A DNA stretch of 37,225 nt, from positions 1 through 37,225 of the forward strand of contig JALEVV010000045.1 in assembly GCA_022788185.1 (NCBI GenBank), in the 5' to 3' direction. The number at the start of each line of letters is the position of its first letter. The stretch's first letter is position 1. The DNA comes from Spirochaetales bacterium (GTDB taxonomy: Bacteria; Spirochaetota; Spirochaetia; Sphaerochaetales; Sphaerochaetaceae). Below the pieces are notes generated by a model. That model made no database searches. It saw nothing but the letters and a program-made list of their open reading frames with translations, and had not been told where the DNA came from. Positions 1 through 37,225 of this stretch are shown here, one piece after another. A program made the position numbers and the translations under genes.

Positions 1-105
1 CACCCGTCCGCCGCTCTGGGGTCCCGAAGGACCTTACCGCTCGACTTGCATGCTTAAAACGCGCCGCCAGCGTTCGTTCTGAGCCAGGATCAAACTCTCC
101 GTTAT
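1..105 (-). rRNA. rrs: 16S ribosomal RNA, 5' end only (partial)
   Basis: Read on the minus strand, bases 88-98 are the universal start AGAGTTTGATC, followed by CTGGCTCAG and then the AACGAACGCTGGCGGCGCG block typical of spirochaetes. The gene runs off the left edge, so only about the first 105 nt are present. The 5' end is set about 7 nt before AGAGTTTGATC by analogy with E. coli. The sequence after the conserved start (TTAAGCATGCAAGTCGAGCGG) supports a Spirochaetales origin, most like Sphaerochaeta-type sequences as I remember them. Confidence 0.95.
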
Positions 106-315
106 CTGAAACACGGGAACAAGTTCCCGTTCTATTTCTTCTTTACTTCAGTTCATCCTGTCATACTCGCACGAACCGGCATATTACTTCATTTCTTCTT
201 TAATCTACCGTTCGGATTTCGAATTGACAGAAGCCTCAGGCTTCCGTTTCTTTCTCTCTCTTTCCAATCGCTTATGTCTTTCAAAAAACCTGCGTGCTTC
301 TCAGCGCGCTTCATG

Positions 316-400
316 ACCATAGCATTTCTGGCTTATTTGAGTCAACTGATTTTTTCAAAAGTTTTGAACTTTTTTTATTTTTCAGTTTTTCTCATTCAAG
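316..400 (-). promoter_or_regulatory. rRNA operon promoter with AT-rich UP-like element
   Basis: On the minus strand there is TTGACT (340-345), an 18-nt spacer and TATGGT (316-321). The -10 is preceded by TGC, giving an extended -10. Directly upstream, 346-400 is made of A and T runs, as expected for an UP element. Transcription would start near 309, giving a leader of about 200 nt before the mature 16S end. Confidence 0.6.
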
Positions 401-651
401 CTGTCGTGCCTGACGGATATGCAATCTACAATATCCATGATTTTATTTCAAGGGGTTTGTATACATTTTTTAAAAAATAATACAGACAACGTTTTTCATT
501 CAAATTGTATCCTCATATGCTCCATGGCAATACAGCATATTCCAGGTACTTGTTTCACTTCCCTGCTTATCGGATATCCGTACTGTTTTTATATATGTAT
601 ATGTATCATCCGTGGTCTAAAATAAAATATATTAAAATACTAAAATATTAG

Positions 652-702
652 TTGACAACTCTCCTATTGTACGCCACAATCAGGGTATAGGTTATACGGA
701 GG
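652..702 (+). promoter_or_regulatory. uxu operon promoter, palindromic operator and RBS
   Basis: TTGACA at 652-657, a 17-nt spacer and CACAAT at 675-680 form a good sigma-70-type promoter. The -10 lies inside a perfect inverted repeat, ATTGT-N5-ACAAT (666-680). This is the kind of TTGT...ACAA site bound by GntR/FCD regulators, and such a regulator is the second gene of the operon. A GGAGG ribosome binding site lies at 698-702, 10 nt before the uxuA start. Confidence 0.6.
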
Positions 703-712
703 AAATTCACAC

Positions 713-1789
713 ATGAAAATGACATTAAGATGGTATGGTCCCGGATATGACTCAGTCACACTCGAGCAGATCAGACAGATCCCCGGAGTGACAGGCGTCA
801 TCTCCACACTTTACGATGTTCCCGCTGGAGAGGAATGGACTTTCGAGAGAGTAAAGGAACTCAAGGACATCGTAGAGGCTGCCGGTCTTAAGCTTGAGGG
901 AATCGAGAGCGTCAACATCCACGACTCAATCAAGATCGGCTCACCCGACAGGGACAAGTACATCGATGCATATATCAAATCCCTTGAGGCACTGGGAAAG
1001 AACGACATTCACATGGTATGTTACAACTTCATGCCCGTATTCGACTGGACCAGAACTGACCTGGCAAAGAGGAGACCCGACGGATCAACGGTTCTTGCAT
1101 ATGATCAGAAGGTAGTCGACACAATCGATCCCCAGACCTTCTTCGATCAGACCAATGACAGCTCAAACGGCTTCGTCATGCCGGGCTGGGAGCCTGAAAG
1201 ACTCGCAAAGGTCCACGACCTCTTCGAGGCTTACAAGGACGTCACATCCGAGAAGCTCTTTGAGAACCTCGTCTACTTCCTCGAGGCAATCGGTCCCGTA
1301 TGCGAGAAGTACGGCATCAAGATGGCAATCCATCCCGATGATCCCGCATGGCCCGTATTCAACCTGCCCAGGATCATCACCGGCAAGGAAGCAATCCTTA
1401 AGATGCTCAAGGCAGTCGACAAGCCCTACAACGGCATCACCCTCTGCATGGGTAGCCTCGGAACCAACCCGAACAACGACCTTCCCGACATCATCCGCGC
1501 ATGCAAGGGCAGAATCCACTTCGCACACATCAGGAACCTTCACCACTTCGCACCCGGCATCTTCGAGGAAGCCGCACACCTTTCATCTGACGGCTCATTC
1601 GATATGTACGAGGCAGTGAAGGCACTTCACGACATCGGTTTCGACGGACCTGCAAGACCTGACCACGGACGCACGATCTGGGGTGAGAAGTGCATGCCCG
1701 GATACGGACTTTACGACAGGGCTCTCGGTGCCATGTACATCCAGGGTCTTTGGGAAGCAATCGACAAGGCAGAGGCAAGAGGCGTATGA
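713..1789 (+). CDS. uxuA: D-mannonate dehydratase
   Basis: Converts D-mannonate to 2-keto-3-deoxy-D-gluconate in the cytoplasm, a step of glucuronate breakdown. The 358-residue protein matches the short form of the family (about 360 residues in Gram-positives; about 394 in E. coli). Family motifs are visible along the whole chain: an N-terminal WYGPGYD, H207 in AIHPDDP, C245 in LCMGSLG, H272 in HIRNLHH and D317-H318 in RPDHGR. These include the metal-binding and catalytic residues of mannonate dehydratases. It is the first gene of the uxu operon, behind a strong promoter and a GGAGG site. Its stop overlaps the next start (ATGA at 1786-1789), so the regulator is translationally coupled. Induction by sugar acids through that regulator is inferred from the operator. 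Confidence 0.95.
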   Translation: MKMTLRWYGPGYDSVTLEQIRQIPGVTGVISTLYDVPAGEEWTFERVKELKDIVEAAGLKLEGIESVNIHDSIKIGSPDRDKYIDAYIKSLEALGKNDIHMVCYNFMPVFDWTRTDLAKRRPDGSTVLAYDQKVVDTIDPQTFFDQTNDSSNGFVMPGWEPERLAKVHDLFEAYKDVTSEKLFENLVYFLEAIGPVCEKYGIKMAIHPDDPAWPVFNLPRIITGKEAILKMLKAVDKPYNGITLCMGSLGTNPNNDLPDIIRACKGRIHFAHIRNLHHFAPGIFEEAAHLSSDGSFDMYEAVKALHDIGFDGPARPDHGRTIWGEKCMPGYGLYDRALGAMYIQGLWEAIDKAEARGV

Positions 1790-2469
1790 AGAAAGAGGAC
1801 AGCAGGGCAAACATCTGGGTATACGGCAAACTGAGGGAAAGCATCGAGACACTGGAGCTCAAACCGGGAACGGAGCTGAACCTCACCGAGCTTTGCGATA
1901 AGTTCGGTGTTTCCCGCTCCCCTCTCCGCGATGCCCTGCTGCGTCTCGAAAGGGACTGCCTGGTGGACATCTTCCCCCAGAAGGGAACCCGGGTCAGTTA
2001 CCTCGACGTCAATGACATAAGACAGGAAAGGTTCATGAGGATGAACCTGGAGCTCGGTGCGATCTCAAGACTGATGGAACTTAAGCTCACACCCCTTGAA
2101 AGGGAAGCATACATAACCCGCCTGAGATCACTCCTTTTAAAGCAGCATGCGGCCCACATCAGCGGCTCCTTCGTGGAGTTTCTCAAGGCAGATGACGAGA
2201 TGCATGCCACCTTCTTCTCCGAGCTGGGATATGAGAGGGTCTATGCGGTGCTTTACTCCCATACGGGAAACGAAAGACGCATCAGACTGCTCTCGAATCT
2301 GGCAGGAAAAATAGCGGATGACGTGGAGGAGCAGCACAGAGAGCTCATCGAGGCGATAGCCAGCGGAGACAAGGCCAGGGCTGTCCTCCTGGATCAGGAG
2401 CACCTTTCGAAAATCGAGGACGAATACGCCATGCTGATGGAAACATTCCCTCAGTACTTCATCAAATAA
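1786..2469 (+). CDS. GntR-family (FCD/FadR subfamily) transcriptional regulator, UxuR-like
   Basis: DNA-binding regulator of 227 residues. I chose ATG 1786, which overlaps the uxuA stop. An upstream in-frame start exists at 1690, but it lies wholly inside uxuA and would add 32 residues unlike the family. The N-terminal winged helix (about residues 5-75) contains LCDKFGVSRSPLRDALLRLE, the standard GntR helix-turn-helix. The C-terminal FCD domain shows the metal-ligand pattern D-x3-H (DDEMH) and two later histidines (HRELIEAI and QEHL). It lies between uxuA and uxuB, so it most likely senses a uronate or hexonate intermediate and controls its own operon through the palindrome at 666-680. Ligand identity is inference. 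Confidence 0.85.
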   Translation: MKKEDSRANIWVYGKLRESIETLELKPGTELNLTELCDKFGVSRSPLRDALLRLERDCLVDIFPQKGTRVSYLDVNDIRQERFMRMNLELGAISRLMELKLTPLEREAYITRLRSLLLKQHAAHISGSFVEFLKADDEMHATFFSELGYERVYAVLYSHTGNERRIRLLSNLAGKIADDVEEQHRELIEAIASGDKARAVLLDQEHLSKIEDEYAMLMETFPQYFIK

Positions 2470-2480
2470 GGATAAGGACA

Positions 2481-4085
2481 ATGAAACTAAATCTTGAATC
2501 ACTCAAGGACAGTAAGGCATGGGAAGGATACAGGCTCTTCTCATTTGACCATGATAAAGTAAAAAAGAACACCCAGGAGCGCCCTGAATGGGTCCACTTC
2601 GGTGCCGGTAACATCTTCAGGATCTTCCCAGCAGGTCTCTGCCAGAAGCTCCTCAATGAAGGTGTCATGGATACGGGCATCATCGTAGGCGAAGGCTTCG
2701 ACGGTGAGATCATCGACAAAATCTACACACCCCATGACTGCCTCACTATGGGTGTTACCCTCAAGGCTGACGGCTCCATCGATAAGGAAGTCATCGGCTC
2801 AGTGACCGAAGCGGTCAAGTGCGATCCCACATCTGAAAAGGAGTGGGCAGTGCTTGAGAAGGCCTTCAGGTCACCTTCCCTCAAGATGGTGTCCTTCACC
2901 ATCACCGAAAAGGGATATGCCCTCTATCAGCCCAACGGCGAGCTCTTCAGGTTCTATGTAAGCGACTTTGAAAAGCCCCTTGCCGAAGCAGGCATGTTCC
3001 TCTGCCGCCTTGTACGCCTCCTCAACGAGAGATTCACGTCCTGTGCAGCACCTCTGGCCCTCGTGTCCATGGACAACTGCTCACACAACGGCGAGAAGCT
3101 CAGAAGCGCCGTCGTTAAGATCGCTGAGACCTATGCCGCAAAGGGTGAGCTCTCACCTGAGTTCGTGGCATATGTAAGCGATGAGTCAAAGGTAGCATTC
3201 CCCTGGTCCATGATCGACAAGATCACCCCGAGACCCGATGCAAGCGTTGCGAAGATGCTTGCCGATACCGGCTTTGAGGACACGGAAGCGGTCATCACTT
3301 CAAAGAACACTTACATCGCTCCCTTCGTCAATGCTGAGGAGCCCCAGTATCTCGTCATCGAGGACAGCTTCCCCAACGGTCGCCCCGCCCTTGAGAAGAG
3401 CGGCGTATACCTCACCACCAGGGATACCGTCAACAGGGTTGAGAAGATGAAGGTATGCACATGCCTCAATCCGCTCCACACCGCACTCGCCCTCTCCGGA
3501 TGCCTCCTGGGCTACACTCTCATCGCAGATGAGATGAAGGATGAGGACCTTTCAAAGATGGTCAGCATCCTCGGCTACACCGAGGGACTTCCCGTTGTGG
3601 TCAACCCCGGCATCATCGATCCCAAAGCATTCATCGATGAGGTTCTCACCAAGAGAATTCCCAACCCGTTCATGCCCGACACACCGCAGAGAATCGCAAC
3701 GGATACTTCCCAGAAGCTTTCGATCAGGTTCGGCGAAACAGTCAAGGCTTACATGGCCGGCGGTCTTGATGTCTCATCCCTCAAAGTCGTACCCCTTGTG
3801 TACGCCCTCTACATGAGATATCTGCTCGCAGTCGATGACAACGGCAATGAGTTCACACTCTCCCCCGACCCGATGACTTCAACCTTCCAGCCCATGCTGA
3901 AGGATGTGAAGCTCGGATGCGAGGGCCCCTTCGATGAGATCCTGAAGCCGATGCTCACCAACGAGAAGCTCTTCGGTCTCGATCTCACGGCAACGCCGCT
4001 TGCGGCAAAGGTCGTTGAGGACTTCGCTTCCCTCGTAAGGGGTAAGGGCGCGGTCAGGGATACGATCCACGCAATCGTAGGCTGA
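2481..4085 (+). CDS. uxuB: Mannitol dehydrogenase-family oxidoreductase, probable fructuronate reductase
   Basis: Likely reduces D-fructuronate to D-mannonate with NADH, the step before UxuA. The 534-residue protein belongs to the polyol-specific long-chain dehydrogenases. It has an N-terminal Rossmann region beginning VHFGAGNIFR (about residues 37-46) and a C-terminal helical domain. The family catalytic K...N...H set appears as K324, N330 and H333 in KVCTCLNPLH. The start is preceded by AAGGA about 7 nt away. It is the last gene of the operon and is followed directly by a terminator. Substrate assignment rests on the operon; the family also contains mannitol, arabinitol and tagaturonate enzymes, so uxuB is likely rather than proven. 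Confidence 0.85.
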   Translation: MKLNLESLKDSKAWEGYRLFSFDHDKVKKNTQERPEWVHFGAGNIFRIFPAGLCQKLLNEGVMDTGIIVGEGFDGEIIDKIYTPHDCLTMGVTLKADGSIDKEVIGSVTEAVKCDPTSEKEWAVLEKAFRSPSLKMVSFTITEKGYALYQPNGELFRFYVSDFEKPLAEAGMFLCRLVRLLNERFTSCAAPLALVSMDNCSHNGEKLRSAVVKIAETYAAKGELSPEFVAYVSDESKVAFPWSMIDKITPRPDASVAKMLADTGFEDTEAVITSKNTYIAPFVNAEEPQYLVIEDSFPNGRPALEKSGVYLTTRDTVNRVEKMKVCTCLNPLHTALALSGCLLGYTLIADEMKDEDLSKMVSILGYTEGLPVVVNPGIIDPKAFIDEVLTKRIPNPFMPDTPQRIATDTSQKLSIRFGETVKAYMAGGLDVSSLKVVPLVYALYMRYLLAVDDNGNEFTLSPDPMTSTFQPMLKDVKLGCEGPFDEILKPMLTNEKLFGLDLTATPLAAKVVEDFASLVRGKGAVRDTIHAIVG

Positions 4086-4098
4086 TAACTTCAGAAAA

Positions 4099-4132
4099 GG
4101 GGTGCGGGACAGTAATCCGGCACCCCTTTTTC
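4099..4132 (+). terminator. Rho-independent terminator of the uxu operon
   Basis: GGGGTGC pairs with GCACCCC, extended by three more pairs past one mismatch, and is followed by TTTTT. It lies 14 nt after the uxuB stop. Confidence 0.85.
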
Positions 4133-4204
4133 ATGCCCTGATCATATTGTTCTTACCCGTCCAAATGAATAAACTCTTTGTTAAGTATAGGAGTGTTGCA
4201 TAAT

Positions 4205-4504
4205 ATGGCAATTATCAAGGGAAACAAGGCAAAGGCCGTACAGCCTCAGCTTACCGACAGGTCTGAGGAAATCAGGGAAAAGGAAGCACGCAAGGCTCAG
4301 CTCGAGGAAGAACTCAATGCCCTCCGGGACAAGATGGTTGAGCAGCGAAACCTGGAGAAGGAACTCAGGAAGCTGAAGGAAGAGCAGCAGAAGTATGAGG
4401 AAATGAAGAGAATCGAGGAGCAGAGGGCCATTCTCGATGAGAAGATCGGGAAGCTGCTTGCGGACGGAATGTCGGCAGAGGAAATCATTGCAAAGCTGAA
4501 ATAA
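4205..4504 (+). CDS. Small coiled-coil protein of unknown function
   Basis: A 99-residue, highly charged protein that I do not recognise. Residues about 25-80 are rich in Glu, Lys, Arg, Gln and Leu with a heptad-like pattern, predicting one long coiled coil. The C-terminus (MSAEEIIAKLK) looks like a short capping helix. I chose ATG 4205, which has AGGAG 11 nt upstream at 4189-4193. A TTG at 4178 would add nine residues without a ribosome binding site. There is no signal peptide or membrane segment. It stands alone between the uxu terminator and its own terminator, so it is a single-gene transcript. A structural or nucleoid-associated role is possible but unsupported. Confidence 0.7.
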   Translation: MAIIKGNKAKAVQPQLTDRSEEIREKEARKAQLEEELNALRDKMVEQRNLEKELRKLKEEQQKYEEMKRIEEQRAILDEKIGKLLADGMSAEEIIAKLK

Positions 4505-4521
4505 TCTTCATGCCTTTTAAG

Positions 4522-4547
4522 ACAGTGCCTGATAAGCACTGTTTTTT
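4522..4547 (+). terminator. Rho-independent terminator of the small coiled-coil gene
   Basis: ACAGTGC, a 7-nt loop and GCACTGT, followed by a run of T to 4547. It begins 17 nt after the stop codon. Confidence 0.85.
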
Positions 4548-4549
4548 GT

Positions 4550-4575
4550 AAAAAAAGGGAGCCCTGAAAGCTCCC
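4550..4575 (-). terminator. Rho-independent terminator of the rubredoxin gene
   Basis: On the minus strand GGGAGC, a 7-nt loop and GCTCCC are followed by seven T (4556-4550). A second, imperfect hairpin (ATGCCG...CGGCAT) lies upstream at 4580-4611, directly after the rubredoxin stop. Confidence 0.8.
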
Positions 4576-4614
4576 TCACATGCCGTGACGCTGTTTCGCA
4601 TCACGCGGCATTCA

Positions 4615-4734
4615 TTATTCCTCTACTTCCTCGAAATCCTCAGGACCTGCGCCGCAGAGAGGGCAAACATAGTCTTCAGGAAGTGACTCAAGTTCAACTT
4701 CGAATCCGCAAAGTACACAGCGATATTTCTTCAT
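4615..4734 (-). CDS. Minimal rubredoxin-like protein (39 aa)
   Basis: A small iron electron-transfer protein with two Cys-x2-Cys knuckles: C6/C9 in RCVLCGF and C24/C27 in VCPLCGAGPEDF. Together they form one Fe(Cys)4 site. At 39 residues it lacks the roughly 12-residue middle segment of ordinary rubredoxins (about 52 residues). It resembles the rubredoxin tail of rubrerythrins, but here it is a free-standing gene. The ATG has AAGGAG about 8 nt upstream. It has its own promoter (4757-4785) and terminator. Likely roles are electron donation to a peroxide- or oxygen-reducing partner in an anaerobe; the partner is not in this window. Confidence 0.85.
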   Translation of the reverse strand: MKKYRCVLCGFEVELESLPEDYVCPLCGAGPEDFEEVEE

Positions 4735-4756
4735 TTTTGTGTCTCCTTATGGCCTA

Positions 4757-4785
4757 AGAATACAAAACTTGTCCCAAAAAGGCAA
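4757..4785 (-). promoter_or_regulatory. Promoter of the rubredoxin gene
   Basis: Minus strand: TTGCCT (4780-4785), a 17-nt spacer and TATTCT (4757-4762), 22 nt before the ATG. The leader holds an AAGGAG site. Confidence 0.6.
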
Positions 4786-4788
4786 ACA

Positions 4789-5082
4789 TTATCTGTGCAG
4801 ATGATCGTCATAATGTGCGGAAAGATACTTTCTTACGGCACCGTCCTGCTTTTTGAGCATTTTCGAACCCCTCGTTATCCTGCAGAGACTGATGTGGAGG
4901 TTTGATGCGATCTCCCTCTGTGAGACATGGTTGTAAAGATCATTCATCAGTTTCCACCTGAGCTCAAAGTCCTTGCGCTCCGCATCCGTGAACATGTCCT
5001 CGAAGAGCTGCCTCATTCCTTCCCTGTCCGTGGTGGAAGCAAAGAGATCGAGAAGATCATCATATGTGTCGATGTTTGTCAT
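4789..5082 (-). CDS. TrpR/YerC-family transcriptional regulator
   Basis: A 97-residue protein of the Trp repressor superfamily. The helical core contains LFEDMFTDAERKDFELRWKL followed by a helix-turn-helix, SQREIASNLHISLCRITRGS, as in TrpR and YerC/YecD proteins. I chose ATG 5082 because GGAGG lies 5 nt upstream of it. The adjacent ATG at 5085 is too close to that site, and the TTG at 5133 lies in the promoter. The gene follows queH on the same strand but has its own promoter, whose -10 is embedded in a symmetric set of half-sites, so it is probably autoregulated. Whether it senses tryptophan is unknown, as no trp genes are nearby. Confidence 0.8.
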   Translation of the reverse strand: MTNIDTYDDLLDLFASTTDREGMRQLFEDMFTDAERKDFELRWKLMNDLYNHVSQREIASNLHISLCRITRGSKMLKKQDGAVRKYLSAHYDDHLHR

Positions 5083-5095
5083 CATGGCCTCCGTT

Positions 5096-5133
5096 ACTGT
5101 AAACAGTATACTGTTGTGTCCGGAGGATTGCAA
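5096..5133 (-). promoter_or_regulatory. TrpR-like gene promoter with triple half-site operator
   Basis: Minus strand: TTGCAA (5128-5133), a 17-nt spacer and TATACT (5105-5110). On the plus strand the region reads ACTGT (5096-5100), 2 nt, ACAGT (5103-5107), 2 nt, ACTGT (5110-5114). These are three alternating half-sites making two overlapping palindromes across the -10. This is a plausible autoregulatory operator for the gene that follows. Confidence 0.6.
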
Positions 5134-5136
5134 ACG

Positions 5137-5667
5137 TTAGTTGGACTTCATGGAAAACTCACACCCGCACCAGCTCTGACGGTAAAGTCCCATCTCCTTA
5201 CTGAGCGTGCATGAGCGGGCAAAGCCATCCTTCTTCTTGAAGTCTATCGCCTCAAACCCCTCAAGGCCCTCTCCCTGGGAGAAGATGACGGAGGACTTCT
5301 TAAATCTGGAGACGGTCAGTGTCGTACAGAAATGCCTTATTCCCAGCTCAGCTGCCTTGGCGGCCGCCTTCTCCAGGTTGTACCTGAAGCACTTCACGCA
5401 GCGTGCGCCGTGCTCCGGTTCGGTCTCAAGGCCCCGGACGCGATCCCTCCACGCATCATGGTCCCAGCCGTCCATGATGACCTCAAGGGAGTTGCGCTTT
5501 GCAACCTTCAGTAGGTTTTCATAGCGCTTCATGAACTCTTCCTTTGGGTATATGTTGTCATTTGAGAAGTACAGTACGGGCTTCCACCCCTCATCCAGGA
5601 GGCGTTCGATGCTTGCGGTCGAGCACGGACCGCAGCAGCAGTGTACTAGAATTATTTCCCCGTTCAT
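5137..5667 (-). CDS. queH: Epoxyqueuosine reductase QueH
   Basis: Catalyses the last step of queuosine formation in tRNA, reduction of epoxyqueuosine. It is the non-cobalamin QueH family (formerly DUF208), not QueG. The 176-residue protein has the N-terminal HCCCGPC motif (C10-C12, C15), the pair C90/C93 in GARCVKCFRY and the C-terminal CGCEFS (C167, C169). These give the conserved cysteines that bind the iron-sulfur and metal site. ATG 5667 is the only start before the Cys motif, and an in-frame stop lies a few codons upstream. There is no ribosome binding site, and a TATAAT sits only 11 nt upstream, so the mRNA may be almost leaderless. The regulator gene follows 54 nt downstream on the same strand. 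Confidence 0.92.
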   Translation of the reverse strand: MNGEIILVHCCCGPCSTASIERLLDEGWKPVLYFSNDNIYPKEEFMKRYENLLKVAKRNSLEVIMDGWDHDAWRDRVRGLETEPEHGARCVKCFRYNLEKAAAKAAELGIRHFCTTLTVSRFKKSSVIFSQGEGLEGFEAIDFKKKDGFARSCTLSKEMGLYRQSWCGCEFSMKSN

Positions 5668-5678
5668 AATAGTATGGA

Positions 5679-5708
5679 ATTATATACAAAGGAGCATACC
5701 TTGGACAA
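5679..5708 (-). promoter_or_regulatory. queH promoter, very close to the start codon
   Basis: Minus strand: TTGTCC (5703-5708), an 18-nt spacer and TATAAT (5679-5684). Only 11 nt separate the -10 from the queH ATG, predicting a 5' leader of about 4 nt with no Shine-Dalgarno sequence. Confidence 0.55.
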
Positions 5709-6753
5709 GAATACAGTTATCATGACAGTTTCACTGGCAGTCCTGCTGGTCGTAATGATGATCCCCGTGATCCCGCAGCCGGCCAAGCTTGCCGTAATGG
5801 CAATAGTCTTTCTGATCATAGTCTGGACAAGGAGAGGAACCTTCAGTTTCGTTTCTGCCAACAGGAACTACATGAGCAAGGATCCGGAAAAGAGAAAGAA
5901 AGCAATTGAGGGCTTCAGGAAGGCGGTGCGTACGGGAGGACTTCCCGACACCTACACGATATCGGCAGCCTCCGTCCTGATCCAGAACGGGGAAGCGGAA
6001 GCCGGAAAGGCCGCCCTGGATGCTTTGGCCGCAAAGAAGGGCAAAAAGCCGGAAGTGGTCGCGAATGCGAAGATCGCGGCCTCAATGGCGTGCTGGATAG
6101 GCCACGACATCGACGGGGCCATCAGCTACATCGAGGAAGTGATGAAGACCCCCTACAGGGATAAGAACCTCTTCATCAACGGAGCCACCTACTACCTTGA
6201 AAAGGGTGACCTCAAAGCCTTTTCGGCCCTTGCCTCCGAGTGGAAGTCCAGGAGCATGAACACCCCTGCCCTCCGCGATCTCGAGGCCGTGGATGAGATG
6301 CTGAAGGGTAACTGGAGAAAGGCCGCCAACATAATAAACGAGCTTCTGGACAAGGGAAGCTATACCTTCCCCGATCCATATGTCCATGCAGCCCAGGTTA
6401 AGCTTCACTACCACAATGCGGCAGAGGCCATAGCTTACCTGAAGGAAGCAATCGACCGCTCAGCCTTCAATGCATGCTCTGTAATCACACGGGATACAAT
6501 CGAGAGTCTCATCACACTGCTTGAGGATGAGGCGTCTGCGGTGAAGGTCATGAACGGCAACGAGGAAGATCCCCTTGCCCTCGTGAACGGCAGGATCCCG
6601 GCCCTCTCCGACACGGCTTTCACCGTCAGTGACGAGGAAGAAGTCAGAACCGAAGTGAAGGCTGAGAAAAAGGCTGAAGCCGAAAGGACCGATGCCGATC
6701 TGGAAATCAATGATGATGACGAGGCGTGGCTTAAGGCCCACGGCCTCAGCTAA
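5701..6753 (+). CDS. Membrane-anchored helical-repeat (TPR-like) protein, unknown function
   Basis: A 350-residue protein with two N-terminal hydrophobic segments (about residues 7-24 and 28-44), a basic stop (WTRRG), then a cytoplasmic domain of paired helices (about 60-290) resembling tetratricopeptide repeats. It ends in an acidic, low-complexity tail rich in Glu, Lys and Asp. I chose TTG 5701 because AAGGAG lies 6 nt upstream; the ATG at 5674 has no ribosome binding site. The start region is divergent from queH, and the stop overlaps the RNase Z stop by 3 nt tail to tail. TPR-like folds usually hold protein complexes together. I cannot name the partner. Confidence 0.75.
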   Translation: MDKNTVIMTVSLAVLLVVMMIPVIPQPAKLAVMAIVFLIIVWTRRGTFSFVSANRNYMSKDPEKRKKAIEGFRKAVRTGGLPDTYTISAASVLIQNGEAEAGKAALDALAAKKGKKPEVVANAKIAASMACWIGHDIDGAISYIEEVMKTPYRDKNLFINGATYYLEKGDLKAFSALASEWKSRSMNTPALRDLEAVDEMLKGNWRKAANIINELLDKGSYTFPDPYVHAAQVKLHYHNAAEAIAYLKEAIDRSAFNACSVITRDTIESLITLLEDEASAVKVMNGNEEDPLALVNGRIPALSDTAFTVSDEEEVRTEVKAEKKAEAERTDADLEINDDDEAWLKAHGLS

Positions 6754-7673
6754 TCCTTAAGCGGGATGTCGAAGCTCATGCGGTCACGGGTGAGGACGGT
6801 TGACGGGAATATGGCCTTTGCCTCCTCTCCCAGGATCTTCAGCTCCCTGTCGCTGTAGCGCGGTGAGTAGTGCTGGAGACAGAGCATCCCGACTTCCCCA
6901 TCACGCGCACACATGGCTGCCTGTCTGGCGGTCATGTGTTTTTTTTCCCTGGCGTCGGCTTCCAGATCATCTGAAAACATTGCCTCGCAGAAGAAAATGT
7001 CGGAGCCGTAGACGTAGTCCGCGATCTCGGGGAAGTACATCGTGTCGGTCACGAAGGAAAACTTCCTTCCGCTTCTTTTCTCACCGAGCACGTCAGAGGG
7101 ATGGATGACTACGCCGTCACTGTTCATGACATCCTCACCCCGCTGCAGCTTACCCCAGAGCGGTCCCTTGGGAACCCTGAGCTCCAGCGCCCTCTCGACT
7201 GAGAACGCACCGGGACGCTCCTTTTCCACGATCGAGTAACCGAAGCACTGCTTGGTGTGCTTCAGGGGGAAACAGTTTATGTGGTACTCATCGCACTCCG
7301 CGATGACTCCGGGCTCCACCGGGATGCACCTTATCTCGTAGTTGATGTACATGTCCAGGATCTTCCTGCTGGACTCGATGTAATCGGCAAGTCTGGCAGG
7401 ACCGTAGATCGTCAGCGGCTCCGTCCTGTCCACCTGGCTTGAGAGCATGAGAAGTCCCGGAAGTCCGGTGACATGGTCCGCGTGCATGTGGGAAATGAAG
7501 ATACTGCTTATCTGCTTCCACCTCAGGTTGAGCATCTTCAGCGATACCTGTGTTCCCTCCCCGCAGTCGAAGAGAAACAGCTCTCCCTCACGCCTTACGA
7601 GCGCGCTGGTGAGAAAACGTCCGGGAAGGGGCATCATTCCGCTGGTGCCAAGCGAGAACACTTCAAAACTCAT
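6750..7673 (-). CDS. rnz: Ribonuclease Z
   Basis: tRNA 3' endonuclease that trims the 3' trailer of precursor tRNAs, of the metallo-beta-lactamase fold. The 307-residue length is normal for bacterial RNase Z. The zinc-binding motif is HMHADH (H62, H64, D66, H67). Further metal ligands lie in LKHTKQ, FVTDTM and LQHYSPR. The tRNA in this window lacks an encoded CCA, which is the type of precursor RNase Z processes. It ends the long minus-strand run, but it also has a good promoter whose -10 is 6 nt from the ATG, with no ribosome binding site, so its own transcript would be leaderless. Confidence 0.93.
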   Translation of the reverse strand: MSFEVFSLGTSGMMPLPGRFLTSALVRREGELFLFDCGEGTQVSLKMLNLRWKQISSIFISHMHADHVTGLPGLLMLSSQVDRTEPLTIYGPARLADYIESSRKILDMYINYEIRCIPVEPGVIAECDEYHINCFPLKHTKQCFGYSIVEKERPGAFSVERALELRVPKGPLWGKLQRGEDVMNSDGVVIHPSDVLGEKRSGRKFSFVTDTMYFPEIADYVYGSDIFFCEAMFSDDLEADAREKKHMTARQAAMCARDGEVGMLCLQHYSPRYSDRELKILGEEAKAIFPSTVLTRDRMSFDIPLKD

Positions 7674-7679
7674 ATAGGG

Positions 7680-7708
7680 ATTTTACAGAATGCAACCCAC
7701 CTTTACAA
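7680..7708 (-). promoter_or_regulatory. rnz promoter predicting a leaderless mRNA
   Basis: Minus strand: TTGTAA (7703-7708), a 17-nt spacer and TAAAAT (7680-7685), with only 6 nt between the -10 and the ATG. Transcription should therefore begin at or next to the start codon. Confidence 0.55.
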
Positions 7709-7714
7709 GGTATG

Positions 7715-8848
7715 TCAGAGCACGTTCCTCAGGTCGGAGAAGATCATCTTCCTCAGCGAAATCCTTAAGGAAACGATGCTGGTGAAAAGAAGTGCCGCTG
7801 CCAGCAGGACAAGTGTCCTCAAGGGCACGACGACATCGAAGGAAAGCACGTAGTTTGAAAGGAAGGGATACTTACTGCTGTCCAGATTCGCTATGAAGGG
7901 CATTATGACGTGGCTGAATATGACACCTGCCGCCATGCCTGCGGCAAGGGCAATTGCAACCACGTTGATGGTAATCCTTCTGTAGGCGGCCTCCACATCC
8001 GTCCTGGAGAAGCCCAGTAGCATGATCCCGGCGATATCCCGCCTGTCCCGCTCCACGTACTCGCTGGAAATGGATAGGGAGAAGAAGCCCGCAAGCATCG
8101 CCACCAGAATGACTATTGCATCCAGGAGGGCAACGGAGCGGATGATGTTGACGTAAATCGAGGCGTAAATCTCCTTATATCCCGCAGCCGCATATCCGCG
8201 GTTTCTCAGGAGGGAAAGCAGCTCATCCTCCCTGTCAGTGTAGATCTCGGTATTGACGCCTGATGAGGTAAGGCGCCTTGAGGTGAAGACCAGCCGGGAG
8301 TCGAACTCCCCGTATCCGGAGTGGTAAATACCCTCAACGAAGCAGAAAACCGGCCTTGTGCGTCCGGCATCCTCATCCCAGACCATCAGTGAAATACGCC
8401 CGCCAAGTCCCGCACCCAGCTCACCGGAGAGGGTTCTGGAGAGTATCACGCCCTCAAGGGTCGTCGTGTTTTCCACAGTCTGAAGATTCAGCACATCCCG
8501 CTTCTCACTGAAGAAGTACCCCTCATCCACGCCCTTGACCTGAACGAGTGCAGTGGCAGCCTCACCGGCTACGACGGCGGAGCACGTCTCCACGCTGAAG
8601 GCCCTCTCCCCCTCACGAAGCAGGGAGGGGTCCACATCGGAGTACACGGTTATATTGCCGCTTCCCAGGTTCACGAGCGTGTCCTCCAGTGCCTCCGACA
8701 TGGAGGACACGAAGATGAGCGCGAAGGTCAGTATTGCCGTTATGAAGACTATCAGGAGGGAAGGAAGGTATGAACGTACGATCCAGAGCACGCTCTGCCC
8801 TGAACCGGTCTTCCTTCTCACATACATTCCAAGCGCTTCATTTTTCAT
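7715..8848 (-). CDS. ABC transporter permease, FtsX/MacB type (second permease)
   Basis: A 377-residue inner-membrane protein. One membrane helix lies near residues 27-49 (SYLPSLLIVFITAILTFAL region), then an extracytoplasmic domain of about 170 residues, then three C-terminal helices (about 218-242, 270-298, 335-360). This is the FtsX topology: four helices with a large periplasmic loop. The start overlaps the ATPase gene by 11 nt, so the two are co-translated. With the ATPase and the other permease it forms an exporter of the MacB/LolCDE kind, which moves lipoproteins, peptides or envelope components rather than sugars. The substrate is unknown. Confidence 0.85.
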   Translation of the reverse strand: MKNEALGMYVRRKTGSGQSVLWIVRSYLPSLLIVFITAILTFALIFVSSMSEALEDTLVNLGSGNITVYSDVDPSLLREGERAFSVETCSAVVAGEAATALVQVKGVDEGYFFSEKRDVLNLQTVENTTTLEGVILSRTLSGELGAGLGGRISLMVWDEDAGRTRPVFCFVEGIYHSGYGEFDSRLVFTSRRLTSSGVNTEIYTDREDELLSLLRNRGYAAAGYKEIYASIYVNIIRSVALLDAIVILVAMLAGFFSLSISSEYVERDRRDIAGIMLLGFSRTDVEAAYRRITINVVAIALAAGMAAGVIFSHVIMPFIANLDSSKYPFLSNYVLSFDVVVPLRTLVLLAAALLFTSIVSLRISLRKMIFSDLRNVL

Positions 8849-9524
8849 TCAGCACCAGCCCCTTGTGGGTAAGAGTGTATGAAGTCGAGCACCGCCCGGC
8901 AAAAGCAGGATTATGGGTGACGAGCACGAGGGCGGCTCCCCTCTCCCGGGTGGCGGAAAGCAGCAGGTTCTCAGTGAAGGCGGCACTCTCCTCGTCGAGG
9001 GCTCCCGTAGGCTCATCGGCAAAGATGACAAGAGGGGAAGTGACGAGTGCCCTTGCGATCGCGGTGCGCTGCCGCTCGCCTCCGCTGAGCTGCGACGGAC
9101 GGTGCCCCATCCTTTCGGAAAGTCCCAGGGAAGAGAGCATGGCTTCGGCCTCGGCCTTTGCCTCCTTCCTGCCTTTTTTCAGGTTAAGCAGAGGGAACAT
9201 GACGTTCTCGAGGGCTGAAAAGTCCTCCAGCAGAAGACTGTTCTGAAACACGAATCCCATTACGGAGGCCCGGATGCGGCTCAGCTCCCCGTCCTTAAGG
9301 GAGGAGCAGTCCCGTCCGGAATAGATTACCCGGCCTTCGGTCGGACGGTCGATGAGGGCCGCTACCGAGAGCAGGGTGCTCTTTCCCGAGCCGCTTTTTC
9401 CCACTATCGAGACACTTTCGCCTCTCTTTACCGAGAAGCTGATGTCTTTGAGTATCTCAAGCTTCCCGGAGGCCATCTGAAAGCTCCTGGAAACATTCTC
9501 AACTCTGAAGATCTCATCGTTCAT
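8838..9524 (-). CDS. ABC transporter ATP-binding protein, LolD/MacB type
   Basis: The 228-residue ATPase of an FtsX-type exporter. It has Walker A GKSGSGKST (residues 42-50), a Q-loop near residue 94 (FVFQN), the signature LSGGERQR (146-153) and Walker B LVIFADEP followed by a D-loop. Length and motif spacing match LolD, MacB and FtsE. It lies between two permease genes and overlaps both (4 nt with the upstream one, 11 nt with the downstream one). The transporter is therefore probably one ATPase dimer with a permease heterodimer. Confidence 0.92.
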   Translation of the reverse strand: MNDEIFRVENVSRSFQMASGKLEILKDISFSVKRGESVSIVGKSGSGKSTLLSVAALIDRPTEGRVIYSGRDCSSLKDGELSRIRASVMGFVFQNSLLLEDFSALENVMFPLLNLKKGRKEAKAEAEAMLSSLGLSERMGHRPSQLSGGERQRTAIARALVTSPLVIFADEPTGALDEESAAFTENLLLSATRERGAALVLVTHNPAFAGRCSTSYTLTHKGLVLNEK

Positions 9525-10627
9525 ACGCTGTTAAGGACCTCCCTTACAGTGTCTTCCTTAAGCCTGCTCCTGAAGAAACGGACGTAGGAAACCACTGAGA
9601 GCAGTGTGAACCCTGCATATACGGCGGGAAGGGATGAGACATCGAGTCTCAGACTGCCCTTTGCAAAGAGTGTCACACAGTACGGAATTGCCATCAGGAA
9701 CAGCTTTGCAAGCACTGTCCCGATGATGAATGAAAAACCTGTCATGAAAAAGGCCATCAGGAATGCGACAAGCGAGATGTCACGCTTCGTGTACCCCATG
9801 AGATAAAGGGACACCAGCTCCCTGCGCTTGGCATTGGAGGTGACTGAGGCATTCTGAACGACCTGAACGAAGATGACGAGGTAGAGGGACATGAGCAGCA
9901 GGCTCATAACGTTCTTCTCAACGAGCATCGCCCCGTAGAGACTGGCCTCACTCTCCTGCCAGGTGATGCAGGTTCCGTCAGCGAGGGCCCTGACCCTTTC
10001 CTCAAGCTCCTTTTCGCCTATTCCGGTGGGAATGAAGGCAATGTACCTGACGGCACCCTCCGGGGCCGCTTCCAGCGGCAGGAAGACTGTCTGCAGGTCG
10101 AACTCACTTCCCAGTGCGGTCTGGAAGGCCGCATAGGAGGCGTAAGTCCTTGTTTTGGGTGCGATCCTGGCAACCTTTCCCTCCTCCAGGGTCGTGAGGG
10201 ACACTTCCCTTCCCTTTGCGGAGAGGTATAGCCTGTATGGGATTAATAGTTTTTCTCCGGCTCCACCGTTCGTCACCAGACCTCCCTCGTAATCGGGACC
10301 GATGTATCGGACGCTGACGGCGGCTTCGCCGTCTCCGGTCTTCAGCAGTCCTTCCGTCGTCCTGTATTCAAAGACGGTGGCGAGGCCGGAAAACTCATCC
10401 TTCAGGGCTTCAGTGTCGCTTTTCTCCGGGTTTTTCAGCACGACGGGAAAGGACCTGATGCGCTTTATGTAGGAAAACCTGCTGTTCTGAAGATGATCCA
10501 TCACGGAAAGAACACTTAACAGGACCATCGTGGAGAAGATGAGTCCCAGAGCTATCCTGATGTTCCTTGAGGCCTCCTTCCCGTTTTTCGAAAAGAGATA
10601 CCCCAGGGCTATTCTCATGCACTTCAT
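9521..10627 (-). CDS. ABC transporter permease, FtsX/MacB type (first permease)
   Basis: A 368-residue inner-membrane protein with the same plan as its partner. There is an N-terminal helix (about residues 23-45), a periplasmic domain (about 50-230) and three C-terminal helices (about 238-262, 282-312, 332-352). The two permeases are about equal in length but differ in sequence, as in LolC/LolE pairs. The start overlaps the stop of the secreted-protein gene upstream by 4 nt, which suggests that protein works with or is handled by the exporter. Specificity cannot be read from the sequence. Confidence 0.85.
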   Translation of the reverse strand: MKCMRIALGYLFSKNGKEASRNIRIALGLIFSTMVLLSVLSVMDHLQNSRFSYIKRIRSFPVVLKNPEKSDTEALKDEFSGLATVFEYRTTEGLLKTGDGEAAVSVRYIGPDYEGGLVTNGGAGEKLLIPYRLYLSAKGREVSLTTLEEGKVARIAPKTRTYASYAAFQTALGSEFDLQTVFLPLEAAPEGAVRYIAFIPTGIGEKELEERVRALADGTCITWQESEASLYGAMLVEKNVMSLLLMSLYLVIFVQVVQNASVTSNAKRRELVSLYLMGYTKRDISLVAFLMAFFMTGFSFIIGTVLAKLFLMAIPYCVTLFAKGSLRLDVSSLPAVYAGFTLLSVVSYVRFFRSRLKEDTVREVLNSV

Positions 10628-11520
10628 ATGATCCTGACCTCCAGAACCCGCTTTCCGTCACTGTCATAGGTAATGACGGCATAGGGCATGGAATTCCTGT
10701 ATACCGTCTCCGTGATACCGGATGCTCCCTTTTCCCTTATGCGCCTGATGACACCGTCTTCCTTCATCGTTGTCCTGATGAGGGAGGGAAGGTACTCAGT
10801 GAGCGTTACCTCAGAGCCCTTACGGCTCTCCTCACTGACAAGTTCCCCGTCTCTGTATTCATACTTTGTGACGGTACCGTCACCGGCCCTCTTTTCCATG
10901 AGAAGTCCCGTTCCGGCTGAATAGAAAAGCTCATCTGAACCTTCCCTCACCTTCACCGTGTCATCCTCAACTGAATATCCGTCCGTGCTGCTTTCGCGGA
11001 GGATGAGGCCGGAAACGACATTGATCTTCACCGCATCCCCATCGGAAATGAAGGTGGTGCTGTCCCGTCCGATGTACATCGGATCACTGTAATCATCGCG
11101 CCTGAACGAGGAAAGCCCTGAGGAGGGGGTGTAATCATATTCGGTAATGGACTCAAGTCCGTCCTCAGTGACCGTAATCACCCGCTTCAGCACTCCCTCG
11201 GGAGAGTACTCGTACAGTTCTTCCCTCTTTCCATACACGCCCTCTGTCATGATCTTAACGGGGCGTCCTTCCTCATAAAGGGTAACTGAGTTCCTATCGG
11301 TCACGGTCCTGACGCCGTCTCTTTCACTCACCCTTTTCACGACTTCCCCGTCAAGGTAGAGAATTCTCTCTTCCCCGTTTTTTTCCAGCTCATACCCTGA
11401 GCCCGAAAGACGGTCCGTCACGGCTTTTTCCTGCATGAGGACATTACTCTCATAGTACTCTGAGGCAGAGAGCAGGAAAAGCGTGAAAAGGCAGAGGTGG
11501 AAGAGAAGGAGTCTCTTCAT
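10624..11520 (-). CDS. Secreted repeat-rich protein of unknown function
   Basis: A 298-residue protein with a clear signal peptide (residues about 1-19, KRLLLFHLCLFTLFLLSAS), so it is exported. No lipobox cysteine follows, which suggests a soluble periplasmic protein. The rest is made of short beta-strand repeats with Tyr, Asp, Gly and Glu-Arg-Val turns, such as LYEYSPEGVLKRVITV and KYEYRDGELVSEE. These resemble the YD/RHS-like or MORN-variant hairpins of periplasmic proteins. It is the first gene upstream of the ABC exporter set and overlaps it by 4 nt, so a role as periplasmic partner of the exporter is a reasonable guess. Confidence 0.65.
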   Translation of the reverse strand: MKRLLLFHLCLFTLFLLSASEYYESNVLMQEKAVTDRLSGSGYELEKNGEERILYLDGEVVKRVSERDGVRTVTDRNSVTLYEEGRPVKIMTEGVYGKREELYEYSPEGVLKRVITVTEDGLESITEYDYTPSSGLSSFRRDDYSDPMYIGRDSTTFISDGDAVKINVVSGLILRESSTDGYSVEDDTVKVREGSDELFYSAGTGLLMEKRAGDGTVTKYEYRDGELVSEESRKGSEVTLTEYLPSLIRTTMKEDGVIRRIREKGASGITETVYRNSMPYAVITYDSDGKRVLEVRII

Positions 11521-11525
11521 AAAGA

Positions 11526-12404
11526 TCAGCCTTCGATTCCTACGAGCGAATTGAGGAACTCTTCCCTGTCGAAGGGATGGATGTCCCTGTAGGTCTCTCC
11601 TGTACCGACGAATGCGATCGGGAGCGAAAGCTGCTGACCGATCTGGACAAGGGCGCCGCCCTTGGCTGCCGAGTCATACTTGGACAGAATGACGCCGTCC
11701 AGGGGAACCGCGTTGTTGAAGAGCAGGGTCTGACTTAGACCGTTCTGACCTGTCGTCGAATCGATGACAATGAGCTTCTTATAGTTCTCTTCCTTAACGC
11801 CGCGGCCTGCAATGACCTTGTTTATCTTCTGGAGCTCCCTCATCAGGTTCTCCTTGTTGTGCATTCTTCCGGCAGTGTCGACAAGTATGATCTCCTCCCC
11901 CTGACTCATGGCGGAGGTCACTGCATCGTAGACGACCGCACCGGGATCGGAACCGGTCTTCTGCTTGACGATCCTGATGCCGAGTCTTTCGGCATGGATG
12001 TCCAGCTGGTCTACGGCGGCGGCACGGAAGGTATCGGCTGCCGCGAGCATTACCTTATAGCCCTTATCGGTGTAGTACTGGGCAAGCTTTGCGATCGAGG
12101 TGGTCTTTCCGACACCGTTGACACCGAGGATAAGGAACACGGTCAGCTCCCCCTTCTTCGGTACGAATTCGAAATCATGGACGTATTGGCTGAGCAGCCC
12201 CTTCATGATGCGCTGTAGATCCTCAACGGTCTTCGCCTTCTCTTCCCTGGCTGCCTTTCTCAGTGTCTCTATGACCTCATCGGTAAGTCTTGCTCCGAGG
12301 TCACCCTCAATGAGAGTGTCCTCCAGCTCCTCGAAGAACGCCTCATCTATCTTTCTTGAAGTGAAAATGCTTTTAAGCTTTTCCCTGAACTTTCTGAAAA
12401 TCAC
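11526..12404 (-). CDS. ftsY: Signal recognition particle receptor FtsY
   Basis: SRP-receptor GTPase that docks ribosome-SRP complexes at the inner membrane. The start is GTG 12404, which has AAGGAG 7 nt upstream and overlaps the previous stop (GTGA). A start at 12512 would lie inside the neighbouring gene and give an unrelated N-terminus. The 292-residue protein has the N domain (about 1-80) and the G domain with G1 GVNGVGKTT (94-102), the DTFRAAAVDQL insertion box, G3 DTAGR and SKYD in place of TKxD. The acidic A domain found in E. coli is absent, as in many bacteria. It is clustered with prfB and an exporter, all genes of protein synthesis and export. Confidence 0.95.
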   Translation of the reverse strand: MIFRKFREKLKSIFTSRKIDEAFFEELEDTLIEGDLGARLTDEVIETLRKAAREEKAKTVEDLQRIMKGLLSQYVHDFEFVPKKGELTVFLILGVNGVGKTTSIAKLAQYYTDKGYKVMLAAADTFRAAAVDQLDIHAERLGIRIVKQKTGSDPGAVVYDAVTSAMSQGEEIILVDTAGRMHNKENLMRELQKINKVIAGRGVKEENYKKLIVIDSTTGQNGLSQTLLFNNAVPLDGVILSKYDSAAKGGALVQIGQQLSLPIAFVGTGETYRDIHPFDREEFLNSLVGIEG

Positions 12405-13540
12405 AAGTAAGTCTCCTTGGCACAGTTGTAATATGCTCCGCAGGTCTTTATCAGATTCATGAGGCTCACGACGCTCACCCCTGCGGTAAATGTCGTCAGA
12501 AGCGGTCCCCATGCCTTTGTTTCGTCAGGATAAATTTTACAAAGCGATGTCGATATCGCATATAGGGAGAAGCTGAGAAAGCTGTCCCTCAGGGCCCGGT
12601 AGAAGGCATCCTTTGCATCCCTTACCCGTCCTTCCCTTCCCATCCACTCAGGCTTAAGTGACAGGGCAACGACCTCGGCTGACTGAGCTGACAGCTGATA
12701 GGTCCTGCTCATGAAGCCCGGCGCCGTCAGGGCCAGGATGATGTTCTCCTCATCACTGCTGACCGAGAGCGGAAGCCGGACGCTGTCAAGGGCGAACACG
12801 GAAAGCATGGCATCGGAGGGGGTGGAAAAGAGCGTGAAGGTCTTCTCTTCCCGCGATACCTGAACCGGAGCGACATCGATGGTACTTCCCGCTTCCACGG
12901 TGTAAACCACCCCGTCGATCTCCACATCCCCAGGAGGTGCCGCCTTGAGACGGCCGCCCTCCCGGCGAATGAAACCTGCATCTCCGAAGTAGAGCTGTCT
13001 GAAGGCCTCCATCATCGCATCATAAAGGTCTGCACCTTCATTCACGATGCTCACGTCCGATATGAAGGGCCTGAGCTCTCCGTCGAACACATGGGAGTCC
13101 AGAAACTCCAGCTGACCTTCCCTGACTGAGGAGAAGATCAGGAGGATGTCCAGCTCCTCCCGCTCCCTGGTGTATGAAAGTGCCCTTTCATCCAGGTCCT
13201 CAAAGAGGGTCTTTATGCGTTCATCGGGGCTTACGGTCACATAGCTGACGCTGTCAAAGCCATCGTAAGTGAACTCCTTTTCTTCCTCCCTTTCCTTTTC
13301 TCCCACCAGATTCCGGTGGTCATTCTGCCTTGCGGCCTTCTCAGCTGCCTTCTCAAGCCGGTCGGCCTGGATTTCTTCCAGGCGTTCGGATGAAAGCCCC
13401 GCCTCTGTGAATGAGGAAAATGAGGCCTTCAGGTCCTCCTCCAGATAAGAAGGAACACCGTAGAGGCCCACCCTCAGCGCCTCGGCACCGAGGGATGACG
13501 CAAGAAGTGTCAGCAGCAGAAAAAGGAGGACCTTTCTCAA
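12401..13540 (-). CDS. Secreted or membrane-anchored protein with PEGA-like domain, unknown function
   Basis: A 379-residue protein with a signal peptide (about residues 1-20). A charged helical stretch (50-90) is followed by a mixed domain (95-200) and a small beta domain at about 230-300 that resembles PEGA surface domains (FTLFSTPSDAMLSVF ... LTAPGFMSRTYQL). Near the C-terminus two mildly hydrophobic stretches (about 318-335 and 343-365) may touch the membrane. The ATG overlaps the prfB stop (ATGA at 13537-13540), and its stop overlaps the ftsY start. It is unusual to find such a gene between prfB and ftsY. PEGA domains often occur in cell-wall or surface proteins; no enzymatic motif is visible. 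Confidence 0.65.
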   Translation of the reverse strand: MRKVLLFLLLTLLASSLGAEALRVGLYGVPSYLEEDLKASFSSFTEAGLSSERLEEIQADRLEKAAEKAARQNDHRNLVGEKEREEEKEFTYDGFDSVSYVTVSPDERIKTLFEDLDERALSYTREREELDILLIFSSVREGQLEFLDSHVFDGELRPFISDVSIVNEGADLYDAMMEAFRQLYFGDAGFIRREGGRLKAAPPGDVEIDGVVYTVEAGSTIDVAPVQVSREEKTFTLFSTPSDAMLSVFALDSVRLPLSVSSDEENIILALTAPGFMSRTYQLSAQSAEVVALSLKPEWMGREGRVRDAKDAFYRALRDSFLSFSLYAISTSLCKIYPDETKAWGPLLTTFTAGVSVVSLMNLIKTCGAYYNCAKETYL

Positions 13541-14641
13541 GCTTCCTGTTCCTTGACCCAGTTGAGGTAGGTCTCAATGAACTGATCGAGGTCTCCGTCC
13601 ATTACGGCATTGATGTTACCGACCTGAACTCCGGTCCTGTGGTCCTTGACCATGGTATAGGGCTGGAAGACGTATGACCTGATCTGGGAGCCCCAGGCGA
13701 TGTCCTTCTTGGCGATCGCATTCTTCTGATGCTCCTCCTCCCTCTGCTTCTGGTAGTACTCGTAGAGTCTGGAACGGAGCATCTTGAAGGCCACATCCTT
13801 GTTCATGAACTGGCTGCGCTCGTTCTGGCACTGTACGACGATACCGGTGGCGTAGTGCGTGATTCTGACGGCCGAGTCGGTCTTGTTGACGTGCTGACCG
13901 CCCGCACCGCCGGCACGGTAGGTATCAAGACGGTAGTCCTCAGGCTTCAGCTCGATCTCGATGTCGTCATCGATGACGGGTGAAGCATAGACACTGGTGA
14001 AGGAGGTATGCCTTCTCTTCTGTGAATCGAAGGGTGAGATTCTCACCAGGCGGTGTACGCCTGCCTCTCCCTTGAGATAACCAAAGGCATAGGCTCCGCT
14101 CACCCTTACAGTGGCACTCTTGATGCCGCCCTCATCCTCCAGGAGGTCGAGGACTTCACTCTTGAAGCCGTGGCGCTCACACCATCTGAGGTACATTCTT
14201 AGGAGCATGTTGGCCCAGTCGCAGGCCTCCGTGCCGCCCGCACCGGCGTGAATCGAGAGGAACATGTCGTTCTTGTCGAATTTACCGTCCAGCAGGGTCT
14301 TGAGCTTAAGCGGTCTGTAGGCCGCATCGATCTGGTCGATCTGGGCACAGAGCTCTGCTTCAAGATCGGGATCCTCCTCACCGGAGTATAATTCAATGAG
14401 CTCACCCACATCATCGATCTCCTTGATGAGATCCTTCCAGGGGTAGTAGCTGTCCTTAAGTGCGTTAAGCTCGGCAAAGACCTTTTCCGCATTCTGCTTG
14501 TCATCCCAGAAACCGGGTTCCAGGGTCTTCTTTTCCGTTTCGGCTATCTTATCTGTGATCCCGGAGGAGTCAAAGACGCCTCCATACGTTGTAGGCTTCT
14601 TCTTTTACGGTATCGTAAACGGATTTATTGTGTAAAAACAT
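13537..14641 (-). CDS. prfB: Peptide chain release factor 2, with programmed +1 frameshift
   Basis: RF2 reads UGA and UAA stops and releases the finished protein. The first reading frame starts at ATG 14641, has AAGGAG upstream, and encodes 22 residues ending at an in-frame TGA (14572-14570). A +1 shift at CTT-TGA-C continues the gene as DSSGITDKIAE... to 13537, giving 367 residues in all. The decoding tripeptide SPF (RISPFDSQ) and the catalytic GGQ (AGGAGGQHVNKTD) are present. The start overlaps the end of the GH57 gene by 17 nt. Without the frameshift the gene would be taken as a shorter protein from a GTG at 14409. Confidence 0.95.
14570..14583 (-). promoter_or_regulatory. prfB +1 ribosomal frameshift signal
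   Basis: Minus strand: GGAGG (14583-14579), 3 nt (CGT), then CTT-TGA-C. This is the classical RF2 autoregulatory site: an internal Shine-Dalgarno-like element three bases before the slippery CTT, with a UGA that is slowly read when RF2 is scarce. Spacing is identical to that of E. coli prfB. Confidence 0.93.
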
Positions 14642-16466
14642 TCTTCTTCTCCTTATTATCCATAATCCTTGTAATGATATTAAATGTATAAACGCTATCC
14701 TTCTCAATGTCCAGCTCAAAGCTCAGATCAGCCCTGGTGCATAGGTAGAACTGCTCCGAACCGAGGGTAGTCACCTCGGTCTGGAAGCGGTTCTCCTCCC
14801 TAACGCTGAAGGCATTTCCGCTGGCAAAGGAAAGCACGACGGAGCGCTGGGAATCGGAAAACCTCACGTTCCTTATGTCGTTGAGGGACTCACCGATGAG
14901 GGGTCCCCTCTTCTGGTCATAGCTGTAGGCGAAGGCGCCTGGCAGGGTGAAATAGACCCTTGAAAGGTATGTGCCCTTTATGGGCTCCGAGCCGGTGTTG
15001 TAAACCGTGACCGAAAGATGGAGGTTCTGACTCGACATCCTGTAGTGCTTCGTTATCTGGAAGTCATCCTCTTCATAAACGAAGTTGTACTCGCTCCGGC
15101 TCTTGCCGAGGATCTCGGCATCAAAGACCGCATCCCTGAGATCAATACTCCTCCCGTTGATCGTGATAACATCGGTAAAGGAGCGCTTCTTCTCCTGCCT
15201 GACGCTCTCCTTGTTCCAGGGGGAGACAGTGTCGAAAACGTTTAAGAGCAGTTCCCTTGAACAGTATTCATGGACACTGGCACCCCTGGGGGCGAAGACC
15301 GCAGAGGCATTCTTTGTGACGCAGAAGATCTCATCCTCCCCGTCGTCATCGATGTCGGCAGAGGGCTGACGCACCATGCTTTCAGCCATCATGTACTCGC
15401 ACTCAAGCAGTGTCTGGTAGTATGCCCTGTGCTCGGTGAGACGCAGGTTGGAGGCATTGGTGTCACATAGGAACATGGTTCCTGCAGGAATGGTTGCAAG
15501 TCTGTCCGTAACGCTCTTTTTCAGCGTGCGGTCCTTCCTGCACTCCCCTGCCGACTCACCAAGTGCATTGACCCTGTTGAGATAGTAGCGGTAGTTCCCG
15601 TCCCTGACTAAAGCCTCGGGGAAGGAGCGGAGGCTTCCGGAGGAGGCATCGCGGCCATACCATCCGTGCTCGAGATATCCCACCCGGGAAGGACGCAGCT
15701 GGTGGGGAAGCATCAGGGTGGCTCCCCTTCTCACGGCAGCGTCGAACACCGTCGTGAAGACCAGGTGGAGTCTTTCATCATCCTCCCTGTTGTAGCTGGC
15801 ACCCTGACAGAGCTGATCGAGATTGATCATGAAGACCAGTTCATCGTCATCGCCTGCCGAGAGCACTGCCGATTCCAGACCGGAAATAAGCTCATCAAGC
15901 TTTATCTCGTTCTGGCCGTACATGCTCACAAGGCGTGAAGCGGCATCTGCGGCAGGTATGACGTCTATGCGTTTACCGAGCTCGGTCATTCTGAAGGGAC
16001 CTGCCGCACATACTGTTTTGGTAATTGCGTTGTACGATGAAATGACAATCCGGTCCAGGGAGATCGTCTTCATCGCAGAAACGATTGAAGGCGCCCAGAT
16101 CTCCCCGTAGCACCAGAGTGAGGTTGCCCTGACTCCGTATGTCTTCCTTATCAGCGTGGTGTTCCTGTCGATTATCCCGGAACGGTCCTTGAACTGCATC
16201 AGGGGAAGGATTGTCTGGTTGTATGAGGACGTGAACATCTCCACCCTGCCGTTTTTGGCAAGAGTGGAGATCAGAAGGTTCACCTCGGGTGTGTTCTGCG
16301 CCATGTACTTTATCATGGCACTGGAGAGAGCGGCCGAAAGGGTCACGCCCTCAGTGTTGTACACATAGGTGAACACTGGTTTGATGATACAGCCCAGCGC
16401 CCGCTTGAAAACCGCGGGCGGCAGGGCCTGTGATGTCTGAGTGTAGAGTCCCAGAGATAGTTTCAT
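14625..16466 (-). CDS. GH57-family glycoside hydrolase (alpha-amylase / 4-alpha-glucanotransferase-like)
   Basis: Probably acts on alpha-glucans such as glycogen or maltodextrin in the cytoplasm, as no signal peptide is present. The 613-residue protein has a GH57-type barrel. The likely nucleophile is E122 in CYGEIWAP, close to E123 of the Thermococcus 4-alpha-glucanotransferase, and D217 in MINLDQLCQG may be the acid/base. The C-terminal part has the family's beta-domain signature: a D-x-D-D-G-x-D-E segment followed by FAPRGASVHEY and NVFDTVSP. Several motifs are loose, so this is a divergent member. It starts 1 nt after the rnfB stop, with GAGG within that stop region, so it is co-translated with the Rnf genes. 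Substrate and activity are inferred. Confidence 0.7.
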   Translation of the reverse strand: MKLSLGLYTQTSQALPPAVFKRALGCIIKPVFTYVYNTEGVTLSAALSSAMIKYMAQNTPEVNLLISTLAKNGRVEMFTSSYNQTILPLMQFKDRSGIIDRNTTLIRKTYGVRATSLWCYGEIWAPSIVSAMKTISLDRIVISSYNAITKTVCAAGPFRMTELGKRIDVIPAADAASRLVSMYGQNEIKLDELISGLESAVLSAGDDDELVFMINLDQLCQGASYNREDDERLHLVFTTVFDAAVRRGATLMLPHQLRPSRVGYLEHGWYGRDASSGSLRSFPEALVRDGNYRYYLNRVNALGESAGECRKDRTLKKSVTDRLATIPAGTMFLCDTNASNLRLTEHRAYYQTLLECEYMMAESMVRQPSADIDDDGEDEIFCVTKNASAVFAPRGASVHEYCSRELLLNVFDTVSPWNKESVRQEKKRSFTDVITINGRSIDLRDAVFDAEILGKSRSEYNFVYEEDDFQITKHYRMSSQNLHLSVTVYNTGSEPIKGTYLSRVYFTLPGAFAYSYDQKRGPLIGESLNDIRNVRFSDSQRSVVLSFASGNAFSVREENRFQTEVTTLGSEQFYLCTRADLSFELDIEKDSVYTFNIITRIMDNKEKKNVFTQ

Positions 16467-16467
16467 C

Positions 16468-17259
16468 TTACCTCTTCACAAAACACTTCTGAGGACAGGC
16501 CTGGGAAGCGGCCTCAAGCTCGGAAGTATCCTTTGAGTAATCGATCCTTGAGAGGAAGTTCTCAACGACACAGCCTGATGCGGGGAACTTGTTCTGACAG
16601 ATCCTGCAGCCGATACAGCCTGCCTGACATGCCTTCTTGACCTTGGCTCCCATCTCGTGGTTGTTGCATGCGACAACCATCTTTGCCGATGCCGGAATCA
16701 TCTTTATGACGCCGGTGGGACATACGGTCGTGCACTTCCTGCAGCCGATGCACTTCTCGGGATCGACACTGATCATGTTCTTCTCATCACGGCTGATGGC
16801 ACCTGCGGGACAGACGCTCATGCAGGAACCGAGGTGAAGACAGCCCTCCTTACAGGCATTGGGTCCTGCCTGCAGGAGGTATGCCGCATTACAGTCCTGA
16901 ATGCCCCTGTATGCGAAGCTCTGAACCGTGATTTCAGCGTTTCCCTGACAGTGGACTAAGGCAACCATGCGCTCCTTCTCACTGACTGAGACACCCATGA
17001 TCTCACCCATCTTCTTTGAAAGCGCGCTTCCGCCGGGGGAACAGAGACCGATCTCGGCCTCACCCGAACAGACTGCAGCCGCATAGGCCGCACATCCGGC
17101 ATAGCCACAGCCGCCGCAGTTGGCGCCGGGCATGACTGCTTCCATCTTTACGAGCTTCTCGTCCTTTTCGACGCTGAGCTTCTTATCTGCAACTGCAAGA
17201 CCGAGTCCGAGGAGAAGGCCAAGGACCGCAATGACGATGATTGCTGCGATTATTTCCAT
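16468..17259 (-). CDS. rnfB: Rnf complex subunit B (iron-sulfur protein)
   Basis: Electron-entry subunit of the ion-translocating ferredoxin:NAD oxidoreductase. The 263-residue protein has an N-terminal membrane helix (about 3-24), then the Cys-rich CGGCGYAGC motif with a later LCSPGG, and ferredoxin-type 4Fe-4S motifs: [15 protein letters not shown], [12 protein letters not shown] and [16 protein letters not shown]. Order, length and motifs match RnfB. The upstream gap to rnfA is only 14 nt and carries GGAGGAAG as a ribosome binding site. It is the last rnf gene, and the transcript runs on into the GH57 gene. Confidence 0.95.
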
Positions 17260-17273
17260 AGTATTCTTCCTCC

Positions 17274-17873
17274 TTATACCAGATGCAGATTTGTGATAAG
17301 CGACTTGTCGAAGGCCATGAAGGCAAGTGCCATGAGACCTGCGGAGATGAATGCGATGGGAATACCCCTATAGGACTTCCTCACCGGTGTCATTTCCAGC
17401 TTCTCACGGATATTGCTCATCAGGACGATGGCAAGGGTGAAGCCGAGACCTGCGGCAAGCCCTGCGAAGAAGCTCTGCAGCAGGTTGTAGCCCTCATCGA
17501 TGTTGATGATCGCGATACCGAGAACCGCACAGTTCGTGGTGATGAGCGGGAGGAAGATACCCAGGGCCTTGTAGAGCGCAGGGCTCATCTTCCTGACCAC
17601 CATCTCGACAAGCTGTACGAGGGCAGCGATGACCAGGATGAATGCGACGGTCTTGAGATACTCGATTCCGAAGGGAACAAGCAGGAAGTAGTAGACCATG
17701 TAACACACGACGGAGGCTACTGCCGTGACGAACGTCACCGCCATGCCCATTCCGATGGCTGATTCACTGTTCTTCGAAACACCGATGAAGGGGCAGAGGC
17801 CCATGAACTGGACCAGGATGAAGTTCTGTACGAATACATATGTGATGATTATTCCGATATAACTCATGATCAA
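17274..17873 (-). CDS. rnfA: Rnf complex subunit A (membrane protein)
   Basis: A 199-residue integral membrane subunit with six helices. It contains [20 protein letters not shown] near the N-terminus and the central [15 protein letters not shown] motif. RnfA and RnfE are homologous inverted-topology proteins that together hold a membrane iron-sulfur centre through conserved cysteines, such as the ones in GLCPF and TNCAV here. The start overlaps the rnfE stop (ATGA). Length and motifs match the family. Confidence 0.95.
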
Positions 17874-18505
17874 GCCCTCCCGGCCTTTCTGTCACCCATC
17901 CAGTTGAAGAACGCCTTCAGGTAGCCCATGACGAGCAGCGCACCGGCGGCCAGGGTCATTACCCTGATCGGGGATGAGCTGAGTCCGGGCAGGGTGATGA
18001 TTACCCTTGCGCTCTCACTGAGATTGATGAGTGTGATCTGTCCTGCACCGAGGATCTCCCTGATGGCCGCGATGAGGCAGAGAGAAAGGGTGAAGCCGAT
18101 TCCCATGCCGATGGCATCGAGGGCGGAGTCGAGCACGGTGTTCTTGTTTGCGAACGCCTCGGCACGTCCGAGGATGATGCAGTTTACGACGATGAGCGGC
18201 AGGTACACGCCGAGGGCTGAATAGACAGCCGGCACGTAGGCGTGCATCACCATCTCAACGATCGTTACGAACGATGCGATGATTACGATGTAGGCGGGGA
18301 TTCTGATTGAATCAGGGATGACCTTCCTCAAAAGCGAGATGAGTATGTTGGAGCAGAGGAGTACGAAGATTACACCGGCTCCCATACCGATCGCATTGAA
18401 GACCTGAGTCGTTACACCCAGGGTGGGACACATGCCCAGCATGATGATGAATACCGGGTTTTCCCTGAAAATGCCTTTAGTTAGTTCCTTGGTATGTGAC
18501 ATCAT
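17870..18505 (-). CDS. rnfE: Rnf complex subunit E (membrane protein)
   Basis: A 211-residue membrane subunit, homologous to RnfA. It has ENPVFIIMLGMCPTLGVTT near the N-terminus and YLPLIVVNCIILGRAEAFA in the middle, each with the conserved cysteine of the pair. Six hydrophobic segments are visible, followed by a basic C-terminus (GDRKAGRA). It overlaps rnfG upstream and rnfA downstream by 4 nt each, so the subunits are translationally coupled. Confidence 0.95.
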   Translation of the reverse strand: MMSHTKELTKGIFRENPVFIIMLGMCPTLGVTTQVFNAIGMGAGVIFVLLCSNILISLLRKVIPDSIRIPAYIVIIASFVTIVEMVMHAYVPAVYSALGVYLPLIVVNCIILGRAEAFANKNTVLDSALDAIGMGIGFTLSLCLIAAIREILGAGQITLINLSESARVIITLPGLSSSPIRVMTLAAGALLVMGYLKAFFNWMGDRKAGRA

Positions 18506-19050
18506 TTACCTCCCAGGCCCTTCACGTATTCAGAGCCCTGACGGATAGCACCGGAAACACCGGTGAAGGTGACAGTTGCACCTGACACGAGCGAAGGATC
18601 GGCAAGATCGTTCTTGGATGAGGGAAGGGGCTTTGCACCTCCGAGGCCCTCGAACTGAGCCATGTACCAGCTCTCCTCACTCTTCTTTCCGAGTCCCGGA
18701 GTCTCACTGTTAGCCATCATCTTGGCACCGATGACAGCGCCGTCGGTGTCATAGGATGCGACGAGAGTGATGGGACCGCCGTAACCGTTTGAGGTGATCT
18801 CGAGGACGTAGCCCTTAATCTCCTTGCCTTCAACGAGCGTGATGCTGTAGTTGATGCCGGCCCCGTTTCCTTCCCTCTTCTCTCCGAGGTCGAAACCGCC
18901 GCTGATGTCCATCAGGGCAGCACTGGTCTCCTTCAGGGCATTGGCCGCGATCTGGGGAGCAGTGATGGCATTGATGCCTGCCAGAAGTCCCGCTGCAACG
19001 GCACAGATACAGAACAGGACTGATGCGATCTTAAGATACTGTTTCATCAC
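18502..19050 (-). CDS. rnfG: Rnf complex subunit G (covalent FMN protein)
   Basis: A 182-residue periplasmic flavoprotein with one N-terminal membrane anchor (about residues 6-28). The FMN-binding domain ends in LVSGATVTFTG, where the Thr of SGAT is the known site for covalent FMN added by ApbE through a phosphoester bond. A conserved SETPGLG motif lies upstream. The protein is of normal size, so the enlargement in this operon is confined to rnfD. No apbE gene is present in this window. Confidence 0.94.
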   Translation of the reverse strand: MMKQYLKIASVLFCICAVAAGLLAGINAITAPQIAANALKETSAALMDISGGFDLGEKREGNGAGINYSITLVEGKEIKGYVLEITSNGYGGPITLVASYDTDGAVIGAKMMANSETPGLGKKSEESWYMAQFEGLGGAKPLPSSKNDLADPSLVSGATVTFTGVSGAIRQGSEYVKGLGGK

Positions 19051-22019
19051 TTCTTCTCCTTTACAGGCTTAACATAGCCGAACTTCTTCGGCCTGATGTA
19101 CCTGTCGATCGTCGGTGTGACGATGTTCATCAGGATGATTGCAAGGGATGTACCCTCGGGGAGGGATCCGAAATACCTGAAGAGGAAGGTCAGGAAGCCG
19201 CAGCCTGCTGCGAAGATGACCTGTCCCTTTATTGTGGTGGGTGTGGTTACCCAGTCGGTTGCCATGAAGAAGGCACCGAGCATGAGACCGCCGGTGAAGA
19301 GCGGGGTCAGGATCTCACCATGGAAGAGGCCCATGCCTGCGGGAATTCCGCCGAAGATCCAGGCAAGCAGTGCGAAGGATCCGATGTAGACGACGGGAAT
19401 GTGCCAGGTGATGATGCCTGCGGCGATGAGGAAGATTCCGCCCACGATGAGAAGCAGTGCACTGACTTCACCGATACATCCGGCCTGATTACCGAAAAAG
19501 GCATCGATCGTGTACGGTGAAAGACCGGTCTTCTCACTTAAGGAAGCGGCCATCGGGGTAACGGGCACGTTTGCACCTGAGAGGCGTGAGTCGATCGAAC
19601 CGGAGGCGCCGCCGACCAGAGCCGTCTTGGCTGCGGAAAGCATCGTGGCACCGGATACGGTATCGACAGCGGAATACTCACTTATGAAAGTGCTTACCTC
19701 GGATGCGAGGACCGCATTGATGAGATCATGGTAGTTGTCGTTGATTTTTGAGGGCAGCTCGAACTCATAGTACGTCGCACCGGCAAAGTGACGGGCACCG
19801 CCGAAGAGGTCAGGGTACTTTGCGATGATGCCGTCTGCCCATGCGCCCATCTCCTCAACGGGGATTCTGTCGACGGGGTAATCGACGGTGACGAATTTGT
19901 TGGCGATTGAGGTGGCACCGGAGAAATCACCGGCAGTGTACTCAACACCGGAGATCTTCGTTGCGGAGGATACCGCATCGACCAGGACCACATCGGCCTT
20001 CATGACGCTTTCAAGCTCTGCCTTCAGGAGGGACACAAGTCCGTCGTGGTAAGCATCCTTGATCTTTTCGGGGAAGACGAACTCGATGTTGGAGTCGTTG
20101 AAGAAGTACGTGACGCCGTTGAAGAGGCCGGGGTAATCGGCGATGATGCCGTCTGCCCAGGCGCTCATGTCAGCCTGAGTTAGTCTGTCGGTCTGGTAAT
20201 CAACGGTTACATACCTGTTTGCGATAGCGATCGTGCCGCCGAAACCGCTGGGCTGGAAGGTCTGCTTGGTTGCGGCCGATACGGCATCAACCACGGCATT
20301 CTTCCTGATGAGCTTTGAAAGCTCTGTTTCCACGATGGAGCATACCATGTCGTGGTAGTCGTTTCCGAGGGTGTCGTAAAGCTCGATCTCGATGTTTCCG
20401 TTGCCGCCCGATACGGATGCGCCCTCGAAGAAGACCGTGTAATCGTCCTCAAGGGAGGCGACGAACTTCTGAATCATTTCGTCGGAGATGATCTCTGCAG
20501 GATAGGTGACGGTAACATACTTATCGGTGATGGAGACGCCTGCGCTGTATCCTGACTCGTCGAATGTGAGGTCCGTGGTCTTGGTTGCACCGCTGGTGGC
20601 ATCGACCTCACCCGTGACGAGCTCTGCAAGTCTTGTGCGGATGAAGGAGATCATGGGAGCATGCATTTTCTCGGGAAGTGCGTCGGCAAGCTCCAGCTCG
20701 TAATATCCCCTGCCCTCGAAGTGGCCTGCGCCCTCAAAGAGCTCAGGATAGGAATCGATGAGGCCATCGGCCCATGCGGAGAACTCTGCGGCTCCGAGGC
20801 CTTCGGGATAGTCAATGGTAATGTACTGGTTCGTGATGGAAATCGATCCGCCGAAGCCGCTGTCAGCAGTGGTGGAAACGGTTGCGGAAGATACCGCATC
20901 TGCTTCCTCATCCTCTGCCGCAGATCCGATCAGGGATACGATCTCGCCCTTCACTACCGAGTTATAGAGGTCATGGAGGTTATCGCCGATCTTCTCAGGA
21001 AGGCTGAACTCATAGTAACCGCCTTTGCCGACAAAGTGCGTTGCACCGGCAAAAAGCTCGGGATAGGAAACGATGACGCCGTCCGCCCAGCGGGCCATGT
21101 CATCGGCAGTGAACCTGTCAGCGGGGTAATCGACGGTGATGAACTTATTGGCAATCGTCGTCTTTCCCTCGAAGCCGTCTGCACGGTAGCTTACGCCGCT
21201 GATCTTCGTGGCGGCGGAAACCGCATCCGCGGCAGGCGCAATGGCAAGGTAGTTGGAAATCTCGGTGCGGATGATCGAGATGATTCCCTTATGGTAGAGA
21301 TCGTTGATCTTTGAGGGGAACTCGAACTCGAGGATGCCGGAGCTGTTGAAGAAGTGTGTGACGCCGGAGAAAACCTCGGGGTACTTGGCGATGACCGCAT
21401 CGGCCCAGGCTGAGATGTCATCCTGGCCGTAACCGGCGGGGAAATCAACCTGAACGAACTTGTTTGCGATTATGATCATGCCGCCCTGACCGTTGGGCTC
21501 AGCCGTCGTGAGCGTGGCTGCCGATACCTCATCAGCACTCTGAACGATGGCCTCCTGAGTGCGTCCGGGAAGCACGTAATCGGTCTGAAGCGCTCCTGGG
21601 AGCACGAATGTGCTCATCAGGGTCGTGAAGCTGAAGAAGACGAAGACACGTCCCGCAAGGGCCGGGTTCATCCAGTTGCAGCCAAGACCGCCGAAGGTCC
21701 ACTTGACGACGAGGATGGCGAATACGGATGCGAGCACGGGCACGTAAAGGGGCACCGTGGGAGGCATGTTCATGCCTATCAGAAGACCGGTGACCAGCGC
21801 GGAGCCGTCACTGAGGGTCTTTTCCTTACTGACAAGTCCAAGAAGGTACTCGGTCAGGAGGGATGAGGCGATGGATACGAGCAGTACGATAAGCGCGCTG
21901 AGTCCGAAGGACCAGACGCCCCAGGCCGCTGCGGGAAGCAGTGCGCAGGTGACGAGCAGCATGCTCCGTCTTATCGAATTGCCGGAATGTACGTGAGGAC
22001 TTACTGAAACGGTTTTCAT
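19047..22019 (-). CDS. rnfD: Rnf complex subunit D, giant form with six periplasmic repeats
   Basis: RnfD is the membrane subunit that carries a covalent FMN; family members are about 320-360 residues, but this one has 990. Residues 1-140 are the normal N-terminal helices, including GLGCNWMNPALAGR, and residues 793-990 are the normal C-terminal half (IGEVSALLLIVGG, then MATDWVTTPTT). Between them, residues 163-792 form an array of six repeats of 99-109 residues bounded by seven D-x-x-S-(G/A/S)-A-T motifs, with Thr at 169, 271, 380, 479, 584, 687 and 792. The last, DTVSGATMLS, occupies the position of the ordinary FMN site. The insert is in the periplasmic loop, the side where ApbE acts. The frame is open throughout with normal codon use, and both ends overlap rnfC and rnfG by 4 nt, so this is a real gene. 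Confidence 0.95.
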   Translation of the reverse strand: MKTVSVSPHVHSGNSIRRSMLLVTCALLPAAAWGVWSFGLSALIVLLVSIASSLLTEYLLGLVSKEKTLSDGSALVTGLLIGMNMPPTVPLYVPVLASVFAILVVKWTFGGLGCNWMNPALAGRVFVFFSFTTLMSTFVLPGALQTDYVLPGRTQEAIVQSADEVSAATLTTAEPNGQGGMIIIANKFVQVDFPAGYGQDDISAWADAVIAKYPEVFSGVTHFFNSSGILEFEFPSKINDLYHKGIISIIRTEISNYLAIAPAADAVSAATKISGVSYRADGFEGKTTIANKFITVDYPADRFTADDMARWADGVIVSYPELFAGATHFVGKGGYYEFSLPEKIGDNLHDLYNSVVKGEIVSLIGSAAEDEEADAVSSATVSTTADSGFGGSISITNQYITIDYPEGLGAAEFSAWADGLIDSYPELFEGAGHFEGRGYYELELADALPEKMHAPMISFIRTRLAELVTGEVDATSGATKTTDLTFDESGYSAGVSITDKYVTVTYPAEIISDEMIQKFVASLEDDYTVFFEGASVSGGNGNIEIELYDTLGNDYHDMVCSIVETELSKLIRKNAVVDAVSAATKQTFQPSGFGGTIAIANRYVTVDYQTDRLTQADMSAWADGIIADYPGLFNGVTYFFNDSNIEFVFPEKIKDAYHDGLVSLLKAELESVMKADVVLVDAVSSATKISGVEYTAGDFSGATSIANKFVTVDYPVDRIPVEEMGAWADGIIAKYPDLFGGARHFAGATYYEFELPSKINDNYHDLINAVLASEVSTFISEYSAVDTVSGATMLSAAKTALVGGASGSIDSRLSGANVPVTPMAASLSEKTGLSPYTIDAFFGNQAGCIGEVSALLLIVGGIFLIAAGIITWHIPVVYIGSFALLAWIFGGIPAGMGLFHGEILTPLFTGGLMLGAFFMATDWVTTPTTIKGQVIFAAGCGFLTFLFRYFGSLPEGTSLAIILMNIVTPTIDRYIRPKKFGYVKPVKEKK
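19644..21533 (-). repeat. Six tandem ~310-bp coding repeats inside rnfD
   Basis: The repeats lie between seven motif copies: DEVSAAT, DAVSAAT, DAVSSAT, DATSGAT, DAVSAAT, DAVSSAT and DTVSGAT. Thr codons begin at 21515, 21209, 20882, 20585, 20270, 19961 and 19646. Unit lengths are 102, 109, 99, 105, 103 and 105 residues. Each unit has a strand like IANKFVTVDYP, a helix like WADGIIAKYPDLF, a GAxHF segment, a strand like YYEFELPSKI, and a helix starting YHD before the next motif. Every motif keeps Asp, Ser, Ala and Thr, and also Ser/Thr three residues after the key Thr. Unit 4 is the most divergent; units 2 and 6 both begin KISGV. Confidence 0.95.
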
Positions 22020-23323
22020 TTTTTTCTCCCCATTTTCTTACCGAGTTTGAAACCCTGGACGAGCGGAAGGTGGGCCGGACAGATATATGCACAGCAGCCG
22101 CATTCCTTACAGTCCATGAGTCCGAGCTCCATGGCTGTCTGGTAGTTTCCGTACCTGATGTTCCTGAACATCTTGTTGGGCATGAGGCCCATCGGGCAGT
22201 GCTGGACGCACTGGCCGCATGATACGCAGACTCCGGTGTCGATCTTCACCGGAAGGAGTGCAAGGATTCCGGAGGAGCCCTTGGTGACGGGCGTGTCCTC
22301 GTCGGCAAAGGCAAAGCCCATCATGGGACCGCCTGAAACCAGCTCGCCGATCTCCTCCGTATTGTATCCGCCTGCAGCGGCGATCAGGTCGGAGGTCTTC
22401 GTTCCGATCGGGGCAAGGAAGTTGCCCGGCTTCGTTATGCCCTCACCGCTGACGGTGATGATTCTCTCGATCAGGGGCTTATGGAAGACCGCGGCTTCAT
22501 AGACCGCATATGTGGTTCCGATGTTGCATACCACTGCACCGATGTCGATCGGAAGCTTTCCTGAGGGAATCTCACGTCCGATCGTGGCCTTCAGAAGCTG
22601 CTTTTCATCGCCCTGGGGATACTTCATCTTCAGTGTCATGACCTCGATGGGATATCCCTTGACGGAGATGAGCTCCTCAAGGTGCTTTATGGCATCGGGT
22701 TTGTTTGCCTCGACGCCGATGATTATCTTTTTGGGAGAAAGAATCCGGTTAAGGACCATGATTCCATCAAGGGCACCCTCTGCCCTTTCCATCATCAGAC
22801 GGTAATCGGCGGTGAGATAGGGCTCACACTCGACTCCGTTGATCACAAGCACATCGACGCTCTTGCCGGTGGGGATCGAAAGCTTGACCGATGTGGGGAA
22901 CGTGGCACCGCCCATACCGACTATGCCCATGTCCTTCACGAGGCCCAGAAGCTCGGCCGGGGTATTCTCCTGCCAGTCATATTTCTTCTGATACATCTCG
23001 GGCTGTACTTCATCGCTTTTGATGACAAGTGCGTCCGCAACGGCACCGCTGGCCAAACGAACCTTTCTTACATCAGCTACGACACCGGAAACCGGACTGT
23101 GGACGTCTGCTGAGATGAAAGAAGCTGCCTGACCCACCTTCTCGCCCTTCTCAACCCTGTCTCCCTTCTTCTTAAGGCACGCTGCAGGTGCACCGAGATG
23201 CTGGGACATAGAGACGACCAGTTCGGACGGAACGGGAAGAACCTGGATCCTTCCCTCTTTAGCCAGAGACTTCTTATCGGCAGGATGCACGCCACCTCTT
23301 CTGAATGTGGAAATCCGACCCAT
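22016..23323 (-). CDS. rnfC: Rnf complex subunit C (NADH-binding, iron-sulfur)
   Basis: Peripheral cytoplasmic subunit that binds FMN and NADH and passes electrons to or from the membrane part. The 435-residue protein shows the N-terminal FRRGGVHP motif, the Nqo1-like nucleotide region GMGGATFPTSVKL and INGVECEPYLTADYRLM, and two C-terminal 4Fe-4S motifs, CVSCGQCVQHCP and CKECGCCAYICP. It ends in a basic tail (KLGKKMGRKK). The ATG has AAGGAG 6 nt upstream. It is the first gene of the rnf operon (C-D-G-E-A-B order, the usual one), behind a putative promoter at 23359-23387. Confidence 0.96.
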   Translation of the reverse strand: MGRISTFRRGGVHPADKKSLAKEGRIQVLPVPSELVVSMSQHLGAPAACLKKKGDRVEKGEKVGQAASFISADVHSPVSGVVADVRKVRLASGAVADALVIKSDEVQPEMYQKKYDWQENTPAELLGLVKDMGIVGMGGATFPTSVKLSIPTGKSVDVLVINGVECEPYLTADYRLMMERAEGALDGIMVLNRILSPKKIIIGVEANKPDAIKHLEELISVKGYPIEVMTLKMKYPQGDEKQLLKATIGREIPSGKLPIDIGAVVCNIGTTYAVYEAAVFHKPLIERIITVSGEGITKPGNFLAPIGTKTSDLIAAAGGYNTEEIGELVSGGPMMGFAFADEDTPVTKGSSGILALLPVKIDTGVCVSCGQCVQHCPMGLMPNKMFRNIRYGNYQTAMELGLMDCKECGCCAYICPAHLPLVQGFKLGKKMGRKK

Positions 23324-23339
23324 GATATTCTCCTTATTG

Positions 23340-23387
23340 TATTAGTTACCAAGCTAATATCCTATCATTTATTTTCATATGAGTGAA
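23340..23387 (-). promoter_or_regulatory. Putative rnf promoter and inverted repeat
   Basis: Minus strand: TTCACT (23382-23387), a 17-nt spacer and TAGGAT (23359-23364), each matching four of six consensus bases. A perfect inverted repeat, TATTAG-N8-CTAATA (23340-23359), begins at the edge of the -10 and ends just before the AAGGAG of rnfC, so it could be an operator or a leader hairpin. Confidence 0.45.
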
Positions 23388-23535
23388 CCACAGAATTGCA
23401 GGGATACATCGAAAATAATGAATGAACCAAAGGGGCTTAATTCAAAAGAGTTTGACTTGAGGCACTCTTACGGATATGATTTTTTCCATGAACAGGGTCT
23501 TCAGGTTTGCATTTTCAAAGCTCAGAGGGGTAAAA

Positions 23536-24345
23536 GTGTATGCCCTGGTCGGTCGCTCAGGCACCGGCAAGAGCCATCACAGCAAGCTGCTGGCCCAGAA
23601 ACACCACATCGACCTGATAATAGACGACGGACTCCTGATCAAAGGTGACAGGATCCTGGCAGGCCGCTCGGCCAAGCGGGATCCCAACTTCATAACGGCC
23701 GTCAGGACGGCTGTCTTTGATGACGACAGCCACAGAGAGGACGTGCAGGCGGCGCTTTTAAGGGAGAAGTACAAGAAAATCCTCATAATCGGAACCAGCG
23801 AGAAGATGATCAATAAGATCACGGCACGCCTGGAGCTTCCTGCAGTCACGAGGGTCTTCCACATCGAGGAAATCGCAACCCAGGAGGAAATCGAGACGGC
23901 GATGAGGATCAGGTTCACGGAGGGCAAGCATGTAATCCCCGTTCCCTCGATCGAGATAACAAGGTCCTATCCCCAGATCGTCTACGACTCGATCAAGGTC
24001 TTCTTCGGAAGGAAGGCACCCTTCAGGAAGGAACAGGGCTTTGAAAAGACCATCGTCAGGCCTGAGTTCTCCCGTCCGGGCAAGGACACTCTCAATGAAG
24101 TCACCCTGAATCAGATGGTGAAGCACTGCATCGATGAGTATGACAAGGTGATCAAGGTGAAGAAGGTCCGCCTCATTCAGGACAGGGGCAACACCTACAG
24201 TCTTTCCATAACGCTTCAGGTACCCCTCAGGCACTACATCGGACAGTCGATGAGCGAGCTTCAGAACTACATCTCGGACTGTATCGAGAAGTACGGCGGA
24301 ATCATAATCAACGGTGTCTCCATAGAAATCGAGGAGTGGGGATAA
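23536..24345 (+). CDS. P-loop ATPase with Asp23/Gls24-like C-terminal domain
   Basis: A cytoplasmic protein of 269 residues, or 289 if it starts at ATG 23476. I prefer GTG 23536, which has GAGGGG 5 nt upstream and begins just before Walker A (YALVGRSGTGKS). The first 160 residues look like a small NTPase: Walker A, then LIIDDG, a Walker-B-like strand KKILIIGTSEKM, and a further Arg-rich part. After a linker, about the last 85 residues resemble an Asp23/Gls24 (DUF322) domain: NEVTLNQMVKHC, IDEYDKVIKVKKVRLI, LSITLQVPLRHYIG and GIIINGVSIEIEEWG. The gene is divergent from rnfC and ends just before a minus-strand terminator. A role in envelope stress or RNA metabolism is possible; no function is proven. 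Confidence 0.7.
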   Translation: MYALVGRSGTGKSHHSKLLAQKHHIDLIIDDGLLIKGDRILAGRSAKRDPNFITAVRTAVFDDDSHREDVQAALLREKYKKILIIGTSEKMINKITARLELPAVTRVFHIEEIATQEEIETAMRIRFTEGKHVIPVPSIEITRSYPQIVYDSIKVFFGRKAPFRKEQGFEKTIVRPEFSRPGKDTLNEVTLNQMVKHCIDEYDKVIKVKKVRLIQDRGNTYSLSITLQVPLRHYIGQSMSELQNYISDCIEKYGGIIINGVSIEIEEWG

Positions 24346-24371
24346 AAAAACACGCCGTGTTTCAGGCGTGT
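24344..24371 (-). terminator. Rho-independent terminator of pcnB
   Basis: Minus strand: ACACGCC (24371-24365), an 8-nt loop and GGCGTGT (24356-24350), then a T run. It lies 7 nt after the pcnB stop and overlaps the stop region of the convergent gene. Confidence 0.85.
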
Positions 24372-24378
24372 CATATGC

Positions 24379-25560
24379 TCACATGTCATGAGCCTCTGCG
24401 GAGGTCTTTGCATCCCCCGGGGATCCGACTGCGGCGGGTGCTTTCTTCTTAGCCTTCCGCTGCACGGTGTTTTTCTGTCCCTTTGGGGTCTTTTTCCTGG
24501 AAGCCTGCTTCCTTCTTGCCCTGTGACCGAGATGGGCAAGGATGTACTCAGCTGCCTTTTCGATCTCATAATTCGGGGGTGTAAGGGGTGCAAGCAGCAC
24601 TTTTATCTGTCTGTATACCTCTTTTCTGAGCTCCTCATAGGGAAGATCCCCGTTTTCGAGCACGATGACGGAGCGGGCCAGATAGCTGATCATCTCGGCA
24701 GCTCCCACATCCTTTCCGCCCTGACTCCTGGCGGCCCTGACCTTCTCATCCAGCTCGGCGAGATCACTGAGCATACTGTCATATTTCATGTACTGAGAGA
24801 TGCACGGGGCAATCAGCGGAAGCAGCTTATAGCTGTTGAGGAGCATGAAAATGGTCCTCGCGTTTCCGCTTGCCAGGATCTTGCTAACCTCATCGGTGAG
24901 CCTTGAGGTCGATACGGTGCTGATGGCCCTGTGGTCACGCCAGATCGCGAAGCGGACGCCCAGCACCAGGGAAAAGCCCGTCGTCGCCTGATACTTGATC
25001 GCCCTTACCATCCTCACCGGATCCTCGGTAAAGGTGTACTTCAGCGGGATCAGGGAACGGATGCGCTTCTTCTCAAAGTCCGCCATGGAATCATTGAAGT
25101 CAATGAGATGGCCGTCCTGGGGGTTGTAATAGAGACTGTTTATCGAGAAGTCACGACGATGGGAATCCTGCTCCATGGTGCCGAAGATGTTGTTGTTCCC
25201 CTCCCCGAAGTTTTCCTCATCGGAGCGGAACGTGGTCACCTCGATTATCTTGTTGTTGAAGAATATGTGCACGATGCGGAAGCGGCGCCCGATGATGCGC
25301 GAATTCCAGAAGAGACGCTGGATCTGTCTGGGTGAAGCGCTGGTCGCGATATCGAAGTCCTTGGGAGCACGGCCGAGCATCAGATCCCTTATGGCTCCGC
25401 CCACGATATATGCCTTTTCCCCGTTTGCCTGAATGCGGCGGATGACCCAGAGCGCATCCTTGTCGATCTGGGAATTTCTTATGGGGTGTTCATCATGTGT
25501 GTATACTTTCGCAACAGGGATGTTACGCCCCCTGCTGTCGGTCTTATATCTGGTAAACAT
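24379..25560 (-). CDS. pcnB: Polynucleotide adenylyltransferase (poly(A) polymerase), PcnB type
   Basis: Class II nucleotidyltransferase that adds A tails to RNA 3' ends. The catalytic core has AYIVGGAIRDLMLGRAPKDF followed by DIAT, with the metal-binding D-x-D, then RIIGRRFRIVHI, typical of PcnB rather than CCA-adding enzymes, and RRDFSINSLYY. The C-terminus is a long basic tail rich in Lys, Arg and Ala, as in PcnB, where it binds RNA. I chose ATG 25560 (393 residues). An in-frame ATG or GTG at 25614 would put the promoter inside the gene. No ribosome binding site precedes ATG 25560 and the -10 is only 7 nt away, so the mRNA appears leaderless. The tRNA-Cys gene lies just upstream on the same strand. 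Confidence 0.88.
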   Translation of the reverse strand: MFTRYKTDSRGRNIPVAKVYTHDEHPIRNSQIDKDALWVIRRIQANGEKAYIVGGAIRDLMLGRAPKDFDIATSASPRQIQRLFWNSRIIGRRFRIVHIFFNNKIIEVTTFRSDEENFGEGNNNIFGTMEQDSHRRDFSINSLYYNPQDGHLIDFNDSMADFEKKRIRSLIPLKYTFTEDPVRMVRAIKYQATTGFSLVLGVRFAIWRDHRAISTVSTSRLTDEVSKILASGNARTIFMLLNSYKLLPLIAPCISQYMKYDSMLSDLAELDEKVRAARSQGGKDVGAAEMISYLARSVIVLENGDLPYEELRKEVYRQIKVLLAPLTPPNYEIEKAAEYILAHLGHRARRKQASRKKTPKGQKNTVQRKAKKKAPAAVGSPGDAKTSAEAHDM

Positions 25561-25567
25561 CAGCAGT

Positions 25568-25596
25568 ATTCTACAATCGAGTGTTGAAAATGGCAA
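25568..25596 (-). promoter_or_regulatory. pcnB promoter predicting a leaderless mRNA
   Basis: Minus strand: TTGCCA (25591-25596), a 17-nt spacer and TAGAAT (25568-25573), each matching five of six consensus bases. Seven nt separate the -10 from the ATG, placing the transcription start at or beside the start codon. Confidence 0.65.
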
Positions 25597-25602
25597 TATA
25601 AG

Positions 25603-25633
25603 AAAAGGGACCAACTTTCCTGCTGGTCCCTTT
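25603..25633 (-). terminator. Terminator of the tRNA-Cys transcript
   Basis: AAAGGGACCA pairs with TGGTCCCTTT around a 10-nt loop, immediately after the tRNA. The stem is long and GC-rich, but the following T run is short on the minus strand (TTTTC). Confidence 0.75.
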
Positions 25634-25635
25634 CG

Positions 25636-25709
25636 AGGTGTCGATCGGATTCGAACCGATGAAAGACGGTTTTGCAGACCGTTCCCTTAGGCCACTTGGG
25701 TACAACACC
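25636..25709 (-). tRNA. tRNA-Cys (anticodon GCA)
   Basis: A 74-nt cloverleaf can be folded by hand. The acceptor stem is GGTGTTG/CGACACC with one G-U pair and discriminator U73, as usual for cysteine. The D stem is CCC/GGG. The anticodon stem ACGGT/ACCGT encloses CTGCAAA with anticodon GCA, and the T stem ATCGG/CCGAT encloses TTCGAAT. The 3' CCA is not encoded, so it must be added after processing. Confidence 0.95.
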
Positions 25710-25723
25710 TTGGTTACAGTGAT

Positions 25724-25752
25724 AATTTACCAAATCCGGAAGAATAATTCAA
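25724..25752 (-). promoter_or_regulatory. Putative tRNA-Cys promoter
   Basis: Minus strand: TTGAAT (25747-25752), a 17-nt spacer and TAAATT (25724-25729), 14 nt before the tRNA 5' end. Confidence 0.4.
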
Positions 25753-25771
25753 CCCTCATTTTATAATTCGT

Positions 25772-25800
25772 TTGACATGGACGGCACATGTGGGGAAAAT
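25772..25800 (+). promoter_or_regulatory. Promoter of the outer-membrane-like protein gene
   Basis: TTGACA (25772-25777), a 17-nt spacer and GAAAAT (25795-25800), about 20 nt before ATG 25820. The perfect -35 falls in what would be the N-terminus of a longer reading frame, which supports the later start. Confidence 0.5.
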
Positions 25801-25819
25801 GAAAGTACGAGGTATTGAA

Positions 25820-26431
25820 ATGAAGAAAATTCTTACAATAGTTCTTATTCTTGTTTTCACGGTTTTCTCGCTCTATGCGTTCGACGATCTTGATGATGAT
25901 GACGGATTCTACTCGTTTTCAAACATCACCACCGGATACGGAGCCGTCTATAACAGCAATTCCGGCCTGATAAACTCCATCGACCTGGGTTTCAGCTTCA
26001 ACTTTGCGGGAATGGATGACACCCGCTCCTTCGGAATCGGCCTCGGTACCAGATGTGACGTTCTCTTCGGTGCCGGAAACAACAGAAGGTTCATCGGAGT
26101 GGACTGTCTGATCGGCCCCTTCTTCAACTTCAGACTTAGTAAGGCCACATCCATAAATCTCACCGTCGGCCCTGATTTCGGAGCCTACACCTACGGAAAC
26201 AACACCGATTACTTCGCAATCGGTCCCGGAGCGGACGTATCAGTCGTACTGACACCTCCCACCATGAACGTTTTCTCATTTGCGGCAGGCATCGTCGGTT
26301 CAGCCAAGTTCCCCGTCTCTTCCTATGACAGTTCAATGTATTTCAGCGCTATTCCGTATGTCGCATTCAACTTCAACTTCACGCCGGCACCGTATTACTA
26401 CTACCCTTATGGAGCACTGGTGATATACTAG
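25820..26431 (+). CDS. Small outer-membrane beta-barrel-like protein
   Basis: A 203-residue secreted protein. The signal peptide is clear (KKILTIVLILVFTVFSLYAF, cleavage near residue 19), followed by an acidic stretch DDLDDDDG. The rest consists of alternating hydrophobic/polar beta strands with Gly, Asn and aromatic residues, such as SIDLGFSFNFAG, SFGIGLGTRCDVLFG and FFNFRLSKATSINLTVGP. It ends in an aromatic C-terminus (PYYYYPYGALVIY). This pattern matches an 8-stranded outer-membrane barrel. I chose ATG 25820, with GAGG 7 nt upstream and the promoter before it. A terminator follows about 50 nt downstream, so it is a single-gene unit. Function unknown. Confidence 0.7.
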   Translation: MKKILTIVLILVFTVFSLYAFDDLDDDDGFYSFSNITTGYGAVYNSNSGLINSIDLGFSFNFAGMDDTRSFGIGLGTRCDVLFGAGNNRRFIGVDCLIGPFFNFRLSKATSINLTVGPDFGAYTYGNNTDYFAIGPGADVSVVLTPPTMNVFSFAAGIVGSAKFPVSSYDSSMYFSAIPYVAFNFNFTPAPYYYYPYGALVIY

Positions 26432-26484
26432 AAGGTGTTGCTGAGCACATCATCAGTGCGGCATTTGACTCGCTCTGACAAAAG

Positions 26485-26520
26485 GGGCTGTTCCACTCAA
26501 TGGCAGTGAACAGCTCTTTA
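26485..26520. terminator. Bidirectional terminator
   Basis: GCTGTTC-C-ACT pairs with AGTGAACAGC with one bulged C. On the plus strand it is followed by CTTTATTT and on the minus strand by CCCCTTTTG. It lies between convergent genes and probably serves both. Confidence 0.7.
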
Positions 26521-26521
26521 T

Positions 26522-27718
26522 TTATGCCTGATCACTGAGAATGTCATCAGCCACATCAAGAAGGGTCCTGAACGAGTGATCGCACTGGAGATATGCATAA
26601 CTCTTCGTACGCTTGAAAACCAGGCCGTGCTCTGCCCTCTCGACCGAGTAGAAGCCTCCGCCTATTCTGGGATTGTCAAAGGAGGTGAAGGCATTTGCAT
26701 AGACGACCGAGCGGCTTTCCCCTCCCGGAATTATGTCGGTAAGCAGGCCGTCGAAGGCTCCGTGGTGGTTCATCATGCCAAAGCCGGCGGTCAGGGAGAA
26801 TACCTGCGGAGTTCCTCCCTCGTAAAGTGCCCAGGGTGAGTCCATGCGTCCAAGGTAGTTGAAGGCAAGGTCCACGTGCGGAAAGCGGATGACATCATCG
26901 GGGAGCCTGCTTGAGGGCGAAGGGAAAAACGAACACCAGAGCAGCTGCTGACGGGGATTGATGACGGTGGTCCACCCTATCTCGTCATCACCCTTCAGCC
27001 GTCCCATCACATAGTCGTAGGTACCTGTGGGCCCGGGTATGTATGAGAGATCGGCACTCTGTCCCCTGAGACCCGGAGCATGCTTCAGGTCATTGAATTT
27101 TACGCCGCTTCTGAGCCTGTTGAAGGCGACCTCCCTGAGATTGGGAGGATATGCGGAGAACTCCGCCGGGGATGAGGAGATGAGACACCCCGATTCCAGA
27201 AACGGGGACTGCAGCATCGCATGCACCGAGACGTTGTACTCCAGTGGTATCTCATCGGTGTTGGTTATCCTTATATATGTATACAGTACGGGATGGGAGG
27301 GAAGCATCAGGTCAAGCTTCGTGAGCCTGTAGCGGTTTCCCATCTCCCTGGACTTCATTTCCGAGACCCTCCAGACACCGCCGTAACGGCTCTCGCTGCC
27401 ATAGCGGCGGAGCATCCAGCAGGTTGTGGTGGAAAGAATGTGCTCCTCAGAGGAGGAAGGGAAAGTGAAGTATATCCCACCGGCGGTATAGGTTCTCTGC
27501 TTGCTCTTGTACCAGTCTGTGTTCTCATCGGAGAGCACACCGCTTCCGATCCCGCGGAAGTACGGAATTGAGACGGCGTTGACACGCCCTCCCTGCACGT
27601 TCGCGGCACTGAGTTCGATGGCGATCTCCCCCTGATCCTCGATGACTGCCCTGATGGAATCATTACTCATGATGGTGGCGTTCCGGGAGGCCCATAACGG
27701 TATGCGGCGTATATCCAT
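26522..27718 (-). CDS. Uncharacterised protein, possibly mutarotase-like, next to alpha-galactosidase
   Basis: A 398-residue cytoplasmic protein (no signal peptide) that I do not recognise with certainty. It is rich in beta strands, with many Gly, Tyr, Pro and Ser and repeated strand-turn units, for example YTAGGIYFTFPSSSEEHIL, IRITNTDEIPLEYNVSVHA and VFSLTAGFGMMNHHGAFDG. This suggests the large beta-sandwich of the aldose 1-epimerase/galactose-mutarotase superfamily, or a related carbohydrate-binding fold. The HH pair near residue 312 could be functional. It is transcribed divergently from the GH36 gene with only 64 nt between the starts, so both may share control and act on the same galactosides. 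The family assignment is an inference. Confidence 0.55.
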   Translation of the reverse strand: MDIRRIPLWASRNATIMSNDSIRAVIEDQGEIAIELSAANVQGGRVNAVSIPYFRGIGSGVLSDENTDWYKSKQRTYTAGGIYFTFPSSSEEHILSTTTCWMLRRYGSESRYGGVWRVSEMKSREMGNRYRLTKLDLMLPSHPVLYTYIRITNTDEIPLEYNVSVHAMLQSPFLESGCLISSSPAEFSAYPPNLREVAFNRLRSGVKFNDLKHAPGLRGQSADLSYIPGPTGTYDYVMGRLKGDDEIGWTTVINPRQQLLWCSFFPSPSSRLPDDVIRFPHVDLAFNYLGRMDSPWALYEGGTPQVFSLTAGFGMMNHHGAFDGLLTDIIPGGESRSVVYANAFTSFDNPRIGGGFYSVERAEHGLVFKRTKSYAYLQCDHSFRTLLDVADDILSDQA

Positions 27719-27720
27719 GT

Positions 27721-27748
27721 TTGCAAAACTTCCTTTTCACCATATACT
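27721..27748 (+). promoter_or_regulatory. Putative alpha-galactosidase promoter
   Basis: TTGCAA (27721-27726), a 16-nt spacer and TATACT (27743-27748). The gene follows with an AAAGGAG site about 7 nt before ATG 27783. The divergent neighbour starts at 27718. Confidence 0.5.
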
Positions 27749-27782
27749 ATAACATGGAGTGCCTTAATTAAAGGAGAGTTTA

Positions 27783-30056
27783 ATGATCACGATCAAAAAC
27801 AACATGTTTCACCTTGCAACGGCAAACACCAGCTACATCTTTTTCATCAACAGTCTGGGGCTTGCGGAACATCTGTACTACGGCAAGAAGCTGAGAAATC
27901 CGGAATATGACATTCCCTCCCTCAGGGAGAAGCATGTGGGTCCGCGGGTCAATGAAACCTCCCTCACTCCCGATGATCTGACAATCCAGCCGGTAAACCT
28001 CATGAGTGAATTCTCCACCGAGGACAAGGGCGATTACAGGACTCCGTCAATCGCGGTCAGCACAGGCAGGAAGAAGCTCCGCACCCTCGACCTCAGATTC
28101 TCCGGCTACACCTCCTTTACCGGGATCCAGCGCTTTTCATCACCCCTGTTCCAGGCACTCGGCAGTGACCAGAACACATGCGGCGTCTCACTGGAGTTCA
28201 GGGATCCCGTGGCAGGTGTGAAGGCAACCTTCCTCTACACCCTCTTCGATGACAGCGACGTCATCACGAGAAGAGTGGTAATTGAAAACATCTCATCGGA
28301 GCCGATGACGCTCAGAAGCGCATACTCACTGCAGCTCGACCTTCCCGGCCATGATTACGAGCTAATCACCTTCACAGGAGCCCAGCTCAGGGAAAGGAAG
28401 GAAACAAGACAGACAATCACATACGGGAAGTACGTGAATGAATCAAGGAGAGGTGCATCCTCCGCAGAGGCCAATCCCGGGATAATCCTTAAAAGTATCC
28501 ATGACGGTCAGTGCTATATGACCAACCTCATCTATTCCGGCTCTCACAGGGAGGTCGTGGAGGTCAATCAGTTCGGAAAGACCCATGTGCTTTCAGGCAT
28601 CAACGATGACACATTCGAAGCAGATCTTGCTCCAAACAGTGCATTTGAGACTCCTGAGGCCATCATGCTCTACTCTCATCTGGGACTTGACGACCTTGCG
28701 GACAAGTCCCACCGCTTCATAAGGGAACACATCCAGAGGGGGCCCTGGAAGGACAGGCTCCGCCCGGTTGCATTCAATACCTGGGAGGCGGTCCACTTCG
28801 ATTTCGAGGAGCGAAAGCTCTCAGGGCTCATCAAACAGGCAGCGGAGCTCGGCATTGAGGTCTTCGTGCTCGATGACGGGTGGTTCGGAGCCAGGAACGA
28901 TGACACCTCATCCCTCGGGGACTGGCAGGTCAACACGCTGAAGATTCCCGGCGGCCTTGCCACCGTGTCTAAGGAGTGCCACAGGCGCGGCATGATGTTC
29001 GGACTCTGGCTTGAGCCGGAGATGGTAAGCCTCAACTCCTACCTTTACAGGAAGCATCCCGACTGGATGCTTGGGGACCCGTCCAGAAAGAGCCACGCAG
29101 TTTCCCGCAATCAGTACTTCCTGGACATAACCCGGGACGACGTTCAGGACTATCTCATATCCACGATGAAGCATCTCATCCAGAATGCCAACGTCGATTA
29201 CATCAAGTGGGACATGAACCGCCATCTGAGCGACATGTACTCGGCTAATCCCGAGATCATGAACATGGGTGAATACCAGCACCGCTACATCCTGGCCCTC
29301 TACAGGATTCAGAAGTCCCTGGCAGTGACCTTCCCCAATCTCTTCATCGAGAACTGTGCATCCGGAGGTGCCCGTTTCGATCTGGGAATGCTATGCTACG
29401 GCTCCGCGATCTGGACGAGCGACTGCTCCGACCCGATCGAGCGTATTCCCATAATAGAGGGTACATCGATGCTCTATCCCTTAAGTGTGTGCGGTACAAG
29501 CGTATCAACATCGCCCAATTACGCCACCTTCCGCTCCACCGATCTGGAGACCAGGTTTGCAGTTGCCCTCTTCGGGGTGCTCAACTACTCCATCGACATA
29601 ATGAAGTTCAGCGACAGGGAGAAGGCAGCCGTGAAGGATCAGGTGGAGTTCTACAGACAGTACCGCCAGATCCTGCAGTTCGGCATCTTCCGTAAGGAAG
29701 TAAGGGGCAACATAACGGTCTGGAGCGCGGCCACCCCCGACCGCTCCGTCATCCTTGTCCTCTACGTCCAGACCCTAATGAGGTCAAACTGTGAGGATGA
29801 CATACTCACGGTATCACAGGCAGATGAGAACTTTGTCTACAGGGTCGTCCGCCGCGATGACAGGGCACCTGTATGGGACATCGGCAGTGATGTAAGCAAA
29901 TTCAAGAAGGAAGAGGAGAGCTATGAGGTTACCGGAGACACCCTTAAGTGGGCAGGTATCAAGCTTTCCGACAAATGCTCCGGGTCGGGCTACAGGAACG
30001 GCATGAGGGTCATGCCGGACTTCTCGTCCCGTGTCTATATCATCAAGAAAATCTGA
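27783..30056 (+). CDS. Alpha-galactosidase, GH36 family
   Basis: Removes terminal alpha-galactosyl residues from raffinose, stachyose, melibiose and galactomannan oligomers. The 757-residue protein has the three-domain GH36 plan: an N-terminal beta-sandwich, a central TIM barrel (about 325-660) and a C-terminal beta domain. The catalytic nucleophile is D477 in YIKWDMNR and the acid/base is D547 in WTSDCSDP. Substrate-site motifs VLDDGWFGARNDD and ENCASGGARFDLGM are intact. These positions agree closely with Geobacillus AgaA (D478, D548). There is no signal peptide, so the enzyme works in the cytoplasm on imported oligosaccharides. It leads a plus-strand operon with gpsA-like and RluA-like genes. 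Confidence 0.93.
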   Translation: MITIKNNMFHLATANTSYIFFINSLGLAEHLYYGKKLRNPEYDIPSLREKHVGPRVNETSLTPDDLTIQPVNLMSEFSTEDKGDYRTPSIAVSTGRKKLRTLDLRFSGYTSFTGIQRFSSPLFQALGSDQNTCGVSLEFRDPVAGVKATFLYTLFDDSDVITRRVVIENISSEPMTLRSAYSLQLDLPGHDYELITFTGAQLRERKETRQTITYGKYVNESRRGASSAEANPGIILKSIHDGQCYMTNLIYSGSHREVVEVNQFGKTHVLSGINDDTFEADLAPNSAFETPEAIMLYSHLGLDDLADKSHRFIREHIQRGPWKDRLRPVAFNTWEAVHFDFEERKLSGLIKQAAELGIEVFVLDDGWFGARNDDTSSLGDWQVNTLKIPGGLATVSKECHRRGMMFGLWLEPEMVSLNSYLYRKHPDWMLGDPSRKSHAVSRNQYFLDITRDDVQDYLISTMKHLIQNANVDYIKWDMNRHLSDMYSANPEIMNMGEYQHRYILALYRIQKSLAVTFPNLFIENCASGGARFDLGMLCYGSAIWTSDCSDPIERIPIIEGTSMLYPLSVCGTSVSTSPNYATFRSTDLETRFAVALFGVLNYSIDIMKFSDREKAAVKDQVEFYRQYRQILQFGIFRKEVRGNITVWSAATPDRSVILVLYVQTLMRSNCEDDILTVSQADENFVYRVVRRDDRAPVWDIGSDVSKFKKEEESYEVTGDTLKWAGIKLSDKCSGSGYRNGMRVMPDFSSRVYIIKKI

Positions 30057-30065
30057 GGAACAATC

Positions 30066-31031
30066 ATGAGCACAAACACCATAGTGGTAGCAGGAGGCGG
30101 TGTATTCGGCACCGCCATAAGCGAACGCCTGGCCTGGAACAGTGACAACCGCGTCATCATCCACTCCGTGGAGGAGGACGTGGTCGCTTCTATCAACAGT
30201 GAGCACAAGAACAGAAAGTACTTCCCCACGAGGTTCCTGAACCGAAGTCTTACCGCAACGGGAGACTTCAGTGTCTTCTCCGAAGCAGACGAGATATTCC
30301 TCGTCATTCCGTCAAAGGCAATAGTACCCTTCTCCAGGGAAATCAGGAAGTATACGGCGGACAGGGAGCCCCTGGTCATAAATCTGGCAAAGGGCATGAG
30401 CGATGACGGTGCGTTCATCACCGAGAAGATCCCCTTCAGCCGGACTGCAAGCATGAAGGGTCCATCCTTCGCCATTGAAGTCCTCAACGGCTTTCCGACG
30501 GCCTTCACCTTCGGAGGAAAGGAAGAGGACTATGAGCTTGTAAGGAAAAAGCTCTTCTGCAACACCGGTCTCACGCTGGACCATGCGGATGACATCAGGG
30601 CGGTTGAACTCACCTCCATCCTTAAAAACATGTATGCAATTGCCATCGGACTCGTATCAGGACGTTACAACAGCCCGAACGTGGACTTCCTGATATACAC
30701 CAAGGCAGTCAACGAGATGAGGGGCTTTTTAAAGCTCTTTGAGTGCGATGAGGAAGTCATCTTCCGTTACTGCGGAATCGGGGACCTGGGACTCACGGGC
30801 CTCAACGACCTCTCCAGGAACAGGACCTTCGGCATGCTCATCGGTAAGGGCTTCGGCCATGAGAACGGGGAAAGCGCAACGGTAATCGAGGGCTACAGGA
30901 CCATCAAGCTCTTCGGTGAAATGACCAAAAAGCAACACCTGGAAAAGAAGTTTCCGCTGGTTCAGGCACTCTACAGACTCATGTACGAGGGCTCATCCCT
31001 CAACGAATATCTGATGGCGGTACTCGAGTAG
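30066..31031 (+). CDS. NAD(P)-dependent glycerol-3-phosphate dehydrogenase-like protein
   Basis: Probably interconverts dihydroxyacetone phosphate and sn-glycerol 3-phosphate for lipid synthesis. The 321-residue protein has the N-terminal dinucleotide motif VVAGGGVFGTAIS. It also has the GpsA markers LAKGMS, MKGPSFAIEV, LKNMYAIAIG (with the catalytic lysine), YCGIGDLGLTGLNDLSRN and GESATVIEGY. Several positions differ from canonical GpsA: GRYNSPNVDF replaces the usual Gly/Asn-rich turn, and FLIYTKAVNEM replaces LITRGLxEM. It is therefore a divergent member, and a true GpsA may lie elsewhere. It starts 9 nt after the alpha-galactosidase stop, and its stop overlaps the next start by 1 nt. Confidence 0.78.
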   Translation: MSTNTIVVAGGGVFGTAISERLAWNSDNRVIIHSVEEDVVASINSEHKNRKYFPTRFLNRSLTATGDFSVFSEADEIFLVIPSKAIVPFSREIRKYTADREPLVINLAKGMSDDGAFITEKIPFSRTASMKGPSFAIEVLNGFPTAFTFGGKEEDYELVRKKLFCNTGLTLDHADDIRAVELTSILKNMYAIAIGLVSGRYNSPNVDFLIYTKAVNEMRGFLKLFECDEEVIFRYCGIGDLGLTGLNDLSRNRTFGMLIGKGFGHENGESATVIEGYRTIKLFGEMTKKQHLEKKFPLVQALYRLMYEGSSLNEYLMAVLE

Positions 31032-32290
31032 TGGACTTCATCCTGCCATACCGGGAAGCGGAGGAAATCCTCAGAAAGGACATATGCACGATCACTCAGC
31101 GCGGCACCTTCGATGAAGATGGCCGTCATCCCCTCTCCCATGCCTTTGAGGACAAGGGCATCATGCTGGGCCTTCTCATCGCGGAAACCAGGACAGGGGA
31201 AAAGATCTCCCTCCGCGCCTTTTCCGGAGCCCTTGACGGAGAGTACATCGTCAAAGGCTACGTGCCTCCATGCTTCTCAGCAAGGGAGTTTGAGGAGATT
31301 GTAAGGGAGTATGATACCATGCTCCACTGCTACAGCGACAGAATCGAGCATGGTGAGGAAGATCTTGTTCCCATCAGAAGATCCCTTTCCAACGAGTGTC
31401 TTTCGAAGCTTAAGGGGATATACCGCTTCAGCTCCCTTAAAGGCAGCTTCGGCTTTTCCGACATAGACGTCAGCTACGTCACGGGCATGGGGGACTGTGC
31501 GACGATAAAGCTGCTTTCATACTGTTTCCGTAAGGGCTTCACACCCGTATCCCTTGCCGAAATCTTCGTGGGCAGGGACAGCGAGGGCAGGAAGAACGGT
31601 GTGCTCTATCCTCCATGCGACGAGAAGTGCCGCCCCCTGATAAAGCACATCATGTCCCTCGACCTCATCTACAGCGATGAGTCGGTTGCCGTCATCAACA
31701 AGGAAGCAGGCATGCTCAGCACGCCCGGAAAGGGTGAGGACAAGTATGACTCGGCATCGGTCAGAATAAAGGAACTCTTTCCCGACAGCCCCGCCCTGCC
31801 CTCATGTCACAGACTGGACATGGACACATCAGGCGTCATGGTCTTCGCAAAGACGGAAAAGGCCAAGCGGAACATTTCCATGCAGTTTGAATCTCGTCAG
31901 ACTGAAAAGATCTATGAGGCACTTCTCAGGGGGGTACTGAAGGAAGAGGAAGGAGTGATAGACATTCCCATAAGGCTTGATACTGAAAACAGGCCCTATC
32001 AGATCGTGGACCACGAGAGAGGTAAGAGTGCCGTCACCCGCTTCAGAAGAGTGCGTGTCGAGGTTCTGAACGGAGAGAAGGTCACAAGGGTACTCTTCTA
32101 CCCCCACACCGGGCGGACCCACCAGATAAGGGTCCATGCCGCCTCAGGCCTGGGCCTGCCGATAGTGGGAGACAGGCTCTATGGAGAGAGAAAAGCAGGA
32201 GAGCGGCTCTGTCTCCATGCAAGGTCCCTCTCCTTCATCCACCCCGATACTGAAAGGCGCATATGCTTTGAAACGGAGCCTGATTTCTAG
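31031..32290 (+). CDS. RluA-family pseudouridine synthase with N-terminal extension
   Basis: Converts uridine to pseudouridine in rRNA or tRNA. The 419-residue protein has a C-terminal RluA catalytic domain (about 210-415) with the motif HRLDMDTSG (catalytic D263), the later IYEALLRG and RTHQIRVH. The first 200 residues are an extension with GMGDCATIKLLSYCFRKGFT and VSLAEIFVG, like the N-terminal part of a long RluA subfamily I recall in other bacteria. The start is GTG 31031, overlapping the preceding TAG by 1 nt. The ribosome binding site is weak, so coupling is likely. The stop overlaps that of iadA on the other strand by 4 nt, and no terminator separates the two convergent transcripts. 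Target position unknown. Confidence 0.85.
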   Translation: MDFILPYREAEEILRKDICTITQRGTFDEDGRHPLSHAFEDKGIMLGLLIAETRTGEKISLRAFSGALDGEYIVKGYVPPCFSAREFEEIVREYDTMLHCYSDRIEHGEEDLVPIRRSLSNECLSKLKGIYRFSSLKGSFGFSDIDVSYVTGMGDCATIKLLSYCFRKGFTPVSLAEIFVGRDSEGRKNGVLYPPCDEKCRPLIKHIMSLDLIYSDESVAVINKEAGMLSTPGKGEDKYDSASVRIKELFPDSPALPSCHRLDMDTSGVMVFAKTEKAKRNISMQFESRQTEKIYEALLRGVLKEEEGVIDIPIRLDTENRPYQIVDHERGKSAVTRFRRVRVEVLNGEKVTRVLFYPHTGRTHQIRVHAASGLGLPIVGDRLYGERKAGERLCLHARSLSFIHPDTERRICFETEPDF

Positions 32291-33399
32291 ACTCCCTCGT
32301 ACATGCTTTCTTTGGCTTTTCCTTCCTTCACGAGGAAGGCCCCTCCGGCAATTACATGTCTGATGTCGCTTCCGCTTCTTATGACAATATCCGCATCCAT
32401 GTCAGGGGCAATCCTGCCCTTCCCTTTCAGCATCATGGCAGCTGCCGCATTGGAGGTGACTGCCCTGAGGGCAAGGGATTTATCCATGCCGGAGGAAAGA
32501 AGCTTATCCAGATATACCTTCAGTTCCATGATCGAACCGGCGCCCATGCCGATTATCGCGCTCTTATCATCATTCCATTTTGGGAATGATCCATTGGAAT
32601 CAGTGGAGAGCGTAACCTTATCCGGGTAGCGCTCAAGGAGCATTGCTGCCTTTTCATCCGCATCCCCGTGGCAGGTTATGTCCACATTGCCTCCGATGGA
32701 GAGCCAGCGTTCAGCCTGCTCCATATGACCGCCCATATGGGTCGGGAAGAGGTGACGGACCGGCATGTGCGTCTGCCTTATTATCTCAAAAAGCTGTTCT
32801 ATTCCGGCATCCGATGCACCCACATGGAAGTGAACGACACCGGCCTTGCCGCTGACCAGGGAGGCAATCCTCACTTCGGAAGCAAGTCTTATGAGTTCCT
32901 CCGTCGTGGGGAAGGAACAGCGGTGATCACTGATCGCGACCTTCACGCCGATTATCTCATCCACGAAGGTGATATCGTCACCCACACTTCCTGTAAGGGT
33001 AACGGAAGGCACCTGATAGCTTCCCGTCAGGGCCCAGGCAGAGAGTCCCCACTCCCTGTAACCCTTTATTTTGGAAACCAGGTCCCTTACCGTTCTCGTA
33101 TATCCGTCGGTTCCCAGCAGTCCCACAAGGGAGGTAACGCCTGCAGCTGCAATCTTCTTTTCAGAAAGCGGCGGAACGCGTGAAAGCATTCCGGCTTCGC
33201 CGCCGCCTCCGATCGCATGGACGTGGACGTCGATGAGTCCCGGATGGACCATTTCACCTTCGGCATCGATCGTCTCGATGCCGGGAAGTGAGACCGTTAT
33301 CTCATCCTGTACAAGGAGGATCCTGCCTCCTCCGATAAGTATGTCCTTATGACCGAGGTACTCGGGTGCATAAAGCTCTGCATTCTTTATTAAAATCAT
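32287..33399 (-). CDS. iadA: Isoaspartyl dipeptidase (beta-aspartyl-peptidase)
   Basis: Zinc amidohydrolase that cleaves beta-aspartyl dipeptides from damaged proteins. The 370-residue protein matches IadA, not N-acetylglucosamine-6-phosphate deacetylase: GLLGTDGYTRT, LTGSYQVPS, K153 in VKVAISDHR (the carbamylated metal-bridging lysine), GKAGVVHFHVG and STDSNGSFP. The metal-binding HVHAIGGGGEAGML (H59, H61) is intact. The start is ATG 33399, which has GAGGAGG 6 nt upstream and lies one base after the stop of the PHP gene. It is the last gene of a four-gene unit. Confidence 0.9.
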   Translation of the reverse strand: MILIKNAELYAPEYLGHKDILIGGGRILLVQDEITVSLPGIETIDAEGEMVHPGLIDVHVHAIGGGGEAGMLSRVPPLSEKKIAAAGVTSLVGLLGTDGYTRTVRDLVSKIKGYREWGLSAWALTGSYQVPSVTLTGSVGDDITFVDEIIGVKVAISDHRCSFPTTEELIRLASEVRIASLVSGKAGVVHFHVGASDAGIEQLFEIIRQTHMPVRHLFPTHMGGHMEQAERWLSIGGNVDITCHGDADEKAAMLLERYPDKVTLSTDSNGSFPKWNDDKSAIIGMGAGSIMELKVYLDKLLSSGMDKSLALRAVTSNAAAAMMLKGKGRIAPDMDADIVIRSGSDIRHVIAGGAFLVKEGKAKESMYEGV

Positions 33400-33400
33400 G

Positions 33401-34201
33401 TCACGCCTCCTCAAAGGTAAGCTTGTTCCCTGTCCAGACAGGGTAAACCAGGTGCTGCGGGATGCCAGCCTCATACTCAGAGAGCAGCTTCATACTCTTT
33501 CCAAGGGATGCGGTGGTGTGGCTGTCGGTGTTCATAACGGCATGGACATCACTCTCCCGGCAGAGAAGCCAGAAGGGATCTGAGGGATAGGGATAGTGCC
33601 CTTCGACGGCAGGCTTAAGCATGCCGTTTCCGTTTATTTCCAGCGGGACTGAATACTCCTTAGATGCCTCAATAATGTCCTCAGCCAGTGCCTTTGCCTC
33701 GCCATCCCACCTCCTGTAGGAGCCCATGTAGAGATCGGGATGGGCCACGAAGGAGAAGAGCCCCGACTCAATGGCGCCGATGACATACCGGCCGTAGCTC
33801 ACCAGATCACCGGCAGTGAGGCCGGGATTGAAGACTGAACGGAATCTGCCATCTGGAGAGGGCACGAAGTGGGTTCCGGTAATGAGGTAATCGACACGGC
33901 CTGAGGAGAGAAGCTCCTCATAGTAGTTGCGGTACTCAGGGCTCCAGTCACACTCATATCCGGTGAGGATCTTCAGGTCAGGTCCGTCCTGACTCCTGGA
34001 ATCCGCTTCATAAACACTCATCATGGAGTTGTCCATCCGGGACTTGCTGAACCGTCTGTCAGGAAGGGGGCAGTGCTCCGAAAAGCCGAGCAGCTCAAGG
34101 GCGAGCTCCTTTGCCGTTTCCCTGTACTCGGAAAGCTTTCCCGAGCCGTGTCCGCAGTAAAACGAATGGGTATGAAGGTTATATCTGATGTACTTTTTCA
34201 T
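33401..34201 (-). CDS. PHP-domain phosphatase, HisJ (histidinol-phosphatase) type
   Basis: A 266-residue metal-dependent phosphoesterase. It has the PHP motif NLHTHSFYCGHG near the N-terminus, GFSEHCPLPD, GYECDW, ITGTHFV, AHPDLYMG and MNTDSHT, which supply the trinuclear metal site. Length and order fit HisJ, which removes phosphate from histidinol phosphate. No other his genes are nearby, and related PHP proteins hydrolyse other phosphoesters, so the substrate is uncertain. The start is ATG 34201, inside the 3' end of mltG (overlap of 23 nt). The longer frame from 34312 would overlap mltG by 134 nt and add 37 atypical residues. It shares a transcript with iadA and mltG. Confidence 0.8.
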   Translation of the reverse strand: MKKYIRYNLHTHSFYCGHGSGKLSEYRETAKELALELLGFSEHCPLPDRRFSKSRMDNSMMSVYEADSRSQDGPDLKILTGYECDWSPEYRNYYEELLSSGRVDYLITGTHFVPSPDGRFRSVFNPGLTAGDLVSYGRYVIGAIESGLFSFVAHPDLYMGSYRRWDGEAKALAEDIIEASKEYSVPLEINGNGMLKPAVEGHYPYPSDPFWLLCRESDVHAVMNTDSHTTASLGKSMKLLSEYEAGIPQHLVYPVWTGNKLTFEEA

Positions 34202-35576
34202 AGGTGGATAGATGATCCTCGTAGCTTGCTGAAGTATATAACTTACCTTCTTCATCGTGCAAGTAATAGAGATGATCGGTTTTGTCGGGATCAAGCACGG
34301 CAAGCACTGCATCGGAACCCGGGCATCCTATTCCTGAGGGCGGAAGACCTGCCTTCCGCCTGGTGTTGTAGGGCGTGTCCTTCTCATAGGTGCTCTGTGG
34401 TATGGGATCCTTCCAGTTGCCGGTCTCATATCTGGTGGTCGCATCGACTCCTATTGGCATGGCCAGCCTGATCCTGTTCAGGACGATGGCGGCAATGGTC
34501 TTCAGCTGGACGCTGTCCTGACTTTCCCTGTTGATGATGGAGGCAATCTTTACGATGTCATCCACGGAAAGCCCGCTTTCCATGACCGCATCCGCATTTG
34601 CACGGAGCAAGTCGAGAAGGGCCTCATGCATCTCATCAAGCAGTGTCCCGGTGTCTGTAAAGCCGTAGCTTCCGGCGAGAAAGTAACCTTCCGTGAATGA
34701 AAGTCCATGGGATGAAGCATATTCCTCAGCCTTTCTGATGAACTCTCCGGGCGCTGCAAGGCCGCGGACCGAGAGCGCCTGATCGATGTCGGAAACGGTG
34801 TATCCGGCATAGACTGTGAAGTTACGGCTCGTCTCCCTCCGGGTTATCTCAAGGGCTATTTCCTCACCTCCCGTTCCGGCCGGAAAGGAAAATTCCCCAG
34901 TCCGGATCGAGGATGCCAGATTGTTCTCACTCAGAAATGAAAGAAAGGCCTCCCTCTCTTCCTCAGGGAGGAGACTGGACACCTGGGATGCGCCCATTCC
35001 GGAGGTGATGCTTACCGTCAGGTCAGCCTGCGGCTTTGAGGATGCGATTATTACTTCAGCGGGTTTCACCGTCCTCCGTTTCAGGAGTATCACGATGAGG
35101 ATGATGAGCAGAAAAACCAGAAAGACGAAACCGAGTCGGAGAAAGACCGATGAATCCCGTTTTGCAGGCGGTGCCTCATGAACCCTGACGGGGGCACTCA
35201 CCTTCCCGTCACTGTTCTTCCTGACGCTTTCCTTTATCCGGGTTATCTCGGTTCTTTCGCTTCCGGCGGTCTTTTCCTCTGTTTTGGGCTTCTTCTTTTC
35301 ACCACCGCCGGAAAGGGCCCGGATACGCTCCTCCCGGGTCATGTTGGCCAGGGACGGGAGGGCAGGAAGCTCCTGCTTTGAAAAACTCAGGTCACTGCCC
35401 TTAAGCTTTCTCGGGGCATCCGGCTTTTCAGATGCAGGCTGCTTCTTCTGGGCAGGAGTCTTTTTCACGGTCTTCCGGGCAGGAGCCTTCGCCTCCGCCT
35501 TCACGGAGTCGGACTTGACATCCTTCTTAACCGGACGGGGAGTCTTTGCGGGTACTTTGAAGCTGTTCTCACTCAT
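34179..35576 (-). CDS. mltG: Endolytic peptidoglycan transglycosylase MltG (YceG-like)
   Basis: Cuts nascent glycan strands in the periplasm and so sets their length. The 465-residue protein has an unusual 140-residue N-terminal cytoplasmic tail very rich in Lys, Pro, Ala and Glu, one membrane helix (about 145-166), and a YceG domain to the C-terminus. The catalytic glutamate is E351 in IASIINRES. The family motifs GYFLAGSY and MPIGVDATTRYE are present. It overlaps the preceding coiled-coil gene by 8 nt. The long charged tail may link the enzyme to a cytoplasmic partner, for which the coiled-coil protein upstream is the obvious candidate. Confidence 0.9.
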   Translation of the reverse strand: MSENSFKVPAKTPRPVKKDVKSDSVKAEAKAPARKTVKKTPAQKKQPASEKPDAPRKLKGSDLSFSKQELPALPSLANMTREERIRALSGGGEKKKPKTEEKTAGSERTEITRIKESVRKNSDGKVSAPVRVHEAPPAKRDSSVFLRLGFVFLVFLLIILIVILLKRRTVKPAEVIIASSKPQADLTVSITSGMGASQVSSLLPEEEREAFLSFLSENNLASSIRTGEFSFPAGTGGEEIALEITRRETSRNFTVYAGYTVSDIDQALSVRGLAAPGEFIRKAEEYASSHGLSFTEGYFLAGSYGFTDTGTLLDEMHEALLDLLRANADAVMESGLSVDDIVKIASIINRESQDSVQLKTIAAIVLNRIRLAMPIGVDATTRYETGNWKDPIPQSTYEKDTPYNTRRKAGLPPSGIGCPGSDAVLAVLDPDKTDHLYYLHDEEGKLYTSASYEDHLSTYEKVHQI

Positions 35577-36612
35577 CTTCGGCTCCCAGCTTCCTGATCC
35601 TGGCCCTTATCAGGGTGTTTTCATTCTCAATATCGGCAATCTGCTGCTCAATGCGCCCTATTTCCTTTCTGAGGGATGCGATCTTCTTTTCATTCTCGCT
35701 GATGATTGCCTGATAGTCATCCTGAACGAGATGGGCACGGCACTTTTTTATGAATTCCTGCTGGGTATCGATGTAGCGCTGGGTCTGGAGCATCTGACTG
35801 ATCATGTCAAGAACCTGGTCGGAGGTCTTTTCATTGATCCATTTCTGACCGTTGTCAAAGAGGAAAAGCCCATAGTTGATGCACGCTTCCTCATAGTTGT
35901 TCCCGGCATCCCTGAGCCGCTCCTCCAGGGCCCTTATGCTGTCCTCCTGGCCGTTGATCTCCAGGCTCTCCACCTCGGACTCCCGCCGCTTCAGGCGCTT
36001 TCTTATGGAGTCTTCCTTCTTCCTGAGTTTCTGATACTCCTGAAGCAGGGCCTCGGCCCTGGGACTTCTCACGGTCCTGAGGAGTCTTTCCTTTTCAAGG
36101 GTATCGAAGGCGGAGACGAACTCTCTCTCCCTTCTTCCCTTAAGCACGGCATCGCCCACTCCTGCGGAAAACCGGATGAAGACATTTGATGAATTCTTCT
36201 TTTCAGCCCTCAGCTTCAGCTGATCGGTATATGGTCTGAGGGCCGCCTTCAGCCTGTCATCGGCATCCTCCGCTTCCGCCCGCTCAAGGGCGATGGCGCC
36301 GAAGACCCGTTTTATCTCCCTGATCCTTGAATCAGTCTGCTCAAGCCGGCCCTTTAAGTCAGTTACCCTGCCCTTGGAGGATTCAAGGGTGTCAATGTCA
36401 CTGCAGCGGCTTTTGAGTGCTTCCTCGGCACTGGTCCTTTCGGCAAGAGCCGAAGTGACCGCGCTGCGGAGCGTGGGGGCGATGATGATCCCCGATCCCG
36501 TACCGGTCTTCATGACGCTGTCACAGAGAGAGAAGGCAAAATTCCTCAGGTCCTGATAGGAGGACTCTATACGTTTTTCCGCGGCTTCTATCTCTGAAAG
36601 TACGTTCTGCAT
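35569..36612 (-). CDS. Long coiled-coil protein of unknown function, mltG-linked
   Basis: A 347-residue cytoplasmic protein, helical almost throughout, with coiled-coil stretches at about 1-50, 80-130, 190-240 and 285-340 rich in Glu, Lys, Arg and Ile/Leu. No enzymatic motif, signal peptide or membrane segment is seen. A less charged section in the middle (SNVFIRFSAGVGDAVLKG) may be a small domain. I chose ATG 36612; the frame opens from a GTG at 36681, but residues before 36612 look like non-coding sequence. A TATACT with TGA in front lies 10 nt before this ATG, so the mRNA may be almost leaderless. It begins the four-gene unit with mltG, which suggests a cell-wall role. Confidence 0.7.
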   Translation of the reverse strand: MQNVLSEIEAAEKRIESSYQDLRNFAFSLCDSVMKTGTGSGIIIAPTLRSAVTSALAERTSAEEALKSRCSDIDTLESSKGRVTDLKGRLEQTDSRIREIKRVFGAIALERAEAEDADDRLKAALRPYTDQLKLRAEKKNSSNVFIRFSAGVGDAVLKGRREREFVSAFDTLEKERLLRTVRSPRAEALLQEYQKLRKKEDSIRKRLKRRESEVESLEINGQEDSIRALEERLRDAGNNYEEACINYGLFLFDNGQKWINEKTSDQVLDMISQMLQTQRYIDTQQEFIKKCRAHLVQDDYQAIISENEKKIASLRKEIGRIEQQIADIENENTLIRARIRKLGAEDE

Positions 36613-36622
36613 ATCGGATTGA

Positions 36623-36652
36623 AGTATATCAGAGAAAAGGCTGAGAGGCCAA
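36623..36652 (-). promoter_or_regulatory. Promoter of the coiled-coil/mltG unit
   Basis: Minus strand: TTGGCC (36647-36652), an 18-nt spacer and TATACT (36623-36628) with an extended -10 (TGA before it). Only 10 nt separate the -10 from ATG 36612, and there is no ribosome binding site. Confidence 0.5.
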
Positions 36653-36677
36653 CAGGAAGCATGGAAAAACCGAACCG

Positions 36678-36840
36678 TCACCCCTTAAGGGTGAAACCAA
36701 AACCTATGATCGTACTCTCCCTCCAGTAGAAGTTAAGCAGCGGGAACCTTCCTTTCCTTACGAAGGCGTTCATGGAAAGGGTGAGTTTCTCATTCACCAG
36801 GGCAAGGGTAAAGGAAAACGCATCATCGGAAAATGCGGGA
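36678..36840 (-). pseudogene. 3' remnant of an envelope (outer-membrane-like) protein gene, cut by a transposon
   Basis: The last roughly 53 codons encode alternating beta strands (FSFTLALVNEKLTLSMNAF ... FYWRESTIIGFGFTLKG) with host-like GC content, in the style of the C-terminal strands of a beta-barrel. An open frame continues upstream to 36980, but from about 36840 onward composition becomes AT-rich and the codons no longer look natural. That part belongs to the transposon end. The 5' part of the gene lies beyond the window, on the other side of the insertion. The exact junction cannot be fixed without the empty site. Confidence 0.55.
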
Positions 36841-37060
36841 CTGACTGCTCCCACGGGCAAGCCCGTTGGGTTCTGATTACCAAGAGTAGCTTGTAATCGT
36901 ACATCATTTTCAGACTTTGGAGTTACAAGTGTAAGCCTATTTGAATCAGGACTTTCATTATCAAGCAGTCCTACGACCACATTAGCGATAAATTTCTGCT
37001 TCTCAGCAAGGAAGTACAGTCATTCTCCCTATTATTAAGTTTTTAACCTACTTTAATTCC
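36841..37060 (-). ncRNA. Candidate omega-RNA (reRNA) at the transposon right end
   Basis: TnpB nucleases use a guide RNA made from the 3' part of tnpB and the element's right end, with the guide taken from the host DNA just outside. Here 200 nt without a gene lie between the tnpB-like stop (37043) and the hairpin. Small stems can be drawn (GGACT...AGTCC, TTAC-ACTT-GTAA), and the final stem is CCC-A-ACGGGC-TT-GCCCGT-GGG (36870-36850). The guide would begin near 36840 in host sequence. Boundaries are inferred. Confidence 0.35.
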
Positions 37061-37225
37061 ACTGTTTAATACTTTAATCTTATCAACCTTAATCCTTTCT
37101 ATCAGTTTTTTCTCCATATTGTAGAATCTTCCAAATTCCATATTGCATTTGTTTTTGTCTATGCTGTTTGTTCTGTCATTGTAACAATAGAGTAAGAATG
37201 ATGAATACCAATCTCTCTGCACCTC
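37043..37225 (-). CDS. TnpB-like transposon protein, C-terminal fragment (partial at window edge)
   Basis: An open frame of 60 codons plus stop (TAA at 37045-37043) enters from the right edge. It was too short and lacked a start for automatic calling. The residues EVQRDWYSSFLLYC and the following Lys/Asn/Ile-rich segment, ending IKVLNSGIKVG, resemble the C-terminal tails of a TnpB family in which a VQRDLYSAFL-type motif precedes a basic helix. The RuvC core would lie off the window. The codon use is AT-rich, unlike neighbours. The match is from memory of the family, so moderate confidence only. Confidence 0.5.
   Translation of the reverse strand, partial: EVQRDWYSSFLLYCYNDRTNSIDKNKCNMEFGRFYNMEKKLIERIKVDKIKVLNSGIKVG

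Follow-up and report, generated by a model that had tools for sequence, protein, structure and literature searches.

In RNF complexes, electrons go from the FMN of RnfG to the FMN of RnfD on the periplasmic side (PMC12174285). Multi-flavinylated RnfGs, some of them with multihaem domains, have been published with the same proposed role that we consider below for a different subunit (Meheust 2021, PMC8238504), and a peptide of seven residues is reported to suffice for ApbE (PMC12052999). In a window of 37,225 nucleotides of spirochaete DNA, the whole stretch that was analysed, we found an rnfD gene whose product shares with canonical RnfD/NqrB (TIGR01946, PF03116; PDB 8ahx, 9eri, 7zc6) both membrane halves, the flank of the native flavin site and the operon. 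In contrast to the loop of 55–102 aa in 55 normal relatives, as the loop is defined in this analysis, the giant form carries six inserted domains and seven flavin-attachment motifs.

The giant rnfD gene and its operon

The gene occupies 19047..22019 on the minus strand (start ATG at 22019, stop at 19047) and encodes 990 residues. Its product scores 292.8 bits against TIGR01946, above the curated RnfD cut-off of 207.05, and 352.9 bits against PF03116, which upholds the RnfD identity given in the initial annotation; the coordinates, strand and length recorded there, the six units and the seven motifs at their threonine positions were likewise confirmed. The compact rnfCDGEAB operon around it is complete, with all six families in order on the minus strand: rnfC (22016..23323; TIGR01945, 502.9 bits against a cut-off of 245.95), rnfD, rnfG (18502..19050), rnfE (17870..18505; TIGR01948, 242.1 against 213.4), rnfA (17274..17873; TIGR01943, 266.3 against 229.3) and rnfB (16468..17259; TIGR01944, 92.9 against 68.7). 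Five of the six exceed their NCBIfam cut-offs; RnfG, which has a single FMN_bind domain (PF04205, 46.7 bits against 22) and the motif SLVSGAT, scores 82.3 bits against TIGR01947, below its cut-off of 102. Four-base overlaps join rnfC to rnfD and rnfD to rnfG.

The membrane core fold of RnfD is present. Its N-terminal half (approximately residues 1–148, 21576..22019) is recognized by its hydrophobic segments and by the match of residues 1–143 to residues 6–149 of PDB 7zc6_D, and the C-terminal half comprises residues 793–990 (19050..19643). Between them lies the periplasmic array (residues 170–785, 19665..21512), in which alignments and structure models delimit six alpha/beta domains with motif linkers and which contains no transmembrane-like segment (highest 19-residue hydropathy 1.16). 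The units measure 102, 109, 99, 105, 103 and 105 aa, and pairs of them are 30–57% identical with alignment scores 16–43 standard deviations above shuffles. In the giant RnfD the RnfD core is intact, and six related units, each 99–109 aa long, interrupt it. The repeat is old and visible in the protein only, because Tandem Repeats Finder, with periods up to 500, reports no DNA tandem repeat in the window; together with the grouping of orthologous units across species described below, this rules out a recent DNA repeat.

Flavin-attachment motifs and the domains between them

All seven motifs of the window RnfD fit D-x-x-S-[G/A/S]-A-T. Motifs 1–6, all on the minus strand, are DEVSAAT (Thr169, 21513..21533), DAVSAAT (Thr271, 21207..21227), DAVSSAT (Thr380, 20880..20900), DATSGAT (Thr479, 20583..20603), DAVSAAT (Thr584, 20268..20288) and DAVSSAT (Thr687, 19959..19979). 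Their number is far above chance: 20,000 shuffles of the array averaged 0.012 matches to D-x-x-S-[GASV]-A-T and never exceeded two, against the seven observed, and there are none in the other stop-to-stop frames of at least 100 aa in the window. Motif 7 (DTVSGAT, residues 786–792, Thr792, 19644..19664, minus strand) is the probable native flavin site, as it is followed by a native-like C-terminal flank (ATMLSAAKT... compared with ATMLSAIKT... in normal relatives). Since motif 1 also occupies a native-like place, after the N-terminal membrane half, the original view of one native motif at the end and six extra ones is a reasonable one, though short of certain, the flank of motif 7 supporting it and the placement of motif 1 weakening it.

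Across the three species that carry the array, D, S, A and T are kept in 21 of 21 motifs (seven in each) and each motif Thr is followed three residues later by Ser or Thr, so that the pattern first noted in the seven window motifs holds throughout. Four of the seven motif columns are invariant, compared with three of 102 in the domain, and identity between paralogous units falls to 23–63%. Six Ser codons from both codon families, four Thr codons and three Ala codons are used in the 21 motifs; G+C content is 53% in the window and 35.9% in the genome of Bullifex porci (PMC7738495), a wide difference in base composition between species through which the motif has therefore been kept despite much codon change. 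Judged from these comparisons, the motifs are under selection. The motif Asp codon is GAT in all 21 cases, yet GAC and GAT occur 29 and 28 times in the window gene.

Measured against the ApbE consensus D-x-x-[S/T]-G-A-[S/T], the window motifs have D, S, A and T in 7/7, with position five being G in two and A or S in five. The latter was counted against flavinylation, and exchanging G for A at this position reduced flavinylation to about half in another protein (PMC12052999); set against this, in 46 of the 55 normal RnfDs of relatives the first motif-like stretch has Ser as its fifth residue. Position four is Ser or Thr in only 35 of these 55, and the native motif is thus looser than that of the array.

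The repeated unit is not the flavin-binding domain that the motifs might lead one to expect. Comparison by hhalign pairs the units with the extracytosolic domain of surface proteins of the family (alignment A5) at 98.3% (E 1.1e-14, 86 columns), against 13.7% for the FMN_bind domain of RnfG. FMN_bind (PF04205) matches occur in eight of the 18 units of the three species and are centred on the motif stretch. A single unit exceeds the cut-off (24.2 versus 22 bits), over 15 motif residues corresponding to profile positions 53–67 of 77; the longest match is sub-threshold (20.3 bits, profile 35–67, spanning 53 residues), and the whole window RnfD scores 18.8 bits. With matches confined mainly to the motif stretch and hhalign favouring the surface domain, FMN_bind repeats are ruled out. 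The suggested parallel to the repeated FMN domains of known multi-FMN proteins consequently falls away, the profile search of the array yielding no match over the length of the Pfam domain, and the giant RnfD lies outside the published definition of a multi-flavinylated protein as one with more than one FMN-binding domain (Meheust 2021), although it may function in a similar way.

On the profile evidence, the units are a small extracytosolic domain found in surface proteins of Sphaerochaetaceae. Their profile has hits in 21 of the 139 family genomes, including 18 that lack the array, and identifies 25 distinct frames outside RnfD (29 listed, four being repeats), most of which have between one and three clear copies. 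The hosts are lipoprotein-like, 5'-nucleotidase-like and large surface proteins (Pfam assignments of nine frames), in which many of the domains are joined by Ala/Pro/Glu-rich linkers, and none of the 25 contains D-x-x-[ST]-[GASV]-A-[ST]. Each unit thus combines a generic surface domain with an ApbE-type peptide behind it.

The structure models show folded beads connected by linkers of low confidence, with which each of the seven motifs overlaps, although low pLDDT in the linkers is no proof of flexibility and the relative positions of the beads are unreliable (pTM 0.41 for the full model). Motif 7 is partly helical in the models and has only its first five residues below pLDDT 50 in the full model, which was counted against the reading favoured below. 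Because the units are unrelated to FMN domains and the motifs lie in low-confidence linkers, pocket-bound flavins of the type seen in known multi-FMN proteins should not be assumed; that the units are without a known flavin pocket was also counted against flavinylation. Taken together, sequence and models suggest a natural 'flavin-tag' chain that grew within the periplasmic loop of RnfD.

Possible roles of the array

We favour, with a probability of roughly 0.55, a reading in which the array acts as a tether of several flavins and diverts electrons from Rnf into the periplasm. ApbE would probably attach FMN to at least some of the extra threonines, perhaps all, since the peptides appear exposed in linkers and so short a peptide is reported to be enough; weighing against this, surface-loop motifs are modified less completely than those at protein ends (PMC12052999). 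The outcome would be a beads-on-a-string flavin chain beside the FMNs of RnfG and RnfD, as the array is rooted at the periplasmic flavin site of RnfD, where transfer between these two FMNs is placed. Electrons would leave the Rnf path on the periplasmic side and hop between mobile flavins towards a putative periplasmic or envelope acceptor. We infer flavinylation of the extra sites, and likewise electron flow through the array, its direction and its acceptor. The outward branch is favoured by analogy with another multi-FMN protein, whose covalent FMNs lie at −184 mV (PMC10339131), from which return to NAD+ (−320 mV; PMC12174285) would be hard. A more specific picture, to which we give somewhat less than an even chance, is that of a natural flavin wire on a principle not known to have been described: structural domains lacking a known flavin pocket, joined by bare ApbE peptides inside an ion-pumping subunit, would form a covalent, mobile side exit from Rnf with seven flavins.

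The full-length ApbE gene (193 bits) is on another contig of the genome, and no evident electron-acceptor gene is found among the translated frames of the window; both were counted against the side branch. PF01578, the one cytochrome c assembly family looked for, was not found in the genome.

The occurrence of the same domain without flavin motifs in lipoproteins and 5'-nucleotidase-like surface proteins, together with the lack of a known pocket and the centring of Pfam matches on the motif stretch, would also fit an array in which the native Thr alone is flavinylated and the remainder serves as a spacer or envelope-binding arm, its peptides being kept for a purpose other than flavin attachment, such as hinge geometry or ApbE docking. 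We regard this as unlikely, because all 21 linkers retain precisely the ApbE-site residues D, S, A and T while their codons have turned over, which a hinge would not call for, and many of the same domains elsewhere use the Ala/Pro/Glu-rich linkers mentioned above. Much of what points to a side branch could equally indicate an electron store, in which RnfG and RnfD charge and discharge the extra FMNs, which buffer the pump with no outside acceptor: the sequence evidence is the same, the array is covalently part of RnfD and the window offers no evident acceptor gene. This is quite unlikely by analogy with the potentials given above, since FMNs near −184 mV would return electrons to NAD+ only with difficulty. 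A protein with so many target peptides, placed in low-confidence linkers of the models, might also suit a flavin depot or ApbE decoy that stores or traps FMN and takes no part in electron transfer; this is very unlikely, as the array belongs to a core redox subunit and starts from the flavin site of that subunit, a position that a depot would not require.

Distribution, origin and relation to known systems

A scan of GTDB r220 contigs returned 57 loci, 55 with a normal RnfD and two with the giant form. The same array is found in Bullifex porci NM-380-WT-3C1 (= DSM 105750; G005), a pig-gut isolate and type strain, on a 190-kb contig, and in the MAG SUG1819 (G010); their rnfD genes are 69 and 71% identical to that of the window. 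Although the window comes from a 90-contig assembly, there is virtually no chance that the giant RnfD is an assembly or annotation artefact, a concern raised at the outset, as the same gene occurs in this isolate and in another MAG and its orthologous units cluster by position.

Within the family, an RnfD match (E 1e-20) is present in 135 of 139 genomes and frames longer than 600 aa occur in three, all from one genus, in which 15 of 16 genomes have RnfD; these counts rest on the best RnfD frame per genome. A family-wide trait is therefore unsupported (3/135), and, by the best frames of the family genomes searched, the giant RnfD occurs in a small group of gut spirochaetes. Outside the family there are two more frames above 600 aa (G043, 667 aa; G048, 816 aa), whose extra length is not a loop array because the RnfD match is one unbroken stretch of ~1 kb; the G043 locus (L006) has none of the motifs. 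Among the matches listed, the suggested search for spirochaete RnfDs above 600 residues recovered three array-bearing giants along with two long frames of another kind. A unit-plus-motif profile run on 394 class genomes gave arrays only in G000 and G005 among the matches listed, where G010 does not appear, and the phylum-wide RnfD search (392 genomes) was likewise judged among the matches listed, so that further giants in the phylum are possible.

In a tree of the membrane parts the three giants group together with support of 100/99 (99 in a quick tree). Their units cluster by position across the three species, some forks having moderate support, which indicates that six units predate the split of these species; the pairing of units 1/5 and 2/6 suggests an old block duplication. 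A normal RnfD may have gained, in the periplasmic loop bearing its covalent FMN, a copy of the small alpha/beta surface domain used in lipoproteins of this spirochaete family. An insertion between two motif copies and subsequent unequal recombination would yield six domains and seven motifs, and the module of ApbE target peptide plus domain would have multiplied before the three known species split. The order of these steps is our inference from sequence. Doubled motif-like stretches are present in the loop of several normal relatives (L075, L061), and two (L058, L060) have long Ala/Ser/Thr runs immediately preceding the motif; a loose motif pattern matches most of the 55 normal loops once or not at all, and 14 of them two or three times.

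If the extra sites carry FMN, this would be the first RnfD with a multi-flavin arm, as far as is known, and Rnf would gain an electron side exit through a core subunit. It would also mean that multi-flavin proteins can evolve from ApbE peptides and unrelated domains, and that surveys counting FMN_bind domains miss some of them. The cultured type strain of Bullifex porci makes the giant RnfD testable.

Consistent with the initial claim that no such RnfD had been described, none with repeated motifs was found in the open-access PMC text searched. Multi-flavinylated RnfG likewise equips RNF with several predicted covalent FMNs, and a side path to outside acceptors has been proposed for it; it was found by counting FMN-binding domains (PMC8238504), whereas the subunit described here is RnfD, and its repeated domain, being other than FMN_bind, would be missed by such counts. 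SaFMN3 and CbFMN4 resemble the giant RnfD in their beads-on-a-string tandem modules, linkers and repeated ApbE motifs, but they are extracytosolic proteins in which every FMN is housed by an FMN_bind domain (PMC10339131; PMC11334425), whereas the motifs here lie in linkers between domains of another type, inside an integral membrane pump subunit. The surface domain of alignment A5, homologous to the units yet without an ApbE motif in the 25 frames, is elsewhere not in membrane redox proteins. In flavin-tag technology, as in the giant RnfD, ApbE targets a bare peptide that is attached to a folded protein or lies within it (PMC12052999); the tag is engineered, whereas the version described here would be natural and repeated. 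As far as we have seen, three features of the giant RnfD are new: the array belongs to RnfD, it is inserted in the flavin loop of the pump itself, and its building block is a domain other than FMN_bind.

Motif features of RnfD and RnfG

In the giant RnfD, GAT encodes the Asp of each of the seven flavinylation-type motifs (19644-21533 of the window), as it does in 21 of 21 motifs from the three species that carry the array. GAC and GAT are equally common in the window rnfD gene, yet the motif Asp is always GAT. The motif of the window RnfG (18502-19050, minus strand) reads DPSLVSGAT, placing the Asp two residues earlier than in the usual ApbE spacing, and DPSxVSGA[ST] occurs in 10 of 14 RnfGs of relatives among the matches listed.

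RnfD variants in relatives

In genome G033, a single frame of 533 aa (L059:1614-3212, minus strand) fuses RnfD to an RnfG-like FMN domain. Frames of 521-569 aa, near the length of this fusion, are present in G146-G148, G151, G154 and G158-G160, and these lengths suggest possible further RnfD/RnfG-like fusions. In two other family members, the RnfD loops (L058:2340-3803, plus strand; L060:2118-3413, minus strand) contain long Ala/Ser/Thr-rich runs of the VAAAST and TSAATSMA types immediately preceding the native motif. Another RnfD (L075:7879-8982, plus strand) has a back-to-back pair of motif-like stretches, DRVSSASVDSLTSAT, possibly an early step of motif duplication.

ApbE-related genes and the extracytosolic domain

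Directly upstream of the full-length apbE of the window's genome lies a gene for an apparently secreted two-repeat protein with a single DLASSAT motif (L129:2935-4098, plus strand). Searches of Pfam and NCBIfam gave no convincing match in the former and none in the latter; the protein may be an additional ApbE substrate. A short ApbE-like protein (L130:1173-1874, plus strand), whose profile match is limited to 135-199 of 266, looks truncated or degenerate.

The domain homologous to the RnfD array units (alignment A5, loci L029-L055) is an unnamed alpha/beta extracytosolic domain. No Pfam family matches its 34 members consistently; the best match, at 3.8e-4, is found in 3 of them. Mostly present in one to three clear copies, the domain is carried within the family by lipoprotein-like, 5'-nucleotidase-like and large surface proteins.
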